A DNA stretch of 64,000 nucleotides from the NCBI RefSeq assembly GCF_012396235.1, contig NZ_JAAXPA010000012.1:1-64000 (forward strand), read 5' to 3'. The position numbers were made by a program, and so were the translations under genes. Source of the stretch: Rhodococcus opacus. Its GTDB lineage: Bacteria; Actinomycetota; Actinomycetes; Mycobacteriales; Mycobacteriaceae. Each line of letters opens with the position of its first letter. The stretch's first letter is position 1. This document shows, piece after piece, positions 1 through 64,000 of the stretch. The notes below the pieces were generated by a model that saw only the letters and a list, made by a program, of their open reading frames with translations, ran no database searches and was not told the DNA's origin.

Positions 1-1
1 C

Positions 2-127
2 GCCGTCCTCGAGGCCATGAAAATGGAAAACCCCGTCAACGCCCACAAGGCCGGCACCGTCACCGGCCTCGCCGTCGAACCCGGCGCCGCCATCACCCAG
101 GGCACCGTCCTCGCAGAACTGAAATAG
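2..127 (+). CDS. C-terminal end of a biotin-dependent carboxylase subunit (BCCP domain), truncated by window edge
   Basis: Only the last 41 codons are present, ending at TAG 125-127. The fragment has the biotinylation motif EAMKMEN (the Lys carries biotin) followed by the typical G-T-V ... V-E-P-G-A ... G-T-V-L-A-E hammerhead fold of biotinyl domains. It is therefore the carboxyl end of an acyl-CoA carboxylase alpha chain or a pyruvate/urea-type carboxylase. Which substrate is carboxylated cannot be told from this piece. A perfect 19-bp inverted repeat starts 3 nt after its stop codon. Confidence 0.85.
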
Positions 128-130
128 CGT

Positions 131-170
131 GTGAGTACTTGTCAACCGCCCGCGGTTGACAAGTACTCAC
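131..170. terminator. 19-bp inverted repeat between convergent genes, probable bidirectional terminator
   Basis: Two 19-nt arms (131-149 and 152-170) are perfect reverse complements separated by only two C residues. The arm begins GTGAGTACTT and ends in CAACCGC. It lies between the + strand carboxylase end and the - strand IclR gene, and contains the IclR stop codon (TCA at 167-169). There is no long U tract, so termination activity is inferred from position and stem strength. A second, differently composed hairpin with the same stop-in-stem design lies at 23365-23414. Confidence 0.7.
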
Positions 171-1072
171 GGGTGGCGGCCGTGCATGGCGGCCGTCACC
201 CGCGCCGCGGCGTCCCGGACCATTTCACCGATCTCCGCCGTGCGCACACCCGACATCGGCCGGGACGCGTCGGCGACACACAGTACGACTGCGGGTTCAC
301 CGTCACGGTCGAATGCCGCGGCATTGATCGACAGCGGCTGGTAGCTGCCCTCCGGGTCGATGTCACCGACCACGGCATCCGCCGACAACAGTGTGCGGGC
401 CTCTCGCAGCGCGACGGTCGAGCGATGCCCGCCCACACCGCGACCGCGGAGTTCCGACACGGCATCCGCAAGCGAATGCTGTTGCTGCTCCATGCATTCC
501 ATCGCGTATCCGCGCTCCCGGACGAGCGCGAGGGCCGGCTCGTACGTCGCCCGCAGCACGTCCACCTCGACACCCAGATTCTGCCCGCCGAGGGCATACC
601 ATTCCTCGCGCTGCTCCGGCGGGTACCAGGCCGCGATCCCCGAACCGATGGGCGGCGCGAGCAGCACCTTGTCGCCGAGCCGCAGGCCCAGCGTTCCGCG
701 GCGTCCCCCGACCGGTTGCACCACCTCGGCGACCACCACGTCGCTTCCCGATTGCACGAACGCGATGGACGCCATGTCCGACGCGTCGGCCAGTTCGTGC
801 ATCACCGACCGCGCGAGGTCGACGACGTCCGTGGCCGTCGTCGCTGCACGTCCGATGGGGATGAGCGCGGGACCGAGACGGTAGGTCTTGCGGGTGGGGT
901 GCCGGATGAGCCACCCCGCCTCGGTCAGCGCCACGACCATCGGATAGCAGGTCGCCTTCGCAACACCCAGGTGCCGGGCGATGTCGGCGAGGCTGCGGGG
1001 CGTCTCCGGTTCGTCCGCGAGGAGTTCCGTCAGCATCACGATCCGGTCGGTCTGCGGTGAATTTCGCGCCAT
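167..1072 (-). CDS. IclR-family transcriptional regulator
   Basis: About 301 aa. An N-terminal winged helix-turn-helix (roughly residues 8-65, with SLADIARHLGVAKATCYPMV as recognition region) is followed by an IclR effector-binding domain containing GLRLGDKVLLAPPIGSG and a C-terminal VVLCVADASRPM segment. The family binds small aromatic or organic acids and controls catabolic operons; the ligand here is unknown. The ATG at 1072 is preferred over a GTG at 1090, which would add MALCKH. It is divergent from the MpaB-like gene at 1189, so the 116-bp gap probably holds both promoters and the regulator's own site. Confidence 0.85.
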   Translation of the reverse strand: MARNSPQTDRIVMLTELLADEPETPRSLADIARHLGVAKATCYPMVVALTEAGWLIRHPTRKTYRLGPALIPIGRAATTATDVVDLARSVMHELADASDMASIAFVQSGSDVVVAEVVQPVGGRRGTLGLRLGDKVLLAPPIGSGIAAWYPPEQREEWYALGGQNLGVEVDVLRATYEPALALVRERGYAMECMEQQQHSLADAVSELRGRGVGGHRSTVALREARTLLSADAVVGDIDPEGSYQPLSINAAAFDRDGEPAVVLCVADASRPMSGVRTAEIGEMVRDAAARVTAAMHGRHP

Positions 1073-1188
1073 GTGTTTGCATAATGCCACTCTGGCGTCG
1101 CACTGTGAACGGCGTTACAGTCGAGTCGTCTGAACGATCGCTAAATCACGTGGACCCTCCGTCACAGCCGCTGCAGGAAGTGAAACCC

Positions 1189-2094
1189 ATGAAACGCTTC
1201 GATCTACGTCGCCGGACCGACCGACTCGATCCCGAGACGCAGTACGAAGAGATCGCTCGCATTCTCGCCACGCAGGAATTTCCCTGGGACATCAACCAGG
1301 CCCTCAGCTTCGCGCTGTTCCGGACGTACGCCGTGCCGACCATCGGGCGGTTGCTGTTCGAGACGGGTGAATTCACCGAACGCGTGCAGAAGCGCTACGA
1401 CGACACCGGCCTGATCCTCGATGCCGTCCTCGAGCACGGCCTCACCAGCGATCCCGGTCGCGCCGGGATCCGCCGGATGAACCAGATGCACGGCTCCTAC
1501 GACATCTCCAACGACGACATGCGGTACGTGCTGTCGACGTTCGTGGTGACCCCGGTGCGTTGGATCGACGACTTCGGCTGGCGGAAACTCACCCGCAACG
1601 AGATCGTCGGATCCACCAACTACTACCGTGCGCTCGGCAAGTACATGGGCATCAAACAGATTCCCGAGACGTTCGAGGCGTTCGAGAAATTCCTCGACGA
1701 CTACGAGCGTGAACGCTTCCTCTTCGACGAGGGTGGCCGCGCCGTCGCCGACTCGACGCTCGCACTCCTCTGCACGTTCCCGCCGAACAACCTTGCGCCC
1801 GCCGCCCTGATCAAGCGATTCTCCTGGGCGCTCATGGACGATCCGCTGCTCGACGCGTTCGCCTACCGCAGGCCGTCCCGCCTCGCGCGAACTCTGTCGC
1901 GGGGTGCGTTGAAGGCCCGCGCCCGCCTCGTCCGGTTCTACCCCGTGCGCACGGTGCCCAAGTTCGCCCGCGACCTGCCGAACATTCGCAGCTACCCGAC
2001 CGGGTACGAAGTGGAGAAACTGGGCACCTTCCCCAGAACCTGCCCCGTACAGCACACCAACGGTACGGTCGCGCGGGAAAACACCGCATCCTGA
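1189..2094 (+). CDS. DUF2236 / MpaB-type oxygenase family protein
   Basis: About 301 aa, all-helical, without a signal peptide. The core ETQYEEIARILATQEFPWD, GSYDISNDDMRYVLSTFVV and the region around TNYYRALGKYMGI match the MpaB/rubber-oxygenase (DUF2236) family, some members of which are b-type haem oxygenases. The substrate is unknown. ATG 1189 is chosen because GCAGGAAG sits about 8 nt upstream; a GTG at 1150 is an alternative. Its position divergent to an IclR regulator suggests that regulator may control it. Confidence 0.75.
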   Translation: MKRFDLRRRTDRLDPETQYEEIARILATQEFPWDINQALSFALFRTYAVPTIGRLLFETGEFTERVQKRYDDTGLILDAVLEHGLTSDPGRAGIRRMNQMHGSYDISNDDMRYVLSTFVVTPVRWIDDFGWRKLTRNEIVGSTNYYRALGKYMGIKQIPETFEAFEKFLDDYERERFLFDEGGRAVADSTLALLCTFPPNNLAPAALIKRFSWALMDDPLLDAFAYRRPSRLARTLSRGALKARARLVRFYPVRTVPKFARDLPNIRSYPTGYEVEKLGTFPRTCPVQHTNGTVARENTAS

Positions 2095-2228
2095 ACCGCT
2101 TTGGAGGTGTGATCGACGGAAAGCCCTGTGTTCGAACTATTCTCGGACACTCGGCGAATGGCGGCGGGTATTACCTGGTTCTGCCGTAACGTGGCTGCGC
2201 GTAGAGACCGTCGACAGGAAGGGATTTT

Positions 2229-2633
2229 GTGCACTTCTCGCGAGGGACCCTGACCATTGCCGCACTGGCAGGAGCGGCCTCACTCGCTCTGGCGCCCACG
2301 GCAACCGCCGCAACCACCTATCAGATCTCCGTCGTTCCGCCGCTCGGGACCGTCTACGCCAACAATCTGGTGACGCTCGGCGCGCTGGTCACGCCCACCC
2401 CGACCGGCACCGACGGATCCACTCCGGTCGAACTCGAGATCACCGAGCCCGACGGCGACGTGAACACGCGAACCATCCCACTCACCCTCGGTGCCGGGAC
2501 GGCAGCGATCCGGACGCACGAGGCCGGCCGCTACACCGCCGTGTTCACCTACGCCCCACCGAACGGCACACCCGCCGAGACGACGACGCAGTTCGACGCC
2601 GTCGCGTCACCGGGGCTGGGCCTGGGTAGCTGA
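2229..2633 (+). CDS. Small secreted protein with Ig-like fold
   Basis: 134 aa starting at GTG 2229. A signal peptide is clear: a short charged start, hydrophobic TIAALAGAASLALAPTATA, then a cleavage site before ATTYQ. The mature part (about 105 aa) is rich in Thr/Pro/Val with alternating hydrophobic strands and looks like a single bacterial Ig-like domain, probably exported by Sec. The AGGAAGG before the GTG supports the start. No enzyme motif is visible, so its function is unknown. Confidence 0.7.
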   Translation: MHFSRGTLTIAALAGAASLALAPTATAATTYQISVVPPLGTVYANNLVTLGALVTPTPTGTDGSTPVELEITEPDGDVNTRTIPLTLGAGTAAIRTHEAGRYTAVFTYAPPNGTPAETTTQFDAVASPGLGLGS

Positions 2634-2648
2634 CCACCGGAACCTGCC

Positions 2649-2685
2649 GAGGCGCATCGCCGGTCAGACGCCGGCGGTGCGCCTC
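2649..2685. terminator. Hairpin terminator between convergent genes
   Basis: GAGGCGCA (2649-2656) pairs with TGCGCCTC (2678-2685), and CGCCGG (2658-2663) with CCGGCG (2671-2676), giving a stem of about 14 bp followed by TTCTT on the + strand. It lies between the secreted-protein gene and the convergent TetR gene and includes the TetR stop codon and last codons. Confidence 0.65.
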
Positions 2686-3344
2686 TTCTTCGGTTTGACG
2701 GGAGCCTCGGTGGATCCCACCGTCTTCATCGCGATCTCGACGTACTTGCGGGCCACCGCGTCCGGGGTCAGCTTGCCCTCGGCGTGATACCAGCGCGGAA
2801 TCGACTGGCACATACCGAGAAGTGCCCGCGTCGTCTCCGCGGCATCCGACACGTCGAAGAGCTCCCTCTTCCTGCCTTCCTTGACGATCTCGAGGACCAG
2901 TTCCTCCACACCCTTGCGGACGGTGCGGTAACGCTGCCGGTTCTCCGGGCTCAGGTAGCGCACCTCGCTCTCGAGGGCCGCCAGACGGGATCGCATGGTC
3001 ATCCGCAACACGATCGCCTCGATGACGTTCGCGAGTCGCTGCACGGGATCGTCGCCGCCGTCGGCGCTCGCGGCGTGGGCGCGCTCGAGAACGTCGCTGG
3101 TGGAGAGTTCCAGGAGCGCCAGGAGAACGGCCTCCTTGTTCTCGTGGTGGTAATAGAGGGCGGGTACCGTGACACCGACTCGGCGGGCGATGTCGCGCAC
3201 CGACGTGCCGTGGAAACCGTGTTCGTAGAACGCGTCGAGGGAGGCGCTGAGGATCGGCGTCAACTTCGTGGGTTCGAGGCGGCGCCAGTCCGCTGCGTTG
3301 CCGACCTCGGTGGGCGTCGCACCCTTGGATGAGCTGACCATCAA
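2664..3344 (-). CDS. TetR/AcrR-family transcriptional regulator
   Basis: 226 aa. The N-terminal HTH is unmistakable (about residues 30-75: AFYEHGFHGTSVRDIARRVG and VPALYYHHENKEAVLLALLE). The C-terminal half is helical and resembles the TetR_C_33 type seen in regulators of acyl-CoA or steroid metabolism. The tail PVKPKKRRTAGV is basic and is encoded within the terminator hairpin. The two N-terminal Met codons are adjacent. No target can be assigned; the next gene, an NmrA-like oxidoreductase, is divergent neither in direction nor in promoter. Confidence 0.85.
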   Translation of the reverse strand: MMVSSSKGATPTEVGNAADWRRLEPTKLTPILSASLDAFYEHGFHGTSVRDIARRVGVTVPALYYHHENKEAVLLALLELSTSDVLERAHAASADGGDDPVQRLANVIEAIVLRMTMRSRLAALESEVRYLSPENRQRYRTVRKGVEELVLEIVKEGRKRELFDVSDAAETTRALLGMCQSIPRWYHAEGKLTPDAVARKYVEIAMKTVGSTEAPVKPKKRRTAGV

Positions 3345-3377
3345 AGACCTATCTACCGCTCGCTATGCCAGGACGGG

Positions 3378-4223
3378 TCAAGTGTAGCTGTTCAGATAGT
3401 CGGCGAAGGTCTGCGGCGGCCGCCCGGTGAGCGCCTCGACGTCCCCCGTCACCACTGCCAACTCACCGGCCGCGATCGCTGCGTACGAGGTCACCCACCC
3501 TGCGACCTCGAAGTCCGGCGCCCCGAAGTGGGCGCGGGACGCGTACGCCTCGTCCAGAGTCTCGTTCTCGAAACGCACCGAACGTCCGGTCACCCTCGTG
3601 ATCGTCTCGGCGGCCTCAGTGAGGGTGAACGCCTCCGGCCCGGTCAGCCGGTAGGTGACGCCGTCGTGGTCGCCGTTGCCGGTGGTGAGGACCGCCGTCA
3701 CGGCATCGGCGACGTCGTCGGGCGCCACCGCGCTGACCCGGCCGTCCCCGGCGGGTCCCCGGATGACGCCCTGATCGTCGGCCATCAGCGGGATCATCGA
3801 CTGATACCAGCTGTCCTGCAGGAACGTGTACTTCAGCCCGCTCTCCCGGATGTGCTGCTCCGTGAAGTAGTGGTCGCGGCCGAAGGTGAACGTGCACTCG
3901 GGCGCCGCGCCGAGAAACGACAGGTAGACGATCCGCTCCACCCCGGCGGCACGGGCGGCGTCCACCACGGTGCGGTGCTCCTCGCGGCGAGTGGCGCTCT
4001 CGTGACCCGAGACCAGGAACAGCAGCCGGACGCCGTCCAGCGCGGCGGTCATCGCCGGACCGTCGGCGTACGTGGCCACCGCGAACGCGGAGTCGAAATG
4101 CTCGGCCAGCGGCTCGAGCCGCTCGGCGTTCCGCCCGATCAGCCGGACCCCGGCGCCACCGCCGAGCCGCTCGAGCACCTTGCCGCCGATCGACCCCGTG
4201 GCTCCTGTCACTGCAATGGTCAT
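3378..4223 (-). CDS. NmrA-like NAD(P)-binding oxidoreductase (atypical SDR)
   Basis: 281 aa. The N-terminal dinucleotide-binding motif [16 protein letters not shown] (residues 4-19) and the central [20 protein letters not shown] segment identify the atypical SDR family that includes NmrA sensors and NAD(P)H:quinone oxidoreductases of the QOR2/azoreductase type. The end [14 protein letters not shown] is typical. The internal ATG 4223 is used instead of 4232 because GGGAG lies about 10 nt upstream of it and only 1 nt from the other. Substrate unknown. Confidence 0.8.
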
Positions 4224-4251
4224 GGCCCGCATTCTCCCAGCGCCGGCCCTC

Positions 4252-4257
4252 TATCCT
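4252..4257 (+). promoter_or_regulatory. Possible -10 element of a leaderless rraA transcript
   Basis: TATCCT ends 7 nt before the ATG at 4265 and no Shine-Dalgarno sequence is present. A transcription start at the usual 6-8 nt distance would coincide with the start codon. Inferred from spacing only. Confidence 0.35.
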
Positions 4258-4264
4258 GACGCGT

Positions 4265-4735
4265 ATGACTGAACCCGTGGCAACCGCTGACCTGGCAGAC
4301 GAGATCGGACCCGACATCCGGAGCTGCGACACGCAGTTCATCCAGTTCGGCGGCCGTGAAGTGTTCTCCGGCCCCATCACCACCATCAAGTGCTTCCAGG
4401 ACAACCTGCTGGTCAAGCAGACCCTCGGCGAGCCCGGCAACGGTGGCGTCCTGGTGGTCGACGGTGACGCCAGCATCCACACCGCCCTGGTCGGCGACAT
4501 CATCGCCGGACGCGGCGTCGACAACGGCTGGGCAGGCGTAATCGTCAACGGTGCGGTCCGAGACTCGGCGATCCTGAAGACCCTCGACATCGGCGTCAAG
4601 GCGCTGGGCACCAATCCCCGCAAGAGCACCCAGACCGGCTCCGGTGAGAAGAACGTCCCGATCGAGATCGGCGGCGTCACGTTCAATCCGGGCGAGACCG
4701 TCTACAGCGATCAGGACGGCGTCGTCGTCCGCTGA
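4265..4735 (+). CDS. rraA: RraA-family protein (RNase E activity regulator / HMG aldolase type)
   Basis: 156 aa, the normal length of RraA. It has [25 protein letters not shown], then the hallmark [22 protein letters not shown] (the G-x-R-D metal/substrate site) and the C-terminal YSDQDGVVV. The family forms trimeric rings; members either inhibit RNase E or act as 4-hydroxy-4-methyl-2-oxoglutarate aldolases, and the sequence does not settle which. It stands alone, divergent from the NmrA-like gene. Confidence 0.9.
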
Positions 4736-4859
4736 TCCGGCGAGAACCGAGCGGCGGTTCGGTATCTCTCGATGCCGAACCGCTGCGAGGCTCCGAGCGC
4801 CGACGCGATGATCCGGAGGAATTCAGCGGTCGTTCGCACGACCCGCTCCTACGGAGGGC

Positions 4860-5476
4860 GAACTCGATGGCCGTGTATGGGCTGGCCTGCGTGTTCCTGC
4901 TTCTACTACCCGACACTCCTGGCCTACGTCGCGAGCACCTTTGCGTACGTGATCAATCCGGCGCTCGCCGCGAACGACCTGTACACGGCCATCATCATCG
5001 TCACCCTGTTCTGGACCGGTGAACGCCGTGCACGTCTCCAGCCTGCGGCGACCGGCGAGCGAATTCCCTCGCGCGATGTTCGTCGCCATGGGGCTGGTCC
5101 TCGGAATCGTCGCGTACTGGATTCTCTCCGCCATCACCACGCAGGTGTATCTCGTGGTGCACGGGCTGATGTTCGCGCTGCGCACACCGGCCTGGAAACA
5201 GGACTGGCGGCCGACCCGCTCGCGGAGGAGGCGTGATGACCACATCCGGTCGTATGGGCCCCGACGACCAGTCCGTGAACACCGCACCGGTCGACGACCT
5301 GCACAAGAGACCCGAAAACACCCACTGGATCCTGTGTTCCGTCCTCGCCGCCGCGTTCGTCGGACTCCATCGTCGAAGGTGAGCGACTGGTGATCGCCGT
5401 GCACTGCCCGGACAGGTCGGCGGAATTCGAGTCCGCCGTCGCCGATCCGAAGCTCGTGGACGAGAATTAGGGGAAC
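4860..5476 (+). pseudogene. Decayed amino-acid permease (APC) remnant plus debris
   Basis: This stretch has no intact gene. One frame (about 4904-5018) gives YYPTLLAYVASTFAYVIN followed by ALAANDLYTAIIIVTLFWTG, a typical pair of APC-superfamily transmembrane segments. At about 5019 the reading moves to another frame that continues with EFPRAMFVAMGLVLGIVAYW and a C-terminal-like YLVVHGLMFALRTPAWKQDW before stopping near 5390. Helices are missing between them. A further short frame begins near 5236 (MTTSGRMGPDDQS...) and another ends at TAG 5468-5470 (ERLVIAVHCPDRSAEFESA). Together these look like a deleted and frameshifted permease next to the M20 peptidase, perhaps once a peptide/amino-acid uptake pair. 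Confidence 0.6.
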
Positions 5477-5491
5477 CCCGAGGAGGCGTTG

Positions 5492-6847
5492 ATGTCCGAC
5501 GAAATCCGTTCCACAGTAGCCGCGCTGATGCCCACGGCGCGTGACGAACTCGCCGAACTGGTGGCCATGCGGTCGGTGGCCGATCCGCGGCAGTTCCCAC
5601 CGGAGGAATGCGTTCGCGCCGCCGAGTGGGTCAGGGACGCCTTCATCGGAGCCGGGATCGGACACGTCGAACTGTTCGAGACGTCCGACGGTTCACACGC
5701 CGTCGTCGGACACCAGCCCGCGCCGGACGGGGCCCCGACGGTACTGCTCTACTGCCACTATGACGTTCAACCGCCCGGTGACGAGAAGCTCTGGCACACC
5801 GACCCCTTCACCCTCACCGAGCGGGAGGGCCGCTGGTACGGGCGCGGCGCAGCCGACTGCAAGGGCAACATCGTCATGCACCTGCTGGCGTTGCGCGCAC
5901 TCGGCACCCCGTTCCCCGTCGGGATCAGAATCGTCGCCGAAGGATCCGAGGAAATGGGCACCGGCGGGCTCGAGAACCTCGTCGAGGCCAGGCCCGAACT
6001 CTTCGACGCCGACATGATCCTCGTCGTCGACACCGGAAACGCCGCGGTCGGCAGCCCGACCGTCACCACAACGCTGCGCGGCATCGCGAACGTCGTGGTC
6101 CACGTCGAGACCCTGGCCGGGGAGGTGCATTCGGGCATGTTCGGCGGGCCCGCCCCCGACGCGCTGGCCGCCCTCGTCCAGATGCTCGCCACTCTGCGTG
6201 ACGCGGACGGCAACACCGTCGTCGACGGGCTCGAGTCGGACCAGAAGTGGACGGGCGTCGACTATTCCGAGGCGCAGTTCCGCACCGACGCCGGCGTGCT
6301 CGACGGTGTGCGTCTCGCCGGTTCGAGTTCCGTCGCCGACGCCGTGTGGGCCCGGCCGGCCCTGACGATCCTCGGCATCGACTGCCCGCCGGTGGTCGGC
6401 TCGGCCGCCGCCATCCAGCCGCGCGCGTCGGCCCGCCTCAACCTGCGGGTGCCACCCGGTATGGACCCGCAGAAGGCGCAGGACGCGCTCGCCGCGCACC
6501 TCGAGAACGCCGCCCCGTGGAATGCGCGGGTGACGGTGGAACGCGAAGCGGTGGGCTCCCCGTTCCGCGCGACCACCGACGGCCCCGGATACGCGGCCCT
6601 CGGCGCAGCGATGGAGGAGGCGTTCGGGAAGGAACTCGGAACCGTCGGGCAGGGCGGCTCCATCCCGCTGTGCAACGTCTTCTCCGCCGTCGTCCCGACA
6701 GCGGAGATCGCCCTGATCGGGGTGGAGGAACCGCGCTGCCTCATCCACGCCCCCAACGAAAGTGTGGATCCCGGCGAAATCGAGAATCTCGCCGTCGCCG
6801 AGGCGCTGTTCCTGCAGAAGTTCGCGACCGCCGACCGTCAGGACTGA
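5492..6847 (+). CDS. M20-family metallopeptidase / dipeptidase
   Basis: 451 aa, a standard M20 length. The metal-binding set is present: His in LLYCHYDVQPPGD (about residue 89), the bridging Asp in GRGAADCKGN (about 122), the catalytic Glu pair in AEGSEEMGTGG (about 155), Asp in VVDTGN and the C-terminal His in CLIHAPNESVD. The family hydrolyses dipeptides or N-acyl amino acids in the cytosol with two Zn ions. ATG 5492 follows a perfect AGGAGG (5481-5486) at 5 nt; the TTG at 5489 is not needed. Its 3' end overlaps the convergent S4 gene by 10 bp. Confidence 0.92.
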   Translation: MSDEIRSTVAALMPTARDELAELVAMRSVADPRQFPPEECVRAAEWVRDAFIGAGIGHVELFETSDGSHAVVGHQPAPDGAPTVLLYCHYDVQPPGDEKLWHTDPFTLTEREGRWYGRGAADCKGNIVMHLLALRALGTPFPVGIRIVAEGSEEMGTGGLENLVEARPELFDADMILVVDTGNAAVGSPTVTTTLRGIANVVVHVETLAGEVHSGMFGGPAPDALAALVQMLATLRDADGNTVVDGLESDQKWTGVDYSEAQFRTDAGVLDGVRLAGSSSVADAVWARPALTILGIDCPPVVGSAAAIQPRASARLNLRVPPGMDPQKAQDALAAHLENAAPWNARVTVEREAVGSPFRATTDGPGYAALGAAMEEAFGKELGTVGQGGSIPLCNVFSAVVPTAEIALIGVEEPRCLIHAPNESVDPGEIENLAVAEALFLQKFATADRQD

Positions 6848-7065
6848 GAACTCACCCGAGCCGTCATCCCACCGATCTCCACGACGTCCCCGTCCCGCAA
6901 CTGCCGCCCCCGCCGCACCTCGACCTCACCGTTCACCGACACGAGTCCGTCGGCGATCACTTCCTTCGCCTCCGCACCCGACTCGATGAGGTTGGCGAGC
7001 TTGAGGAATTGGCCGAGACGGATGGATTCGTCGCGGATCGGGACGGCGTCGTGAATGTCGGACAT
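6838..7065 (-). CDS. Small S4-domain RNA-binding protein
   Basis: 75 aa. The segment IRLGQFLKLANLIESGAEAK followed by VSVNGEVEVRRGRQLRDGDVVEI is the S4 RNA-binding fold, as in YbcJ/YaaA-like small proteins and stress-induced Hsp15 relatives that bind ribosomal RNA. ATG 7065 is selected; an upstream alternative start at 7119 would add an unconserved 18-residue leader. Confidence 0.85.
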   Translation of the reverse strand: MSDIHDAVPIRDESIRLGQFLKLANLIESGAEAKEVIADGLVSVNGEVEVRRGRQLRDGDVVEIGGMTARVSSQS

Positions 7066-7175
7066 GCCTCTATCTTCCCTCTTGACCCAAATCGCGGCCC
7101 GACGGCTCACACTGAACACTGGAACACCTGTCTCCCGTGATCGGTACGTATCTCTCGCCGGGAAGGAAACGCTCG

Positions 7176-10100
7176 ATGTCAGCTAGCACCGAGACACACC
7201 ACGCGTCCGAGGCGGCCGTCCGCACCGCACCACGGCCCCGACCCGCACTCGGCTCGAAGAACGGGCGCCTGCACCAGGTTCCCCACATCGCGGGACTGAT
7301 CCTGGGCGTCTTCTCGGTGCTCGTGTTCCTGTGGAGCATCTCGCCGGTACTGCGCTACTACGTGCACGTGCCGCGGGAATACGTCGACACCTACTATTTC
7401 GACGCTCCGGACACCAGCCTGTCGTGGGCTCTGGTGGTCGCGCTGCTCGCGGCGGCGCTGGCGAGCCGCAAACGCATCGCCTGGTGGCTGCTGACGATCT
7501 ATCTGGTTCTGATCCTGATCACCAACGTGATCGTGAGCATCACCGACCGGAACGTGAACGCGATGGTCGCCGCCGTGGTCCAGGTGGTGCTGATCGGCAT
7601 TCTCATCGCGGCCCGGCCCGAGTTCTACACGCGGGTCCGGCGCGGGGCGGGCTGGAAAGCCCTCGGCGTGCTCATCGTCGGTCTCGCGATCGGCACCCTC
7701 GTGGGCTGGGCGCTCGTCGAACTCTTCCCCGGCACGCTGCCGCAGGGTGAACGTTTCCTGTGGGCGCTCAACCGCGTGACCGCCCTCGCCGCGGTCGACA
7801 ACGAACAATTCAGTGGGCGCCCGCACGGATTCGTCAACACCCTCCTCGGCCTGTTCGGCGCAATGGCGCTGCTGGCCGCCGTCATCACCCTGTTCCGCGC
7901 CCAGCGCTCCCACAATGCGCTCACCGGCAACGACGAATCGGCGCTGCGCGGGCTGCTGCTGCAGTACGGCGCGGACGACTCCCTCGGCTACTTCGCCACC
8001 CGCCGCGACAAGGCCGTCGTGTTCGCGCCCAGCGGGAAGGCGGCCATCACCTACCGCGTCGAGCTCGGCGTGTGCCTGGCAAGTGGCGATCCGATCGGCG
8101 ACCCGGAGGCGTGGCCCCACGCGATCGAGGAGTGGCAGGCACTCGCGTCCCAATACGGTTGGGCCACCGCCGTGATGGGCGCCAGCGAAACCGGCGCCAC
8201 CGCCTACAACAAGGCCGGTCTCACCGTGCTCCAGCTCGGCGACGAAGCCATCCTCCGCACCCGCGAATTCAACCTCAGCGGACGCGACATGCGGCAGGTC
8301 CGCCAAGCCGTCACCCGCGTCCGGCGTCAGGGCGTCACCGTCCGGATCCGCAGACACCGGGACGTCCCCGCGGAGGAGATGGCCGAAGCCATCCGGCTCG
8401 CGGACGCGTGGCGCGACACCGAGACCGAGCGCGGTTTCTCCATGGCCCTCGGCCGGCTGGGTGACCGCCTCGACGGCGACTGCCTGCTGGTGGAGGCGGT
8501 CGCCGAGGACGGCGAGATCGACGGCATCCTGTCGCTGGTGCCGTGGGGACCGACCGGTGTCTCGCTCGATCTGATGCGCCGCAAGCCGACCTCGCCCAAC
8601 GGGGTGGTGGAGCTGATGGTGTCCGAACTGGCCACCACCTCGGACCAATTCGGCATCACCAAGGTGTCACTGAACTTCGCGGTGTTCCGCTCCGTCTTCG
8701 AGGAGGGCTCCCGCATCGGGGCCGGACCCATCCTGCGGATCTGGCGCTCGATCCTCGTCTTCTTCTCCCGCTGGTGGCAGCTCGAGGCGCTCTACCGCTC
8801 CAACGTGAAGTACCAGCCGGAATGGGTGCCGCGGTTCCTCTGCTTCGAGGACAACCGGGAATTGCTGCGCGTCGGATTCGCGTCGGCCGTCGCGGAAGGA
8901 TTCGTGACCCTGCCCCGGTTCGGCCGCTCCGGAACCCGGGACGCCCTCGAGCACACCGGCACCCACGCCGCGGTCCCCGCCGCACTCGTCGCCGCCGAAG
9001 GACTGCACTCCGACGGCAGCGCACCCGGCGAAGGCGTCGCGCCGACCGCGACCGGACCTAAACGTCCCGAGCAGGTCCGCGTCCGGCTCGACAAACTGCC
9101 CGACCTCGCCGAACAGGGTATCGACCCCTACCCGGTCGCGTATCCGCCCACGCACACGGTGACCGAGGCCGTGGAGTCGCCGGAGGGAACGACGGTCCGA
9201 ATCGCAGGGCGCCTGCTCCGGATCCGCGACTACGGGGGTGTCGTGTTCGCGGTGGTCCGGGACTGGTCCGGGGACATCCAGATCCTCGTCGACGAGGCCC
9301 GGGTCGGCACCGATCGCATCCGGGCGTTCGCCGCCGAGTTCGACCTCGGTGACCTCGTCGAGGTCGCCGGCGTCATCGGATACAGCCGCCGCGGAGCGCT
9401 GTCGCTGCTCGCGAACGAGTGGCGCATGACCGGCAAGTGCCTGCACCCCCTGCCGGACAAGTGGAAGGGCCTGTCCGACCCGGAGACCCGCGTCCGGCAG
9501 CGGTACGTCGACCTCGCCATCAACTCCGATGCCCGCCGCCTGCTCGAGGCCCGCAGCGCCGTCGTGAAATCGCTGCGCGATTCGCTCGGCGGCCGCGGCT
9601 TCCTCGAGGTGGAGACCCCGATCCTGCAGCAGGTGCACGGCGGCGCCAACGCGGCCCCGTTCCTGACCCACATCAACGCCTACAACCTGGACCTGTACCT
9701 GCGGATCGCACCGGAGCTGTACCTCAAGCGGTTGTGCGTCGCAGGAATGGAGAAGGTGTTCGAGATCGGCCGCGTCTTCCGCAACGAGGGCGTCGATTTC
9801 AAACACAACCCGGAGTTCACGATCCTCGAGGCGTACGAGGCGCACAGCGACTACGAGAAGATGATGGTGCTGTCCCGGGAGCTCATCCAGACCGCGGCGA
9901 CGGCGGCGTACGGACGCGAGATCATCATGCGGCCCGGCCCCGACGGCACGCTGGTGGAGGTCGACATCTCCGGCGAATGGCCCGTCAAGACGATGCACCA
10001 GGCGGTCGCCGAGAAGCTCGGCGTCGACGTCTCACCCGAGACGCCCCTCGCGGAACTGCAACGGCTGTGCGACGAGCACGAGATCCCGTACCAGTCCACC

Positions 10101-10520
10101 TGGGACGCCGGCGCCGTCGCGCAGGAGATGTACGAGCACCTGGTGGAGGACTACACCGAATTCCCCACCTTCTACACCAATTTCCCGACGTCGATGTCAC
10201 CGCTCACCCGGCCGCACCCCACGATTCCGGGGGTCGCCGCGAAGTGGGACCTCGTCGCGTGGGGCATCGAACTCGGCACCGCGTACAGCGAACTCACCGA
10301 CCCCGTGGACCAGCGGAACCGGCTCACCGAGCAGTCGATGCTCGCCGCCGGCGGTGACGAGGAGGCGATGGAACTCGACGAGGACTTCCTGCAGGCCCTC
10401 GAACACGCCATGCCCCCGACCGGTGGGCTCGGCATGGGCGTCGACCGGGTGGTCATGCTCATCACCGGCGGCAGCATCCGTGAAACCCTCGCGTTCCCCC
10501 TGGCCAAGCCGAGGCAATGA
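7176..10520 (+). CDS. lysX: Bifunctional lysylphosphatidylglycerol synthetase / lysyl-tRNA synthetase LysX
   Basis: 1114 aa. About residues 30-240 hold several membrane helices (for example [14 protein letters not shown] and [17 protein letters not shown]). A DUF2156 GNAT-like lysyltransferase domain follows ([40 protein letters not shown]). The last ~480 aa are a class II lysyl-tRNA synthetase with an OB-fold anticodon domain, motif 2 ([20 protein letters not shown]) and motif 3 ([20 protein letters not shown]). The fused enzyme charges tRNA-Lys and transfers lysine to membrane phosphatidylglycerol, lowering sensitivity to cationic peptides. ATG 7176 has GGAAGG 9 nt upstream. The stop overlaps the next ATG by 4 nt. 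Confidence 0.95.
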
Positions 10521-11197
10521 CCTCCCGTGGCCGGGTCGCCGTCGCTGCGCTGCTGATCCTCGGCGCCGTCGGCTACGCGTCGTGGCTGCTCGAATTCGTC
10601 CTCGACACCGGAATCGATCCGCTACGGGGGTTCGCGAGCGAACTCGCCGCCGCGGACCAGCCGTACGGATTCTGGTTCCGCACCGGCGACCTGCTGACCG
10701 GATGCGTCGTCGCCGTGGCCGGGGTACTGGGACTGTCGCGGTACTCGCAGGGCTGGGTGACGGCGGTCGGGTGGATCGCGCTGATCGTGTTCGCGCTCGC
10801 GACCATCGCCGATTCGCGCCTGCCGATGAGTTGCGCGGCCACCAACGACCCTGTCTGCGCTGCGCGTGAGGCCGCCGGGCACCTGCCGCTCACCCACGAC
10901 CTGCACGCCGTGACCAGCGCGTCCGCCTCGACGGGAGGCGTGGTGTCTTCCCTCGCGTTCCTGTTGGCCGCGTTCCGCTACCAGTGGCCGACCTGGTTGA
11001 AAGTTTCCGGCGTGGCCGTGGCGACGGTGTTCGTCGGCGGCACGGTATGGACGCTGACAGCCGCGGGACTCCGCGGCGAACAGGACGCCTGGCTCGGACT
11101 CGGTCAGCGCGTCCAGCTGCTCGCCTTCTGCGGATGGCTGATCTTCGTGGCGCTCAGCGTGATTCACGTCACCCCGGAAAGGGCTGGTTCCACGTGA
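10517..11197 (+). CDS. DUF998 integral membrane protein
   Basis: 226 aa with six to seven hydrophobic helices, e.g. [37 protein letters not shown] and [18 protein letters not shown]. The second loop ([22 protein letters not shown]) and the Cys-containing outer loop match DUF998, a poorly characterised membrane family. The ATGA overlap with lysX implies translational coupling and a role in the membrane lipid or envelope, by inference only. Its stop overlaps the following GTG. Confidence 0.8.
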
Positions 11198-11202
11198 AAC
11201 GT
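11187..11202. promoter_or_regulatory. Near-match to the ParB-binding parS site
   Basis: GGTTCCACGTGAAACG matches 13 of 16 positions of the widespread parS consensus (TGTTTCACGTGAAACA); the 14-bp core matches at 13 positions. It straddles the stop of the DUF998 gene and the GTG start of the hydrolase gene. Functional ParB binding is not established. Confidence 0.35.
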
Positions 11203-12030
11203 CCTGGGGAAATGGTCGCGGGAGTGCACGTGGTGGTGGACGGCGAGGGCCCACCCGTCGTCCTCTACGGCGGCCTGGGCGGGAACTGGTTCGACTGGGA
11301 CGAGGTGGTCGAACTGCTGTCCGAGACCTGCCTCGTGGTGCGGATCGATCGTCCCGGGTACGGACTCAGTCCCCCGTCCGCCGAGCGTCCGTCCGCCCGT
11401 GGCGAGGCGGCGAGAATCGCCGACGTTCTCGACGCGCTTTCCGTGACCACCCCCGCGGTGCTCGTCGGCCACTCGCTCGGCGGCATCTACGTCGAGGCCT
11501 TCGCCCGGCTGTACCCCGACCGAACCGGCGGCGTGATCCTGCTGGACGCCACCGTCACGGCCCACCCGCACCGCGTGATCCCGACCCGATGGCGTGTCAC
11601 GATGGGCAGACGAGCGGCCCGAACGGCCAGCAGGGTGGGGCTGCAACGCCTCCTGGGCCCCACGGTCCGCCGGATCCTGAACCACTCGACACCCCCCGGC
11701 GGGATCGCGCCGGGCACCCGTCGATGGGTCGAGCGGATCTACCGCGAGCCCGCGTACCTCGAGTCCTCGATCGTCGAGAACGCGTCGTACCCGGCGCTGG
11801 CCCAGGAGCTGGCCGCGCTGCGCGAGACCACGACGATGACGGCACCCGTCGTCGTGGCCGCGGCCCACACTGGACGCCCGACGCCCTGGGGGTCGGCGTG
11901 GATCCGCATGCAGCGACAGTTCGCGGAATTCCTCGGCGCCGCGTTCCGCGTCGTGCGTCCCGCGCACCACCACGCCATGATCGATCAGCCCGGCCAGATC
12001 GCGGTACTGGTGCGGGAGCTGGCAAGCTGA
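11194..12030 (+). CDS. Alpha/beta hydrolase
   Basis: 278 aa. The oxyanion-hole region VVLYGGLGGNWFDWDEV, the nucleophile elbow VGHSLGGIYVEAFARLYPD (Ser) and a C-terminal His in RPAHHHAMIDQPGQ fit the alpha/beta hydrolase fold. No lid or substrate signature narrows it further. GTG 11194 overlaps the preceding stop (GTGA) and has GGAAAGGG upstream, so it is probably co-translated with lysX and the DUF998 gene. Confidence 0.85.
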   Translation: MKRPGEMVAGVHVVVDGEGPPVVLYGGLGGNWFDWDEVVELLSETCLVVRIDRPGYGLSPPSAERPSARGEAARIADVLDALSVTTPAVLVGHSLGGIYVEAFARLYPDRTGGVILLDATVTAHPHRVIPTRWRVTMGRRAARTASRVGLQRLLGPTVRRILNHSTPPGGIAPGTRRWVERIYREPAYLESSIVENASYPALAQELAALRETTTMTAPVVVAAAHTGRPTPWGSAWIRMQRQFAEFLGAAFRVVRPAHHHAMIDQPGQIAVLVRELAS

Positions 12031-12035
12031 TCGAC

Positions 12036-12635
12036 GTGCAACTGCTACTGATCCGCCACGCGCTGCCCGAGCTCGTCACCGCGTCCGACGGGCGCGCGGA
12101 CCCCGCACTGACCGAGGAAGGTCACGCCCAGGCCAAGCGGCTGCCTGCCGCGCTGGCCCCGTACCGCATCGCCCGGATCGTGAGCAGCCCGCAGCGCCGC
12201 GCACTCGAGACGGCGGCGCCGGTCGCCGAGGCCCTCAACCTTCCCGTCACCGAGTACGTCGGCCTCGCGGAGTACGACTACGACCTCGACCACTACATCC
12301 CGTTCCACGAGGCGGAGGCACGGGCGCCGGAGGCCTTCGCCCGGATTCGGGCCGGCGAGTTCCCCAAGTCCGTCGACGCCGACGCGTTCCGCACGCGGGT
12401 GTTCGAGTCCCTCGGCCGCATCGTCGACGAGTCCGGCCACGAGGACACCGTCGCGGTATTCGCCCACGGCGGCGTCATCAACGTGTTCCTGCAGCAACTG
12501 CTCGGGCTCGACCGACCCCTCGTGTTCCCGATCGAGTACGTCTCCGTGACCCGGGTGCTCGTCTCCCGCAGCGGCGAGCGACGGGTGGCGTCGGTCAACG
12601 AGACCGGTCACGTCAGGGACATGCTGCGTCGATAG
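12036..12635 (+). CDS. Histidine phosphatase (phosphoglycerate mutase-like)
   Basis: 199 aa. The N-terminal catalytic RHG-type motif is LLLIRHALPE; the second half has IVSSPQRRALETAAPVAE and the proton-donor/second-His region VAVFAHGGVINVFLQQLL. These define the histidine phosphatase superfamily, which ranges from sugar-phosphate to broad phosphatases. GTG 12036 is 5 nt beyond the preceding stop. Its 3' end overlaps the convergent imine-reductase-like gene by 23 bp. Confidence 0.85.
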   Translation: MQLLLIRHALPELVTASDGRADPALTEEGHAQAKRLPAALAPYRIARIVSSPQRRALETAAPVAEALNLPVTEYVGLAEYDYDLDHYIPFHEAEARAPEAFARIRAGEFPKSVDADAFRTRVFESLGRIVDESGHEDTVAVFAHGGVINVFLQQLLGLDRPLVFPIEYVSVTRVLVSRSGERRVASVNETGHVRDMLRR

Positions 12636-13437
12636 AACCCGCGAGAACCGCACGCACGGCGATCGGCAGAGCGGTCGGCACGCCCGCTTCGGCGCCCGCA
12701 CGTGCGACCGTGTCGATTGCCGCCGCGGTGAATTCCGCGCTCTGCACCGGCTCGTACTGCGCGGGAGTGTCGATTCCGACCGCGAACTCCTCGAAGCTTC
12801 CGGTCATCGCCTGAAGGAACGGCGCCGCCATTGCGGCGAGTTCCCCCGCGGTGCCGCCGGCGCCTCGGACCATCGCGGCGCCCTGCTCGAACCCGGCGAA
12901 CATGGCGTACATCGCGCCGAGCAGCGCGAGGTCGTACATCGCCGCAGCGCCGGCGTCGTCGCCGACGAATACCGCACGACCGAACAGTTCCAGCACCGGC
13001 CGATTCCTGTCGAACGCCTCCGCTGCGCCGCTGTAGAGCACGAACGTGTCGCCGCCCCCGATCATGTCGGGCACCGCCATGATGCCGCCGTCGACGTACT
13101 CCACTCGCGCCGCGCCGGCCCACCGCGACATCGCACGCGCCTGCTCGGGCGTGGTCGTCGTCAGGTTCACGAGCGTTCGTCCACGCAGGTCACCGGCGAC
13201 GGGCTCGATCAGCTCGTGCACCGTCTCGTCGTCGAGCACGCAGACCAGCACCAGCGGCGACGCCTGCACCGCCGCGGACACCGACCCGGCCGGGTGCGCA
13301 CCGGACTTCGTCACCGTGTCCGCTTTCTCGGGCGTGCGGTTCCAGACGGTGACCGTGCGACCCGCCCGCAGCAGCGCGACGGCGATAGCCTGTCCCATGG
13401 CGCCGAGCCCGAGAACGGTGACGTCGGTGCCGGTCAT
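12613..13437 (-). CDS. NAD(P)-dependent imine reductase-like oxidoreductase
   Basis: 274 aa. The Rossmann motif VTVLGLGAMGQAIAVALLRA is followed by VWNRTPEKA, the interdomain helix and GGTAGELAAMAAPFLQAM, as in the beta-hydroxyacid dehydrogenase/imine reductase group (NADPH-dependent). The start ATG 13437 lies just after the neighbouring paralogue's stop at 13434, overlapping by 4 nt, so the two form an operon-like pair. The upstream paralogue is broken (next entry). Confidence 0.85.
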   Translation of the reverse strand: MTGTDVTVLGLGAMGQAIAVALLRAGRTVTVWNRTPEKADTVTKSGAHPAGSVSAAVQASPLVLVCVLDDETVHELIEPVAGDLRGRTLVNLTTTTPEQARAMSRWAGAARVEYVDGGIMAVPDMIGGGDTFVLYSGAAEAFDRNRPVLELFGRAVFVGDDAGAAAMYDLALLGAMYAMFAGFEQGAAMVRGAGGTAGELAAMAAPFLQAMTGSFEEFAVGIDTPAQYEPVQSAEFTAAAIDTVARAGAEAGVPTALPIAVRAVLAGSIDAACP

Positions 13438-14333
13438 GCGACACCCCGGGCGGACTGCGACGGTGCGACGATCGCCTCGTACACGCTGCCCGAACCGTGC
13501 CCGCCGAAACCGAGGTCGAGGGCGCGCCGGTACAGGTCCCTGACCGCCGCCGGAAGTCGCGAATCGATCTGCGCGTCCTCGCTGGTGGCCGTGATGTGAT
13601 CGATTCCGGCGGCCATCATGGCGAGGCTCGCCCCGACGTCGGGGTACTCCCGACGGTCGATCTCCTCGGCCGCACCGTCCAGGAAGAACGGCATCTACGC
13701 GAGCAGGTCGGAGGCGTAGGGCAGGAACGTCTCGGCCTGCACCCCGGCAGATTTCATCAATGCCGCCGCATGACTGGTGCCGACCAGCGTGGTCATGAAC
13801 AGATCGAGCAGTGCCTGGTACCAGAGCAGGGCCAGACCCGGATCGGCGCCGACGTACTCCGGCCGCGCTAGGAGCCCGAGCGTGTCGGACCACCGGTCGA
13901 GCACCGCGCGCGGTCCGCTGTAGAACGCGTACGCCGTGTCGTCGCCGACCAGCGGGGCCGGAACCATGATGCCGCCGGTGAGGAATTCGGCACCGTGCCG
14001 GACAGCCCATGCGGCCGCACGCTCGGCCTCGCGGGGAGTACCGGAGCTCAGGTTGACCAGGACCTTGCCGGCGAGGCGGTCGGCGGCGGGTTCGAGCAGG
14101 TCGTACATCGCCGGGTAGTGGGTGAGGCTGACGATCACCAGATCGGCGGCGTAGAGCGCGTCCTCCGCGCTGGTCGCGCGGCGGGCACCTGCCGCGACGA
14201 CGGTGTCGGCGCGTGACGCGGTGCGGTTGAACACCGTGACCGGCACGGCGTGATCGAGGAGCGTTCCGGCCATGGCGCGGCCCATCGGCCCGAGCCCGAC
14301 GACGGTGACGGAAGCAGTTGTGCAGGCATGATT
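13434..14333 (-). pseudogene. Imine reductase-like gene interrupted by an in-frame amber codon
   Basis: The reading frame carries VTVVGLGPMGRAMAGTLLDH, VFNRTASRADT and YVGADPGLALLWYQALLDLF, then stops at TAG (13695-13697). It resumes in the same frame at the next codon with MPFFLDGAAEEIDRREYP and runs to 13434, the expected C-terminal domain. A single CAG-to-TAG change would explain the break. The only nearby ATG (about 14331) reads MPAQLLPSP in a different frame from the Rossmann motif, so the N-terminus may also carry a small indel. It is probably a paralogue of the intact downstream gene. Confidence 0.7.
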
Positions 14334-14418
14334 CGCTTTCGGAAGTCCGTGCCCGAGTGACCGGGCAACGCTGCGGAGCAACGCCTTCTCCAGTCTCAGC
14401 GCGCGCACTACACTCGAC

Positions 14419-14458
14419 AAGTACCCACTTCAAAGTCAGGTACTTACCAAAAAGTCAG
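14419..14458. promoter_or_regulatory. Candidate HxlR operator between divergent genes
   Basis: AAGTACC (14419-14425) and GGTACTT (14439-14445) form an inverted repeat with 13-nt spacing. AAGTCAG is repeated directly at 14433 and 14452. It sits immediately upstream of the HxlR gene and divergent to the imine-reductase pair, the usual place for an autoregulatory MarR/HxlR site. Confidence 0.5.
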
Positions 14459-14469
14459 TGAGGAGCGTC

Positions 14470-14847
14470 ATGCGCCGACAGCAACGTCCCTACTCCTGCG
14501 GCATCGATGCGGCGATCGACGTCATCGGGGGCAAATGGAAGGTGCTGATCCTGTGGGCCCTTCACACCGGTGAGCAGCGGTTCGGCGACCTCAAGCGCCT
14601 GGTACCCGGCATCTCGGAGAAGATGCTGATCCAGCAATTGCGGGAACTCGAAGCCGACGCCATCGTGCATCGCGAGGTCTACCACCAGGTTCCGCCGAAG
14701 GTCGAATACTCGCTGACCGAACTCGGCGTCTCCCTCAACCGCTCCCTCGAACCGCTCGGCGCCTGGGGCGCCGAGCACATGGACCACATCGTGGCGGTCC
14801 GGGAGGTCGAGGCGAACGGGGACAACCTCGACCCGTCGAGCCGCTAG
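14470..14847 (+). CDS. HxlR-family winged-helix regulator
   Basis: 125 aa. CGIDAAIDVIGGKWKVLILW, RFGDLKRLVPGISEKMLIQQ and VHREVYHQVPPKVEYSLTEL are the full HxlR signature, including the wing. Members are dimeric and often sense electrophiles or formaldehyde through a Cys, here Cys10. ATG 14470 follows GAGGAGCG. Divergence from the imine-reductase-like pair suggests it represses them. The 3' end overlaps the convergent Hsp70-like gene by 4 bp. Confidence 0.9.
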   Translation: MRRQQRPYSCGIDAAIDVIGGKWKVLILWALHTGEQRFGDLKRLVPGISEKMLIQQLRELEADAIVHREVYHQVPPKVEYSLTELGVSLNRSLEPLGAWGAEHMDHIVAVREVEANGDNLDPSSR

Positions 14848-16070
14848 AGGCCCGGAATCCGCGGCAGCGGAGGGAGCGGCGGGGGCGGCGGAAGTGTCGG
14901 CAGCTGAATCTGCGGCAGACCGGGAATGAGTGGGCGCGGGGCGGGGGCAGGCGCGGGAGCGGGCTCCGGCACGCTTGCCTCCTCCTCGGCCGGGCCCGGA
15001 ACCGACACCGCGGCGGACGGCGGTGGCGTCGACACCGGTGCGGGTGCGGGCGACGGGGACATCTGCGCGTCACTCGGCTGAGTGGCGACCGGACGTGCGT
15101 CGCCGTCGGAGCTCTGCAGGTGGCTGCCGCCGACGCCGAGGCCGAGTCCGATCACGGCGACGACAGCCAGCGCACCGCCCGCCAGCGCGCCACCGCGGAT
15201 CACCGGTTTGGCGAATCCCCCGGCGCCGATGCGGTGCGACGTGCCCGAGTGCTCCTGTGCCAGCAGCGCAGCGCCCTCCGCGGCCACCAGTTCCGGCTGC
15301 GCCGGCACGATCACCGGGAGCGCGAGCCACGACTCCATCAGAGACGCGACCAGCGGAATATGCGCGCCGCCCCCGATCAGAACCACCGCGTCGGCAGCCC
15401 GCCCGGACGATTCGATCACCTCGCGGGCCAGGCGCGCCGACGCCTCGACGTGGCGCACGATCAGCGAGTCGAGGATGTCCTGCGAGAGCAGGAGCAGGCC
15501 GCCGTCGCCGGGCACGCAGACCGCGGTGTTGGTGGACAGCTCTTCCTTGGCGCGTCGGCAACGGGCATCGAGCGCCGACTCCGCGGCCGCATCGGCCGGT
15601 GGCGCAATGCGCTTCTCGTCGAGCTGGTGGTCGCGGATCAACCGGTCGACGACGTCGCCGCTGATCTCGTCGGTGCGAGCCGTCCCGAGCACCGTGCCGG
15701 TGAGTCGGTCGACCACGGTGACGGTGAGGCCGGAGCTGCCGAGGTCGTAGAACACGAGCGTCGAATGGTCGCCGAGCTGTCCCGACGCCTCGAGCATGCG
15801 GAGCGCGGCCGTCACTTCCGGGACCAGCCGGCAGTCGATCGCGGCCTGCACGGCAGCGGCCTGCGCCTCGTCCCGGTACGCGACACCGAAGACCTGCACG
15901 TCGTCGGCGGCGCGCTCGGCCATCACCGTTCCGATGGCGTCGGCAACCACGTGCTCCGGGTGCTCGCTCGCGACGTCCACCGGGAATGACCGGAAGACGG
16001 CCCCCTCGTCGTCCGGATACGCCACGCGCACCGCGCTGGCACCCACCGATACACCGAGAACTGCAACCAT
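14844..16070 (-). CDS. Membrane-anchored Hsp70/actin-like ATPase with proline-rich tail (copy A)
   Basis: 408 aa. Residues 1-265 are an actin/Hsp70 ATPase fold: LGVSVGASAVRVA (phosphate-1 region), LVFYDLGSSGLTVTVVDRLT (phosphate-2) and AVVLIGGGAHIPLVASLMES (adenosine motif). There is no Hsp70 substrate-binding domain. A single transmembrane helix (about 285-305, ALAGGALAVVAVIGLGLGVG) is followed by about 100 residues rich in Pro/Ala/Ser that end LPRIPGL. This puts the ATPase inside and the proline-rich tail outside. It is paralogous to the next gene. Its role is unknown; a chaperone or cytoskeleton-like role in the envelope is a guess. Confidence 0.7.
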   Translation of the reverse strand: MVAVLGVSVGASAVRVAYPDDEGAVFRSFPVDVASEHPEHVVADAIGTVMAERAADDVQVFGVAYRDEAQAAAVQAAIDCRLVPEVTAALRMLEASGQLGDHSTLVFYDLGSSGLTVTVVDRLTGTVLGTARTDEISGDVVDRLIRDHQLDEKRIAPPADAAAESALDARCRRAKEELSTNTAVCVPGDGGLLLLSQDILDSLIVRHVEASARLAREVIESSGRAADAVVLIGGGAHIPLVASLMESWLALPVIVPAQPELVAAEGAALLAQEHSGTSHRIGAGGFAKPVIRGGALAGGALAVVAVIGLGLGVGGSHLQSSDGDARPVATQPSDAQMSPSPAPAPVSTPPPSAAVSVPGPAEEEASVPEPAPAPAPAPRPLIPGLPQIQLPTLPPPPPLPPLPRIPGL

Positions 16071-16076
16071 GGAACG

Positions 16077-16097
16077 ACTATAACGGTTTGATCACGG
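16077..16097 (-). promoter_or_regulatory. Promoter of ATPase copy A, leaderless type
   Basis: On the minus strand, ACCGTTATAGT places a -10 hexamer TATAGT 6 nt before the ATG. The block CCGTGA-C-AACCGTTATAGT is shared with copy B at 19 of 21 positions. No ribosome-binding site is present, so the mRNA is probably leaderless. Confidence 0.55.
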
Positions 16098-16141
16098 AAC
16101 GCGTGTCGGGGCCTCGCGGCCTCCACCTTCGTTATATGCGC

Positions 16142-17617
16142 TCAGAGTCCGGGTATCCGGGGAAACTCCGGCATCGGGAGCGGCGCGGGCGGCGGAATCG
16201 TCGGGAGCTGAAACTGCGGCAGACCTGGAACGAGCGGAGTGGGTTCCGGCGTGGTCGGCGGAGCCGACGACGCGTCGGACGGCACGACACCCTGTGCCTC
16301 GGGAGCCGCCGGCGCCCGAGTCGGGCTCTGCGTCTGCGGCTGCGGCTGGTACGTGGTGCGCACCTCGGTCTGCGGCGGGATCACCGGCTGCTCGTCGACC
16401 ACCGACGGGGCGGCTCCCGAAGGCGGGGCCACTTCCGCGGTCGTCGTGGGCTGCGGCGGTATCACTTGCCGCGCTGCCGGCGCCTGCGTGTTCGACTGCG
16501 TGGCGGCCGGTTGCGCGTCCTCCTCCGCACCTTGCAGGAGGTCAGTGCCGACGCCGAGTCCGAGACCCACCGCGGCGACCACGGCCACGACACCTCCGGC
16601 GAGGACGAGGCCACGACGCTTCCGGATCGGTGCCGACTGCGACTCGGGCTCCGGCTCCCTCTCGGATCCGAGCTCCAACTCGGACTCGGGCTCGAACTCC
16701 GGCTCGGGCTCGAACTCCGGCTCGAACGGGTGGTCCGGCGCCACCGCCGCGACGAACTCGTCGGACGTCGGACGCGCCAGCAGGGCCGCACCCTCCGCCG
16801 CCACCAGTTCCGGCTGCGCGGGGACGATCACCGGAAGGTCGAGCCAGGACTCCATCACCGATGTGACCAACGGAATATGTGCGCCACCGCCGATCAGCAC
16901 GGCGGCGTCGGGGAGGCGTCCCGAGCGGCGAATGACCTCCCGGGTCAGGCGCGCCGACGTCTCGACCGGGCCGACGATGAGCGAATCGAAACTGTCCTGC
17001 GACAGGAGAAGAAGACCGCCCTCGCCGGGCATGCACACCGCACCGTTGGTGGACAGCTGTTCCTTCGCATCGCGGCACCGCGCGGCGAGCGCGAGCGCGG
17101 CTGCCGCGTCGGCGGGGTGCGCGAAGCGGTGCAGTTCGAGTTGGTTGTCACAGATGAGCCTGTCGACGAGATCGCCGCTGATCTGGTCCGAACGCGCACT
17201 GCTCAGCACCATGCCGGTGTCCCGGTCGACGACGGTGACGGTGAGACCCGAACTGCCGAGGTCGTAGAACACGAGTGTCGAGTGGTCGCCGAGTTCTCCG
17301 GACATCTCGAGCATCTGGAGTGCGGCCGTCACTTCGGGGACCATCTGGAAGTTGCCGATCTGGAGCCGGGCCATCGCGGCCTGCACGGCACCGGCCTGCG
17401 CCTCGTCCTGGTACGCGACACCGATGGCCTGCACCTCGTCGGTCTCGTCGCGCTCGGCGAGCACCGTCCCGATGGACTCGGCGGCCAGTTCCTCCGGCCG
17501 TTCGAGTGTTGCGGTCACCGACCGCGATTGGAAGATCGGCGTTTCGAGAGTCACGGCGTCGTGGCACGCGAAGCGCACCGCGCTGGCGCCTACCGATACA
17601 CCGAGAACTGAAGTCAT
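16142..17617 (-). CDS. Membrane-anchored Hsp70/actin-like ATPase with proline-rich tail (copy B)
   Basis: 491 aa. It has the same architecture as copy A: LGVSVGASAVRFA at the start, VFYDLGSSGLTVTVVDRDTG, AAVLIGGGAHIPLVTSVMES, then an acidic Glu-rich linker (about residues 300-325), basic IRKRRG, a single helix (LVLAGGVVAVVAAVGLGLGVG) and a long Pro/Thr/Gln/Ala tail ending FPRIPGL. The final PGLPQ-QLPT-PPP-PLP-RIPGL pattern is shared with copy A, implying the tail end is under selection. The Glu-rich linker is specific to this copy. The two genes are tandem, each with its own promoter. Confidence 0.7.
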   Translation of the reverse strand: MTSVLGVSVGASAVRFACHDAVTLETPIFQSRSVTATLERPEELAAESIGTVLAERDETDEVQAIGVAYQDEAQAGAVQAAMARLQIGNFQMVPEVTAALQMLEMSGELGDHSTLVFYDLGSSGLTVTVVDRDTGMVLSSARSDQISGDLVDRLICDNQLELHRFAHPADAAAALALAARCRDAKEQLSTNGAVCMPGEGGLLLLSQDSFDSLIVGPVETSARLTREVIRRSGRLPDAAVLIGGGAHIPLVTSVMESWLDLPVIVPAQPELVAAEGAALLARPTSDEFVAAVAPDHPFEPEFEPEPEFEPESELELGSEREPEPESQSAPIRKRRGLVLAGGVVAVVAAVGLGLGVGTDLLQGAEEDAQPAATQSNTQAPAARQVIPPQPTTTAEVAPPSGAAPSVVDEQPVIPPQTEVRTTYQPQPQTQSPTRAPAAPEAQGVVPSDASSAPPTTPEPTPLVPGLPQFQLPTIPPPAPLPMPEFPRIPGL

Positions 17618-17624
17618 GACGCAG

Positions 17625-17645
17625 ACTATAACGGTTCGGTCACGG
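17625..17645 (-). promoter_or_regulatory. Promoter of ATPase copy B, leaderless type
   Basis: TATAGT on the minus strand lies 7 nt before the ATG, preceded by CCGTGACCGAACCGT. It matches the copy A promoter nearly base for base, with no Shine-Dalgarno sequence in the gap. Confidence 0.55.
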
Positions 17646-17676
17646 GTCTCGCGCATGAAGCAGACCGGACGGCACG

Positions 17677-18207
17677 TCAGGCGCTTTTCGGCCGTACCCC
17701 AGTGACGCACATCGGGTTCCCGTTCGTGACATCCACGTCGAAACCTGCGGAAACAAGAGCCCGCGTGGCGGTATCCGCAACACGCCGAGACTTGTCACGG
17801 TCGTGTACGGACACCGCTCCGCCGTACACGAGGTGCAGGATTCCGCCCGGTCGGAGCGCCTCCCACAGGACGCGTATCTCAGCGGTCGCGTCACGCACCC
17901 AGAACACGTTGACGTTGACCGCGAACGCCTTGTCGAAGGAGGCCTGATCGCAACGAAATCCGGCGACGTCGGTGTTCCGGAGCACCACCGTCCCCGTCGA
18001 GACGTGGGCGTCGTTGCGCCGCGCCGCCCGTTCGATCGCCGTCGTCGATCGGTCGAGCGCGGTGATCCGTCCGCCGTCGAGTTTCTCCGCGACCAGAGAA
18101 ATCGCTACACCCGGCCCGCAACCCACCTCTAGGATCCGATCGCGAGGATTCACGTCGAGACGATCGACCGCCCACAGCACCCGACCGGGAATGCCCGCAG
18201 CCCTCAC
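17677..18207 (-). CDS. Class I SAM-dependent methyltransferase
   Basis: 176 aa. Motif I ILEVGCGPGVAISLVAEKL, the acidic loop ITALDRSTTAIERAARRN and LRPGGILHLVYGG define a seven-stranded class I methyltransferase. It resembles UbiE-like small-molecule methyltransferases, but no substrate can be assigned. The GTG start at 18207 has AGGTGG 6 nt upstream. It is divergent from the RibD-like reductase gene. Confidence 0.85.
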   Translation of the reverse strand: MRAAGIPGRVLWAVDRLDVNPRDRILEVGCGPGVAISLVAEKLDGGRITALDRSTTAIERAARRNDAHVSTGTVVLRNTDVAGFRCDQASFDKAFAVNVNVFWVRDATAEIRVLWEALRPGGILHLVYGGAVSVHDRDKSRRVADTATRALVSAGFDVDVTNGNPMCVTGVRPKSA

Positions 18208-18245
18208 GGCATACCACCTATCCGAAGCGCCCCAGTAAGGACACC

Positions 18246-18818
18246 ATGCGGGACCTCACCTACTTCGTCGGCATCACCATCGACGGCTTCATCGCCGGCC
18301 CGGACGGCGACATCGGTTTCTTCCCGATGCACGACGACATCCTCGGATTCATGGCGCAGGAATACCCGGAGACGATTCCGACACACCTGCGGGAGCAGTT
18401 CGGCGTCGACGGCGCCAACAAGCAGTTCGACACCGTGATCCAGGGCCGCGCAACGTACGAGCCCGCCCTGGCCGTCGGCATCACGAGCCCGTACGCGCAC
18501 CTGCGTCAATACGTCGCTTCCCGCACTCTGACCGAAAGCCCCGATCCCGCCGTCGAGATCGTCGCCGACCCGCTCGAGAAGGTCCGGAAGCTCAAGGCCG
18601 AGGACAGCGCGCTGGGCGTCTGGGTGGCGGGCGGTGGCGAGCTCGCGGGCACCCTCCTGCCGGAGATCGACGAACTGGTCGTCAAGCACTATCCGGTGGT
18701 GGCCGGCCGCGGAACTCCGATGTTCGGCGGCGACTTTCGGCCCACCCACTTCGATGTCGTCCACCGGGAGGCCTACCCGAGCGGGGCCGCGGTCAGTCGG
18801 TTCCGGCGGCGCGTGTGA
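18246..18818 (+). CDS. Dihydrofolate reductase-fold (RibD C-terminal type) protein
   Basis: 190 aa. DLTYFVGITIDGFIAGPDGD, VIQGRATYEPALAVG and VWVAGGGELAGTLLPEIDEL match the RibD_C/DHFR-like family, NADPH-dependent reductases of uncertain substrate common in actinobacteria. The family is usually 180-200 aa, so the gene is complete. It overlaps the convergent dienelactone hydrolase gene by 26 bp. Confidence 0.85.
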   Translation: MRDLTYFVGITIDGFIAGPDGDIGFFPMHDDILGFMAQEYPETIPTHLREQFGVDGANKQFDTVIQGRATYEPALAVGITSPYAHLRQYVASRTLTESPDPAVEIVADPLEKVRKLKAEDSALGVWVAGGGELAGTLLPEIDELVVKHYPVVAGRGTPMFGGDFRPTHFDVVHREAYPSGAAVSRFRRRV

Positions 18819-19494
18819 CGCCGACGTGGGTGCCGAACCACTGCAGCGTTCGTGCCCATCCGTCCCGGGCGGCCTCCTCGTTGTACACGGCGGGACGGTC
18901 GTCGCAGTGGAAGCCGTGTTCGGCGTCTGCGTAGCGGACGATGTCGGTGTCCACCGGCGCGTGGGCGACCGCGGCGCGCAGCTCCTCGACTTCCTCGGTC
19001 GGAATCCCCTTGTCGCGGTCGCCGAACAGGCCGAGCCACGGCGTACTCAGCTGCCCGGCGACGTCAAGTTGCGATGGATACCCGAAGCGTCCGTTCGCGA
19101 CGCCTCCGCCGTAGAAACTCACCGCGGCCCCCAGGTCGAGGCGCGTCGCCGTGTGGAACGCGACCGTTCCGCCCATGCAGAATCCGACGATCGCGGTGTT
19201 CCGCGGGTCGATCGAGGCCGCCGACAGGGCCGCGACGGCCCCGTCGACGTCCTCGTCGATGTGCGCGGCGGTGAGCTCACCGATCAACGACATCGCCGAC
19301 TTCATGTCGTCGTACTCCAGCACCGGATCGCCGCTCCGGTGGAACAGGTGCGGCGCGACCGCGTGGTACCCGGCGGCGGCGAAACGGCGGCAGACGTCGA
19401 CGATGTGCCCGGTGACGCCGAACGCCTCCTGGATGACGACGACACCGCCGCGGACGGGACCTCCAGGGGTGATGCTGGTGAGTGGTGTGGTCAC
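18793..19494 (-). CDS. Dienelactone hydrolase family protein
   Basis: 233 aa. The catalytic triad of this family is visible: nucleophilic Cys in AIVGFCMGGTVAFHT, Asp in LFGDRDKGIP and His in DAEHGFHCDDRP. VVVIQEAFGVTGHIVDVCRR is the conserved N-terminal segment with the Glu that activates the Cys. Such enzymes open lactone rings in chloroaromatic degradation or act as general carboxyl-ester hydrolases; no adjacent catabolic genes narrow the role. Confidence 0.9.
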   Translation of the reverse strand: MTTPLTSITPGGPVRGGVVVIQEAFGVTGHIVDVCRRFAAAGYHAVAPHLFHRSGDPVLEYDDMKSAMSLIGELTAAHIDEDVDGAVAALSAASIDPRNTAIVGFCMGGTVAFHTATRLDLGAAVSFYGGGVANGRFGYPSQLDVAGQLSTPWLGLFGDRDKGIPTEEVEELRAAVAHAPVDTDIVRYADAEHGFHCDDRPAVYNEEAARDGWARTLQWFGTHVGVTRAAGTD

Positions 19495-19505
19495 GAACTA
19501 CGACT

Positions 19506-19799
19506 CTAGGAAACCGGCTTCAGCGGGTGGATCGCCGGTGCCCCGGCGAGGTGCTCACCGAACGTCCCGAGCGCGGCCTGGAAGTGCGGCGACTTCATGT
19601 GCGCGTCGACCGCCTCCTGACCGGTCCACACCTCGACGGTGACGAAGGTTCCCGCGACCGCGGCTGATTCGAACACCTCGTACGAGATGCAGCCCTCTTC
19701 CTTGCGGCTCTCCGCGGCCAGCGCGGACAGTCCGTCGCGGACGGTGTCCTCGGAACCGGGCTTGGCAGGAATGGTCGCTACGACATGCAGATCGGACAT
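19506..19799 (-). CDS. Antibiotic biosynthesis monooxygenase (ABM)-domain protein
   Basis: 97 aa. DLHVVATIPAKPGSEDTVRD, GCISYEVFES and VTVEVWTGQEAVDAHMKSPH are the ABM dimeric alpha/beta-barrel signature (YgiN/LsrG-like quinol monooxygenases). ATG 19799 has AAAGGGAG upstream. It ends 11 nt before the dienelactone hydrolase start, so the two may be co-transcribed. Confidence 0.85.
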   Translation of the reverse strand: MSDLHVVATIPAKPGSEDTVRDGLSALAAESRKEEGCISYEVFESAAVAGTFVTVEVWTGQEAVDAHMKSPHFQAALGTFGEHLAGAPAIHPLKPVS

Positions 19800-19860
19800 C
19801 GACTCCCTTTCGTGAACGCCACCTCGTGTGGCCCGTCTCACGTAAGCACAGTTGGGTCGG

Positions 19861-20364
19861 CTAGGAAACCCGAAGTCGCGTCAAATAATCGGTGACCTTC
19901 GGTTCGTCCCAGCCGTGCGCTTCACGGAGACCGTCCGCGATGGTCGCGAGATAGGCGGGTGCCGGTGCGTTCCTGGCGACGACGTCGCCGCGGGCCCGGG
20001 TGGTGAACGTGCACATGGGAACATCGTGGCGGGCTCCGAGAGTGACCAGGCGGTCGTAGCAGGCGGGTTCCTGCGCGTGGATGTCCTCGAACTGCTCCTG
20101 TGTCACCAGGAATGCGCGGGCCGCGACGGTGCCGGGCGCGTCGGGGTCGTAGAACGCGCGGCCGCCGCCCCAGATCCGTGACTCTCCCGCGAAGAACACC
20201 GAGCCGGGTATCACCACCGGTACCGACTCGCGGGGGGCGCTCGCGTCACGGGCGCCCGTGTGCACGAGGTTGCCCCCCGCCGGGCAACCACCACGCAGGT
20301 AGCAGGTCAGACGCGTCGTCGCCATGTTCGATCCATAGCTGACGTACCAGATCAGCACACACAC
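19861..20364 (-). CDS. Gamma-glutamylcyclotransferase-like protein
   Basis: 167 aa. YVSYGSNMATTRLTCYLRGG is the substrate-loop motif (YGSN-M) of the gamma-glutamylcyclotransferase/AIG2 fold, and the glutamate-like acid is in the EQFEDIHAQEPACYDRLVTL region. These small enzymes release pyroglutamate from gamma-glutamyl compounds, or serve as unknown cyclotransferases. The start is GTG. It is divergent from the SDR gene at 20390 with a 25-bp gap. Confidence 0.75.
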   Translation of the reverse strand: MCVLIWYVSYGSNMATTRLTCYLRGGCPAGGNLVHTGARDASAPRESVPVVIPGSVFFAGESRIWGGGRAFYDPDAPGTVAARAFLVTQEQFEDIHAQEPACYDRLVTLGARHDVPMCTFTTRARGDVVARNAPAPAYLATIADGLREAHGWDEPKVTDYLTRLRVS

Positions 20365-20389
20365 GACCGTACTCGGACAAGATGGTCAC

Positions 20390-21298
20390 ATGAGTCTTCT
20401 CGGCGAAGTAAGAGGCTGGCGCAGCGGTACTCGGAAGCATCACCGCCTGCGGGACCTCGACGGCACTCTCGTCGTCGTCACCGGTGGCGGCAGCGGGATC
20501 GGCCGCGAGACCGCGCTGGCGTTCGCGTCCGAAGGCGCTGTCGTGGTGGTCGCCGACCGCGACCTCGAATCCGCGCAGCTGACCTCCGATCTCATCAACT
20601 CCGCCCAGATGAAGGGCGGCGGTGCGGTGGCCATCTTCGGGGGCGGCTCCCACGCGTATCAGGTGGACGTCGCGGTGGAGGACGAGGTGCAACGCTTCGC
20701 GGAGAAGGTGCAGGCCGAGCACGGCACCCCCGACATCGTGGTCAACAACGCCGGAATCGGATATTCGGGCACGTTCACGAAGACCCCGCAGAAGGATTTC
20801 GAGCGGGTGATGGACGTGAATTTCTGGGGTGTCGTCTACGGCTCCCGCGCGTTCTCCCAGCAGATGATCGACCGCGGAACCGGTGGGCACATCGTCAACC
20901 TGTCGTCCGCCGCGGCTTTCACGCCGCAGAAGCGACTCACCGCGTACGCGACGAGCAAGGCCGCGGTGTTCATGCTGTCGGACTGTCTCCGTGCGGAATT
21001 GGTGAACCACGGCATCGGCGTCAGCGCCATCTGTCCCGGACTGGTCCACACCAACATCGTCAAGGCCACCGACTTCGCCGGCGCCACACCGGAGGAGCAG
21101 ACGAAGATGCGGGACCGGGCCGACAAGCTCTACCGCAGACGCGGTTTCACCCCGGACCGGGTGGCGACGCAGATCGTGAGGGCCGTCAAACACAACAAGG
21201 CCGTCGTCCCCGTCACGCCCGAGGCCAAGTTCGGGCGTGCGCTGAGCCGCCTGGCCCCGGGCAGCATGCGGCTCGGCGCACGCTTCGACCTCGGCTGA
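20390..21298 (+). CDS. Short-chain dehydrogenase/reductase
   Basis: 302 aa. The cofactor motif VVVTGGGSGIGRETALAFA, the NNAG motif (VVNNAGIGYSGTF), catalytic Ser in VNLSSAAAFTPQK and Y-x-x-x-K in TAYATSKAAVFML give a classical SDR. The first ~25 residues (a charged GWRSGTRKHHRLRD) precede the Rossmann fold, as in SDRs of the EphD C-terminal type. Substrate unknown. Its 3' end is covered on the other strand by the tail of the next gene. Confidence 0.9.
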   Translation: MSLLGEVRGWRSGTRKHHRLRDLDGTLVVVTGGGSGIGRETALAFASEGAVVVVADRDLESAQLTSDLINSAQMKGGGAVAIFGGGSHAYQVDVAVEDEVQRFAEKVQAEHGTPDIVVNNAGIGYSGTFTKTPQKDFERVMDVNFWGVVYGSRAFSQQMIDRGTGGHIVNLSSAAAFTPQKRLTAYATSKAAVFMLSDCLRAELVNHGIGVSAICPGLVHTNIVKATDFAGATPEEQTKMRDRADKLYRRRGFTPDRVATQIVRAVKHNKAVVPVTPEAKFGRALSRLAPGSMRLGARFDLG

Positions 21299-22146
21299 TC
21301 CGAAACGTCGGGGGTGGGTGCCTGCACCCGACCGGTGTAGGCGTCCATGCTGTGGTACACACCGAGCCGGTCGGCCAGACGGTCCCAGGCACGCACCGGC
21401 AGCACGGCTTTCGCCACCCGCGACAGATACAGCGACCGCGGCAGCATCAGCAGAGGCTTCCCCTGCTTCATCGCCCGCCACGACCGGGCCGTGACGTCCT
21501 CCGGGCTCAGGATCGGGGCGAACAGGGGGTTCTTCACACCGTCGAACATGCCGGTGGAGATGTAGCTCGGGCACACGGTGGTGACCTTGACGTGCCCGTG
21601 GCCGGCCTGGACCAGTTCGAGTCGCAGCGAATCGCTCCAGCCCAGGGCAGCCCACTTCGACGCCGCGTACACGGCCATTCTCGGTGTCGCCACGGTCCCG
21701 GCGGCGGAGGCGATGTTCACGATGCGGCAGTCCCGGCCGCGGTCCTCGATCATGGCGGGCAGGAACTCGTTCGTGATGTACATCGGTGCGAGCGTGTTGA
21801 CGTCCATCACGAATCTGGTGTCCGACTCGTGGTCGTGATCCCAGAAGTACTTGCCACGCACCACCCCGGCGTTGTTGACGAGCACGTCGGGACGACCGAC
21901 CGCGTCCCGCACCTCGGCGGCCGCCGTGCGGACGGATTCGAGGTCGGCGACGTCGACGACGTGTGCGCTGACGGTGCACCCCGATTCGCGCAGTTCGTGC
22001 GCCGTGCGTTCGAGCGCGGCGGCGTCGATGTCCCACAACACCACCGTTCCGGCGCGATCGGCGGCGGCGAGCCGGGCGAACAGACGCCCCATCCCCATGG
22101 CCGCCCCGGTGATCAGGACCGTCTTGCCCGCTACCGAGAATCCCAC
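21130..22146 (-). CDS. Short-chain dehydrogenase/reductase with an abnormal antisense C-terminal tail
   Basis: 338 aa from GTG 22146. TVLITGAAMGMGRLFARLAA, VLVNNAGVVRGKYF, IVNIASAAGTVATPRMAVYAASKWAAL give the SDR core. Homologues of this type usually end soon after the MDAYTGR motif; here the frame runs on about 60 residues, the last 56 antisense to the neighbouring SDR gene and with no SDR-like pattern. A lost stop codon or indel is likely. It is one base past the SRPBCC stop, so the pair is an operon facing the TetR gene. Confidence 0.8.
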   Translation of the reverse strand: MGFSVAGKTVLITGAAMGMGRLFARLAAADRAGTVVLWDIDAAALERTAHELRESGCTVSAHVVDVADLESVRTAAAEVRDAVGRPDVLVNNAGVVRGKYFWDHDHESDTRFVMDVNTLAPMYITNEFLPAMIEDRGRDCRIVNIASAAGTVATPRMAVYAASKWAALGWSDSLRLELVQAGHGHVKVTTVCPSYISTGMFDGVKNPLFAPILSPEDVTARSWRAMKQGKPLLMLPRSLYLSRVAKAVLPVRAWDRLADRLGVYHSMDAYTGRVQAPTPDVSDQPRSKRAPSRMLPGARRLSARPNLASGVTGTTALLCLTALTICVATRSGVKPRLR

Positions 22147-22147
22147 G

Positions 22148-22543
22148 TCATGCTCCCCTGCGGTCGATACCGGCCGGGCCGGCCGGCTCGTGGTAGAGGG
22201 TTTCGATCCGATCCTTCAACGTGGCCTGTGCACGTCGCAGCGCCTGCCACACCACGGGTGCGGCGACACCGCCGAGCAGTTGTCCGGCCGGTCTGCCGGG
22301 AGAGTGGTAGCGGAAGGCGACGGTGAGCTCCGTTTCGTCCGGGCTGACCGCGTCGAACGTCCAGACCGATCCGTGCACGCCGTGATCGGCCTCGACGACG
22401 AGCCGGCGACCCGGGTCCGATTCGACGACCCGGGCGCGGGACGGCAGCGTGATCGCACCGGGCACGGTCGCCGGATCCGCAAGGTACTCGAAGGCCATCG
22501 CGGGCGGAACGACGATCACCGTGGTGCTGCGTAAGCCGATCAT
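22148..22543 (-). CDS. SRPBCC (START/polyketide cyclase-like) protein
   Basis: 131 aa from ATG 22543. VIVVPPAMAFEYLADPATVPG, VESDPGRRLVVEADHGVHGS and the long C-terminal helix VWQALRRAQATLKDRIETLY fit the SRPBCC helix-grip fold that binds lipids or polyketides. An upstream TTG near 22591 is a possible alternative start. It is the first gene of a two-gene operon with the SDR at 22146. Confidence 0.75.
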   Translation of the reverse strand: MIGLRSTTVIVVPPAMAFEYLADPATVPGAITLPSRARVVESDPGRRLVVEADHGVHGSVWTFDAVSPDETELTVAFRYHSPGRPAGQLLGGVAAPVVWQALRRAQATLKDRIETLYHEPAGPAGIDRRGA

Positions 22544-22634
22544 CGAACGCCCGGAACTGCGGGGGCCGGACAGGCAGAGCTGAATGGACAAGACGGATAT
22601 CCCAACGTGTCGACGTCCGAGACAGAAAATGTGT

Positions 22635-22669
22635 GGTACATCGATGTACCGCATACTGCCGACGGTATA
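22635..22669. promoter_or_regulatory. Candidate TetR operator with two palindromes
   Basis: GGTACATCGATGTACC (22635-22650) is a perfect 16-bp palindrome. It is followed by an ATAC...GTAT inverted repeat (about 22653-22668). The block lies between the divergent SRPBCC-SDR operon and the TetR gene, the expected place for autoregulation and repression of the enzymes. Confidence 0.6.
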
Positions 22670-22707
22670 CGGAAACGCAGCGACAGGGAAGACTACGATT
22701 CGATTCG

Positions 22708-23373
22708 ATGACGAAACCCCAGCAAGACGCCGGTGACGGGCGCGCTGCCCGGTGGCGCGGCCAACGCGAGAAGCGGCGCTCGGAGTTCGTCGAACGGGCA
22801 CTCGTCGCCATCGACGCAGAAGGTCCCGACGTGTCGGTCGCGACGATGGCCGTCTACGCCGAGGTCGCGCGAACCCGCATCTACCGGCACTTCGACGACA
22901 GCACCGACCTCAAGAACGCCGTCGCCCGGCGGGTCGCGGCGATGATGCTCCTCGAATACGCCCCCGTGATCACCGTCGACGGCGCACCGCACGCCATCCT
23001 CACCCGCGCCGCCCGCACCCACCTCGACTGGGTCACCGAACACGCCAACCTGTACCGCTACCTGATGTCGTTCTCCCCCGCGGCCGGAGAGGTGCGGCGG
23101 GCCATCAGCACCGCGGTCGCCGACATGCTCCACCCCTACCTGGACGCTCTCGGCGCGCCCGCCACCGCGACACCGCTGGCCAATGCGCTGATCGGGATGG
23201 TCGAGTCGGTGTCCGCGGAGTGGATCGATCGACCGGGCGGCACCGACGTCGGCGCGCTGACCGAACAGCTGGCCGCGTGGGCGTGGGCGCTGGTCGACGC
23301 CACGATGCGCAGCCGCGGCGCGGTCCTCGACCCGGACCGTCCCCTACCGGCCCCCGACGACCTCCGCACGTGA
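22708..23373 (+). CDS. TetR-family regulator of the SRPBCC-SDR operon (inferred)
   Basis: 221 aa. The HTH is residues 20-70 (RSEFVERALVAIDAEG, VSVATMAVYAEVARTRIYRHF). The C-terminal domain is all-helical with a LIGMVESVSAEWIDRPGG segment and no diagnostic ligand pocket. ATG 22708 has GGGAAG upstream. Control of the divergent SRPBCC/SDR genes is inferred from the shared palindromic region. Its stop codon lies inside a long hairpin shared with the convergent thioesterase. Confidence 0.85.
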   Translation: MTKPQQDAGDGRAARWRGQREKRRSEFVERALVAIDAEGPDVSVATMAVYAEVARTRIYRHFDDSTDLKNAVARRVAAMMLLEYAPVITVDGAPHAILTRAARTHLDWVTEHANLYRYLMSFSPAAGEVRRAISTAVADMLHPYLDALGAPATATPLANALIGMVESVSAEWIDRPGGTDVGALTEQLAAWAWALVDATMRSRGAVLDPDRPLPAPDDLRT

Positions 23374-23414
23374 GTGGGAAAGCGTGCCGGAACACACATT
23401 CCCACTCACGTGCG
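23365..23414. terminator. 16-bp stem bidirectional terminator containing both stop codons
   Basis: CGCACGTGAGTGGGAA (23365-23380) is the exact reverse complement of 23399-23414, with an 18-nt loop. The TGA in ACGTGAGTG is the stop codon of the TetR gene on + and, through the other arm, of the thioesterase on -. Each gene therefore ends ACG-TGA-GTG. Compare the hairpin at 131-170. Confidence 0.75.
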
Positions 23415-23855
23415 GGACCAGCGGGTCAGGTACTCGCGCTCGGTGGCGGTGATGCGGCGTAGCCGCTGGGCATCCACGTCCGCGACGGCCATCTGAGTGG
23501 TGGCGGTGACGGCAGGCGGGTCGGTGATCGGGGTACGGGCGCCCCGGACTTCGTAGCCGATGGTGAAATCCACCGCCCGGTGCTTGGCGATCCACATGGT
23601 GATCCGCAGGGGACTGTCGGAGTGCCGCAACTGTCCTCGGTACTTCACGTGGATGTCGGCGATGAACGCGCTCGTGATGAGCGACGAGTTCTCGCTGCCC
23701 TCGCTGAGCAGCCAGTCGATCCGGGCCTCTTCGAGCAACGTCACCATCCGCGCATGGTTGATGTGCTGAAAGGCGTCCATGTCGGACCACCGAACGGTCA
23801 CGAAGGCGTCGTAGCCGACGACGGCGGCAGGGGTGTCAGTCACGTTGGACATCAT
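23406..23855 (-). CDS. Hotdog-fold acyl-CoA thioesterase (4-HBT type)
   Basis: 149 aa. VRWSDMDAFQHINHARMVTLLEEA is the catalytic signature of 4-hydroxybenzoyl-CoA thioesterase-type hotdog enzymes (Asp and the HxN region), followed by IADIHVKYRGQLRHSD. It hydrolyses an acyl-CoA; which acyl chain cannot be told. Two adjacent Met codons at 23855/23852 are possible starts. Confidence 0.88.
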   Translation of the reverse strand: MMSNVTDTPAAVVGYDAFVTVRWSDMDAFQHINHARMVTLLEEARIDWLLSEGSENSSLITSAFIADIHVKYRGQLRHSDSPLRITMWIAKHRAVDFTIGYEVRGARTPITDPPAVTATTQMAVADVDAQRLRRITATEREYLTRWSRT

Positions 23856-23877
23856 CCCCTGCCGCCGTCGGCCGAAC

Positions 23878-24798
23878 TCACGCGATGTCGCGCAACCAGT
23901 TCCTCAGCCACGTCGTGGCGGGCGTACCCGATCCGTCGACCGCGTACCTGGTGTAGTCCTGGTGAGCCTGCGACTTGTAGAACTGCTCCAGCTCGTCGAT
24001 GCGCTTCTCGTTGGACTGCTCGTCCAGCTGAGCCATCAGGGCCGGCACACCGCCCACAGCGAGGATGTCGTTCCAGATCGCGAGCGCTTCCTGCTGGTAG
24101 CGCCCGAACAGCGTCGGCGTCGGATCCGACGTCTGCGCGAGGAACCCGGCGAGCCGCGTCACGAAGTCTTCCTTCGGCGTGGAGCAGTACAGGTCGCCGT
24201 ACGCGCAGAAGGTGCGCGTGTTCTGGCTGACCCAGCCGAACCCGCCGATGCGGGGACCACCGGCGCCGCTGCCTGCGACGGCAGGGCCGACGAGCGCGTC
24301 GGTCGGCGACCGCCGCGGATCGGACACGAGTCCGACGGCCGCGATCTTGTCCGCGGGCACCACACCGAGGCCGGTGCCGATCTCCGCAGCGAGATCACCC
24401 GCCGCGTCGGCGCCCTGGCTGTACCCGATGATCGACAGCTTCGTGTCGGGGCACTGCTGCGACATCGACGACAGCATGCCCTTGGCATTGCTGACCGCCT
24501 GCGCCTTCGAGCGCCCGTACACCTCGGACTCCCACGGGAAGGCCGTGGCGGCGTACGTGACGTAGTCGGTGCGGATCGACGACGGCAGACCGTTCGTCAC
24601 CGCGGACAGCAGACCCGGCGTGGGCCTGACATTGTCCTTGGTGGACGTTTCCCACGTCCCCGGAATCGCGACCACGTACAGACTCGGGCAGGGGTCCGCG
24701 TTCGCCACTGCGCTCGTGCCCGCTACTCCCGATACCACCGGGATGGCTGCCGCAGCAGCCACTGCGGTCAGAAATGCGACAACCCGTTTCATTGCCAT
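23878..24798 (-). CDS. Secreted cutinase-family hydrolase (Culp type)
   Basis: 306 aa. There is a signal peptide of about 34 aa (MKRVVAFLTAVAAAAAIPVV, cleavage near ANA|DPC). The mature part has CPSLYVVAIPGTWETS, the nucleophile GYSQGADAAGDLAAEIGTG, FCAYGDLYCSTPKEDF with the catalytic Asp, and a C-terminal HQDYTRYAVDG carrying the His. This is the cutinase/PE-PPE-like serine esterase group of mycolic-acid bacteria; the related Culp6 (Rv3802c) is an envelope phospholipase/thioesterase. ATG 24798 follows a purine-rich leader. Envelope-lipid action is inferred from family. Confidence 0.85.
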   Translation of the reverse strand: MAMKRVVAFLTAVAAAAAIPVVSGVAGTSAVANADPCPSLYVVAIPGTWETSTKDNVRPTPGLLSAVTNGLPSSIRTDYVTYAATAFPWESEVYGRSKAQAVSNAKGMLSSMSQQCPDTKLSIIGYSQGADAAGDLAAEIGTGLGVVPADKIAAVGLVSDPRRSPTDALVGPAVAGSGAGGPRIGGFGWVSQNTRTFCAYGDLYCSTPKEDFVTRLAGFLAQTSDPTPTLFGRYQQEALAIWNDILAVGGVPALMAQLDEQSNEKRIDELEQFYKSQAHQDYTRYAVDGSGTPATTWLRNWLRDIA

Positions 24799-24923
24799 GG
24801 CCTCAACCTGTTCTCCCCTTCGCCGTCCTGCAGACGGGATGCTGCCAGGGCGACGTGACCTAAAGATGCACGATCGGTAAATGAACGTTACCGACCGAAC
24901 GTGACCCCCGCACGATAAACCGA

Positions 24924-24951
24924 CACCCCGGTAGGAAAACCTACCGGGGTG
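24924..24951 (-). terminator. Strong terminator of gltBD
   Basis: CACCCCGGTAGG (24924-24935) and its perfect complement (24940-24951) form a 12-bp stem with an AAAA/TTTT loop, 23 nt beyond the gltD stop. On the minus strand it is followed by a TCGGTTTAT stretch. It separates gltBD from the cutinase gene. Confidence 0.8.
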
Positions 24952-24973
24952 CGGATTGTACGAGCAGTTACAT

Positions 24974-26425
24974 CTACCGCTGCGGGGCGGTGGTGGTCTC
25001 GATCGGAGACGGCAGCGCCGACTCGCCCTCGAGGTACGCATCGACCGCGGCGGCCGCCGAGCGACCCTCGGCGATGGCCCACACGATCAGCGACTGACCG
25101 CGTCCCATGTCGCCGGCCACGAAGACGCCGTCGACGTTGGTGGCCCACTTCGCGGAGCGGGCGACGTTGCCGCGCTCGTTGAGGTCGACGCCGAGATCGG
25201 TGAGCAGGCCCGGCTTCTCGGGTCCGACGAAGCCCATCGCCAGCAGCACGAGGTCGGCCTCGAGCTCGAAGTCCGAACCCTCGACCTTCTCGAAACGACC
25301 CGACTTCATCTCGACCTCGTGGGCCTTCAGTGCGGTCACCTTGCCGTCGGCACCGACGAACCGTTCCGTGTTCACGGAGAAGAGGCGTTCGCCGCCCTCC
25401 TCGTGCGCGGACGCGACCCGGTACATCAGCGGGTACGTCGGCCACGGGGTGTGCTCGGCGCGGGTCTCGGGCGGTCTCGGCATGATCTCGAACTGGTGAA
25501 CGCTCTCGGCGCCCTGACGGTGCGAGGTGCCCAGGCAGTCCGCGCCGGTGTCGCCGCCGCCGATGATGACGACCTTCTTGCCCTCCGCGGTGATGGTCGG
25601 CTTCTCCAGGTCGCCGAGCTGCACACGGTTGGCGATCGGCAGGAACTCCATCGCCTGATGGATGCCGTCCAGCTCGCGGCCGGGGATCGGCAGGTCGCGG
25701 GCCTCGGTGGCACCGCCGGCCAGGACCACGGCGTCGAACTGCGCGCGCAGTGCGTCCGCGGTGATGTCGACGCCGACGTTGACACCCGTCTTGAAGACGG
25801 TGCCCTCGGAGTTCATCTGATCGAGACGGCGGTCGATGTGCCGCTTCTCCATCTTGAACTCGGGGATGCCGTACCGCAGCAGCCCGCCGATGCGGTCGGC
25901 CCGCTCGAACACGGTGACCATGTGCCCGGCGCGCGTCAGCTGCTGCGCTGCAGCGAGCCCCGCAGGACCGGAACCGACGACGGCGACCTTCTTGCCCGTC
26001 GAACGGGTCGGGTGCACCGGCTTGACCCAGCCCTCGTCGAAGGCGCGGTCGATGAGCTCGACCTCGACCTGCTTGATGGTGACGGGGTCCTGGTTGATGC
26101 CCAGGACGCACGACGCCTCACAGGGTGCGGGGCACAGCCGCCCGGTGAACTCCGGGAAGTTGTTGGTCGCGTGCAGACGCTCGATGCCGTCGTGCCACCG
26201 GTCCTTGTAGACCAGGTCGTTCCACTCGGGAATCAGATTCCCCAGCGGACAGCCGTTGTGGCAGAACGGGATACCGCAGTCCATGCACCGGCTGGCCTGA
26301 GTCTTCAGGGTGTCCGGCGAGAACTCCTCGTAGACCTCGTTCCAGTCGAGCAGGCGCAACGGCACCGGCCGGCGAACCGGAAGTTCGCGTGACGTGTGCT
26401 TCAGGAAGCCGCTTGGATCACCCAC
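24974..26425 (-). CDS. gltD: Glutamate synthase (NADPH) small subunit
   Basis: 483 aa. N-terminal [4Fe-4S] Cys clusters are present ([17 protein letters not shown], residues ~48-64; [14 protein letters not shown]). Then come the FAD motif [21 protein letters not shown] and the NADPH motif [15 protein letters not shown]. The subunit passes electrons from NADPH to the large subunit for making two glutamates from glutamine and 2-oxoglutarate. The start overlaps the gltB stop by 8 bp, giving coupled translation. Confidence 0.96.
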
Positions 26426-29400
26426 GAGCTGCCTCCATCACTGCCTCGTCCACGTTCTTTCCATCCTTCTTCGCGGCCTCGATGGCCAAGAGCACCTTCT
26501 TGTAATCGCGGGGCATCACCTTCGCGAAATGGTTGACCTGCTGCGACCAGTCGGACAGTATGCGCGCGGCAACCTCCGAGCCCGTCTCATCGCGGTGACG
26601 CTCGATGGCGGACTTCAGCCAGGTGAAGTCGTCACCCGTCAGGTCCTCGAGATCCACCAGTTCCGTGTTGAGGTTGTCCTCGAACACCTTGTCCGGGTTG
26701 TAGACGTACGCAACGCCACCGGACATGCCGGCACCGAAGTTACGTCCCGTCGCACCGAGGATGACGACCTTTCCACCGGTCATGTACTCGCAACCGTGGT
26801 CGCCGACTCCCTCGACCACCGCGGTGGCGCCGGAGTTACGGACCGCGAATCGCTCGCCCACGACACCGCGGAGCAGAGCCTCACCGCTCGTGGCACCGAA
26901 CAGGATCACGTTGCCGCCGATGATGTTGTCCTCGGCGACGAAGCCGGGCGCGGTCTCCAGCGGCGGGCGCACCACGAGGCGTCCACCGGACAGGCCCTTG
27001 CCGACGAAGTCGTTGGCATCGCCGTGCAGGCGCAGGGTCATGCCCTTGGGGACGAACGCACCGAAGCTGTTCCCGGCCGAACCGGTGAACGTGATGTCGA
27101 TCGTGTTGTCCGGCAGGCCCTCGCCGCCGTACACCTTCGTCACCTCGTGGCCGAGCATGGTGCCGACCGTGCGGTTGACGTTGGTGATCGGCGACTCGAA
27201 CGTGACCTTCTGGCCCTTGTCGAGAGCGTTGCGGCTCTGAACGATCAGCTGCTGGTCGAGTGCCTTGTCGAGGCCGTGATCCTGGGTGCCCGTGCAGTAC
27301 AGGTCCTGGTCCATGAACGCCGACTCGGTCTCGTGCAGGATCGGCGACAGGTCGAGGTTGCCGGCCTTGCTGCCCTTCCAGTGCTCGAGCGCCTTCGTGG
27401 TGTCGAGGACGTCGACCTGGCCGACGGCCTCGTCGAGGGTGCGGAAGCCGAGCTCGGCGAGGAGTTCGCGCACCTCTTCGGCGATGAAGAGGAAGAAGTT
27501 CTCCACGAACTCCGGCTTGCCGTTGAACCGCTTGCGCAGAACGGGGTTCTGCGTGGCGACACCCACGGGGCACGTGTCGAGGTGGCAGACCCGCATCATG
27601 ATGCAGCCCGACACCACCAGCGGGGCGGTCGCGAAACCGAACTCCTCGCCACCGAGCAGCGCGGCGACCATGACGTCGCGGCCGGTCTTGAGCTGGCCGT
27701 CCACCTGCACGACGATGCGGTCGCGCAGACCGTTGAGCAGCAGCGTCTGCTGGGTCTCGGCGAGGCCGAGCTCCCACGGGGCGCCCGCGTGCTTCATCGA
27801 CGTCAGCGGGGTGGCACCGGTGCCACCGTCGTGACCGGAGATCAACACGACGTCCGCGTGTGCCTTGGACACACCGGCGGCGACGGTGCCGACACCGACC
27901 TCGGACACCAGCTTCACGTGGATCCGGGCCTGCGGGTTGGCGTTCTTCAGGTCGTGGATCAGCTGCGCGAGATCCTCGATCGAGTAGATGTCGTGGTGCG
28001 GCGGCGGCGAGATCAGCCCGACGCCGGGCGTGGAGTGCCGGACCTCGGCCACCCACGGGTACACCTTGTGCGCCGGCAGCTGGCCGCCCTCACCGGGCTT
28101 CGCTCCCTGCGCCATCTTGATCTGGATGTCGGTGCAGTTGGTCAGGTAGTGCGACGTGACACCGAAGCGTCCCGACGCGACCTGCTTGATCGCGGACCGC
28201 CGCCAGTCGCCGTTCTCGTCCGGGGTGAAGCGGGCCGGGCTCTCGCCGCCCTCACCGGAGTTGGACCGGCCGCCGAGGCGGTTCATGGCGATGGCGAGGG
28301 TCTCGTGCGCCTCGGCGGAGATGGAGCCGTAGCTCATCGCACCCGTCGAGAAGCGCTTGACGATCTCGGTGGCGGGCTCGACCTCGTCCAGCGGGACGGG
28401 CTCGCGGACGCCCTTCTTGAACTCGAAGAGGCCGCGCAACGCCGCGAGGCGCTCGGACTGGTCGTCGACCAGCTTCGTGTACTCCTTGAACACCTCGTAC
28501 TGCCCGGTGCGCGTGGAGTGCTGCAGCTTGAACACCGTGTCCGGGTTGAACAGGTGGTACTCGCCCTCACGACGCCACTGGTACTCGCCGCCCACCTCGA
28601 GCTCGCGGTGCGCGCGCTCCTCGGGACGGTCCAGGTACGCGTTGGAGTGCCGGACCGCGACGTCGGCGGCGATCTCGTCGAGGCCGATGCCGCCGAGGCT
28701 GGACTGCAAGCCGGTGAAGTACTCGTCGACCAGTTCCTGCGACAGGCCGATGACCTGGAACAGCTGGGCGCCGGTGTAGGACGCCAGGGTGGAGATGCCC
28801 ATCTTGGACATCACCTTGAGCACGCCCTTGCCCGCGGCCTTGATGTAGTTCTGGATGGCCTTGTCGAGGCTGACGCCCTGCAGTTCGTTGTTCTGCACCG
28901 CCTCGTCGACGGTCTCGAACGCCATGTACGGGTTGACCGCTGCCGCACCGAACCCGATGAGGAGCGCCATGTGGTGCACCTCGCGGGCGTCGCCGGCCTC
29001 GACGATGAGGCCGACCTTCGTGCGGGTCTTCTCGCGCACCAGGTGGTGGTGCACGGCCGACGTCAGCAGCAGCGACGGGATGGGCGCGTACGTCTCGTTC
29101 GACTCACGGTCGGACAGGACGACGAGGCGCGCACCGCCGGCGATGGCCTCCGACACCTGGTAGCGGACGTCGTCGAGGGCCTTGCGCAGACCCGCTCCGC
29201 CCTCGGCCACCGGGTACAGACCGCGGACGATGACGCTGCGGAAGTTCGGGAATTCACCGTCGTCGTTGACGTGAATGAGCTTCGACAGGTCGTCGTTGTG
29301 CAGGATCGGCTGCGGCAGGAAGATCTGCCGGCAGGACTCCGCGGTGGGGTGCAGCAGGTCGTGCTCGGGGCCGATGGTGCCGCCGAGGCTGGTGACGACC

Positions 29401-31046
29401 TCCTCGCGGATGGCGTCGAGCGGCGGGTTCGTGACCTGCGCGAACAGCTGCGAGAAGTAGTCGAACAGCATCCGCGACCGCGAGGACAGCACGGCGATCG
29501 GGGTGTCGGTACCCATGGAGCCGAGAGCCTCGGCGCCGGAGAGCGCCATCGGCTTGACGAGGAGGTTGACCTCTTCGTTGGTGTACCCGAACATCTGCTG
29601 ACGCAGCACGACGCGCTCATGCGACATGTAGGTGTACGGGCGGTCCGGCAGGTCGTCCATGTGGGTCAGACCCTGGTCGAGCCACTCCTGGTAGGGGTGC
29701 TCGGCGGCCAGTTCCGACTTGATCTCGTCGTCGCTGATGATGCGACCCTCGGCGGTGTCGACGAGGAACATGCGGCCGGGCTGCAGCCGGATCTTCTTCA
29801 CGACGGTGGCGGGGTCGATCGGCAGGACGCCGACCTCGGAGGCCATGACGACGAGGCCGTCGTCGGTCACCCAGAGACGCGAGGGGCGCAGGCCGTTGCG
29901 GTCCAGGACGGCGCCGATGACGGTGCCGTCGGTGAAGCACACCGACGCCGGTCCGTCCCACGGCTCCATGAGCGACGAGTGGTACTGGTAGAACGCCCGG
30001 CGGGCGGGGTCCATGCTCTCGTGCCGTTCCCAGGCCTCCGGGATCATCATCAGCACGGCGTGCGGCAGGCTGCGGCCACCGAGGTGCAGCATCTCGAGCA
30101 CCTCGTCGAACCGCGCGGTGTCGCTGGCGCCGTTCGTGCAGACCGGGAAGATCTTCTCCAGCTGGCTGCGCCGATCCTTGCCGGGCCCAACCTCTCCTGA
30201 CCCACCGAAGATGTCGCTGTCGATGAGCGCCTCACGGGCACGCATCCAGTTCTCGTTGCCGGTGACGGTGTTGATCTCACCGTTGTGGGCCACGCGCCGG
30301 AACGGGTGGGCCAGCGGCCACGACGGGAAGGTGTTGGTCGAGAAGCGCGAGTGCACGAGGCCGAGGGCCGACTCGACGCGCTCGTCCTGCAGGTCCAGGT
30401 AGAAACCCTTGAGCTGCGGAGTGGTCAGCATGCCCTTGTAGACGAACGTCTGGCTCGACAGGCTCGGGAAGTACACGGTCTCGCGACCGGGGCCGTCCTT
30501 GCCGGCGCCTTCGCTGCCCAGCTCGTGCTCGGTGCGCTTACGGACCACGTAGGCGCGGCGCTCGAGGTCGAGTCCGGTGAGGGCGTCGTTCTCGCTGCCG
30601 ATGAAGATCTGCCGGAACGTCGGCATGGCGTCGCGGGCCAGGGCGCCGAGCGACGAGTCGTCGGTCGCGACCTCACGCCAGCCGAGGACCTTCAGGCCCT
30701 CGCTCTCGACGATCTTCTCGACGGCGTCGGCTGCGCGCTGCGCGTCGGCCTTGCTCTGCGGCAGGAACGCGATGCCGGTGGCGTACGTGCCTTCCGCGGG
30801 CAGCGGGAAGTCGACCACGGCGCGGAAGAACTTGTCCGGGACCTGGAGGAGGATGCCGGCGCCGTCACCCGTGTTGGGTTCGGAGCCCGCGGCACCACGG
30901 TGCTCGAGGTTCACCAGCGCGGTGATCGCCTTCTCGACGATGTCCCTGCTGCGGCGGCCCTTCATGTCCACGACGAACGCGACACCACAGGAATCGTGCT
31001 CGTTCGACGGGTGATACAGCCCCTGGGGGCCTGGAAGTTGCTTCAT
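26418..31046 (-). CDS. gltB: Glutamate synthase large subunit
   Basis: 1542 aa, the usual length. After a 19-residue propeptide the nucleophilic Cys20 begins the class II glutaminase ([16 protein letters not shown]). The central FMN/2-oxoglutarate domain has [30 protein letters not shown] and [20 protein letters not shown]. The [3Fe-4S] Cys segment is [21 protein letters not shown]. The C-terminal beta-helix has [10 protein letters not shown]. It hydrolyses glutamine and channels ammonia to 2-oxoglutarate. It is first gene of gltBD. Confidence 0.97.
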
Positions 31047-31352
31047 ACCTAGCCTTCGTATGCCAAAAGATGCACCGACGACCAGCAGCGCTGATGGCCA
31101 TCAACTTGCAATGCAGGTGCCGTCACGACGTGATCGGCACCACCGATCGGCTATCGCCCTTTTGCAGCACGCTGGGTGTGGTCCTCGCACCGGGCGACGT
31201 GGCTTTTCGGTCGGGTCGGACTTTCGTGGGTCCAACGTGTAACGAAAACGATAATTCAGAACCCCCGACGAAACACAACTTAGGTTGGCCTATTTACCCT
31301 CTGAACTGGGCATTGTCGAGGGCGGACCTCGTCCGACTGCACTGAGTACATG
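31047..31352 (-). promoter_or_regulatory. gltB upstream region with a partial iron-box-like sequence
   Basis: No gene is seen in these 306 bp between gltB and the end of the TetR gene. The half nearest the TetR gene is AT-richer than its surroundings. TTAGGTTGGCCTATTTACC (31280-31298) matches about 12 of 19 positions of the actinobacterial DtxR/IdeR box, the left half perfectly. A GTAAC-GAAAACG stretch at about 31240 loosely recalls GlnR half-sites. Both are suggestions only. Confidence 0.3.
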
Positions 31353-31901
31353 TTAAGTGAGAGCGCCGAGCACCGCTGTAATTCCCGCAGTCGGATCGAA
31401 ATCGAGATCCGGGACGGTGAGTTGATGAAGGATCACACCGTCCAGGTAGTCGGTGACCACCACTGCGTCGGAAGCCGGGTTCCTCGATCCCACGAGTTCC
31501 AGCATCTCCGCACCCCACTCTACGAGCGCGCGGCGCGCCGATCCGATCTTCGCGTCCAGTCCCGGCGTCACGGAGGCCTCGACGAAGAGTGCGTAGCGGG
31601 CACTCGTGCGCACGCGGTCCGGACCAGTGGAGAAGCTCACGAACGCAACCAGGGCCTCGACCAGGGCGTCCGTGCCGGCCGGCCGGAGTTGCGCGAACTT
31701 CTGCCAGTCCTCCCGGTCACGTTCGACCAGCCGTGTGACGATCCCCTCGAGCAGCGCGCCCCGGCTGCGGAAGTAGTTGGACGCGGACCCCTGGGGCATC
31801 CCGGCCAGTTCGTCGACGCCCCGGTGCGTGAGGGCCCGGACCCCTTTGGTGCCGAGAAGCGTGATGGCGGCGTCGAGCACCTTCTCCCGTTTGTCTGCCA
31901 T
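31353..31901 (-). CDS. TetR-family repressor of the adjacent monooxygenase (inferred)
   Basis: 182 aa. HTH residues 5-50: KVLDAAITLLGTKGVRALTH, VDELAGMPQGSASNYFRSRG. The C-terminal part is helical. It is divergent from the FAD monooxygenase with two tandem operators in the 54-bp gap, strong circumstantial evidence that it controls both genes. Confidence 0.88.
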   Translation of the reverse strand: MADKREKVLDAAITLLGTKGVRALTHRGVDELAGMPQGSASNYFRSRGALLEGIVTRLVERDREDWQKFAQLRPAGTDALVEALVAFVSFSTGPDRVRTSARYALFVEASVTPGLDAKIGSARRALVEWGAEMLELVGSRNPASDAVVVTDYLDGVILHQLTVPDLDFDPTAGITAVLGALT

Positions 31902-31909
31902 ACCCCGAC

Positions 31910-31943
31910 ACTACAACGGTAGTAAATCCACTACACCCGTAGT
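31910..31943. promoter_or_regulatory. Tandem operators ACTAC-N4-GTAGT
   Basis: ACTAC-AACG-GTAGT (31910-31923) and ACTAC-ACCC-GTAGT (31930-31943) are two copies of the same inverted repeat exactly 20 bp apart, two helical turns, placed in the divergent TetR/monooxygenase promoter region. Confidence 0.75.
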
Positions 31944-31955
31944 ACCGTGGTGGTC

Positions 31956-32978
31956 ATGACGCACTCCGCAGCAGTCCTCGGCGGCGGCATCGGCGGACTC
32001 GCCGTCGCCCGCTACCTGTCCCGCGCCGGCTGGCACGTCGAGGTCTTCGAGCGTGCCGACACCCTGCCCACGTCGGGCACCGCGCTCGGCATGTGGCCGC
32101 AGGCGCTCGACGCGCTGGACGCGATCGGCGCAGGTGACCGAGTGCGCACGCTGGGATCACCCCAGCACCGCGGTTCGCTCCTGCGCCCCGACGGATCCGT
32201 GATCGGCACCCTCGACAACCGCGACCGCACCGCCTACCTGCTGTCGCGGCCCGCCCTCCTGGCCACACTGGCCGAGACCCTGCCCGACGGAATGATCTCG
32301 TTCGGCACACCGGCCCCGGCCGTCGACGCGCTGACGGACCACGACGTGGTGATCGGCGCGGACGGTCTGCGCAGCCCGACCCGCCGACAACTGTTCGGCG
32401 AGAAGTTCGAGCCGCGGTACACAGGAGCGACCGCCTGGCGCGGGTGGGTGCCCGGCCATCGCGACACCGTCAGCGAAACCTGGGATGCGGACGCACTTTT
32501 CGGTATCACCCCGCGCGACGGTGATCTCGTCAACTGGTTCGCGTGCGTCCGCACCGACGCCGGGCACCCCGGCGGCCTCGACTACCTCCGCTCGCGGTTC
32601 GGGAACTGGCACGCCGACGTCCGGGCAGTGCTGGATGCCGCCACCCCCGACGCGATGCTCCACCACGACCTGTACGAGTCCCCCGCGCTGCCGTCGTACG
32701 TGTCGGGCAACACGGCCCTGCTCGGCGACGCGGCCCACGCGATGGCACCGAACCTCGGCCGGGGCGCCTGCGAGGCCCTCGTCGACGCAGTCGCGCTCGG
32801 CCGATTCCTCACCGCCGACACCGACATTCACACCGCGCTACACCGTTACGACCGCACGCGGCGGCCCGCGACGCGGCGGCTCGTGCGTGGATCGCGCGTC
32901 ATGTCCTCCCTCGCGATGACCGGCCGTCTCCGTCCGCTGCGCGATCTGACGGTGAAGCTGGCCGCGGGCCTGGCCTGA
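31956..32978 (+). CDS. FAD-dependent monooxygenase
   Basis: 340 aa. The N-terminal Rossmann motif is AVLGGGIGGLAVARYLSRAG with VEVFERAD. VVIGADGLRSPTRRQLFGE is the DG fingerprint of group A flavin hydroxylases. LLGDAAHAMAPNLGRGACEALVDA is the GD motif for FAD ribose binding. It adds one oxygen atom to an aromatic or polyketide-like substrate, using NAD(P)H. The length is short for the family (about 380-400), but all motifs are present. Substrate unknown. Confidence 0.9.
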   Translation: MTHSAAVLGGGIGGLAVARYLSRAGWHVEVFERADTLPTSGTALGMWPQALDALDAIGAGDRVRTLGSPQHRGSLLRPDGSVIGTLDNRDRTAYLLSRPALLATLAETLPDGMISFGTPAPAVDALTDHDVVIGADGLRSPTRRQLFGEKFEPRYTGATAWRGWVPGHRDTVSETWDADALFGITPRDGDLVNWFACVRTDAGHPGGLDYLRSRFGNWHADVRAVLDAATPDAMLHHDLYESPALPSYVSGNTALLGDAAHAMAPNLGRGACEALVDAVALGRFLTADTDIHTALHRYDRTRRPATRRLVRGSRVMSSLAMTGRLRPLRDLTVKLAAGLA

Positions 32979-33014
32979 CCGGAATGCGGGGGCGCGGGAA
33001 CGCTTGCCCGTCTG

Positions 33015-33061
33015 GTACTTTGCCGCGGTAGGGGGACGAGAAAGAACCGGGGGCGGTCATG
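33015..33061 (+). promoter_or_regulatory. Conserved leader of the toxin locus, copy 1
   Basis: CGTCTGGTAC then, with GTAC exactly 44 nt before an ATG, the leader ends GGGGGCGGTCATGGGGG. The same arrangement with the same 44-nt spacing occurs at 35667-35713. It is probably a promoter plus start region duplicated within the locus. Confidence 0.45.
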
Positions 33062-33187
33062 GGGGCGGTGGACGACGGCTGCGGCAGTGCGCCGGCAGCA
33101 CGGACGTATCTCATCGGGGAAACAACACATCCACCTCGTCGGTGGAGGCATTCTGCTGTGCTCGCTTCCCTCTTTCGGTGCCTCTGA
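33059..33187 (+). CDS. Possible 42-aa small ORF
   Basis: An ATG in the context GGGGGCGGTCATGGGGG opens a frame of 42 codons (MGAVDDGCGSAPAARTYLIG...) ending at TGA 33185-33187. The start context is shared with the SseB-like gene at 35711. It may be the decayed start of a similar gene or a short leader peptide. Protein evidence is lacking. Confidence 0.3.
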   Translation: MGAVDDGCGSAPAARTYLIGETTHPPRRWRHSAVLASLFRCL

Positions 33188-33266
33188 ACTGCACCACTCT
33201 TGCGTTTGCTTCGTCAGCACCAGTCCGTTCGATCACCATGTCCGTTCGACTTCAGGAGTCAAAGAC

Positions 33267-34139
33267 TTGAGAATCCGCATGCACGCTCTGGCAGCCGCGA
33301 TTTCGGTGTCCGCCGCCGCACTGCTCGGTGCCGCGACGGCACACGCCGCTCCGACCACCCCGCCGTCCACGTCGCAGCCGGGCGTCACCGACCCGCGGGA
33401 CGCGCCCACCACGTCGCAGCCCGGCGTGACGGACCCGACGACGCCACCCACCACGTCGCAGCCCGGCGTCACCGACCCGGCGGCTCCGGCCGCGACGACG
33501 CCCGCTCCCCCGCAGGCTCCGCTGGCGGTGCCGGGTGCCGAGACGGTTGTGCCCGCTGCTCCTGACCTGGCAGCGCCCACCGCCGAGGGAGTCGTCGACG
33601 AGGGAGTGGTCGACGAGGCACCGGCCGCCCAGCCGGCGACCGTGTGGATCGACCCCGACGACATGCCGAAGGCGCACCAGGCACCCGTCGCCCCCGCCCT
33701 TCCCGTGCCGAAGCCGGTGGTCGAGGTCAATGCGGCCGTCGACACACTGGTCGGCGCGGTGCCGGTTGCCGCCAACGGACGCCAGTACGGCAACCCCGAG
33801 GGATACGTCGGCACCATCGGCTGGCGCATCGGTGACGCCACCGGCACCGCGGGCATCGCCGTCGACCCGTTCTCGCCGACCGCGGCCACCGTGTCCGCGT
33901 TCTCGGCCGATTCCAACGCCGAGCACCCCACCAACTGGTCCGCGCCCGTCGACGTCACACCCGCCGCCGCCGCGATCGCGGATGCGGCCCACCGGTACCC
34001 GGCCTTCGGGGAACTGGTCCAGACGATCGCGTCCCTGCCCGCACCGCAACTGCCGCAGCTGCAGTCCACCGACAGCGGTCCGGCCACCACGACGATCGGC
34101 GGCGTGAACGTGCGCAGCCAGGCGACGCTGCACGTGTGA
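33267..34139 (+). CDS. Secreted proline-rich repeat protein at the head of the toxin locus
   Basis: 290 aa from TTG 33267, which has AGGAG 8 nt upstream; the ATG at 33279 lacks one at proper distance. A signal peptide is evident (ALAAAISVSAAALLGAATAHA|APTT). Three near-identical 14-residue repeats TSQPGVTDP-x-x-x-P-T (DNA about 33369-33494) follow, then a Pro/Ala/Val-rich linker, and a C-terminal domain with NGRQYGNPEGYVGTIGWRIG and WSAPVDVTPAAAAIADAAHR. I recognise no family. Location suggests a surface protein linked to the type VII system. Confidence 0.65.
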   Translation: MRIRMHALAAAISVSAAALLGAATAHAAPTTPPSTSQPGVTDPRDAPTTSQPGVTDPTTPPTTSQPGVTDPAAPAATTPAPPQAPLAVPGAETVVPAAPDLAAPTAEGVVDEGVVDEAPAAQPATVWIDPDDMPKAHQAPVAPALPVPKPVVEVNAAVDTLVGAVPVAANGRQYGNPEGYVGTIGWRIGDATGTAGIAVDPFSPTAATVSAFSADSNAEHPTNWSAPVDVTPAAAAIADAAHRYPAFGELVQTIASLPAPQLPQLQSTDSGPATTTIGGVNVRSQATLHV

Positions 34140-34143
34140 TCCG

Positions 34144-34190
34144 ATTCCCTCGCGTGGAGCCCGCCAGGGGTCGGCTCCGCGCGAGGGAAT
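34144..34190. terminator. Long hairpin after the secreted repeat protein
   Basis: ATTCCCTCGCG (34144-34154) pairs perfectly with 34180-34190, and GGAGCC with GGCTCC inside, for about 17 bp in total. It lies just after the stop of the first gene and 7 nt before the Shine-Dalgarno of the next. It could terminate, or attenuate read-through into the operon. Confidence 0.6.
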
Positions 34191-34210
34191 GAGGTGTGGA
34201 GGATTCAACT

Positions 34211-34888
34211 GTGACAGAACCGCCGAACAGGGCACCCCTCGACCGCTTCTCGCACTGGTTCCCGCCCTTCGCGTCGGCCCCGGCACCGCGGTCGACGGCT
34301 CCTGCCGCGGAAACCGAGCAGCAACCCCCCGCTCCGACGTGGCTGGCCCCGGGCGACGAGCCCGATCCCACCCCACCTGTTCGCAGCGGTCGCGGCAAGC
34401 AGACACTCGCGGTCGCCGGAGCCGCGGCAGCGGTGATCGCCGGGATCGCCGGTGTGGTCGCCGTGTTCAACTCGACGTCCGGTGATGCGAGCGGAACCCC
34501 CGTCGCCGCTGCCGATTCGGGCTGGTGCGTCGAATCCCGCGACGGCTCGACGGTGACCGGCAACGGTCCGGGCGGGACCTCCGACGGCGTCGCCGCGATC
34601 CTGGGCTTCGACCACGCGTACTACGTCGCACGGAGCGGCGCGAAGGCCCGCGAGGTGGTCGCACCCGACGCGCCGGTGGGGTCCGCCGAGACCATCCAGG
34701 GCGGCATCGATTCGGTGCCCGAGGGCACCGAGCACTGCCTCGCCATCACCGAGACAGAACCCGGCCGCTACGCCGTGACGCTGTCGGAGCTGCGACCGGA
34801 CGGGTCGGCGAAGAAGTACGAGCAGGTCGTGACCACCGCGGACCGCGACGGTCGCACTTATATCACATCCATTGGAGACGCGAAGTGA
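34211..34888 (+). CDS. Single-span membrane protein of the toxin locus
   Basis: 225 aa from GTG 34211 with GGAGG 8 nt upstream. A Pro-rich cytoplasmic N-terminus (about 65 aa) is followed by one transmembrane helix (TLAVAGAAAAVIAGIAGVVAVF) and an extracytoplasmic domain of about 130 aa that has two Cys (GWCVESRDG and EHCLAITE), likely a disulfide. No enzyme motif is seen. The stop overlaps the next GTG (GTGA), so it is coupled to the ATPase-like gene. Confidence 0.7.
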   Translation: MTEPPNRAPLDRFSHWFPPFASAPAPRSTAPAAETEQQPPAPTWLAPGDEPDPTPPVRSGRGKQTLAVAGAAAAVIAGIAGVVAVFNSTSGDASGTPVAAADSGWCVESRDGSTVTGNGPGGTSDGVAAILGFDHAYYVARSGAKAREVVAPDAPVGSAETIQGGIDSVPEGTEHCLAITETEPGRYAVTLSELRPDGSAKKYEQVVTTADRDGRTYITSIGDAK

Positions 34889-35652
34889 CCGACCAACTGC
34901 TGCAAGCACTTCCGGTGTCAACTCTCGTCCTCGGGGCGTGTGGAGGAGCCGCCGCCACCACGACGACGCTCGGGCTCGCCAACACCGCGGCAGCTCGCGG
35001 CGGCGCGGTCGTGGCCGTCGACGCGACACCCGCGGGCGGCGATGTCGCCGAACGCGGCGCCGACGCCGTGCTCTCCGTGAGCGGCCTCGAGCAACTGGTG
35101 GCCGCCGGCCCCGTCGCGGACGACGTGTTCGACGGGTACTTCTCCCGCACGAGCGCCGGGACCCGCATCCTGAACCGCATCGGGAATCAGACCGCATCAG
35201 AACGTGAATTCCATACTGTCACAGGGACACTCCGCGCTCGCGGTGTGAGTGCCGTTCACGACCTCGGTCACCGGTTGCGTGCCGCGTACCTCGCGCCGCT
35301 GCTGGCCACTCCGTCGCCCATCGTCCTCGTCGTGCCGTGCCGGGCGGACGCGTTCAACCGTCTCCGCTCCGCGTTGCAGTCGATCGGTGACACGCTCGGC
35401 GAACCAGGGCTCGCCCGCACCGTCGTCACCGTGTCGAATCAGGACGCCACCGGCTGGCAGGTGGACGTCGACCTCCTCCGCGAGTACCTGGGCGGACAGG
35501 TGTGGGGCATCGAGACCATCCCCTACGACGAACATCTGGGCATGGGGATCGTCATCGAACACAGCAAGCTGGCACCGGACACCCGGGCCGCGTACGAGCG
35601 GGTGTCCGCGGCAGCGTCGGCGGTAGCCGAAGGTCGGCCGGAACGGGTCTGA
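34885..35652 (+). CDS. Deviant ParA/MinD-like protein
   Basis: 255 aa from GTG 34885, with GGAG upstream. The N-terminal LGACGGAAATTTTLGLANTA aligns with a Walker A of MinD/ParA type but lacks the canonical Lys residues, followed by AVVAVDATPAGGDVAERGAD (Walker A' analogue) and a central VLVVPCRADAFNRL. Similar degenerate MinD-like proteins accompany ESX loci (EspI/Rv3860-like). ATP use is uncertain because the key Lys is missing. It may position or gate the secretion machinery. Confidence 0.65.
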   Translation: MTDQLLQALPVSTLVLGACGGAAATTTTLGLANTAAARGGAVVAVDATPAGGDVAERGADAVLSVSGLEQLVAAGPVADDVFDGYFSRTSAGTRILNRIGNQTASEREFHTVTGTLRARGVSAVHDLGHRLRAAYLAPLLATPSPIVLVVPCRADAFNRLRSALQSIGDTLGEPGLARTVVTVSNQDATGWQVDVDLLREYLGGQVWGIETIPYDEHLGMGIVIEHSKLAPDTRAAYERVSAAASAVAEGRPERV

Positions 35653-35666
35653 GCGGGGCGCGTCCA

Positions 35667-35713
35667 GTACCCTCCCGGGCGGGGAGGACATTCGACATCA
35701 GGGGGCTGTCATG
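35667..35713 (+). promoter_or_regulatory. Conserved leader of the toxin locus, copy 2
   Basis: GTCCAGTAC with GTAC 44 nt before the ATG, ending GGGGGCTGTCATGGGGG. It matches copy 1 (33015-33061) in both end motifs and exact spacing, marking a second transcription unit that begins with the SseB-like gene. Confidence 0.45.
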
Positions 35714-36088
35714 GGGGAATCCGTCGGCGACTGCAGCGCGTTGCTCGCCGAAATGCACGCGTTCCGTCAGGGTTTCGGCCAGCCGGCGCTGCTGACCGAC
35801 GCCCTCCGTTCGGCGCTGCTTCTCATTCCGCTGACCGGCGACGACCGGCTGCTGACCAGCACGTTCGGCGGACTGAATTGGGTGTGCGCCTTCACCAGCA
35901 AGCAGGAATACGCCCGGTATCTGCTCGCCCGCGACGAACAGGGCGGGCCGTGCCGCTTCCACACCGTGTTCGGGTGGCGGTTGCTCGACATCCTCGTCCC
36001 GTCAGTTCCCGGCCCGACCGGGGTCGTCATCGACGTCGCCGGTGCCACACCGATGGCCTTCCCGCCGGCAGTCGAAGAGGTGGCCTGA
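35711..36088 (+). CDS. Small SseB-like protein of the toxin locus
   Basis: 125 aa. ALLLIPLTGDDRLLTSTFGGLNWVCAFTSKQEYARYL resembles the SseB N-terminal domain often found next to WXG/RHS genes in actinobacteria. It has no signal peptide or membrane segment. Its stop overlaps the next ATG (TGATG). A chaperone or accessory role in toxin export is inferred from linkage. Confidence 0.6.
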   Translation: MGESVGDCSALLAEMHAFRQGFGQPALLTDALRSALLLIPLTGDDRLLTSTFGGLNWVCAFTSKQEYARYLLARDEQGGPCRFHTVFGWRLLDILVPSVPGPTGVVIDVAGATPMAFPPAVEEVA

Positions 36089-36711
36089 TGGGTGACCACC
36101 TCGAAGTCGACCCGTCGGTGCTGATCCAGGCGGCGCAGGGCATCACGGCGATCACCGAATCACTGTCCGGGCTCGGGACCGGCGAAACAGCATCCGTGGG
36201 GCGCGGGTTCTCCCTCCTCGCCCTGTCGCCGATGGAAGCCGGGAAGCAGGAGGTCCAGACGAGTCTCGAGGAGTTCGCGGAACGGTGGTCCTGGGGAGTC
36301 CGTCATCTCGTGCAGTCGGCCAACGAGATCGCCCGCGTCCTCGATCTGGCTGTGGGCAGCTACTACACCACCGAACAGGTCTACTCGGATGCGCTGAAAA
36401 CGGTGTGGACGAACACCGTCGGCAACCCCCACCTCAGCGGCGACGAGATCAGCGACCGCACATGGGGCGAAACGCTCGCGGACAATCCGATCAACCAGAC
36501 GCTCAACGCCAATTACAGCCTCGAATCATTCGAGGCGGCAGACCAGGCCATCGCAACCAACAACGAGGTCATCGCCGCCGTCGGCCCGCAGGCCCTCGCC
36601 AATGTCTCCCCGCTGGCGGACATGCTCGATTCGGGCACCACACGAAACTGGGACACCGACGCAACGGAGCAGGCCGCCGAGATCATGTCGGCTGGTGGCG
36701 GTCCGTCGTGA
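36088..36711 (+). CDS. EspC/WXG100-like secretion partner
   Basis: 207 aa. The N-terminus LEVDPSVLIQAAQGITAITE matches ESX-associated EspC-type proteins, and a helical hairpin with FAERWSWGVRHLVQSANEIA follows. The C-terminal ~90 aa are extended and polar (NPHLSGDEISDRTWGETLAD). It overlaps the toxin gene by 4 nt (GTGA), so they should be made in equal amounts and are probably co-secreted through a type VII pathway. Confidence 0.7.
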   Translation: MGDHLEVDPSVLIQAAQGITAITESLSGLGTGETASVGRGFSLLALSPMEAGKQEVQTSLEEFAERWSWGVRHLVQSANEIARVLDLAVGSYYTTEQVYSDALKTVWTNTVGNPHLSGDEISDRTWGETLADNPINQTLNANYSLESFEAADQAIATNNEVIAAVGPQALANVSPLADMLDSGTTRNWDTDATEQAAEIMSAGGGPS

Positions 36712-39700
36712 GCTGGCTCAGTGATACGTGGGACGACGCGAAGGGTGCGATCGACGACTTCGGCGACGCCGCCGAGAATGCGATCGAGAGCACCGTCGAG
36801 AACGTCGGGCAAGCTGCCGATTCGGGCCTCGATGCCGCGGCGGGACTCGCGCAACGGGTCGGCGCCGACGGCATCGCAGATACCCTGACCGATCTCGGTG
36901 ACGACATCGCCAGTGCCACCGGTGGACCCGTCGACGAACTGGACCTGGGACAGACCGAAGAACCGAAGGAACTGATCCGCGGTGAGCCGTCGGCCATCGC
37001 CGAAGCGACCACCACGCTGACCGACCTGGCCACGAGCATCGGCTCCACCGGTGACGCACTGCGCACCGTCGACGCGGCCGATTGGACGGGCAGCGCGGCT
37101 GACGGATTCAACGAGATCTTCGACAAACAACCCGCACTGTGGCACGACGCGGCCGACGCGATGAACTCCGCAGCCCGGACACTCGTCTCCTGGGGTCATA
37201 CCGTCGAAGCCGCCCAGGCCCGCGCCGCCGACGCGGTGGCGCGATGGAAGCAGGCCGAGGCGGAGGAGAGGGCAAAGAAGTCCGCCTACAACGCACTCAC
37301 CGGTGAGCAACAGGCAGACCACCCACTCGTCGACACCTGGACCGCGATGCGCGAGCAGGCCCGCGAAATCCTGCGGGGCGCCCGAGCGGACCGCGACGGC
37401 GTCGCCGGCCAGGTCTCCGGTGCACTGACCAGCGCCACCGCGACAGCCCCCACGGAGCCGCCCTTCACCGAACGGTGGATGAACAACCTCACCGACGCCA
37501 CCGACGGCGTGCACCTGGGCGTCGCCAACTTCTACTCCGGTCTGCTCACCGGACTCAGCGGAATCGTCCAGTTCGTCCGGCAGATCAACCCGACCGACAC
37601 CTACAACATGACGCATCCGGCCGAATACCAGGCCGGCCTGTCCAACCTCGCGACGGGAATCGTGGTCGCGGCCGCCGACCCCGGCACCATGGTCTCGACG
37701 ATGGTCAGCGACATCCGGAAGAACCCACTCGAATTCGCCGGAAGCCTCACCGGCGACGCAGTGCTCACCGCCGCCACCGGCGGTGCGGGCGCAGGAGTCG
37801 CAGGCGCTCGCACCGCGGTCCGCGTGCTCGACACCGCCGGCGATCTCGGCAACGGTGCCCGGCTCCTCGACGACGTCGCGGACGTCAGCCACATCCCGAA
37901 GCCCGACACCCCGCACGTCGACTCGCCCACTCCGCACGCGGACACGCATCCGACGAGCACCGACCCGGCACCGACTCCCGAACCGCGCAGTCCCGAACCT
38001 GCCCATCCCGGCCCCGCCGAGCATGCCGGTGCGGATTCGGGCGCGAACGACGCCGCTCACGACGCCGGCCCCGAAACCGATCGCACGAGCAACCAGAACT
38101 GCGAAGGCCGCGACCCCGTCGACGTCGCGACCGGTGAATTCCTGCTCCCCGAAACCGATCTGACACTTCCCGGTGTGCTGCCACTGGTGTTCGGCCGGCG
38201 GCATCGTTCCGGCTATCGGTTCGGTCGCTGGTTCGGTCCGAGCTGGTCGGCCACCGTGGACATGCGCGTGGTGGTCGAGGAACCGGGGGTGACGCTGCTC
38301 GCCGAAGACGGTGTCATGCTCACGTATCCGCACCCCGAGGTGGGGACGCCGGTGATGCCGGATCCCGGGCAGCGCTGGCCGCTGTCGCGGACCGACACCG
38401 GCGGCTACCGGGTTCACGACCCCGACCGCGGACTCACCTGGCATTTCACACCCAAGCCGGAACTGGACGGTCTCGACTCCGCGCTCGGCAACATCGCAAT
38501 CAGTGCGATCACCGACCGCCACCGCAATCGCATCCTCTTCCGGTACGACACTTCCGGGACCCCCGTCGAGGTGTCGCACTCCGGTGGCTACCGGGTTCTC
38601 GTCGACACACGGTCCGGCCGGATCGTGGGGTTGTCCGTCGTCGACGGAGACACTGCCACCCCGGTTCGCCGGTTCGACTACACCGACGGGCAACTCACCA
38701 CCGTCGTCAAGGGCGACGCGGCTCGACTCGGTACACGTACGACGCGGAAAACCGCATGCTGTCGTGGGTCGACGGCAACGGCAACCGCATGGTCAACACG
38801 TACGACGCGGACGGGAGGGTAGTCCGGCAGAACGGCACCGGCGGCATCCTCGACTCCGAGTTCGACTACCGCACCAACGCGGAGTCCACGGGCTCCGTCA
38901 CCGTCGTCACCGACTCGACCGGCGCGGCGACGGTCCACGGTTTCGACTCCGACCTGCGGCTGCGGGACCTCGTCGACGCCGCAGGGTCACGCACCCACAC
39001 CGACTACAACGCGCGGCGAGAACCGTTGCGAGTCGTCGGACCTGACGGCGCGACGACGAGCTACCTCTACACCGCCGACGGAGACGTCGCCCGGATCACC
39101 CGACCCGACGGACACGCCGTCGCCATCGACTACGCCGGCCCCCGCCAACCGGCGACGATCCACCATCCCGACGGCACGATGTCGCGGCAAGAATGGGATG
39201 AGCAGGGAAACCTCGTCGCCGTCGTCGATGCGGCCGGTGCACGCACCCGGTACGGGTACGACGCGTCGGGAAGCCTCACCTCGATCACCGACGCGGCCGG
39301 GGGTCGCACATTCGTCGAATCCGTCCGGGCCGGACTGCCGGCCGCCGTCACGGATGCGAACGGCGCCGTCACCCGCATCACCCGGGACGGGTTCGGCCGA
39401 CCCACCACCGTCACCAACCCCACCGGGGAGACCACCACCTACCGATGGTCGGCGGACGGTCAGCTCGTCGCGCGCACTCACCCGACGGCGCTGTCGAGAC
39501 CTGGGCGTACGACGGGGAGGGCAACCTCCTGGTCCACACGGACGCGGTCGGCGCCACCACCCTCTACGAGTACGGCGCGTTCGACCTCCTCGCCGCCCGC
39601 ACCGATCCCGACGGCAGCACCACCACGTACGGCTGGGACACCGAGCGGAGACTGACCTCCGTCACCAATTCGCTGGGCGCCACGTGGTCCTACCGATACG

Positions 39701-41498
39701 ATGAGGTCGGCCGGCTCGCCGAGGAAACCGATTTCATCGGCGCCACAACTACTTACACGTACGACACCGCGGGTCGCGTCGCATCGGTCACCCCCGCCAC
39801 CGGCATCACCCGCCGGCACACGTACGACATTCTCGGCAGCGTCACCGACATCCGTGCCGACACCGGCGAACATCTCCACTACGCGCACGACCTCGCGGGA
39901 CGCGTCACCACCGCCGTCTCCGGCACCCGCCGGCGGGAAGTCCATTCCCTCACATTCACGTACGGCCCGACCGGGCAGTTGGTCAGCGAGACCGTCGACG
40001 ACAACCCGGCGTTGCGGTTCGAATACGACGCGGTCGGTCGGCGCACCACGAGGCACAGCCCCACCGGAAGCGATACGAGTTGGCAGTGGGATCCCACGGG
40101 GCATCTCCTCGGACTCACCACCGACGGCCACCACCTGGCCTTCGGCCACGACTCCGTCGGCCGATTGACCGACTGGCGCGTCGGAGAACTCGCCGTGCGA
40201 CGAAACCACACCCCGCGCGGCCAGCTCGCCAACCAGGACGTGATCGCCCATCCAACGTCCACCCTGAATCTCGGACTCGAGCCGAGCGTCCAGCCCCGGG
40301 CGCTGAGACAGGACAGTTACGCATACCGGCCGGACGGATACCTCGTCGACCACACCACCCAGCGGGACGCGTCCAGGGTGGTCCGACGCAGCTTCGACCT
40401 CGACCCGGCCGGTCGGATCACCGCTGTCGTGCAGGACGGCCATGCCACCGAGCAGTATCGCTACGATCCGCTCGGCAACATCACGGACTCCGGCTCGGAT
40501 CGTCGCGAGTATCTCGGCAATCTGCTCGTCCGCGACGGCCGCACCCGATTCCACTACGACGCCGTGGGACGTCTGATCCGGAAGACCACCACCCGGCTGT
40601 CACATGCACCGGACGTGTGGCACTACCGCTACAACGCGTTCGATCAGCTCACCGACGTCACCACCCCCGACGGCCGGCACTGGCAATACACCTACGACGC
40701 CCTCAGCCGACGCGCCACCAAACAACGACTCGACCACGACGGCACCGTCGCCGACCTCATCCGCTACACGTGGGACGGCACGCACCTACTCGAGCAGAGC
40801 TCCGGCGACACCACCACCCGATGGAACTACCAGCACGGCAGCTACACCCCCCTCACCCAGGCCGTCAGCCGCACCTCCGACATCGACCGTCTGTGGGATC
40901 AGCGGGCCGTCGACACCGAGTTCTACGCCATCGTCACCGACCTCGTCGGAACACCCATCGAACTCGTCGATCCCCGCACCGCCGACCGCGTCGCCGACGC
41001 CACCACCGACCTGTGGGGAAACACCATCTGGCACGGCGCCACCGACACACCCCTCCGCTTCCCCGGCCAATACCACGACCCGGAAACCGGACTCCACTAC
41101 AACCTGCACCGGTACTACAACCCCGACACCGCCCGATACCTCACCCAGGACCCGCCCCCTCACCCAACCCGAACACCTACCCTCACAACCCCACCGGATG
41201 GACCGACCCACTCGGCCTGGTGCCGGCGGCGTGTGATGGGACAAACGGGAAAGCGTTCGAACATGACTACGACTATCACCCAAGGATTCGAGCAAGAGGA
41301 CTCGAGGATCCGACTGGGCACAACTTTCCGTACTCATTTGATGACGAGATACTGCGGCGGCAACCGATAGTTCAGAACGACGGTTCTCTGCTCTATCGCG
41401 CCGATGGTTTCCTCAATGGAAAGCCGGGATATTATGAGATTGCTGTAAATACGGATCGAAATCTCATTTTTCACCGAACATGGAGGTCTGGGAGTTGA
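36708..41498 (+). pseudogene. Type VII-linked RHS polymorphic toxin gene with three frameshifts
   Basis: Read across the shifts it would encode about 1,600 aa. Modules in order: a WXG-like helical export domain (DAADWTGSAADGFNEIFDKQ, residues ~120-140), a hydrophobic middle, a Pro/His linker, a DUF6531 prepeptide (CEGRDPVDVATGEFLLPETD), about 20 RHS/YD repeats, the RHS core end (RFPGQYHDPETGLHYNLHRY), the PLGL junction, and a ~90-aa toxin tip. Frame changes occur near 38718, 39482 (CCCC to CCC would explain it) and 41150 (a 10-nt loss would restore DPLGL). All shift the same way. GTG 36708 overlaps the previous stop. Likely inactivated; sequencing error is an alternative. Confidence 0.75.
41205..41498 (+). 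other. C-terminal toxin module (unrecognised family)
   Basis: After the PLGL junction (about 41205-41219) the final ~90 residues contain HDYDYHPRIRARGLED, GHNFPYSFDDEIL, SLLYRADGFLNGKPGYYEIA and IFHRTWRSGS. Base composition drops from strongly GC-rich to near 50% within this module. I cannot name the family; the paired His, Arg and Thr would suit a small RNase-like toxin, but that is inference. It remains an open frame, so it could be expressed if the upstream shifts were bypassed. Confidence 0.5.
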
Positions 41499-41803
41499 AG
41501 TATCTAAAGCTTTCGGCTGATTTTCTGGCTCTATCACTGGTCGACCAACAAGATGGTCCAACCAGCCCCTCAGAACTGGGACTGTCCACGGAATTGCAGA
41601 ATATGCTCACCGATTGGAATTCCGATTACCAGACAATCATACCGTTGAGTATGTCGGTACGGTCGAGCGAGCAGTGGAACTCTATCATCTGTTCATTAGA
41701 CACTCGGGGCCTCAATCTTGCGCAAATGATCGCCGATGAACTAGTTGATGATGCCAAGGTTGAATACTATAGCGAAGGCTTGCTGAAAAGAATCGATCAC
41801 TGA
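41495..41803 (+). CDS. Probable cognate immunity protein
   Basis: 102 aa from TTG 41495. GGAGG lies 8 nt upstream, and TTGA overlaps the toxin TGA, so translation is coupled. An ATG at 41480 lacks such a site. The product (KYLKLSADFLALSLVDQQDG..., NLAQMIADELVDDAKVEYYS) is small, acidic and cytosolic, with no recognised domain, and low in GC like the toxin tip. Position directly behind a polymorphic toxin is the main reason for calling it immunity. Confidence 0.65.
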   Translation: MKYLKLSADFLALSLVDQQDGPTSPSELGLSTELQNMLTDWNSDYQTIIPLSMSVRSSEQWNSIICSLDTRGLNLAQMIADELVDDAKVEYYSEGLLKRIDH

Positions 41804-41849
41804 GACGCCGTCGAAATTATCCCACGCTTGATCTTTTCGAATACGTTCC

Positions 41850-42021
41850 GTGCCGAAACCGAGCAACGGCTCGGTGAACTACGGAGAACATTGCGAGATC
41901 GAAGCCGAGAGTGGTGGCGCAGGGCAGTTACTATCGATACTGCAACTCTGGTCGCAGTTGCAGTCGGGAGATGCTTGAATTTTTTCAAATTGAAGCCGGA
42001 CAGGAATGGAATCCCGAATAG
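41850..42021 (+). pseudogene. Remnant of a small immunity-like gene
   Basis: From a GTG at 41850 one frame reads GSVNYGEHCEIEAESGGAGQ then LLSILQLWSQLQSGDA before stopping. In the adjacent frame from 41977 it continues EFFQIEAGQEWNPE and stops at TAG 42019-42021. Joining needs a 1-nt removal or 2-nt addition near 41975. The TAG overlaps the GTG of the next remnant. The family is not recognised; other frames of the region are also open, so the reading is tentative. Confidence 0.35.
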
Positions 42022-42279
42022 TGGACAAATTTGATGCCCTGATACCCAGCGAGATCCACAATCGAGAGGGGCTTATCGAGTTCATCGTCAACTCTCAGCT
42101 GAAGTGGCAAACAGTTCCGAAGAGTTCGAGAACCTCACCACTCATGACTATCTGTCAGCTGCGGCGGCATGGACGGAGGAAATGACGGCTACTTCGACAA
42201 CCTTGGCCTACCTCTGCCGATAAATCCTAATTGGAGCTTCATCGCCACGATTCCGACTGCCGCACTTCGGTACGAATAG
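42021..42279 (+). pseudogene. DUF7660-like immunity gene broken by two 1-nt deletions
   Basis: Three frames in succession give VDKFDALIPSEIHNREGLIE..., then VANSSEEFENLTTHDYLSAA followed by AAWTEEM, then DGYFDNLGLPLPINPNWSFI ending ALRYE and TAG 42277-42279. Joined, they reproduce the DUF7660 pattern (E-N-x-T-x-x-x-Y-L-x-A-x-x-A-W-x-x-x-M-D-G-Y at the C-terminus). The deletions are near 42091 and 42184 (ATGG to ATG). DUF7660 proteins are small orphan proteins often near polymorphic toxins. Confidence 0.6.
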
Positions 42280-42319
42280 CGGAATCTCGTGCTAACCGGA
42301 GGGCACGTCGAGGTCAGTC

Positions 42320-42392
42320 ACATCCGCGAACGTTTTAGCTATGTGCGTCCGCAATTGCGTGCGCAGATGACCAATTGGTGCGCGGGTGTGTA
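42320..42392. repeat. 73-bp hairpin repeat, copy C
   Basis: Begins ACATCCGC, has CCGCAATTGCGTGCGCA 31-47 nt in, then ACCAATTGGTGCGC. It aligns without gaps to copies at 42781 and 42904. It ends 13 nt before the GTG of the orphan gene at 42406. GCGCA...TGCGC can pair around the ACCAAT core. Confidence 0.65.
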
Positions 42393-42405
42393 AGACTCGA
42401 CATCC

Positions 42406-42759
42406 GTGTACCACCCATTCGAAATACCCGCTCCTGACGAACTGGCGAGATTTCATCAGATAGCGTCCCAGCCGTTGCCTGATATCCCGGGCGGCTATAT
42501 CCTTCGCGCATCAACTGATCGCGGTGGAGATGTCGAACTCGTCGTCGACCCTCTGGGCCGGTCCATCAGGCTCAGGTTTTCGGTTCTCTCACATCTTGTC
42601 TTCGACCTTTTTCGCGAAGGCGCAACGCGACTCCGACTAGCCGAAACCTACGGTTCACTGGTCATTGCAATAGAATTCGAAGCGGGCGAAATTGCCGGGA
42701 CCTTGTACATCAACGTCGGCGGCACGATTAACATTAAGGATTCGCTCTTGCTCCATTAG
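42406..42759 (+). CDS. Orphan small protein, possibly immunity
   Basis: 117 aa from GTG 42406. MYHPFEIPAPDELARFHQIA, GGYILRASTDRGGDVELVVD and IEFEAGEIAGTLYINVGGTI suggest a compact alpha/beta protein without signal peptide or membrane helix. GC content is lower than in the surrounding chromosome. I recognise no family. It is flanked by repeat copies C (13 nt upstream) and A (21 nt downstream), like a cassette. Confidence 0.55.
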   Translation: MYHPFEIPAPDELARFHQIASQPLPDIPGGYILRASTDRGGDVELVVDPLGRSIRLRFSVLSHLVFDLFREGATRLRLAETYGSLVIAIEFEAGEIAGTLYINVGGTINIKDSLLLH

Positions 42760-42780
42760 GGACACCACATGCCTCTCGAG

Positions 42781-42853
42781 ACATCCGCACATGGTTTTGC
42801 TGTTTGCACCCGCGATTGCGTCCGCATTTGGCTAATCGGTGTGCCAATGTGCG
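42781..42853. repeat. 73-bp hairpin repeat, copy A
   Basis: ACATCCGCAC, a 23-nt variable segment measured from the end of ACATCCGC, GCGATTGCGTCCGC, then ATTTGGCTAATCGGTGTGCC. Its right half can fold (CGCATTTGGC with GCCAATGTGCG), where the stem bases differ from copy B but pairing is kept. Confidence 0.65.
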
Positions 42854-42903
42854 ACAGGAGGGCTTTCACTGACGCCGAGCGGCAATAGCTGAGCGAAGTC
42901 ACC

Positions 42904-42976
42904 ACATCCGCACACTTTTTGGTCAGCTTCACACGCAATTGCATGCGCGTTTGACCAATCGGTATGCAAACGCGAG
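42904..42976. repeat. 73-bp hairpin repeat, copy B
   Basis: ACATCCGCAC, then 23-nt spacing as in the other copies, GCAATTGCATGCGC, and TTTGACCAATCGGTATGCAAA. CGCGTTTG pairs with CAAACGCG around ACCAATCGGTAT. No gene lies between copies A and B. It ends 13 nt before the stop of the convergent SRPBCC gene. Confidence 0.65.
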
Positions 42977-42989
42977 GTCCGCGGCCCCC

Positions 42990-43385
42990 TCACGCCTCCA
43001 GCAACCCCTTCAACCTCTGCAGGTCGGCGTTGACGGCCGCTGCGTCCTGCGCGAATTCGTCGGCGGTGACGCCGTCGCGTCGCCGGATGGTGAAGACGAC
43101 TTCGCTGTGGTCGCCGTCGGCGATGACGCGCACGGGGTTGTAGACGGTGTCGCCGCTGGGGAGGGTGACGTCGTGGTCGAGGATGCCGTAGTCGTTGGCG
43201 GGTGCGAAGGTCACTGCGACCTGTCCCATCGGGGAGTCGGCGAGCCAGCGGTCGCCGTCCCGGGTGATGTTGGTGCTCAGGCCCGCCGCCCAGGCGGGGA
43301 GGTTGGCGGGGTCGCTCGCGTAGGCGTACACGTCGGCGGCGGGCCGAGCGATGAACACACTGACATGGGTTGATTCGGTGGTCAT
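42990..43385 (-). CDS. SRPBCC-fold protein
   Basis: 131 aa. VSVFIARPAADVYAYASDPANLPAWAAGL is the classical SRPBCC N-terminus, followed by MGQVAVTFAPANDYGILDHDV and a long C-terminal helix DAAAVNADLQRLKGLLEA. It is probably a small ligand-binding or cyclase-like protein of unknown ligand. ATG 43385; longer starts upstream would run into the divergent VOC gene's promoter. Confidence 0.85.
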   Translation of the reverse strand: MTTESTHVSVFIARPAADVYAYASDPANLPAWAAGLSTNITRDGDRWLADSPMGQVAVTFAPANDYGILDHDVTLPSGDTVYNPVRVIADGDHSEVVFTIRRRDGVTADEFAQDAAAVNADLQRLKGLLEA

Positions 43386-43496
43386 GACACCCAGCATCCC
43401 CGCTACACGGCACGGGTGATTGAAGAAATCGGACTCCGGTGCTCGATGTCCGAAACCTTCAATGCGGGTCCGCCTGAGGTCGTTAGCGTTCTCGGT

Positions 43497-43892
43497 ATGA
43501 CCGCAACATTCAGTGCCATCGAACTGGTCGTCCACGACCTGCCCACGTCGCTCGCGTTCTATCGGCGGCTCGGACTCGACATTCCCGCCGACGCCGATCA
43601 GGCACCGCACGTCGAATTCGAGTTTCCCGGTGGGCTCCGCCTGCTGTGGGACACGGTCGAGACCATCCGCTCGTTCACACCCGACTGGACCGAACCGGCC
43701 GGCGGGCATCGCATCGGACTCGCCTTCGACTGCGGAACGGCCGCCGACGTCGACACGCTCTTCGACGAGTTCACGGGCGGCGGCTACACCGGTCGGAAGA
43801 AGCCGTGGGATGCACCGTGGGGCCAGCGTTACGCCACCGTCGACGATCCCGACGGCAACCCCGTCGACCTGTTCGCCGCGCTCACACCGTGA
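43497..43892 (+). CDS. VOC-family (glyoxalase/bleomycin-resistance fold) protein
   Basis: 131 aa. FSAIELVVHDLPTSLAFYRRLGLDIP at the start and GQRYATVDDPDGNPVDLFAAL at the end are the paired beta-alpha-beta-beta-beta units. The metal ligands seem partly kept (His in APHVEFEFPGG). Substrate unknown. Its stop overlaps the AraC gene by 11 bp on the other strand. Confidence 0.88.
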   Translation: MTATFSAIELVVHDLPTSLAFYRRLGLDIPADADQAPHVEFEFPGGLRLLWDTVETIRSFTPDWTEPAGGHRIGLAFDCGTAADVDTLFDEFTGGGYTGRKKPWDAPWGQRYATVDDPDGNPVDLFAALTP

Positions 43893-44565
43893 CCAGCTGA
43901 CCGAACGTGCGGCCGGTCAACTCGTGCGCCTCGCGGATAAGGTGGGCCTGATCGGCGAACCCCGCCATGCCGGCGGCCTGAGCTGCGGGAATGGATGAAT
44001 CCGCCAGCCCCAGTGCCGACTGCAACCGAAGGATCCGGGCCAGCATCTTCGGTCCGTAACCGAATTGCCGTCGGCACAGGCGGTGCAGTTGGCGCTCGCC
44101 GACACCGATCCGGTCCGCGACCTCACGGACGGACGTCTGCTGCTCCAGAAGTCGCGCGATCGCGGGGATCCTGCCGTCCGGCGGCGGCCCGAGGAGCCGG
44201 CGAGATCTCGCGAACTCCTCGAGCGCCCGGCCCGGATCGGCGTCGTCGGCGATCCTGCCCAGAAACTCCGTGGTGGCGCGGTCTGTCAGCACCTCGGCGA
44301 GCGGCACCCGCAGATTGGTCAGCTCCTCCGCCGGCGTCCCCAGGAGATCCGGCAGAGTGCCTGGGGAACAACGTAATCCGACGTAGCGGTCGCCGTCGCG
44401 GCTCCGGGTGAGATACGGCCGGGAGTCGGGGCCGGCCACGACGACGTCACCGTTCATCCAGATGAGGTCCATACAGCCGTCGGGCAGGATGGCCGCCTCA
44501 CCCCCGGCTGCGGTCTTCTGCCACACCACAGCGCCGGGGAACACCGACCGCCGCTCCGTGTACAT
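43882..44565 (-). CDS. AraC-family transcriptional regulator
   Basis: 227 aa. The C-terminal two HTH units are clear: TSVREVADRIGVGERQLHRL and AGMAGFADQAHLIREAHELT with GRTFGQLV. The N-terminal part (LPDGCMDLIWMNGDVVVAGP) is a DUF6597-type sensor domain typical of AraC proteins beside VOC genes. Control of the neighbouring VOC gene is likely but inferred. Confidence 0.88.
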   Translation of the reverse strand: MYTERRSVFPGAVVWQKTAAGGEAAILPDGCMDLIWMNGDVVVAGPDSRPYLTRSRDGDRYVGLRCSPGTLPDLLGTPAEELTNLRVPLAEVLTDRATTEFLGRIADDADPGRALEEFARSRRLLGPPPDGRIPAIARLLEQQTSVREVADRIGVGERQLHRLCRRQFGYGPKMLARILRLQSALGLADSSIPAAQAAGMAGFADQAHLIREAHELTGRTFGQLVTV

Positions 44566-44605
44566 GACCCCATGCTAGGCAGCTGCTATGACACTCTGCG
44601 TGGCG

Positions 44606-45067
44606 TCAGATCTCCGGCTCGCCGACATGCAGATCGGGCTCCCAGTCGTAGATGACGGCGGTCCGCAGCAGAATGTCCTGCAGTGACCGGCGGCGGCCGT
44701 CGACTGCCGCCCACAGCAATCCGAACCCGAACATCACGCACAGCACCGCCCGGAGAAGGGCCCGCAGCCAGCCGATCAGTTCACCGTTGCGGCTGACCAC
44801 CCGCAGCCCCATCGTCACGGCACCGACGGTGCGGCCGCTCACCGACCAGCATGCCGTCAGGTACAGCACCGCCACGCCGATGAACAAGGTCGCGGAGAGC
44901 ACGGCATTGGCATCGGGGAACGAGAACTCCTGCGGCGAGAACAGCAACCGCAGGAACAACACTCCGACATAGATGCCGCCCATCATGGCCAGGACGACCG
45001 CCAGGTCGATACCTGCGGCCAGTCCGCGGGTCACGATCCCGGCCGCACGATGCGCCGGCGTGCTCAT
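44606..45067 (-). CDS. RDD-family membrane protein
   Basis: 153 aa. GIVTRGLAAGIDLAVVLAMM has the R-x-x-A-x-x-x-D RDD signature; further helices are AVLSATLFIGVAVLYLTACW and LLRAVLCVMFGFGLLWAAVD. RDD proteins are small membrane proteins, some linked to Na/H exchange, mostly unknown. ATG 45067 overlaps the upstream gene's stop by 4 nt (ATGA), so they are co-translated. Confidence 0.88.
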   Translation of the reverse strand: MSTPAHRAAGIVTRGLAAGIDLAVVLAMMGGIYVGVLFLRLLFSPQEFSFPDANAVLSATLFIGVAVLYLTACWSVSGRTVGAVTMGLRVVSRNGELIGWLRALLRAVLCVMFGFGLLWAAVDGRRRSLQDILLRTAVIYDWEPDLHVGEPEI

Positions 45068-45717
45068 GCATCGTCCGGTTCGTGCCCGCGCCCGAACCAC
45101 TTGCCCACGAACCCGGCGACGGCGTCGTCGGCCTGCATGCCCTGGTTTCGCACGCCGCGGACCGCCTCGTTCGACATCGAGTCAGTCGACTCACGGATGA
45201 TGCGCGGCAGGTCCACGCCCTCGATCACGGTGTCGGCCAGAACCACCAGGTCGACCCGCCCTATGACGGAGTCCACGTCGACGCGATCGACGATCGCATC
45301 CACGTCGATCCGTGCGGCGACGGCGTCGATATCCACTCGATCGAGGATCTGCGGGATGTCCACCCGGGCGGCGATGGCATCAATGTCCACCCGGTCGATG
45401 ATGCGCTGGATGTCGATGCCCTCGGCGACGACGTCCAGGTCGACGTGATCATGCACGATCGCGGTGAGGTCCACCTCCTGAAGAGCGACGTGCACGATTC
45501 TCCGGAGTACCGCGTGCAGCAACCGATCCGCGAGTTCGTCCGCGCTGCGGAGTGTCTGGGTGCCGCGTTCCTCGAGGGTGACCAGCAGCGGATCGACGCC
45601 CGGCAGGAGTCGCGCCGTGTCGACGCCGAATCCGATCACACGTTGCAACGCACCGCCGGCAGTCGCGGCGACGCCGGCCGCGAGGCGCAGCGGATCGGGG
45701 GCTTTCCTGCCGTCCAT
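45064..45717 (-). CDS. Protein with D-I-D-A-I repeats, partner of the RDD protein
   Basis: 217 aa. Residues ~85-165 consist of about seven 11-12-residue repeats of the form V/I-D-x-D/x-A-I/V-x-x-R-V-D (for example VDIDAIAARVDIPQILDRVD), giving acidic residues at regular spacing, probably a solenoid or amphipathic stack. The N-terminus is weakly hydrophobic (LAAGVAATAGGALQRVIGFG) and may attach to the membrane. Such proteins are conserved beside RDD genes in mycolic-acid bacteria; no function is known to me. Confidence 0.7.
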   Translation of the reverse strand: MDGRKAPDPLRLAAGVAATAGGALQRVIGFGVDTARLLPGVDPLLVTLEERGTQTLRSADELADRLLHAVLRRIVHVALQEVDLTAIVHDHVDLDVVAEGIDIQRIIDRVDIDAIAARVDIPQILDRVDIDAVAARIDVDAIVDRVDVDSVIGRVDLVVLADTVIEGVDLPRIIRESTDSMSNEAVRGVRNQGMQADDAVAGFVGKWFGRGHEPDDA

Positions 45718-45771
45718 AGTCGTAATCCAAGCCGGTCTGCGCCGGGGATGCAGGGGTTCCCGGAATCTGAG

Positions 45772-46167
45772 TCACCCGCGGGGTGCGCCGGGGCCGTGCA
45801 CGATACGTGGGGCGGGCTGTCCGGACGCCGGCCGAGGGGCCCAGTCGGCGAGTTCGGCGATCAACTCGGCGACCCGATCCGAGCAGTGCGCGGGATCCGG
45901 TGCCGGTCCCAACCCGAGTCCCTCGACCACCAGCACGTTCCCCTGGGTGAGTCCGTGTACCCCGAGCGACCACCCGAAGTGGCGGTTCCAGGCCAGAACG
46001 GCCTTCCGGCCGCGGTAGTAGGGGATCTCGCAGGACAGGGTCACGACCGCGTCGAAAGCGGGGGTGCACCACCAGTCGACCGACAGGGCGCCCACCGTCG
46101 TCGCGACGGAACCGACGTACTCACCGACATTCGCCGAGCTGGTGGCCCGGACCTGGCTGATGCTCAT
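45772..46167 (-). CDS. DUF6292-like small protein
   Basis: 131 aa from ATG 46167; an in-frame start at 46245 would add 26 residues. SVDWWCTPAFDAVVTLSCEIPYYRG and AVLAWNRHFGWSLGVHG match the DUF6292 pattern seen in actinobacteria, of unknown function. It is soluble, with a Pro-rich C-terminus. GAGAGTGGG lies upstream of the chosen ATG. Confidence 0.65.
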   Translation of the reverse strand: MSISQVRATSSANVGEYVGSVATTVGALSVDWWCTPAFDAVVTLSCEIPYYRGRKAVLAWNRHFGWSLGVHGLTQGNVLVVEGLGLGPAPDPAHCSDRVAELIAELADWAPRPASGQPAPRIVHGPGAPRG

Positions 46168-46346
46168 ACACAACCCACTCTCGACGTTCGCAGAAACCCA
46201 GCGGAAAGAGCCGGACGGCAGGTTCACACTCGAGTCATTCGTCACGGACCGCCGAGAGGACGGGTTCGGGTCCGTAAGGGCCGGAGGTTCGCGACGAAGC
46301 TTCTACTCCATCGTCGGGCGGCGACGGGGCGCCCGGTAGCCACCCT

Positions 46347-46418
46347 GGGGTGGGGATACACCACCCCCGCCCCTTGCGGGGAAAACACAAAGGCCACGAA
46401 CTCGTGGAGTTCGTGGCC
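46347..46418 (-). terminator. Terminator cluster behind tRNA-Leu
   Basis: On the minus strand, right after the tRNA, a 12-bp stem GGCCACGAACTC (46392-46403 with 46407-46418) with a 3-nt loop is followed by TTTGTGTTTT. Two further stems follow: GCGGGG/CCCCGC (46365-46381) and GGGGTGG/CCACCCC (46347-46367). The first is a textbook intrinsic terminator. Confidence 0.8.
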
Positions 46419-46447
46419 TCGATGTCGCGATTCCGGAGAATCGCTTG

Positions 46448-46533
46448 TGGTGGGCGAAGGGGGACTTGAACCCCCACGTCCCGAAGGACACTGGCACCTG
46501 AAGCCAGCGCGTCTGCCATTCCGCCACTCGCCC
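46448..46533 (-). tRNA. tRNA-Leu (anticodon CAG)
   Basis: 86 nt including an encoded CCA. The acceptor GGGCGAG pairs with TTCGCCC, discriminator A. The anticodon stem CTGGC/GCCAG holds loop TTCAGGT with anticodon CAG, and a long variable arm (TGTCCTTCGGGACG) is typical of tRNA-Leu. The T arm is GGGGGTTCAAGTCCCCC. A Leu tRNA at this spot next to fhaA is also found in mycobacteria. Confidence 0.95.
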
Positions 46534-46788
46534 GAGCGACCCGGAAACATTAACACGAGGTCGCCAGAAATTACGATTCGTACAGGTCAGGACCCGAAAA
46601 GGCCACAAAAACACCCGTCCAGGCAAAGACCGATATCATGCAATGGCGTAGACCCGTGTCGTGGCCCGAGGCAATGACAGTACCGTGGGATACACGCACG
46701 GCTGTGCCGCGACACGGACATGTCCCGTCACAGCCACCGCGTACCGAGGACAGAAGGCCCGACTGCCAGGCACCGTGAGGAGGTTCCG

Positions 46789-48093
46789 ATGGGGATAGTT
46801 CAACGTTTCGAGCGGAAGCTCCAGGGAGCCGTGGGTGACGCGTTCGCCCGGGTCTTCGGCGGCGGCGTGGTGCCACAGGAGGTGGAGGCCGCGCTTCAGC
46901 AGGAAGCCTCCGACCGAATCCAGCAGTTGGACGGTGGGCACCTGCTCGCGCCGAACAGCTATGTCATCGCCATCAACAACTCGGACCACGAAGAACTTGC
47001 CGCCGACAGAGACTTGACGGTCAAGGCCTTCGCCCGACACCTCGAAGACTTCATTCGCGACCAGGGCTGGCAGACGTATGGTCCCATTCATGTCGCGTTC
47101 GAACCGTCGCCTTCACTGCACACCGGGCAGTTCCGCACCCGGGGTTCGGTGGATCCGGATGCCGGCCGCCCAGGGGCGGCCACGCCGGGGCGACCCGAAC
47201 CGCCAGGCGGTCCCGCACCGCGACCACAGGCACCGTTTGTACCCGTCACGTCGAATCCAGGAGCTGGCCCCATGACGCAGAACTCAGGCTACGACCCCAG
47301 CCGCGAACCAGCGGGCAACCGCAATCCCGATCCCCAGTACGCGCGCAACGGTCATGCCCATGCAGGTCAGGACCAGCGGTACCCGCAGGGCTACCAGAAC
47401 GGTTACGACCGCGGCAGCTACCAGCAGGGCGGCTACGACCAGCAGCAGTACCCCGACGACCAGCGCGGCGGGTACCCCCAGGATGCGGCGTACGGCCAGG
47501 CGTACGACCAGGGCGCGCAGGCTCCCGGCTACGACCAGCCCGCGGACGCCGGCTACGACTACCAGCAGGGCGGCTACCAGCAGGGCTACGACCCGCAGGC
47601 ATACGACCAGCAGGCTGCTCCGGCCCGCTACCCGGACGGTTCCTACGCCGACGCCGGCTACCAGCAGCCGCAGGGCTACGACCAGGGTTACGACCGCGGT
47701 GGCTACCAGCAGGGCGGTTACGACCAGCAGGCGTACGACCAGCCGGGCTACGCCGACTACGACCAGGGCGGTTACGGCCAGCAGGCCTACGCGACCGACG
47801 GCCACACGTTCACGGCGACGCTGCAGCTCGAGGACGGCAGCGGACGCCACTTCCAGCTGCGTGAGGGCAACAACATCATCGGCCGCGGCCAGGAGGCACA
47901 GTTCCGCCTGCCCGACACCGGTGTGTCGCGCCGCCACATCGACATTCGCTGGGACGGACAGGTCGCGATGCTGTCCGACCTCGGCTCCACGAACGGAACC
48001 ACCGTCAACGGTGCCCCCGTGCAGGATTGGCAGCTGGCCGACGGAGACATCATCCGGGCAGGTCATTCGGAGATCCTGGTCCGAATCCTCTGA
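46789..48093 (+). CDS. fhaA: FhaA, DUF3662 and FHA-domain protein
   Basis: 434 aa. The N-terminal DUF3662 domain (residues 1-125) has GIVQRFERKLQGAVGDAFAR. The middle (about 190-335) is low-complexity with Gly-Tyr-Gln-Asp repeats (G-Y-x-Q-G-Y/G-Y-Q-Q-G). The C-terminal FHA domain has IIGRGQEAQFRLPDTGVSRR and DLGSTNGTTVNG. In mycobacteria FhaA binds phosphorylated MviN and is a substrate of PknB, linking kinase signalling to peptidoglycan synthesis. ATG 46789 has AGGAGG upstream. The 255-bp gap before fhaB suggests a separate promoter for the downstream operon. Confidence 0.93.
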   Translation: MGIVQRFERKLQGAVGDAFARVFGGGVVPQEVEAALQQEASDRIQQLDGGHLLAPNSYVIAINNSDHEELAADRDLTVKAFARHLEDFIRDQGWQTYGPIHVAFEPSPSLHTGQFRTRGSVDPDAGRPGAATPGRPEPPGGPAPRPQAPFVPVTSNPGAGPMTQNSGYDPSREPAGNRNPDPQYARNGHAHAGQDQRYPQGYQNGYDRGSYQQGGYDQQQYPDDQRGGYPQDAAYGQAYDQGAQAPGYDQPADAGYDYQQGGYQQGYDPQAYDQQAAPARYPDGSYADAGYQQPQGYDQGYDRGGYQQGGYDQQAYDQPGYADYDQGGYGQQAYATDGHTFTATLQLEDGSGRHFQLREGNNIIGRGQEAQFRLPDTGVSRRHIDIRWDGQVAMLSDLGSTNGTTVNGAPVQDWQLADGDIIRAGHSEILVRIL

Positions 48094-48349
48094 GGCTCCA
48101 CCGAATCAGGTCCCCCAGTAGACACCGCCGATACCCGATCCCGAACTCCCTCACCGAGACACAACCGAGACGGCTTCGATACTGGACCGACACCGCGTCG
48201 GAGCCCGTGTCGGACGTAACACGGTGGGGACTCCGTATCGTTGTGGGCTGTCCGTATCCTGATCGCAGGGTGCGGGTTGCCCCTATGATGCTGCCAGAAA
48301 AAGACGCTGGAACCTCGAACGTTCCGGCCACAGAAGGAGGTGGACTGCC
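48094..48349 (+). promoter_or_regulatory. fhaA-fhaB intergenic region, probable operon promoter
   Basis: There is no gene here. GTTGTGG...TATCCTGA (about 48240-48261) and CCCCTATGATGC (about 48286) are plausible -35/-10 candidates. AAGGAGGT precedes the fhaB GTG. Confidence 0.35.
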
Positions 48350-48814
48350 GTGCAAGGTTTGATTCTGCAACTCACACGAGCAGGGTTCCTGCTCCTGCTG
48401 TGGCTGTTCGTCTGGACCGTTCTGCGGGCGTTGCGCGGCGACATCTACGCCGGCTCCGGCGTCCGTGTGCCGCCCCGATATTCACGCAGCGGCAATGTGC
48501 TGCCGTCGCTGGGAAAGACCAAGACGGCCAAGTATCTGGTGGTGACGCAGGGCGGCCTCGCCGGCACGCGCATCACCCTCGGCACCCAGCCCGTCCTCAT
48601 CGGCCGGGCCGACGACTCCACCCTCGTTCTCACCGATGACTACGCCTCCACCCGCCATGCTCGGCTCTCCCCGCGAGGCGCCGACTGGTACGTCGAAGAC
48701 CTCGGCTCGACCAACGGCACGTATCTGGATCGCGCCAAGGTCACCACATCTGTCCGCGTGCCGCTCGGTACCCCCGTACGGGTCGGCAAAACGGTAATCG
48801 AGTTGCGCCCGTGA
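48350..48814 (+). CDS. fhaB: FhaB (FipA), membrane FHA protein
   Basis: 154 aa from GTG 48350, AAGGAGGT 8 nt upstream. One N-terminal helix (LILQLTRAGFLLLLWLFVWTVL) is followed by a cytosolic FHA domain with VLIGRADDSTLVLTDDYAST and DLGSTNGTYLDRAK. In mycobacteria FipA joins FtsZ and CrgA/FtsQ under oxidative stress after PknA phosphorylation. The stop overlaps pstP (GTGA). Confidence 0.93.
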   Translation: MQGLILQLTRAGFLLLLWLFVWTVLRALRGDIYAGSGVRVPPRYSRSGNVLPSLGKTKTAKYLVVTQGGLAGTRITLGTQPVLIGRADDSTLVLTDDYASTRHARLSPRGADWYVEDLGSTNGTYLDRAKVTTSVRVPLGTPVRVGKTVIELRP

Positions 48815-50280
48815 CCCTCGTACTCCGCTATGCCGCCCGCAGCGACCGTGGCCTTGTCCGTTCCAACAACGAAGATTCCGTGTACGCCGGGGCCCGCCTG
48901 CTGGCGCTCGCGGACGGCATGGGCGGGCACGCGGCCGGTGAGGTCGCGTCGCAGTTGATGATCGCGGCCCTCGCGCATCTCGACGACGACGAGCCCGGCG
49001 AAGACCTTCTCGGCAAGCTCGAGGCCGCCACCCGGGAGGGCAACGACTCCATCGCCGACCACGTCGAGGAGGACCCCGAACTCGACGGCATGGGCACCAC
49101 GCTCACCGCAATCCTGTTCTCCGGCAACAAGCTCGGGCTCGTCCACATCGGTGACTCCCGCGCCTACCTGCTCCGCGACGACTCCCTCGCGCAGATCACC
49201 CGGGACGACACGTTCGTGCAGTCCCTCGTCGACGAGGGACGGATCACCGCCGAGCAGGCTCACACCCACCCGCAGCGGTCGCTCATCATGCGCGCCCTCA
49301 CCGGCAACGAGATCGAGCCGACGCTGACGGTCCGCGAGGCGCGTGCGGGCGACCGCTACCTGCTGTGCTCCGACGGACTGTCGGACGTGGTCAGCGACGA
49401 GACCATCGAGAACACGATGCGGGAGGGCTCGCAGGACGAGTGCGCCGACCGGCTCATCGAACTCGCCCTGCGCAGCGGCGGCCCGGACAACGTGACGGTC
49501 GTCGTCGCGGACGTCATCGACCTCGACTACGGACAGAGCCACCCCATCGTCGCCGGTGCCGCCTCCGCCGACGACGAAGAGGACACCCCGCCGCCCAACA
49601 CCGCCGCGGGGCGTGCCGCCGCGATGCGTCCGCCGCGGGCCACCCCGAAGCGGGTCGTCCCGCAGGTCGAGGAACCGCCGACGAAGAAGAAGCGTCACCG
49701 CATGTGGTGGGCTGCATTCGCGCTCGGTCTGATCGTCGTGGTCGCCGTCGCTGCCTTCGTGGGGCGGGCTCTGGTCCGCAACAACTACTACGTCGGCGCC
49801 GACGGCGAACGCGTCACCGTGCTGCGCGGAGTCCCCGGCTCGGTGCTCGGTTACTCGCTGCAGGAAGCGAATCTCGTCGGCTGTGTCAGCGATGCCGGCG
49901 ACCTGACGTTGATGTCGCCGACCGAATCGCCGAACGGGTGCACCATCCTCGAGGTCGACGACCTCCAGCCGTCCGCCCGCGAGCAGGTGCGTGCCGGGCT
50001 GCCCTCGGGCAAGCTCGACGACGTCCGCAACCAGATGACGCGGCTCGCCCAGAACGATCTGCTTCCGGTCTGCGAGTCGGAGTCGTCCACCACCACGACG
50101 ACGACGCCGGCACCGACGCCGGCTCCCGTCCCGGAGACCACGCCGCCGCCCGCGCCTGCACCTGTTCCCCCGGCCGAGGTACCGCCCGCTCCGGGGCCGA
50201 CCGCACCCCCGACTCCGACCGCCACCCCGGCGCCGACCGTGACCCAGGTTCCCGGTCAGAACTGCAGGACGGCTAGCTGA
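48811..50280 (+). CDS. pstP: PstP, membrane PP2C-type Ser/Thr phosphatase
   Basis: 489 aa. PP2C metal motifs: [49 protein letters not shown] and [13 protein letters not shown] (residues 1-240). A helix [20 protein letters not shown] (about 298-320) leads to an external domain and a Pro/Thr-rich tail with a Cys near the end. It reverses phosphorylation by PknA/PknB and of PBPs and FHA proteins. GTG start overlaps fhaB. Confidence 0.95.
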
Positions 50281-51734
50281 TGTCGGTCGCAAGTGCATCA
50301 CCGGGGGCGCAGTTTCCCAGTCCACCCGGCGGGTTCGCGCCAGCCCCCGTCCAGTCGACGCGTCGGGGCACCGAGCTGATCCTGATCGGTTTCGCGATCC
50401 TGATCACGACGATCTCGCTGGTGCTGGTCGAGGCCAGCCAGGAACAGAGCATCACCTGGGATCTCGCCAAGTACGCCGCCGCCTATTCGGCGCTGTTCCT
50501 GATCGCGCATCTCGCGGTGCGCCGGTTCGCTCCGTACGCCGACCCGCTGATCCTGCCGATCGTCGCGCTGCTCAACGGCCTCGGACTGGTGCTGATCCAC
50601 CGACTCGACCTCGCCGACGCACAGTCCGCCGCCTACTTCGGGTTGCCCGTGCCGTCGCCGGACGCCAACCAGCAGGTGCTGTGGACGACGCTGGCCATCG
50701 CCGGTTTCGTGGCGGTGCTGGTGCTGCTCAAGGACTACCGCCTCCTGGCCCGCTACAGCTACACGCTGGGCCTCGCCGGACTGGTGTTCCTCGCCATCCC
50801 GGCGATCCTGCCGTCCAGCTTCTCCGAGGTGAACGGCGCGAAGATCTGGATCCGCCTCCCCGGCTTCAGCATTCAGCCCGGCGAGTTCGCGAAGATCCTT
50901 CTGATCATCTTCTTCGCGTCGGTGCTGGTCGCGAAGCGCGACCTGTTCACCACCGCAGGCAAGCACGTGTTCGGCATCGACCTCCCCCGCGCCCGCGACC
51001 TCGGACCCATCCTGCTCGCATGGATGGTGTCGGTGGGTGTGCTCGTGCTGGAGAAGGACCTCGGCACGTCGCTGCTGCTGTTCAGCACCGTGCTCGTGAT
51101 GCTGTACATCGCCACCGAGCGCGTCGGATGGCTGCTGATCGGCGCCGGACTGCTCGGTATCGGCTTCTTCTTCGCCTACCAGCTGTTCGGCCACGTCCGG
51201 GTCCGCGTCAGCACCTGGCTCGATCCGCTGGCCGACTACAACAACACCGGCTACCAGATCTCGCAGTCGCTGTTCGGGCTCGCGACCGGTGGCGTCGCCG
51301 GAACGGGACTCGGCAGCGGACGGCCCGCCCAGGTGCCGTTCGCGAAGACCGACTTCATCGTCGCCACGATCGGTGAGGAGCTCGGTCTCATCGGTCTCGC
51401 CGCCGTCCTGATGCTGTTCCTGATCCTCGTCATCCGTGGTCTGCGCACCGCGCTGGCCGTCCGGGACAGCTTCGGCAAGCTGCTCGCGGCCGGTTTGTCG
51501 TTCACGATCGCGGTGCAGGTGTTCGTGGTGGTCGGCGGCGTCACCAAGCTGATCCCCCTCACCGGGCTGACCACGCCGTTCATGTCGTACGGTGGGTCGT
51601 CGCTGCTCGCCAACTATCTCCTCCTCGCGATCCTGATCAAGATCTCCGACGCCGCCCGTGAGCCGGCCGTCCCGAAGAAGAAGGGCCCCGCACCCATCGC
51701 CGACGCCCCGACCGAGATGGTGCCGCGCTCATGA
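50280..51734 (+). CDS. rodA: RodA/SEDS peptidoglycan glycosyltransferase
   Basis: 484 aa with about 12 membrane helices. SEDS hallmarks: [41 protein letters not shown] (catalytic Asp region) and [20 protein letters not shown]. It polymerises lipid II outside the membrane together with its partner PBP, encoded next. TGATG overlap with pstP, ATGA overlap with pbpA. Confidence 0.95.
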
Positions 51735-53218
51735 ACACACCTCTGCGTCGCGTCGCGATCGCCGTCATGGTGATGGTGGTCGCCCTCCTCGCCAACGCCA
51801 CCTACGTCCAGGTCATCAAGGCGGACAACCTGCGGGCCGATCCGCGGAACTCGCGCGTGCTTCTCGACGAGTACTCGCGTCAGCGCGGCCAGATCTCGGC
51901 GGCCGGCCAGGTGCTCGCGGCGTCCGTCCCGACCGACGACCGCTACAAGTACCTGCGCACCTACCCGCCCAACCCGGCGGCACCGTCCAGCCCGCTGGCC
52001 AACGCACCGGTCACCGGGTTCTACTCGATGCAATACGGCAGCACCGGTCTCGAGCGGACCGAGGACCCGGTCCTCAACGGTTCCGACAACCGGCTGTTCG
52101 GACGACGCTTCTTCGACCTCGTGTCCGGGCGCGACCCCCGCGGCGGCAACGTGGTGACCACCATCAACCCGGTCATGCAGCAGGTTGCGTACGACGAGCT
52201 GACGGCTAAGGGCTACACCGGTTCGGTCGTGGCGATCGAGCCGAGCACCGGACGCATCCTCACGATGGTCAGCACCCCGAGCTACGACCCCAACTCGCTC
52301 GCCAGCCATGACGGCACCGAGACCACCGCGGCGTGGGAGGCCCTGAATGCCGACCCGGAGAAGCCGCTGATCAACCGTGCGGTGTCGCAGACGTACCCGC
52401 CCGGTTCCACGTTCAAGGTGGTGGTGACCGCCGCCGCGCTCGCCGCCGGAACCACCCCCGACACCCAGCTGACCGCGGCCCCGCAGATCACCCTTCCCGG
52501 CACCTCCACGACGCTCGAGAACTACAACGGCTCCACGTGTGGCGGTGCCCCCACCGCGTCGTTGCGTGAGGCGTTCGCGCGGTCGTGCAACACGGCGTTC
52601 GTCGAACTCGGAGTCAAGACCGGCACCGACGCCGTCAGCGACCAGTCCAGCGCGCTCGGCATCGGTGGGCAGATGCCCGGCGTCCCGTTCCCCGTCGCGG
52701 ACAGCACGATCGGATCGATCCCCGACGACGCCGCACTCGGCCAGAGCAGCATCGGCCAGCGAGACGTCGCGCTCACTCCGCTGCAGAACGCGATGATCGC
52801 GGCTACCGTCGCCAACGGTGGCGTGCGGATGCAACCGCAGTTGGTATCCGAATTGCAGGGGCCGGACCTGTCCAACCTCGCGACCACCAACCCGGTCTCC
52901 GAAGGCCAGGCGATGTCGTCCCAGGTGGCGGCCACCCTGACCGACCTGATGATCGGTTCCGAGAACAACACCAGCGGCGAAGGCAAGATCCCGGGCGTCC
53001 AGATCGCGTCCAAGACGGGCACCGCCGAGCACGGGACCGACCCTCGGAACACCCCGCCCCACGCCTGGTACATCGGATTCGCACCCGCCCAGAACCCGAC
53101 CGTCGCCATCGCGGTCATCGTCGAGGACGGCGGAGATCGTGCACTGGCCGCAACCGGCGGCTCGGTGGCTGCACCTATCGGCCGTGCCGTCATCGCAGCC
53201 GGACTACAAGGGGGCTGA
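51731..53218 (+). CDS. pbpA: PbpA, class B penicillin-binding protein
   Basis: 495 aa. An N-terminal anchor helix ([19 protein letters not shown]) is followed by the pedestal and a transpeptidase domain: S-x-x-K in [16 protein letters not shown]-x-N-type SCNTAF and K-T-G in [11 protein letters not shown]. It cross-links peptidoglycan with RodA. In mycobacteria PbpA is phosphorylated by PknB. Confidence 0.95.
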
Positions 53219-53220
53219 TT

Positions 53221-54606
53221 GTGGCACTGAACAACGGCGCGCTGATCGCCAATCGATACCGCCTGATCCGGCTCATCGCCACGGGCGGAATGGGACAGGT
53301 CTGGGAAGCGACGGACAACCGGCTCAATCGTCGTGTCGCGGTGAAGGTGCTGAAGTCCGAGTTCTCGTCCGACCCGGAGTTCGTCGAACGATTCCGCTTC
53401 GAGGCGCGCACCACCGCGCAGCTGAACCATTCCGGCATCGCCGGGATCTACGACTACGGCGAGGTCCGCGACGCCACCGGCGATTCCACCGCCTACCTGG
53501 TGATGGAACTCGTCAACGGTGAGCCGCTCAACGCCGTCCTCGCACGGGTGGGCCGTCTCGCGGTGCCGCACGCCCTGGACATGCTCGAGCAGACCGGCCG
53601 GGCGTTGCAGGTGGCGCACGACGCCGGTGTCGTGCACCGGGACGTGAAGCCGGGCAACATTCTGATCACCCCCACCGGCCAGGTGAAGATCACCGACTTC
53701 GGCATCGCGAAGGCCGTGGAGAACTCGCCGGTCACGCGTACCGGCATGGTGATGGGCACCGCGCAGTACATCGCCCCCGAGCAGGCGCTCGGGCAGGACG
53801 CGACCGCGGCGAGCGACGTGTACTCTCTCGGCATCGTCGGCTACGAGGCGCTGTCCGGACGTCGCCCGTTCGTCGGCGACGGCGCGATCACGGTCGCGAT
53901 GAAGCACGTGCAGGAGGCACCGGCACCGTTGCCGAGCGACCTGCCGCCGAACATCCGCGAACTCATCGACATCACCATCGCGAAGGATCCGAGCACCCGC
54001 TACGCCAGTGGTGGAGAGTTCGCCGACGCGGTCGCGGCGGTCCGGGCAGGCAGGCGTCCCCCGCCGCCCGGCATGTCGGGTACCGGGGCGGCGCGGGTGC
54101 TGCCCCCGCCGATGACCGGCGCAACCCAGATGATGCCGCCCTCGCAGACCGCGTACGCGGGACCGGTCACGGGGCAGGTGCCGCCGGACGACTCGAACGG
54201 TGACGGCAAGAAGGGCGGGCTGACCAGCGGCCAGAAGGCCGTGGCCTGGGGTGCGGGTGGTCTGCTGGTGCTGGCGGCGATCATCGCGCTCGCGCTCGTC
54301 CTGTTCGACGGTGGTGACACGAAGGAACCGACGTCGCCGGCGATCACGTCGTCGCTGCGGACGATCACGACGACACCGCGGCCGACGACCACCACCACGA
54401 CCGAGGAACCGACGACCACCACCGAGCCGCCGTATACGACGACCACCACCCAGCCGTTCACGACGACCACCACCCAGCCGACGACCACGACGACGACAGA
54501 GCCGACGACGACTACCACCACCACGACCACCACCGCACCCACGACGACGACCACGACGACCACGTCGGAGGAGTCAACTACTCCGACCCCACAAGGACTG
54601 CCATGA
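53221..54606 (+). CDS. pknA: PknA Ser/Thr protein kinase with a poly-threonine tail
   Basis: 461 aa from GTG 53221. The kinase domain (about 12-275) has [11 protein letters not shown], catalytic Lys in [25 protein letters not shown] and the APEQ motif. A helix (about 339-361, [20 protein letters not shown]) is followed by about 95 residues that are mostly Thr with a few Pro/Glu/Tyr, encoded by ACC/ACG runs (54367-54570). It regulates cell shape and division with PknB. Its stop overlaps pknB (ATGA). Confidence 0.95.
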
Positions 54607-56522
54607 CGACACCGCGCAACCTCTCCTCACGCTACGAGCTGGGTGAGATTCTCGGCTTCGGTGGCATGTCCGAGGTCCACCTCGCCCGCGACGTCCGGCT
54701 CAGCCGGGACGTCGCGATCAAGGTCCTGCGCGCCGACCTCGCCCGCGACCCCACGTTCTACCTCCGGTTCCGCCGGGAGGCGCAGAACGCCGCGGCGCTG
54801 AATCATCCGGCGATCGTGGCCGTCTACGACACCGGCGAGGCGGAAACCGACGCGGGACCGCTGCCGTACATCGTGATGGAGTACGTCGACGGTGACACGT
54901 TGCGGGACATCGTGCGCGGCGAGGGCCCGATGGCGCCCCGCCGCGCGATGGAGGTCATCTCTGACGTGTGCGCGGCGCTCGACTTCAGCCACCGCAACGG
55001 CATCGTCCACCGCGACGTGAAACCCGCCAACGTGATGATCAACCGGGCGGGCGCGGTGAAGGTGATGGACTTCGGCATCGCGCGAGCGATCTCCGACGCG
55101 TCCAGCCCCATGACGCAGACCGCTGCCGTCATCGGCACCGCCCAGTACCTGTCGCCCGAGCAGGCCCGCGGCGAGCAGGTCGACGCCCGCTCCGACGTGT
55201 ACTCGCTCGGGTGCGTGCTGTTCGAGATCCTCACCGGAGAACCCCCCTTCAAGGGTGACTCCCCGGTCGCGGTCGCGTACCAGCACGTGCGGGAGGACCC
55301 ACAGACCCCGTCCGTGGTCAACCCGGACATTCCGCGTGAGCTCGACTCGGTGATCCTCAAGGCGATGAGCAAGAACCCCGCCAACCGCTACCAGACCGCC
55401 GCGGACATGCGCAGCGACCTGGTCCGGGTACTCGGCGGGCAGCGCCCCAGCGCGCCGATGGTGATGAGCGACGAGGACCGCACCACGATCCTCGGTGCCG
55501 TCGACTCCGGCGCGGGGAACTACCGGCGCCCGCAGTCACCCACCCCGGCCACCGCGTCGAAGACGGACGGCGGCGAGCCCGACAAGAAGAAGAACCCGAT
55601 GCGGGTGGCGTTGATGGCGCTGGGCGCCCTCATCGTCGTCGGCATCGTCGGCGCGTTCCTGTGGTCCGTGGGACCGGGTTCGAAGGCCGATCAGGTAACC
55701 ATGCCGGACGTCACGAACCAGGCCGCGGACGACGCCGAGACGACACTGCAGAACCTCGGTTTCCGCGTCGCCCGGCAGCAGAAACCGGACGCCGTCGTGG
55801 CGACCGGCAACGTCATCACCACCCGGCCCGTCGGCGGGGTGCAGGTCGACGAGGGCAGCACGATCACCCTCGAGGTGTCGTCCGGACCCGAACAGGTGAA
55901 GGTCCCGCGGCTCGCCGGCCTCACCCAGCAGGAAGCGCAGCAGGAGCTGAACGCGGTGGGTCTGCGGCTCGACACCGCCGTCGCCCGCGCACCGTCCGAC
56001 GTGTCCGACGTCGACAAGGTGATCGAGCAGAACCCGTCCTCCGGGGCGAGCATCTCCCTCGACTCCGAGGTCGCCGTCACGCTGGGCACCGGGCCGGAGC
56101 AGATCCGCATCCCCGACGTGACCGGCCAAAAGGTCGAGGTCGCGCAGGCCAACATCGAGGGTGCCGGATTCAAGGTGCAGATCCAGAACATCGATTCCGG
56201 TGTGCCGAAGGGCCAGGTCGTCTCCACCGACCCCGTCGGCGGCTCCACCGCAGCCAAGGGCGACACCATCCAGATCCGGGTGTCGAACGGCAACAATATC
56301 GAGATGCCGGACCTGACCGGCAAGACGGTGTCGCAGGCGCTCGCCGAGCTGCGCAGCGCCGGCTGGAGTGGGTCGTCGAGTTCGATCAATCAGACGCAGA
56401 CGTCCACCCTGGACCCGGAGATGGTCGGCAAGATCATCAGCCAGGAACAGCCGCCGGGATCGGAGATCACCAAGAACGGTGTCGTCTCGGTCGGTGTCGG
56501 CGCGCTGGGCATCCCGCGGTAG
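54603..56522 (+). CDS. pknB: PknB Ser/Thr protein kinase with four PASTA domains
   Basis: 639 aa. The kinase domain (about 10-275) has [41 protein letters not shown] and the activation-loop [20 protein letters not shown]. Basic KKKNP precedes the helix [20 protein letters not shown] (about 336-356). Four PASTA repeats of about 66 aa follow (each with a MPDV/VPRL/IPDV/MPDL start), binding muropeptides or lipid II. It is the essential kinase coordinating growth. Last gene of the operon. Confidence 0.96.
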
Positions 56523-56537
56523 GCGCCTCCGCCGCCT

Positions 56538-56592
56538 GTGCGCCTTTCTGGTTGCGGTAGCTACCACAAAGGCGCACGGGCGCTACGCGCCC
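56538..56592. terminator. Bidirectional terminator between pknB and trpG
   Basis: GTGCGCCTTT (56538-56547) pairs with AAAGGCGCAC (56568-56577); within the loop TGGT/ACCA extends it. A second stem GGGCGC-TAC-GCGCCC (56578-56592) includes the trpG stop codon. The genes converge here. Confidence 0.7.
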
Positions 56593-57236
56593 AGCGCCTG
56601 CGCGACCTCGGTCTCGAGGGTGGCGACGAGGGATTCCTTCGGGGCTTCGCCGCAGACGGTGAGCCAGTTCGCGAGCATGCGGTGCCCACCCTCGGTGAGC
56701 ACGGACTCCGGGTGGAACTGGACGCCGTGGATCGGCAGTTCCCGGTGCCGCATCGCCATGACGATGCCGCTGTCGGTGTGGGCGGTGACCTCGAGTTCGT
56801 CCGGGATGGTGTCTTCCAGGACGGTCAGCGAGTGGTAGCGCGTGGCGGTGAACGGGTCGGGCAGACCCGCGAGTACACCCTCGCCGGTGTGGTGGACGAC
56901 GCTGGTCTTGCCGTGCAGGAGTTCGGGTGCCCGGTCGACGGTCGCGCCGAACGCGGCCCCGATCGCCTGGTGCCCGAGGCACACCCCGAGAAGCGGTGTC
57001 TCGGCGGCGGCGCATGCCGTGACCAGGTCCATCGTCGCGCCTGCCCGCTGCGGTGTGCCGGGGCCGGGGCTCAGCAGAATGCCGTCGAACTCGGCCGCTG
57101 CCGCCGCGACGGCGTCGGGCCCGGTGAGGTTCGGATCGTCGTTGCGCCAGACCACGGCCCGTGTTCCCAGCTGTCCGAGGTACTGCACCAGGTTGAACAC
57201 GAAGCTGTCGTAGTTGTCGACGACGAGAATCCTCAT
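56583..57236 (-). CDS. trpG: Glutamine amidotransferase TrpG/PabA
   Basis: 217 aa. A class I amidotransferase: ILVVDNYDSFVFNLVQYLGQ, the oxyanion LLSPGPGTPQRAG, nucleophile LLGVCLGHQAIGAAFG, and His-Glu in HGVQFHPESVLTEGG. It supplies ammonia to anthranilate or aminodeoxychorismate synthase. As in mycobacteria it sits in the pknB region, away from trp genes, so a role in folate (PabA) is also possible. ATG 57236. Confidence 0.92.
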   Translation of the reverse strand: MRILVVDNYDSFVFNLVQYLGQLGTRAVVWRNDDPNLTGPDAVAAAAAEFDGILLSPGPGTPQRAGATMDLVTACAAAETPLLGVCLGHQAIGAAFGATVDRAPELLHGKTSVVHHTGEGVLAGLPDPFTATRYHSLTVLEDTIPDELEVTAHTDSGIVMAMRHRELPIHGVQFHPESVLTEGGHRMLANWLTVCGEAPKESLVATLETEVAQALGA

Positions 57237-57290
57237 GGAAGCAGGGTATTCTGCCCGCCTCGTGCTCTGCACGGCCGGGGACCGTTCAGG

Positions 57291-57992
57291 TCAGTGCCCT
57301 GCGTAACCGGGCACGGTGAGTTGGCCGGACGCCGCCTCCGAATAGCCGAGGCCGAACCGCGACGCATATTGCTTGAACACCCGGATTCCGGGTTCGTTCG
57401 CGAGCGCCGACTCCAGTCGCGCGGGGTCCCCGATCGCCGACATCACGTACGGCGGGCTGTAGGTGCGGCCGTGCAGCAGCAGGGTGTTGCCGATGCAGCG
57501 CGGCGCCGACGTGTTCACGATCCGCTGGTCCTGCATGCTGATCGCCTCGGCGCCACCCACCCACAGCGCGTTCAGCACGCTCTGGACGTCCTGCTGGTGG
57601 ACGACGAGATCGTCCGGGGACGCGTCGACGGGGTATTTGCCGTCCGCGTCGCGGGGGGCGTCGGTGAGGGTGACGGTGACGCCGGGACCGGTCATCGGCG
57701 TGAGTCCGGCATCCGTGGCGAGCGCCTTGGTGTCGGCGAGCGCCTGCGCGACACCGCTGTCGGACGCGGCGGCGTCCTGCTGCAGCGACTCGACCTGCGC
57801 CGCCAGCCGGTCGCGGGTCTCGGCCACCTGGTCGGTCTCGGACTGCGCGTTCCGCACGAGGTCGGACAGCCGGGTGGAATCGCCGGCGCGGATCTCGTTG
57901 CCGTGCGACACCTGACGGGTGGTGGCCACCAGCAGGCCGGCCACGAGACACACCACCAGCACCGCGATCCGCCAGAAGATCGACCTGGTCAC
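57291..57992 (-). CDS. DUF881 membrane-anchored protein
   Basis: 233 aa from GTG 57992. A single N-terminal helix (IAVLVVCLVAGLLVATTRQV) is followed by a coiled coil (SETDQVAETRDRLAAQVESL) and the DUF881 domain (GPGVTVTLTDAP, VVHQQDVQSVLNALWVGGAE, PPYVMSAIGDPARLESAL). It lies next to crgA, as the equivalent (Rv0012) does in M. tuberculosis, and is probably a division- or wall-linked protein of unknown mechanism. Confidence 0.88.
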   Translation of the reverse strand: MTRSIFWRIAVLVVCLVAGLLVATTRQVSHGNEIRAGDSTRLSDLVRNAQSETDQVAETRDRLAAQVESLQQDAAASDSGVAQALADTKALATDAGLTPMTGPGVTVTLTDAPRDADGKYPVDASPDDLVVHQQDVQSVLNALWVGGAEAISMQDQRIVNTSAPRCIGNTLLLHGRTYSPPYVMSAIGDPARLESALANEPGIRVFKQYASRFGLGYSEAASGQLTVPGYAGH

Positions 57993-58040
57993 CGGTGTTT
58001 CCGTCCCCTCGTCCTCGCCGCGCGAATCGCGGCTACGTTA

Positions 58041-58076
58041 GCGTGTACACACGCAGGTATTTCCGAATCTACCTGC
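58041..58076. promoter_or_regulatory. Inverted repeats upstream of crgA
   Basis: GCAGGTA (58053-58059) and TACCTGC (58070-58076) form an inverted repeat with 10-nt spacing, next to GCGTGTACACACGC, which has an 8-bp palindromic core (GTGTACAC). They lie between the divergent DUF881 and crgA genes and may be an operator or leader hairpin. Confidence 0.4.
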
Positions 58077-58111
58077 CCACATTCCCGTAGAGCCGCACGA
58101 ACGAGGACGTC

Positions 58112-58375
58112 ATGCCGAAGTCGAAGGTCCGAAAGAAGACCGATTACACGATCAACCCTGCGAGCCGCACCCCGGTGAAGGTGAAGGCCGGCCCCTCCAG
58201 CACCCTGTACGTCTCGGTGATGCTCGGGTTCATGCTGGTCGGGCTGGTGTGGCTGCTCGTCTACTACCTGGCCGCCGACCAGCTCGAGTGGATGAACAAC
58301 CTCGGTGCCTACAACTTCCTCATCGGATTCGGCTTCATGGTGGTCGGTCTGATCATGACGATGCGCTGGCGTTGA
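58112..58375 (+). CDS. crgA: CrgA cell-division regulator
   Basis: 87 aa. It has a basic N-terminus ([20 protein letters not shown]), then two helices ([20 protein letters not shown] and [18 protein letters not shown]) separated by a short loop, as in CrgA/UPF0233. CrgA recruits FtsI/PBPB and interacts with FtsZ, FtsQ and CwsA at the septum. AACGAGGACGTC precedes the ATG. Confidence 0.95.
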
Positions 58376-58409
58376 CGATCACAATTACACCGATGTCATT
58401 CATCCCCAA

Positions 58410-58431
58410 TGTGGACAACCCCTGTGGATAG
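58410..58431 (-). promoter_or_regulatory. Pair of DnaA-box-like 9-mers
   Basis: TGTGGACAA (58410-58418) is the reverse complement of the actinobacterial box TTGTCCACA, exact. TGTGGATAG (58423-58431) differs from the classical TTATCCACA complement by one base. Both have the same orientation, 13 bp apart, just upstream of the PH-protein gene. Confidence 0.5.
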
Positions 58432-58448
58432 CCGCAGGTCGAGTGCTG

Positions 58449-58901
58449 ATGTCTGCTGACGAGGCGCCGTTGGAGTGGTCGACGCCCCTCGGCGCGGTGA
58501 TCGCGCTCGCTGCGGGCGGAGTCGCGTTGGGGGTCGCGGGACTTGCCGTGTCGACCGAGCCGGCGGGCCGTGTTCTCGTGTGCGTCGCCGCCCTCGGGCT
58601 GCTGCTGACCGCCGCGTCGGCGCTCCGGCAACGCCCCCGTCTCGCCGTCGACAAGGAGTGCGGCGGGATCGTGGTGAACCGGCTGAGAGGCCGCCACAGG
58701 TATGCCCGCTCGGAGATCGACCGCGCGCGACTCGTGCGCTACCCCCGGCTGGGTCGCCGGGTGCCGATGCTCGAGATCGACATCCGCACCGAGGACGGCA
58801 CCGAACGCCTCCTGATCTTCGGCCGCTGGGATCTCGGCACCAATCCGGAGGACGTGTTCGACGCCCTCGCGGTGCATCGTCTGGTGGGCCGGGGTCAGTA
58901 G
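58449..58901 (+). CDS. PH-domain-like membrane protein (Rv0010c type)
   Basis: 150 aa. Two helices (LGAVIALAAGGVALGVAGLAV and VLVCVAALGLLLTAASAL) precede a bacterial PH-like domain (LAVDKECGGIVVNRLRGRHR, MLEIDIRTEDGTERLLIFG). In mycobacteria the counterpart also lies between crgA and ppiA. Function unknown. ATG 58449 is used; GTG 58443 would add two residues. It overlaps the convergent rhomboid gene by 7 bp. Confidence 0.82.
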   Translation: MSADEAPLEWSTPLGAVIALAAGGVALGVAGLAVSTEPAGRVLVCVAALGLLLTAASALRQRPRLAVDKECGGIVVNRLRGRHRYARSEIDRARLVRYPRLGRRVPMLEIDIRTEDGTERLLIFGRWDLGTNPEDVFDALAVHRLVGRGQ

Positions 58902-59812
58902 CCGAAGCTCGCGCGGAGCTGCAGGGTGCGGACCGCGATGACGGCCAGCGGCACCAGCACCACGACGCCGAGGCAGATCCAGCCGACGGTGATTGCCTTC
59001 TCCCGGTTGTTCCCGGCGCCCAGCAGCTGGGGTCCGTAGAGAATTCCCGCGGTGGCCGCGGCTCCGGCGACCAGGCCGCCGAGATGCCCCCACAGTGAGA
59101 TGCCGGGGATCGTGATGCTGATGATCACGTTGACGGCGATCACCGAGATCACCGGTGCGGGGCTGCGTCGCAGCCGCAGGAGGATGACGGCCTGAGCGCC
59201 CATCAGTCCGAAGACGGCGCCCGACGCCCCCGCGGTGACCGCGCCGAGCTGGAACAGCATCACTGCGGCGGAACCGCCGAGCAGGGACACGAAGTACACG
59301 CAGGCGTAGCGGGCGCGGCCGAGGACCAGTTCGGTGTCGCGGCCGATCACCCACAGCGCGAACATGTTGACGGCCAGGTGAATGATGCCGAAGTGGAGGA
59401 ATCCGCTGCCGAGCACGCGGACGATCTGCCCGTCCACGACAGCGGGTGGGAACAGCGCCCAGTCCGCGAAGAGCTTCGATCCCGCCTGGTTCTGCATGAT
59501 GCTGCGGGACTGCGCCGCGGTGATCAGGAAGATGCCGACGTTCACGGCCATCAGGATGTACGTCACGAGCGGCACCGCACGCTGCGTGGTCACGGCGCCG
59601 GCGACGTTGCGAACCTGACGGACATCACGCTGCCCGGCGGCCACACAGTCGACACACTGGTAGCCGACGGCTGCTTCGCGCAGGCATTCGGGGCACGCGG
59701 GACGACCGCACCGATTGCACGACAGTGCAGTGGGCCGATCGGGGTGGCGGACGCACCGCGGCTGGGGCGGAGTGCCCTCGTTCGCGGCACCGCCCCAGCC
59801 GGGGTTGGTCAT
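58895..59812 (-). CDS. Rhomboid intramembrane serine protease with N-terminal zinc finger
   Basis: 305 aa. An N-terminal B-box-like Cys/His finger (CVRHPDRPTALSCNRCGRPA, CVDCV) is followed by about seven helices with HFGIIHLAVNMFALW, the catalytic Ser in GAVTAGASGAVFGLMGAQ and His in ISLWGHLGGLVAG. It cleaves membrane proteins within the bilayer; substrates unknown. It sits between the PH-protein and ppiA genes, a place with no rhomboid in M. tuberculosis. Confidence 0.92.
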   Translation of the reverse strand: MTNPGWGGAANEGTPPQPRCVRHPDRPTALSCNRCGRPACPECLREAAVGYQCVDCVAAGQRDVRQVRNVAGAVTTQRAVPLVTYILMAVNVGIFLITAAQSRSIMQNQAGSKLFADWALFPPAVVDGQIVRVLGSGFLHFGIIHLAVNMFALWVIGRDTELVLGRARYACVYFVSLLGGSAAVMLFQLGAVTAGASGAVFGLMGAQAVILLRLRRSPAPVISVIAVNVIISITIPGISLWGHLGGLVAGAAATAGILYGPQLLGAGNNREKAITVGWICLGVVVLVPLAVIAVRTLQLRASFGY

Positions 59813-59825
59813 GTGCTGCGGTTCC

Positions 59826-60353
59826 CTACGCGATGGTGACGCTGTTGATCACGACCGGCTCGAGCGGACGGTCCGCGCGATCCGTCGCAGTGGTCGAGAT
59901 GGCGTCGACGACCTTCTTCGACTCCTCGTCGACGACCTCACCGAAGATGGTGTGGCGACGGTTGAGGTGCGGGGTCGGGCCGGTGGTGATGAAGAACTGC
60001 GAACCGTTGGTTCCCGGGCCTGCATTCGCCATGGCCAGGATGTACGCGCGGTCGAACTGCAGTTCCGGGTGGAACTCGTCGCCGAACTTGTAGCCCGGGC
60101 CACCGGCGCCGGTACCCGTGGGGTCGCCGCCCTGGATCATGAATCCGTCGATGACGCGGTGGAAGACGGCGCCGTCGTAGAACGGTCCGGAGTCGGTGCC
60201 ACCGGCGTTGGCGGTGCTGTAGTCCTTCGAACCGTTGGCCAGGCCGACGAAGTTCTCGACGGTCTTGGGCGCGTGGTTGCCGAACAGCGCGATCTTGATG
60301 TCGCCGCGGTTGGTGTGCAGCGTTGCGGTTGCGGTCTGATGAGGTGAAGTCAC
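59826..60353 (-). CDS. ppiA: Cyclophilin-type peptidyl-prolyl isomerase
   Basis: 175 aa from GTG 60353. ATLHTNRGDIKIALFGNHAP, FHRVIDGFMIQGGDPTGTG (catalytic Arg), ILAMANAGPGTNGSQFFIT and LNRRHTIFGEV are the cyclophilin A signature. It is cytosolic, with no signal peptide, and catalyses proline isomerisation in protein folding. Its place beside cwsA and crgA matches Rv0009. Confidence 0.95.
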   Translation of the reverse strand: MTSPHQTATATLHTNRGDIKIALFGNHAPKTVENFVGLANGSKDYSTANAGGTDSGPFYDGAVFHRVIDGFMIQGGDPTGTGAGGPGYKFGDEFHPELQFDRAYILAMANAGPGTNGSQFFITTGPTPHLNRRHTIFGEVVDEESKKVVDAISTTATDRADRPLEPVVINSVTIA

Positions 60354-60453
60354 ACCACCATGTTGCCATTGTGGGGTTCCGTGTGGTTCCGCCGCGGTGA
60401 CTCGAGTCCTTCGGATCGGTTCGTGCTCCCGGTTCTTGTGACAAAGTGGGGAC

Positions 60454-61014
60454 ATGACACGAGCGACGGAGTCCCTCACGAATCTGCTTCCGACCGAACG
60501 CGCCGAGACCCTGCAGGAGCAGGTCTCCGAACGAGTCGAGACCGCTCTGGCCCACGTCGAGGATTCGGCTTCCCGCGTCAAGGAATCCGAGGCTGTCGAT
60601 CAGGCGCGGCGCTACGCAAGCTCGGCGGCACTCGCCACGGCTCGCGGCGCCGGCCAGCTCAGTCTGTTCCTCGGCCGTCAGGGTGCCTCGCTGGCCAAGA
60701 AGGGCTACGAACGCGCCCGGACCGTGCCGGTGAAGAAGGTCGCCCAGGATGTCGTTCGTCCCCTGACCTCGGCCGCGGCGCCGGTCGAGGAGAAGAAGTC
60801 GCGGAAGGGCCGTCGCATCGCGATCATCGTCCTCGTGGGTGCCTCTGTGGCCGGGGGGGCGGTGTTCTTCAAGAGCCGCCGCCGCGAGCAGCCGCGGGTC
60901 GCGTCCGCTCCCCCGAACCTGCGCGACCTCGACAGCACGAACACGCAGGAGCCCACGCCGCCCACGGCGACGAAGCCCCTCACCGCAACCGACCCGTCAC
61001 TCCCCGGCCAGTAG
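60454..61014 (+). CDS. cwsA: CwsA-like cell-wall synthesis protein
   Basis: 186 aa. A long helical, charged N-terminal region (LQEQVSERVETALAHVEDSA) and a basic stretch (EEKKSRKGRR) precede a single helix (IAIIVLVGASVAGGAVFFKS) and a short Pro/Thr-rich tail. Position next to ppiA and divergent to it corresponds to Rv0008c CwsA, which binds CrgA and Wag31 at poles and septa. Sequence alone would give only a weak call; synteny raises it. Confidence 0.75.
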   Translation: MTRATESLTNLLPTERAETLQEQVSERVETALAHVEDSASRVKESEAVDQARRYASSAALATARGAGQLSLFLGRQGASLAKKGYERARTVPVKKVAQDVVRPLTSAAAPVEEKKSRKGRRIAIIVLVGASVAGGAVFFKSRRREQPRVASAPPNLRDLDSTNTQEPTPPTATKPLTATDPSLPGQ

Positions 61015-61174
61015 GGCGCGCGCTCGCTCGGTGTGGCCCGGCGCCAGCCGGGCGGCTGCAGGATCGGTCGGCACGGTCTCCGGCATCTGCGAATCCTTTC
61101 GTTTCACGGCTTGTACCAGGGGTATCCCGCAGGCAGATGCGCACCAGCGCGAGGATCCGTTCCGAGGAGCAGAC

Positions 61175-61639
61175 ATGACCGCCAGACGTATCGTCCACCG
61201 TATCGCCGCCGTCGCGTTTCCGATCGCCGCCACCGCGGCTGTGCTGACGGCCGGCCCCGCCGGCGCCGACCCGCCCCACCCGTTCGGCGGACCGGCTCTG
61301 ACCATCGGATGCCCGAACCAGGGCAGCCTGATGTCGTTGACGGCGCTCACCGGACAGTCCGGGCCGGAGGCGTCGCCGCCCATCGCCGACGGCGACATCC
61401 GGTTCGAGTCACGCCCCGCCGCAGCACCGATTCCGGCAGCCGCGCAGGTCACCGTGGCCTGGGTCAACACCGACAGCGGACGGTCGGGGGTCGTGAACCT
61501 CGGCGGTGTCTACCCCTTCCTGTCCGCGACGGTGAACACCGGCGTCGGGAACGTGGTGGCGACGGCGTTCGGATCGATCAACTTCGGCAGTAGCCCGATC
61601 TGCCAGGCGAACCCGGCCATCGGCACGTTCATTGCCTGA
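61175..61639 (+). CDS. Small secreted protein
   Basis: 154 aa from ATG 61175 with GAGGAGC upstream. The signal peptide is RRIVHRIAAVAFPIAATAAV followed by LTAGPAGA|DPP. The mature part is beta-rich with two Cys (TIGCPNQG and PICQANPA) that may form a disulfide, and a VTVAWVNTDSGRSGVVNLGG core. No recognised family. It overlaps the convergent regulator by 11 bp. Confidence 0.75.
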   Translation: MTARRIVHRIAAVAFPIAATAAVLTAGPAGADPPHPFGGPALTIGCPNQGSLMSLTALTGQSGPEASPPIADGDIRFESRPAAAPIPAAAQVTVAWVNTDSGRSGVVNLGGVYPFLSATVNTGVGNVVATAFGSINFGSSPICQANPAIGTFIA

Positions 61640-62600
61640 GTTCGGCCGCGTTGCAGCCGAACCGGCGCCGATAGTCGGCCGGTGCGACGCCGACCACCCG
61701 GTTGAAGTGGTGACGTAGAAGCGCACCGGACCCGAATCCGCTGCGTCTCGAGATCGCCTCGAGACCGAGGTCGGTGCCCTCGAGTAGTTGCCGTGCGTAG
61801 AGGACCCGCTGCGTCGTCAGCCACTTCACGGGGGTGGTGCCCGTCTCGGCCGCGAACTTGCGTGCGAAGGTGCGCGTCGACATGGACGAGCGCGCCGCGA
61901 GCTCGTCGACCGTGTGCGGCAGCTCGAGATTCTCGCTCATCCACGCCATCGTCTCGCTCAGACTGTCCGACGTGCACGCGACCACCGGCTGTTCGATGAA
62001 CTGCCGCTGTCCCCCGTCGCGTTGCGGCGGCACGACCATCCTCCGGGCGATCGTATTGGCGACGGTGGAACCGAGCTCCCGGCGGACCACGTGCAGGCAG
62101 GCGTCGATGCCTGCCGCGGTGCCCGCACTGGTGACGAGGTTGCCCTCGTCGACGAACAGGACGTCGGGGTCGACGGTTGCCGTCGGGAACCGGGTGGCCA
62201 GTTCGTCGACGTACTCCCAGTGGGTGGTGCACTTGCGTCCGGCCAGCAGTCCCGCCTCGCCGAGCAGGAATACACCCGAGCACAGGCTGAGGACGATGGC
62301 ACCGGCATTCGCGGCCGCACGCACCGCGTCAAGCGCCTCCACCGGGAAGTCGGACTGCGCCCCCGGCGGCGGGACGACGACGAGATCTGCGTCGCGCAGG
62401 AAGTCCAGCCCGAAGTCGGCGGAGAGCGTCAGTCCCGGTGTGATCGACGCGAGCGGTTCGCCGGGACGGATCCCGCAGATCCGGAAGTCGAACGGCGGAA
62501 CCCCGTGTTCGGTGCGGTCGATTCCGAACACTTCACAGACCACCCCGAACTCGAACATCGAGACACGGTCGAGGAGGAGCGTCGCGACCTTGAAGATCAT
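61629..62600 (-). CDS. GlxA-type AraC transcriptional regulator
   Basis: 323 aa. A DJ-1/PfpI-like domain (residues 1-185, with LSLCSGVFLLGEAGLLAGRK at the nucleophile elbow Cys) is followed by two AraC HTH units (TVDELAARSSMSTRTFARKF, GLEAISRRSGFGSGALLRHH). Such regulators sense amides or nucleotides and control catabolic genes. Target unknown. Confidence 0.93.
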   Translation of the reverse strand: MIFKVATLLLDRVSMFEFGVVCEVFGIDRTEHGVPPFDFRICGIRPGEPLASITPGLTLSADFGLDFLRDADLVVVPPPGAQSDFPVEALDAVRAAANAGAIVLSLCSGVFLLGEAGLLAGRKCTTHWEYVDELATRFPTATVDPDVLFVDEGNLVTSAGTAAGIDACLHVVRRELGSTVANTIARRMVVPPQRDGGQRQFIEQPVVACTSDSLSETMAWMSENLELPHTVDELAARSSMSTRTFARKFAAETGTTPVKWLTTQRVLYARQLLEGTDLGLEAISRRSGFGSGALLRHHFNRVVGVAPADYRRRFGCNAAELRQ

Positions 62601-62650
62601 GACCCCACTCTAATTGGCGACATCTTGTCGGACCATGTCGGAACGGCCAG

Positions 62651-63241
62651 TCATTCGCGGACCGGCCCACAGATCGACACGAGCGCACGCGCCAGCGTGG
62701 CCTGATGCAGCGGGTCGAGGCGTTGTTCGGCCGCCACCGCGACCGTGGCGTCGACGAGCGCGGGCACGCACCCCGGACCGGCGAGCACGGCCTCCTGTTC
62801 GCGCAGCTGCAGGAGTATGTCCGAGTTCCGGCGGTCGATCACCGGACGAACCTGTGTCAGGTCGGGCCGGACAGTCGGCGCCGCACCGGGCGCGACGCTC
62901 CACCAGGCGAAGAGGGCCCGCTGCACCTCCTTGTTGGCCTCGATCTGGTCCCGGAAGACCTGCTGCACCCGCGCCGCGCTCAGGCCCTCGTCGGCGGCCT
63001 GCGTGGCGACCGCATTCAGAACCTGCGCCTCGCGCGCGGGATCGTCGATCGGTGACGGGGTGCCCCACTTGGCCGCCGCCACCGCGTCGGCCGTGGCGAG
63101 GCGCAGCGAGACCGCCCGGGCGATCGGTTCCAGTGGTCGGGTCTGCGCACCCGCGGGCGCGGTACCGCCTGCCGTCAGTAGCCCGAGCATCACCGCGGCG
63201 ACGGCCGCGCGGCGGGCGAGTGCTGGCCGGACCGTGGTCAT
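62651..63241 (-). CDS. Secreted chorismate mutase
   Basis: 196 aa. A signal peptide (ARRAAVAAVMLGLLTAGGTA, cleavage near AGA|Q) is followed by an all-helical AroQ-gamma type domain: ARAVSLRLATADAVAAAKWG, RVQQVFRDQIEANKEVQRAL and two Cys (GCVPAL and SICG), as in M. tuberculosis Rv1885c. It would convert chorismate to prephenate outside the cytoplasm; why is not known for any of these secreted enzymes. Confidence 0.9.
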   Translation of the reverse strand: MTTVRPALARRAAVAAVMLGLLTAGGTAPAGAQTRPLEPIARAVSLRLATADAVAAAKWGTPSPIDDPAREAQVLNAVATQAADEGLSAARVQQVFRDQIEANKEVQRALFAWWSVAPGAAPTVRPDLTQVRPVIDRRNSDILLQLREQEAVLAGPGCVPALVDATVAVAAEQRLDPLHQATLARALVSICGPVRE

Positions 63242-63260
63242 GGTGCGAGTGTAGGGCCGG

Positions 63261-64000
63261 TCAGTCGTCCAGCCCGGCGACTCCGCGTTTCCAGTACCCG
63301 GTGAACAGCGAATCCATCCGGCCCCGGCTCCACGCGCGCAGAGGCTTGATGTCGGTCGCCTCGCCTGCCGCGAACAGGAAGTAGCGGCCGTCGGGCAGAT
63401 CGAGCGACTGCACCGTCGACGCCACGGCGGACTCGCTGCCGTCGCGCACGAGCCACGTCACGTCCACGTTCTCGCGCACGGCCAGCGGGTAACCGTGCTC
63501 GACGTCGTCGTCGGTCTCGATCACGACGTGCGCCGAGACGTCGGCCGGGGATTCGTCGAGCCACCGCGCGACCGCCGGGAGCGCGGTGGAATCGACCGCG
63601 AAGACGTAGTGGTCGAAGTTGTGGGCGAATGCCTTCGCGCCGGGCGGTCCGGCGATGGTCACGTCGTCACCGATCGCGACCGTCCTTACCCAGGAGGACG
63701 CGAGCCCGCCCTCGTGCAGCACGAAGTCGAGGTCGAGTTCGCGGGCGTCGGCGTCGTAGCGGCGGACGGTGTATTTCCGCGTGGTCGGGAGCGGTCGCGG
63801 CCAGTCGAGCATCATCGCGTCGTTCACCACCGGGACGCGGCGGGTGCCGTCCGGATCGGGGAACACGATCTTGACGTGATCGTCGGCCTGGTAGGTGTGG
63901 AATCCGTCGAGGCCGGGGCCCCCGAGCGTCAGACGCACCATGCGGGGTGTGACGTACTCGCGTGCACGGACCGTGACCGTGCGGACTCCGATCGGGTATC
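63261..64000 (-). CDS. Siderophore-interacting protein (ferric-siderophore reductase), N-terminus cut by window edge
   Basis: About 246 aa are visible. FAD-binding domain: MVRLTLGGPGLDGF, RKYTVRRYDADARELDLDFV, GLASSWVRTVAIGDDVTIAG. SIP domain: YVFAVDSTALPAVARWLDES, FLFAAGEATDIKPLRAW and the C-terminal GYWKRG. It uses NAD(P)H to reduce iron from siderophores in the cytosol. The frame stays open through 64000 (VRAREYVTPRM), so the start lies outside. Confidence 0.93.
   Translation of the reverse strand, partial: YPIGVRTVTVRAREYVTPRMVRLTLGGPGLDGFHTYQADDHVKIVFPDPDGTRRVPVVNDAMMLDWPRPLPTTRKYTVRRYDADARELDLDFVLHEGGLASSWVRTVAIGDDVTIAGPPGAKAFAHNFDHYVFAVDSTALPAVARWLDESPADVSAHVVIETDDDVEHGYPLAVRENVDVTWLVRDGSESAVASTVQSLDLPDGRYFLFAAGEATDIKPLRAWSRGRMDSLFTGYWKRGVAGLDD

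What the first reader, a model, noticed from the sequence alone, without database searches (positions are those of the whole stretch)
42320..42976. Three ungapped copies of a 73-bp hairpin-forming repeat around orphan immunity-like genes
Copies at 42320, 42781 and 42904 share ACATCCGC, a 23-nt spacer of constant length, G-C-A-A-T-T-G-C-like core and an ACCAATCGGT motif. The flanking stem changes sequence between copies but stays paired (CGCGTTTG/CAAACGCG versus GCATTTGGC/GCCAATGTGC). One orphan gene lies exactly between copies C and A; nothing lies between A and B. This looks like a cassette boundary element, perhaps used in recombining immunity cassettes.
Basis: partly seen in the sequence, partly recalled or inferred. 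Interest (0 to 1): 0.7.

Follow-up and report, generated by a model that had tools for sequence, protein, structure and literature searches.

The report
Dispersed 79-bp palindromes with partner nuclease
The three hairpin repeats beside the toxin island belong to a genome-wide family of about 79-bp DNA palindromes that sit at the ends of genes in Rhodococcus and related bacteria, and the family seems to have its own partner gene, a DNA-binding protein fused to a homing-endonuclease-like domain, much as REP repeats have their transposases but with unrelated parts.

Summary
The repeats are real (45-48 of 67 positions identical; best shuffle 37). The conserved unit is one symmetric ~79-bp palindrome centred on CAATTG, supported by covariation over 22 copies. 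It is not an immunity-cassette element: copies occur genome-wide, in 20 of 28 same-genus genomes and in other Mycobacteriales, at gene 3' ends, mostly between convergent genes (12 of 20 independent sites; background 7%). In the window, copy B sits in the same convergent gap in relatives lacking the toxin island; A and C end neighbouring genes; deletions in three relatives break inside copies. Unexpectedly, the palindromes flank genes of one protein family: AbiEi-antitoxin-like N-terminus plus a C-terminal domain whose model best matches homing endonuclease I-Bth0305I. Six of eight independent partner genes found without using the repeats also carry an adjacent strong palindrome (p about 6e-6), and flanking palindromes best resemble dispersed copies of the same genus in 5 of 5 genera. 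Best reading: a REP/RAYT-like system with a different partner enzyme, whose copies serve as bidirectional 3'-end hairpins. Binding, cutting, spreading and termination are inferred, not shown. No description was found in Rfam or the papers searched.

The parts
42316..42394 (-). Palindromic element, copy C, after the DUF7660 gene remnant and before orf 42406
   Evidence: orthologues in L047 and L048; in G015 a deletion breaks it at 42352 near its centre
42777..42855 (-). Palindromic element, copy A, 17 nt after the stop of orf 42406-42759
   Evidence: orthologues in L046 and L047
42900..42978 (-). Palindromic element, copy B, 11 nt after the stop of the SRPBCC gene; the copy also present in relatives without the island
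   Evidence: minus-strand RNA fold -38 kcal/mol, z -4.65
42406..42759 (+). Orphan gene between C and A (117 aa, no Pfam match)
   Evidence: in the genus, relatives only at this locus in G005, G024 and, as a 3' remnant, G015
42006..42279 (+). Frameshifted DUF7660-family gene upstream of C
   Evidence: intact in L048 6932-7192 (PF24693, 5e-21); broken reading frame in the window
41480..41803 (+). Immunity-like orphan ORF directly after the RHS C-terminus, no Pfam match
36708..41498 (+). RHS polymorphic toxin region (T7SS_signal PF21725, DUF6531), in more than one reading frame in the window
34885..35652 (+). Conserved gene on the left side of the variable site; convergent with SRPBCC in island-free relatives
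42990..43397 (-). SRPBCC (Polyketide_cyc2) gene, conserved right side of the variable site

Best explanation
The three copies are members of a dispersed REP-like palindrome family of Mycobacteriales. Each element is a nested palindrome of about 79 bp whose two arms each carry a roughly 12-bp motif twice, 19 bp apart (four half-sites). SHOWN: genome-wide dispersal, gene-3'-end and convergent-gap location, covarying hairpin, genus-specific sequence shared by copies within a genus, and association with one gene family that is usually flanked by two copies. That family has an AbiEi-antitoxin-like N-terminus and, by model, a Vsr/I-Bth0305I-like nuclease fold at its C-terminus. INFERRED: the AbiEi part binds the half-sites; the nuclease domain spreads or keeps copies (homing-like cutting and repair, or another copy mechanism) in place of the HUH transposase of REP/RAYT; copies at gene ends are kept because the long hairpin ends or protects transcripts from both sides. 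In the window, B is the old 3'-end element of the SRPBCC / 34885-35652 convergent pair, C and A end genes of the toxin island, and copies act as deletion endpoints when the island decays.
For: Dispersal: 20 of 28 same-genus genomes and 23 of 151 of the family; more than 20 copies in a genome of another family (G207), about 16 per 400 kb, i.e. roughly 200 per genome by extrapolation. Location: 77 copies, none inside a gene; 12 of 20 independent sites convergent against 19/285 background gaps, p 6e-10; 12 of 17 in other genera. Hairpins: convergent copies z about -6 on both strands, tandem -2 to -3, divergent about 0 to -1. Covariation. Architecture: arm self-similarity peaks at lag 19. Partner gene: every relative first found by tblastn lay at an element, most flanked on both sides; genes found without the repeats (own contig C1, G207, Brevibacterium, Tsukamurella, Collinsella) have a strong adjacent palindrome in 6 of 8 independent cases, p 6e-6. 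Flanking palindromes best match dispersed copies of the same genus in 5 of 5 genera. AbiEi_4 in 6 of 9 members; C-terminal model best matches I-Bth0305I, 3r3p, Z 9.3, 93 residues, rmsd 3.6 A, and 3hrl, Z 8.2.
Against: Own-genome partner genes seen so far (L017, L306) are broken, and most Rhodococcus copies sit at sites shared by several species, so no current spread is shown there. No target-site duplications. The Brevibacterium model has low overall confidence (mean pLDDT 39; C-terminal domain mostly about 55-77). Two of three Tsukamurella partner genes have a weak or no adjacent palindrome. For g48 the same-genus match is only marginally best (0.59 against 0.57). No U-tract follows the hairpins, and whether mycobacterial RNA polymerase terminates without one is disputed (PMC12288462). 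Compensatory changes in palindromes can also arise by template switching without selection (PMC8794818).
Confidence: 0.72

Rival explanations
1. Purely RNA-level elements: U-tract-less (I-shaped) bidirectional terminators or 3'-end protecting hairpins under selection; the partner-gene link is a by-product of that gene needing terminators.
For: 3'-end and convergent location; hairpin strength follows gene arrangement; G-U excess over A-C on the SRPBCC sense strand, 49 against 15; little room for another terminator in the convergent gaps.
Against: Sequence, not only pairing, is shared among unlinked copies within a genus; divergent copies keep the sequence with little hairpin; partner genes carry palindromes on their 5' side too; tandem copies show no sense-strand preference.
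Confidence: 0.15
2. Operator network: the AbiEi-like protein is a regulator and the palindromes are its binding sites across the genome, the flanking pair being autoregulation.
For: AbiEi antitoxins bind inverted repeats (own knowledge, not tested here); four half-sites per element at 19-bp spacing; two conserved divergent sites.
Against: Only 2 of 20 sites are promoter-like divergent gaps; most lie after stop codons.
Confidence: 0.08
3. Dedicated cassette-boundary element for recombining immunity cassettes.
For: Copies end single cargo genes here; deletion endpoints of three relatives lie in copies.
Against: Genome-wide copies at unrelated genes; copy B present without any island; no attC boxes.
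Confidence: 0.03
4. Neutral ancient palindromes kept tidy by replication template switching rather than selection.
For: The mechanism is documented (PMC8794818, found; abstract read only); symmetric arms.
Against: Does not explain the convergent-gap location, the graded hairpin strength by gene arrangement, the cross-locus sequence sharing or the partner gene.
Confidence: 0.02

Closest known systems
REP elements with RAYT (TnpA-REP) HUH transposases (PMC2817692, PMC3733652)
   Same: Dispersed palindromes, often at gene 3' ends in convergent and tandem gaps, genome-specific sequence, a partner gene flanked by copies.
   Different: About 79 bp with four half-sites at 19-bp spacing instead of 20-40 bp with a GTAG/CGTC tag; partner is an AbiEi-like plus Vsr/EDxHD-like protein, not a Y1 transposase; Mycobacteriales.
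I-Bth0305I-type (EDxHD, Vsr-like) homing endonucleases
   Same: Predicted catalytic-domain fold of the partner protein.
   Different: Fused to an AbiEi-like domain, free-standing, flanked by palindromes instead of lying in an intron (the intron setting is from own knowledge).
AbiE type IV toxin-antitoxin antitoxins (AbiEi)
   Same: N-terminal family match (PF13338) and annotation of a relative.
   Different: No gene annotated as an AbiEii toxin next to the annotated relatives; extra nuclease-like domain.
I-shaped / bidirectional bacterial terminators
   Same: Strong hairpin within about 30 nt of stop codons, both strands, no U-tract.
   Different: Sequence-related repeated family with fixed length and internal half-sites.
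Integron attC sites
   Same: Imperfect palindrome after single small genes.
   Different: No core boxes; genome-wide, mostly between convergent genes.

Membership tests
REP/RAYT | 20-40 bp palindrome tagged by unpaired GTAG or CGTC | tested here: not met
   79-bp symmetric element; no constant GTAG/CGTC tag in the aligned copies; definition from PMC3733652
REP/RAYT | Partner gene is a Y1 HUH transposase (PF01797) flanked by copies | tested here: not met
   Own genome holds only a 41-position piece of PF01797 in an 80-aa frame; the flanked gene is AbiEi/Vsr-like
REP/RAYT | Mostly after genes, in convergent and tandem gaps | tested here: met
REP/RAYT | High copy number (>100 per genome) | tested here: inconclusive
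   About 11 detected loci in the own genome; about 16 per 400 kb in G207
Integron attC | RYYYAAC and GTTRRRY core boxes | tested here: not met
MITE | Target-site duplication | tested here: not met
   No excess over random in G207 or Rhodococcus copies; old duplications could have decayed in Rhodococcus
Canonical intrinsic terminator | Hairpin followed by U-tract | tested here: not met
   0 of 100 tails with TTTT at convergent Rhodococcus copies
I-shaped terminator | Transcripts end at the hairpin | not testable with these tools
   needs transcript 3'-end data
EDxHD/Vsr-like endonuclease (partner protein) | Catalytic-domain fold | tested here: inconclusive
   3r3p Z 9.3 and 3hrl Z 8.2 are the top matches of the C-terminal domain, but the model is of low to moderate confidence
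EDxHD/Vsr-like endonuclease (partner protein) | Nuclease activity | not testable with these tools
   only conserved D, E, D and K in DF...GEFDGxxKY
AbiEi antitoxin | AbiEi profile match | tested here: met
   PF13338 in 6 of 9 members, best 3.4e-7
Rfam RNA families | Match above the gathering score | tested here: not met

The most novel reading that the evidence does not exclude
A class of mobile or once-mobile palindromes, spread by an AbiEi-type DNA-binding protein fused to a homing-endonuclease-like domain, convergent with REP/RAYT but with unrelated enzyme and repeat architecture; its copies have been taken over as bidirectional gene-end hairpins across Mycobacteriales, with related arrangements in Brevibacterium and Collinsella.
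Probability: 0.5. Interest if true: 0.85.

Novelty: new variant of a known kind. Interest (0 to 1): 0.72.

Why it matters
It would show that the REP/RAYT arrangement, a selfish palindrome tied to one enzyme gene, arose again with a different enzyme, and it offers a function for an AbiEi-annotated actinobacterial protein family that is usually read as an antitoxin. It also gives Rhodococcus and mycobacteria, where canonical terminators are scarce, a concrete set of candidate bidirectional gene-end signals that transcript-end data could test at once.

Tried and rejected
Blastn for one copy in the own genome and of the region in plasmids found nothing more; a covariance model was needed. Integron attC, MITE and U-tract terminator readings failed direct tests. 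Sense-strand preference in tandem sites was not found. Presence/absence sites were inspected: the element at L063 is shared by distant species and missing in G015, so it looks lost there; the one at L128 is present in G015 and absent in G001 and G024, insertion or loss undecided; no clean insertion was shown. Viral contigs and phages gave no relative of the partner protein. PDB sequence search gave nothing; below the top VIA-align rows, matches are unrelated folds. Literature searches found no description, but only open-licence papers were searched.

Full report
What was checked. The three copies are there as described and far beyond chance. Folding shows that the minus strand forms one long hairpin in copies B and C, and all three share a symmetric register whose axis lies in CAATTG. 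A covariance model and then a 17-copy model were built on that axis.

What it is not. Searching with the models found copies throughout the own genome (about 11 loci) and in 20 of 28 genomes of the genus. The other copies sit at many different gene pairs, so the element is not specific to toxin or immunity loci.

The locus. The window's site lies between a conserved gene (34885-35652) and the convergent SRPBCC gene. In G018, G026 and G023 these two genes face each other with a single element in a gap of about 100-125 bp and no island. In the window and G005 an RHS toxin island sits between them, with C and a further element ending island genes. G024, G001, G015 and G019 carry partial or decayed islands. 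In G015 one deletion ends at 42352, within about 3 nt of the centre of C; in G019 a deletion runs from near the island start into the right arm of B; in G005 B is reduced to its right end. So the elements are old at this site, they end cargo genes as they end other genes, and they coincide with deletion endpoints. Three cases are too few to call this a mechanism.

Where the copies sit. My own simple gene caller placed 77 Rhodococcus copies: none inside genes; 50 between convergent genes, 21 tandem, 6 divergent. Grouping by flanking similarity gives 17 clusters; I split them by hand into about 20 independent sites, 12 convergent, 6 tandem directly after a stop codon and 2 divergent. Background gaps in the same loci are 7% convergent (three gaps that were really elements removed), p 6e-10. 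In other genera 12 of 17 are convergent. The copies often overlap the stop codon. Convergent copies fold strongly on both strands, tandem less, divergent hardly. Among 22 copies from these sites 23 of 32 pairs show double-sided changes, and at orthologous sites compensated changes are visible, for example C-G to A-U at columns 23/58 in G023 and C-G to U-A at 38/43 in G019.

Architecture. Each arm repeats a motif at 19 bp: mean self-identity 0.43 in Rhodococcus and 0.50 in other genera at lag 19, against about 0.2-0.3 at most other lags; lags 21 and 25 are also raised. The motif is genus-specific: CATCCGC-like in Rhodococcus, GCACACG in g32, CATCCGCTAC in g48, TTCCCGCGCAC / CTCGCGCACG in G207.

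The partner gene. Pairs of copies about 1 kb apart flank genes of one protein family in Rhodococcus and in g32, and on closer inspection also in g10, g48 and g4. The protein has an AbiEi-type N-terminus (an annotated relative is called AbiEi family antitoxin) and an invariant DF...GEFDGxxKY...RED region. Because those loci were fetched through the element, I looked for genes found without it: one in 400 kb of the own contig C1, one in 400 kb of G207, and relatives in Brevibacterium, Tsukamurella and Collinsella. Six of eight independent cases have a palindrome scoring at least 14 next to the gene, where random stretches do so in about 4% per side. The Brevibacterium, C1 and G207 palindromes show the 19-bp repeat in at least one arm. 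In Collinsella the gene sits between arrays of alternating repeats of another sequence and spacing, and that repeat has ten places in the record. Palindromes flanking the gene resemble the dispersed copies of the same genus best in all five genera compared, strongly in g32, g4 and g10, and only marginally in g48.

Fold. A model of the Brevibacterium relative is poor overall, but its C-terminal domain matches the catalytic domain of homing endonuclease I-Bth0305I (3r3p, Z 9.3, 93 of 97 residues, rmsd 3.6 A) and an endonuclease-like Neisseria protein (3hrl, Z 8.2), ahead of other PD-(D/E)XK-type domains. Nuclease activity is not shown.

How it most likely works. The AbiEi-like domain reads the half-sites and the nuclease-like domain acts on the palindromes or their targets, so that copies were once spread or are still maintained; this is inference from arrangement and fold. 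Copies at gene ends are kept because the hairpin ends or protects both transcripts; this is inference from position, covariation and fold strength. Mycobacterial termination without a U-tract is itself debated (PMC12288462), so protection of Rho-terminated 3' ends is as likely as true termination.

Limits. Genomes could be searched only 12 times; counts are lower bounds from a model trained on the locus. The 20-site count and the set of unselected genes were assembled by hand. Lag-19, location and association tests share some loci. The literature searched is open-licence only.

Noticed in passing
L118, L141, L150, L059, L065, L104, L108, L111, L126, L133, L274, L290: AbiEi-like plus Vsr/I-Bth0305I-like gene usually flanked on both sides by palindromes of its own genome's type; in L333 (Tsukamurella) and L335 (Collinsella) likewise, with other repeat sequences.
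   Followed up: yes
G207 (another family of the order), e.g. L252-L271: More than 20 closely similar 79-bp palindromes, about 16 per 400 kb, while same-genus genome G039 shows none: a candidate recent expansion.
   Followed up: partly
window 36708-41498 and 42006-42279: RHS toxin with T7SS signal domain lies in more than one reading frame and the DUF7660 gene after it is frameshifted: the island looks to be decaying.
   Followed up: partly
L017 and L306 (own genome): Both partner-gene copies seen in the own genome look broken by frameshifts.
   Followed up: no
L062, L152, L147 (cluster 5): The G-U excess lies on the strand antisense to the upstream gene, hinting at an unannotated opposing transcript.
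   Followed up: no
L118:2028, L150:2013, L141:1991, L059:7614: Divergent copies keep the sequence across four species without a good hairpin, just upstream of the partner gene.
   Followed up: no
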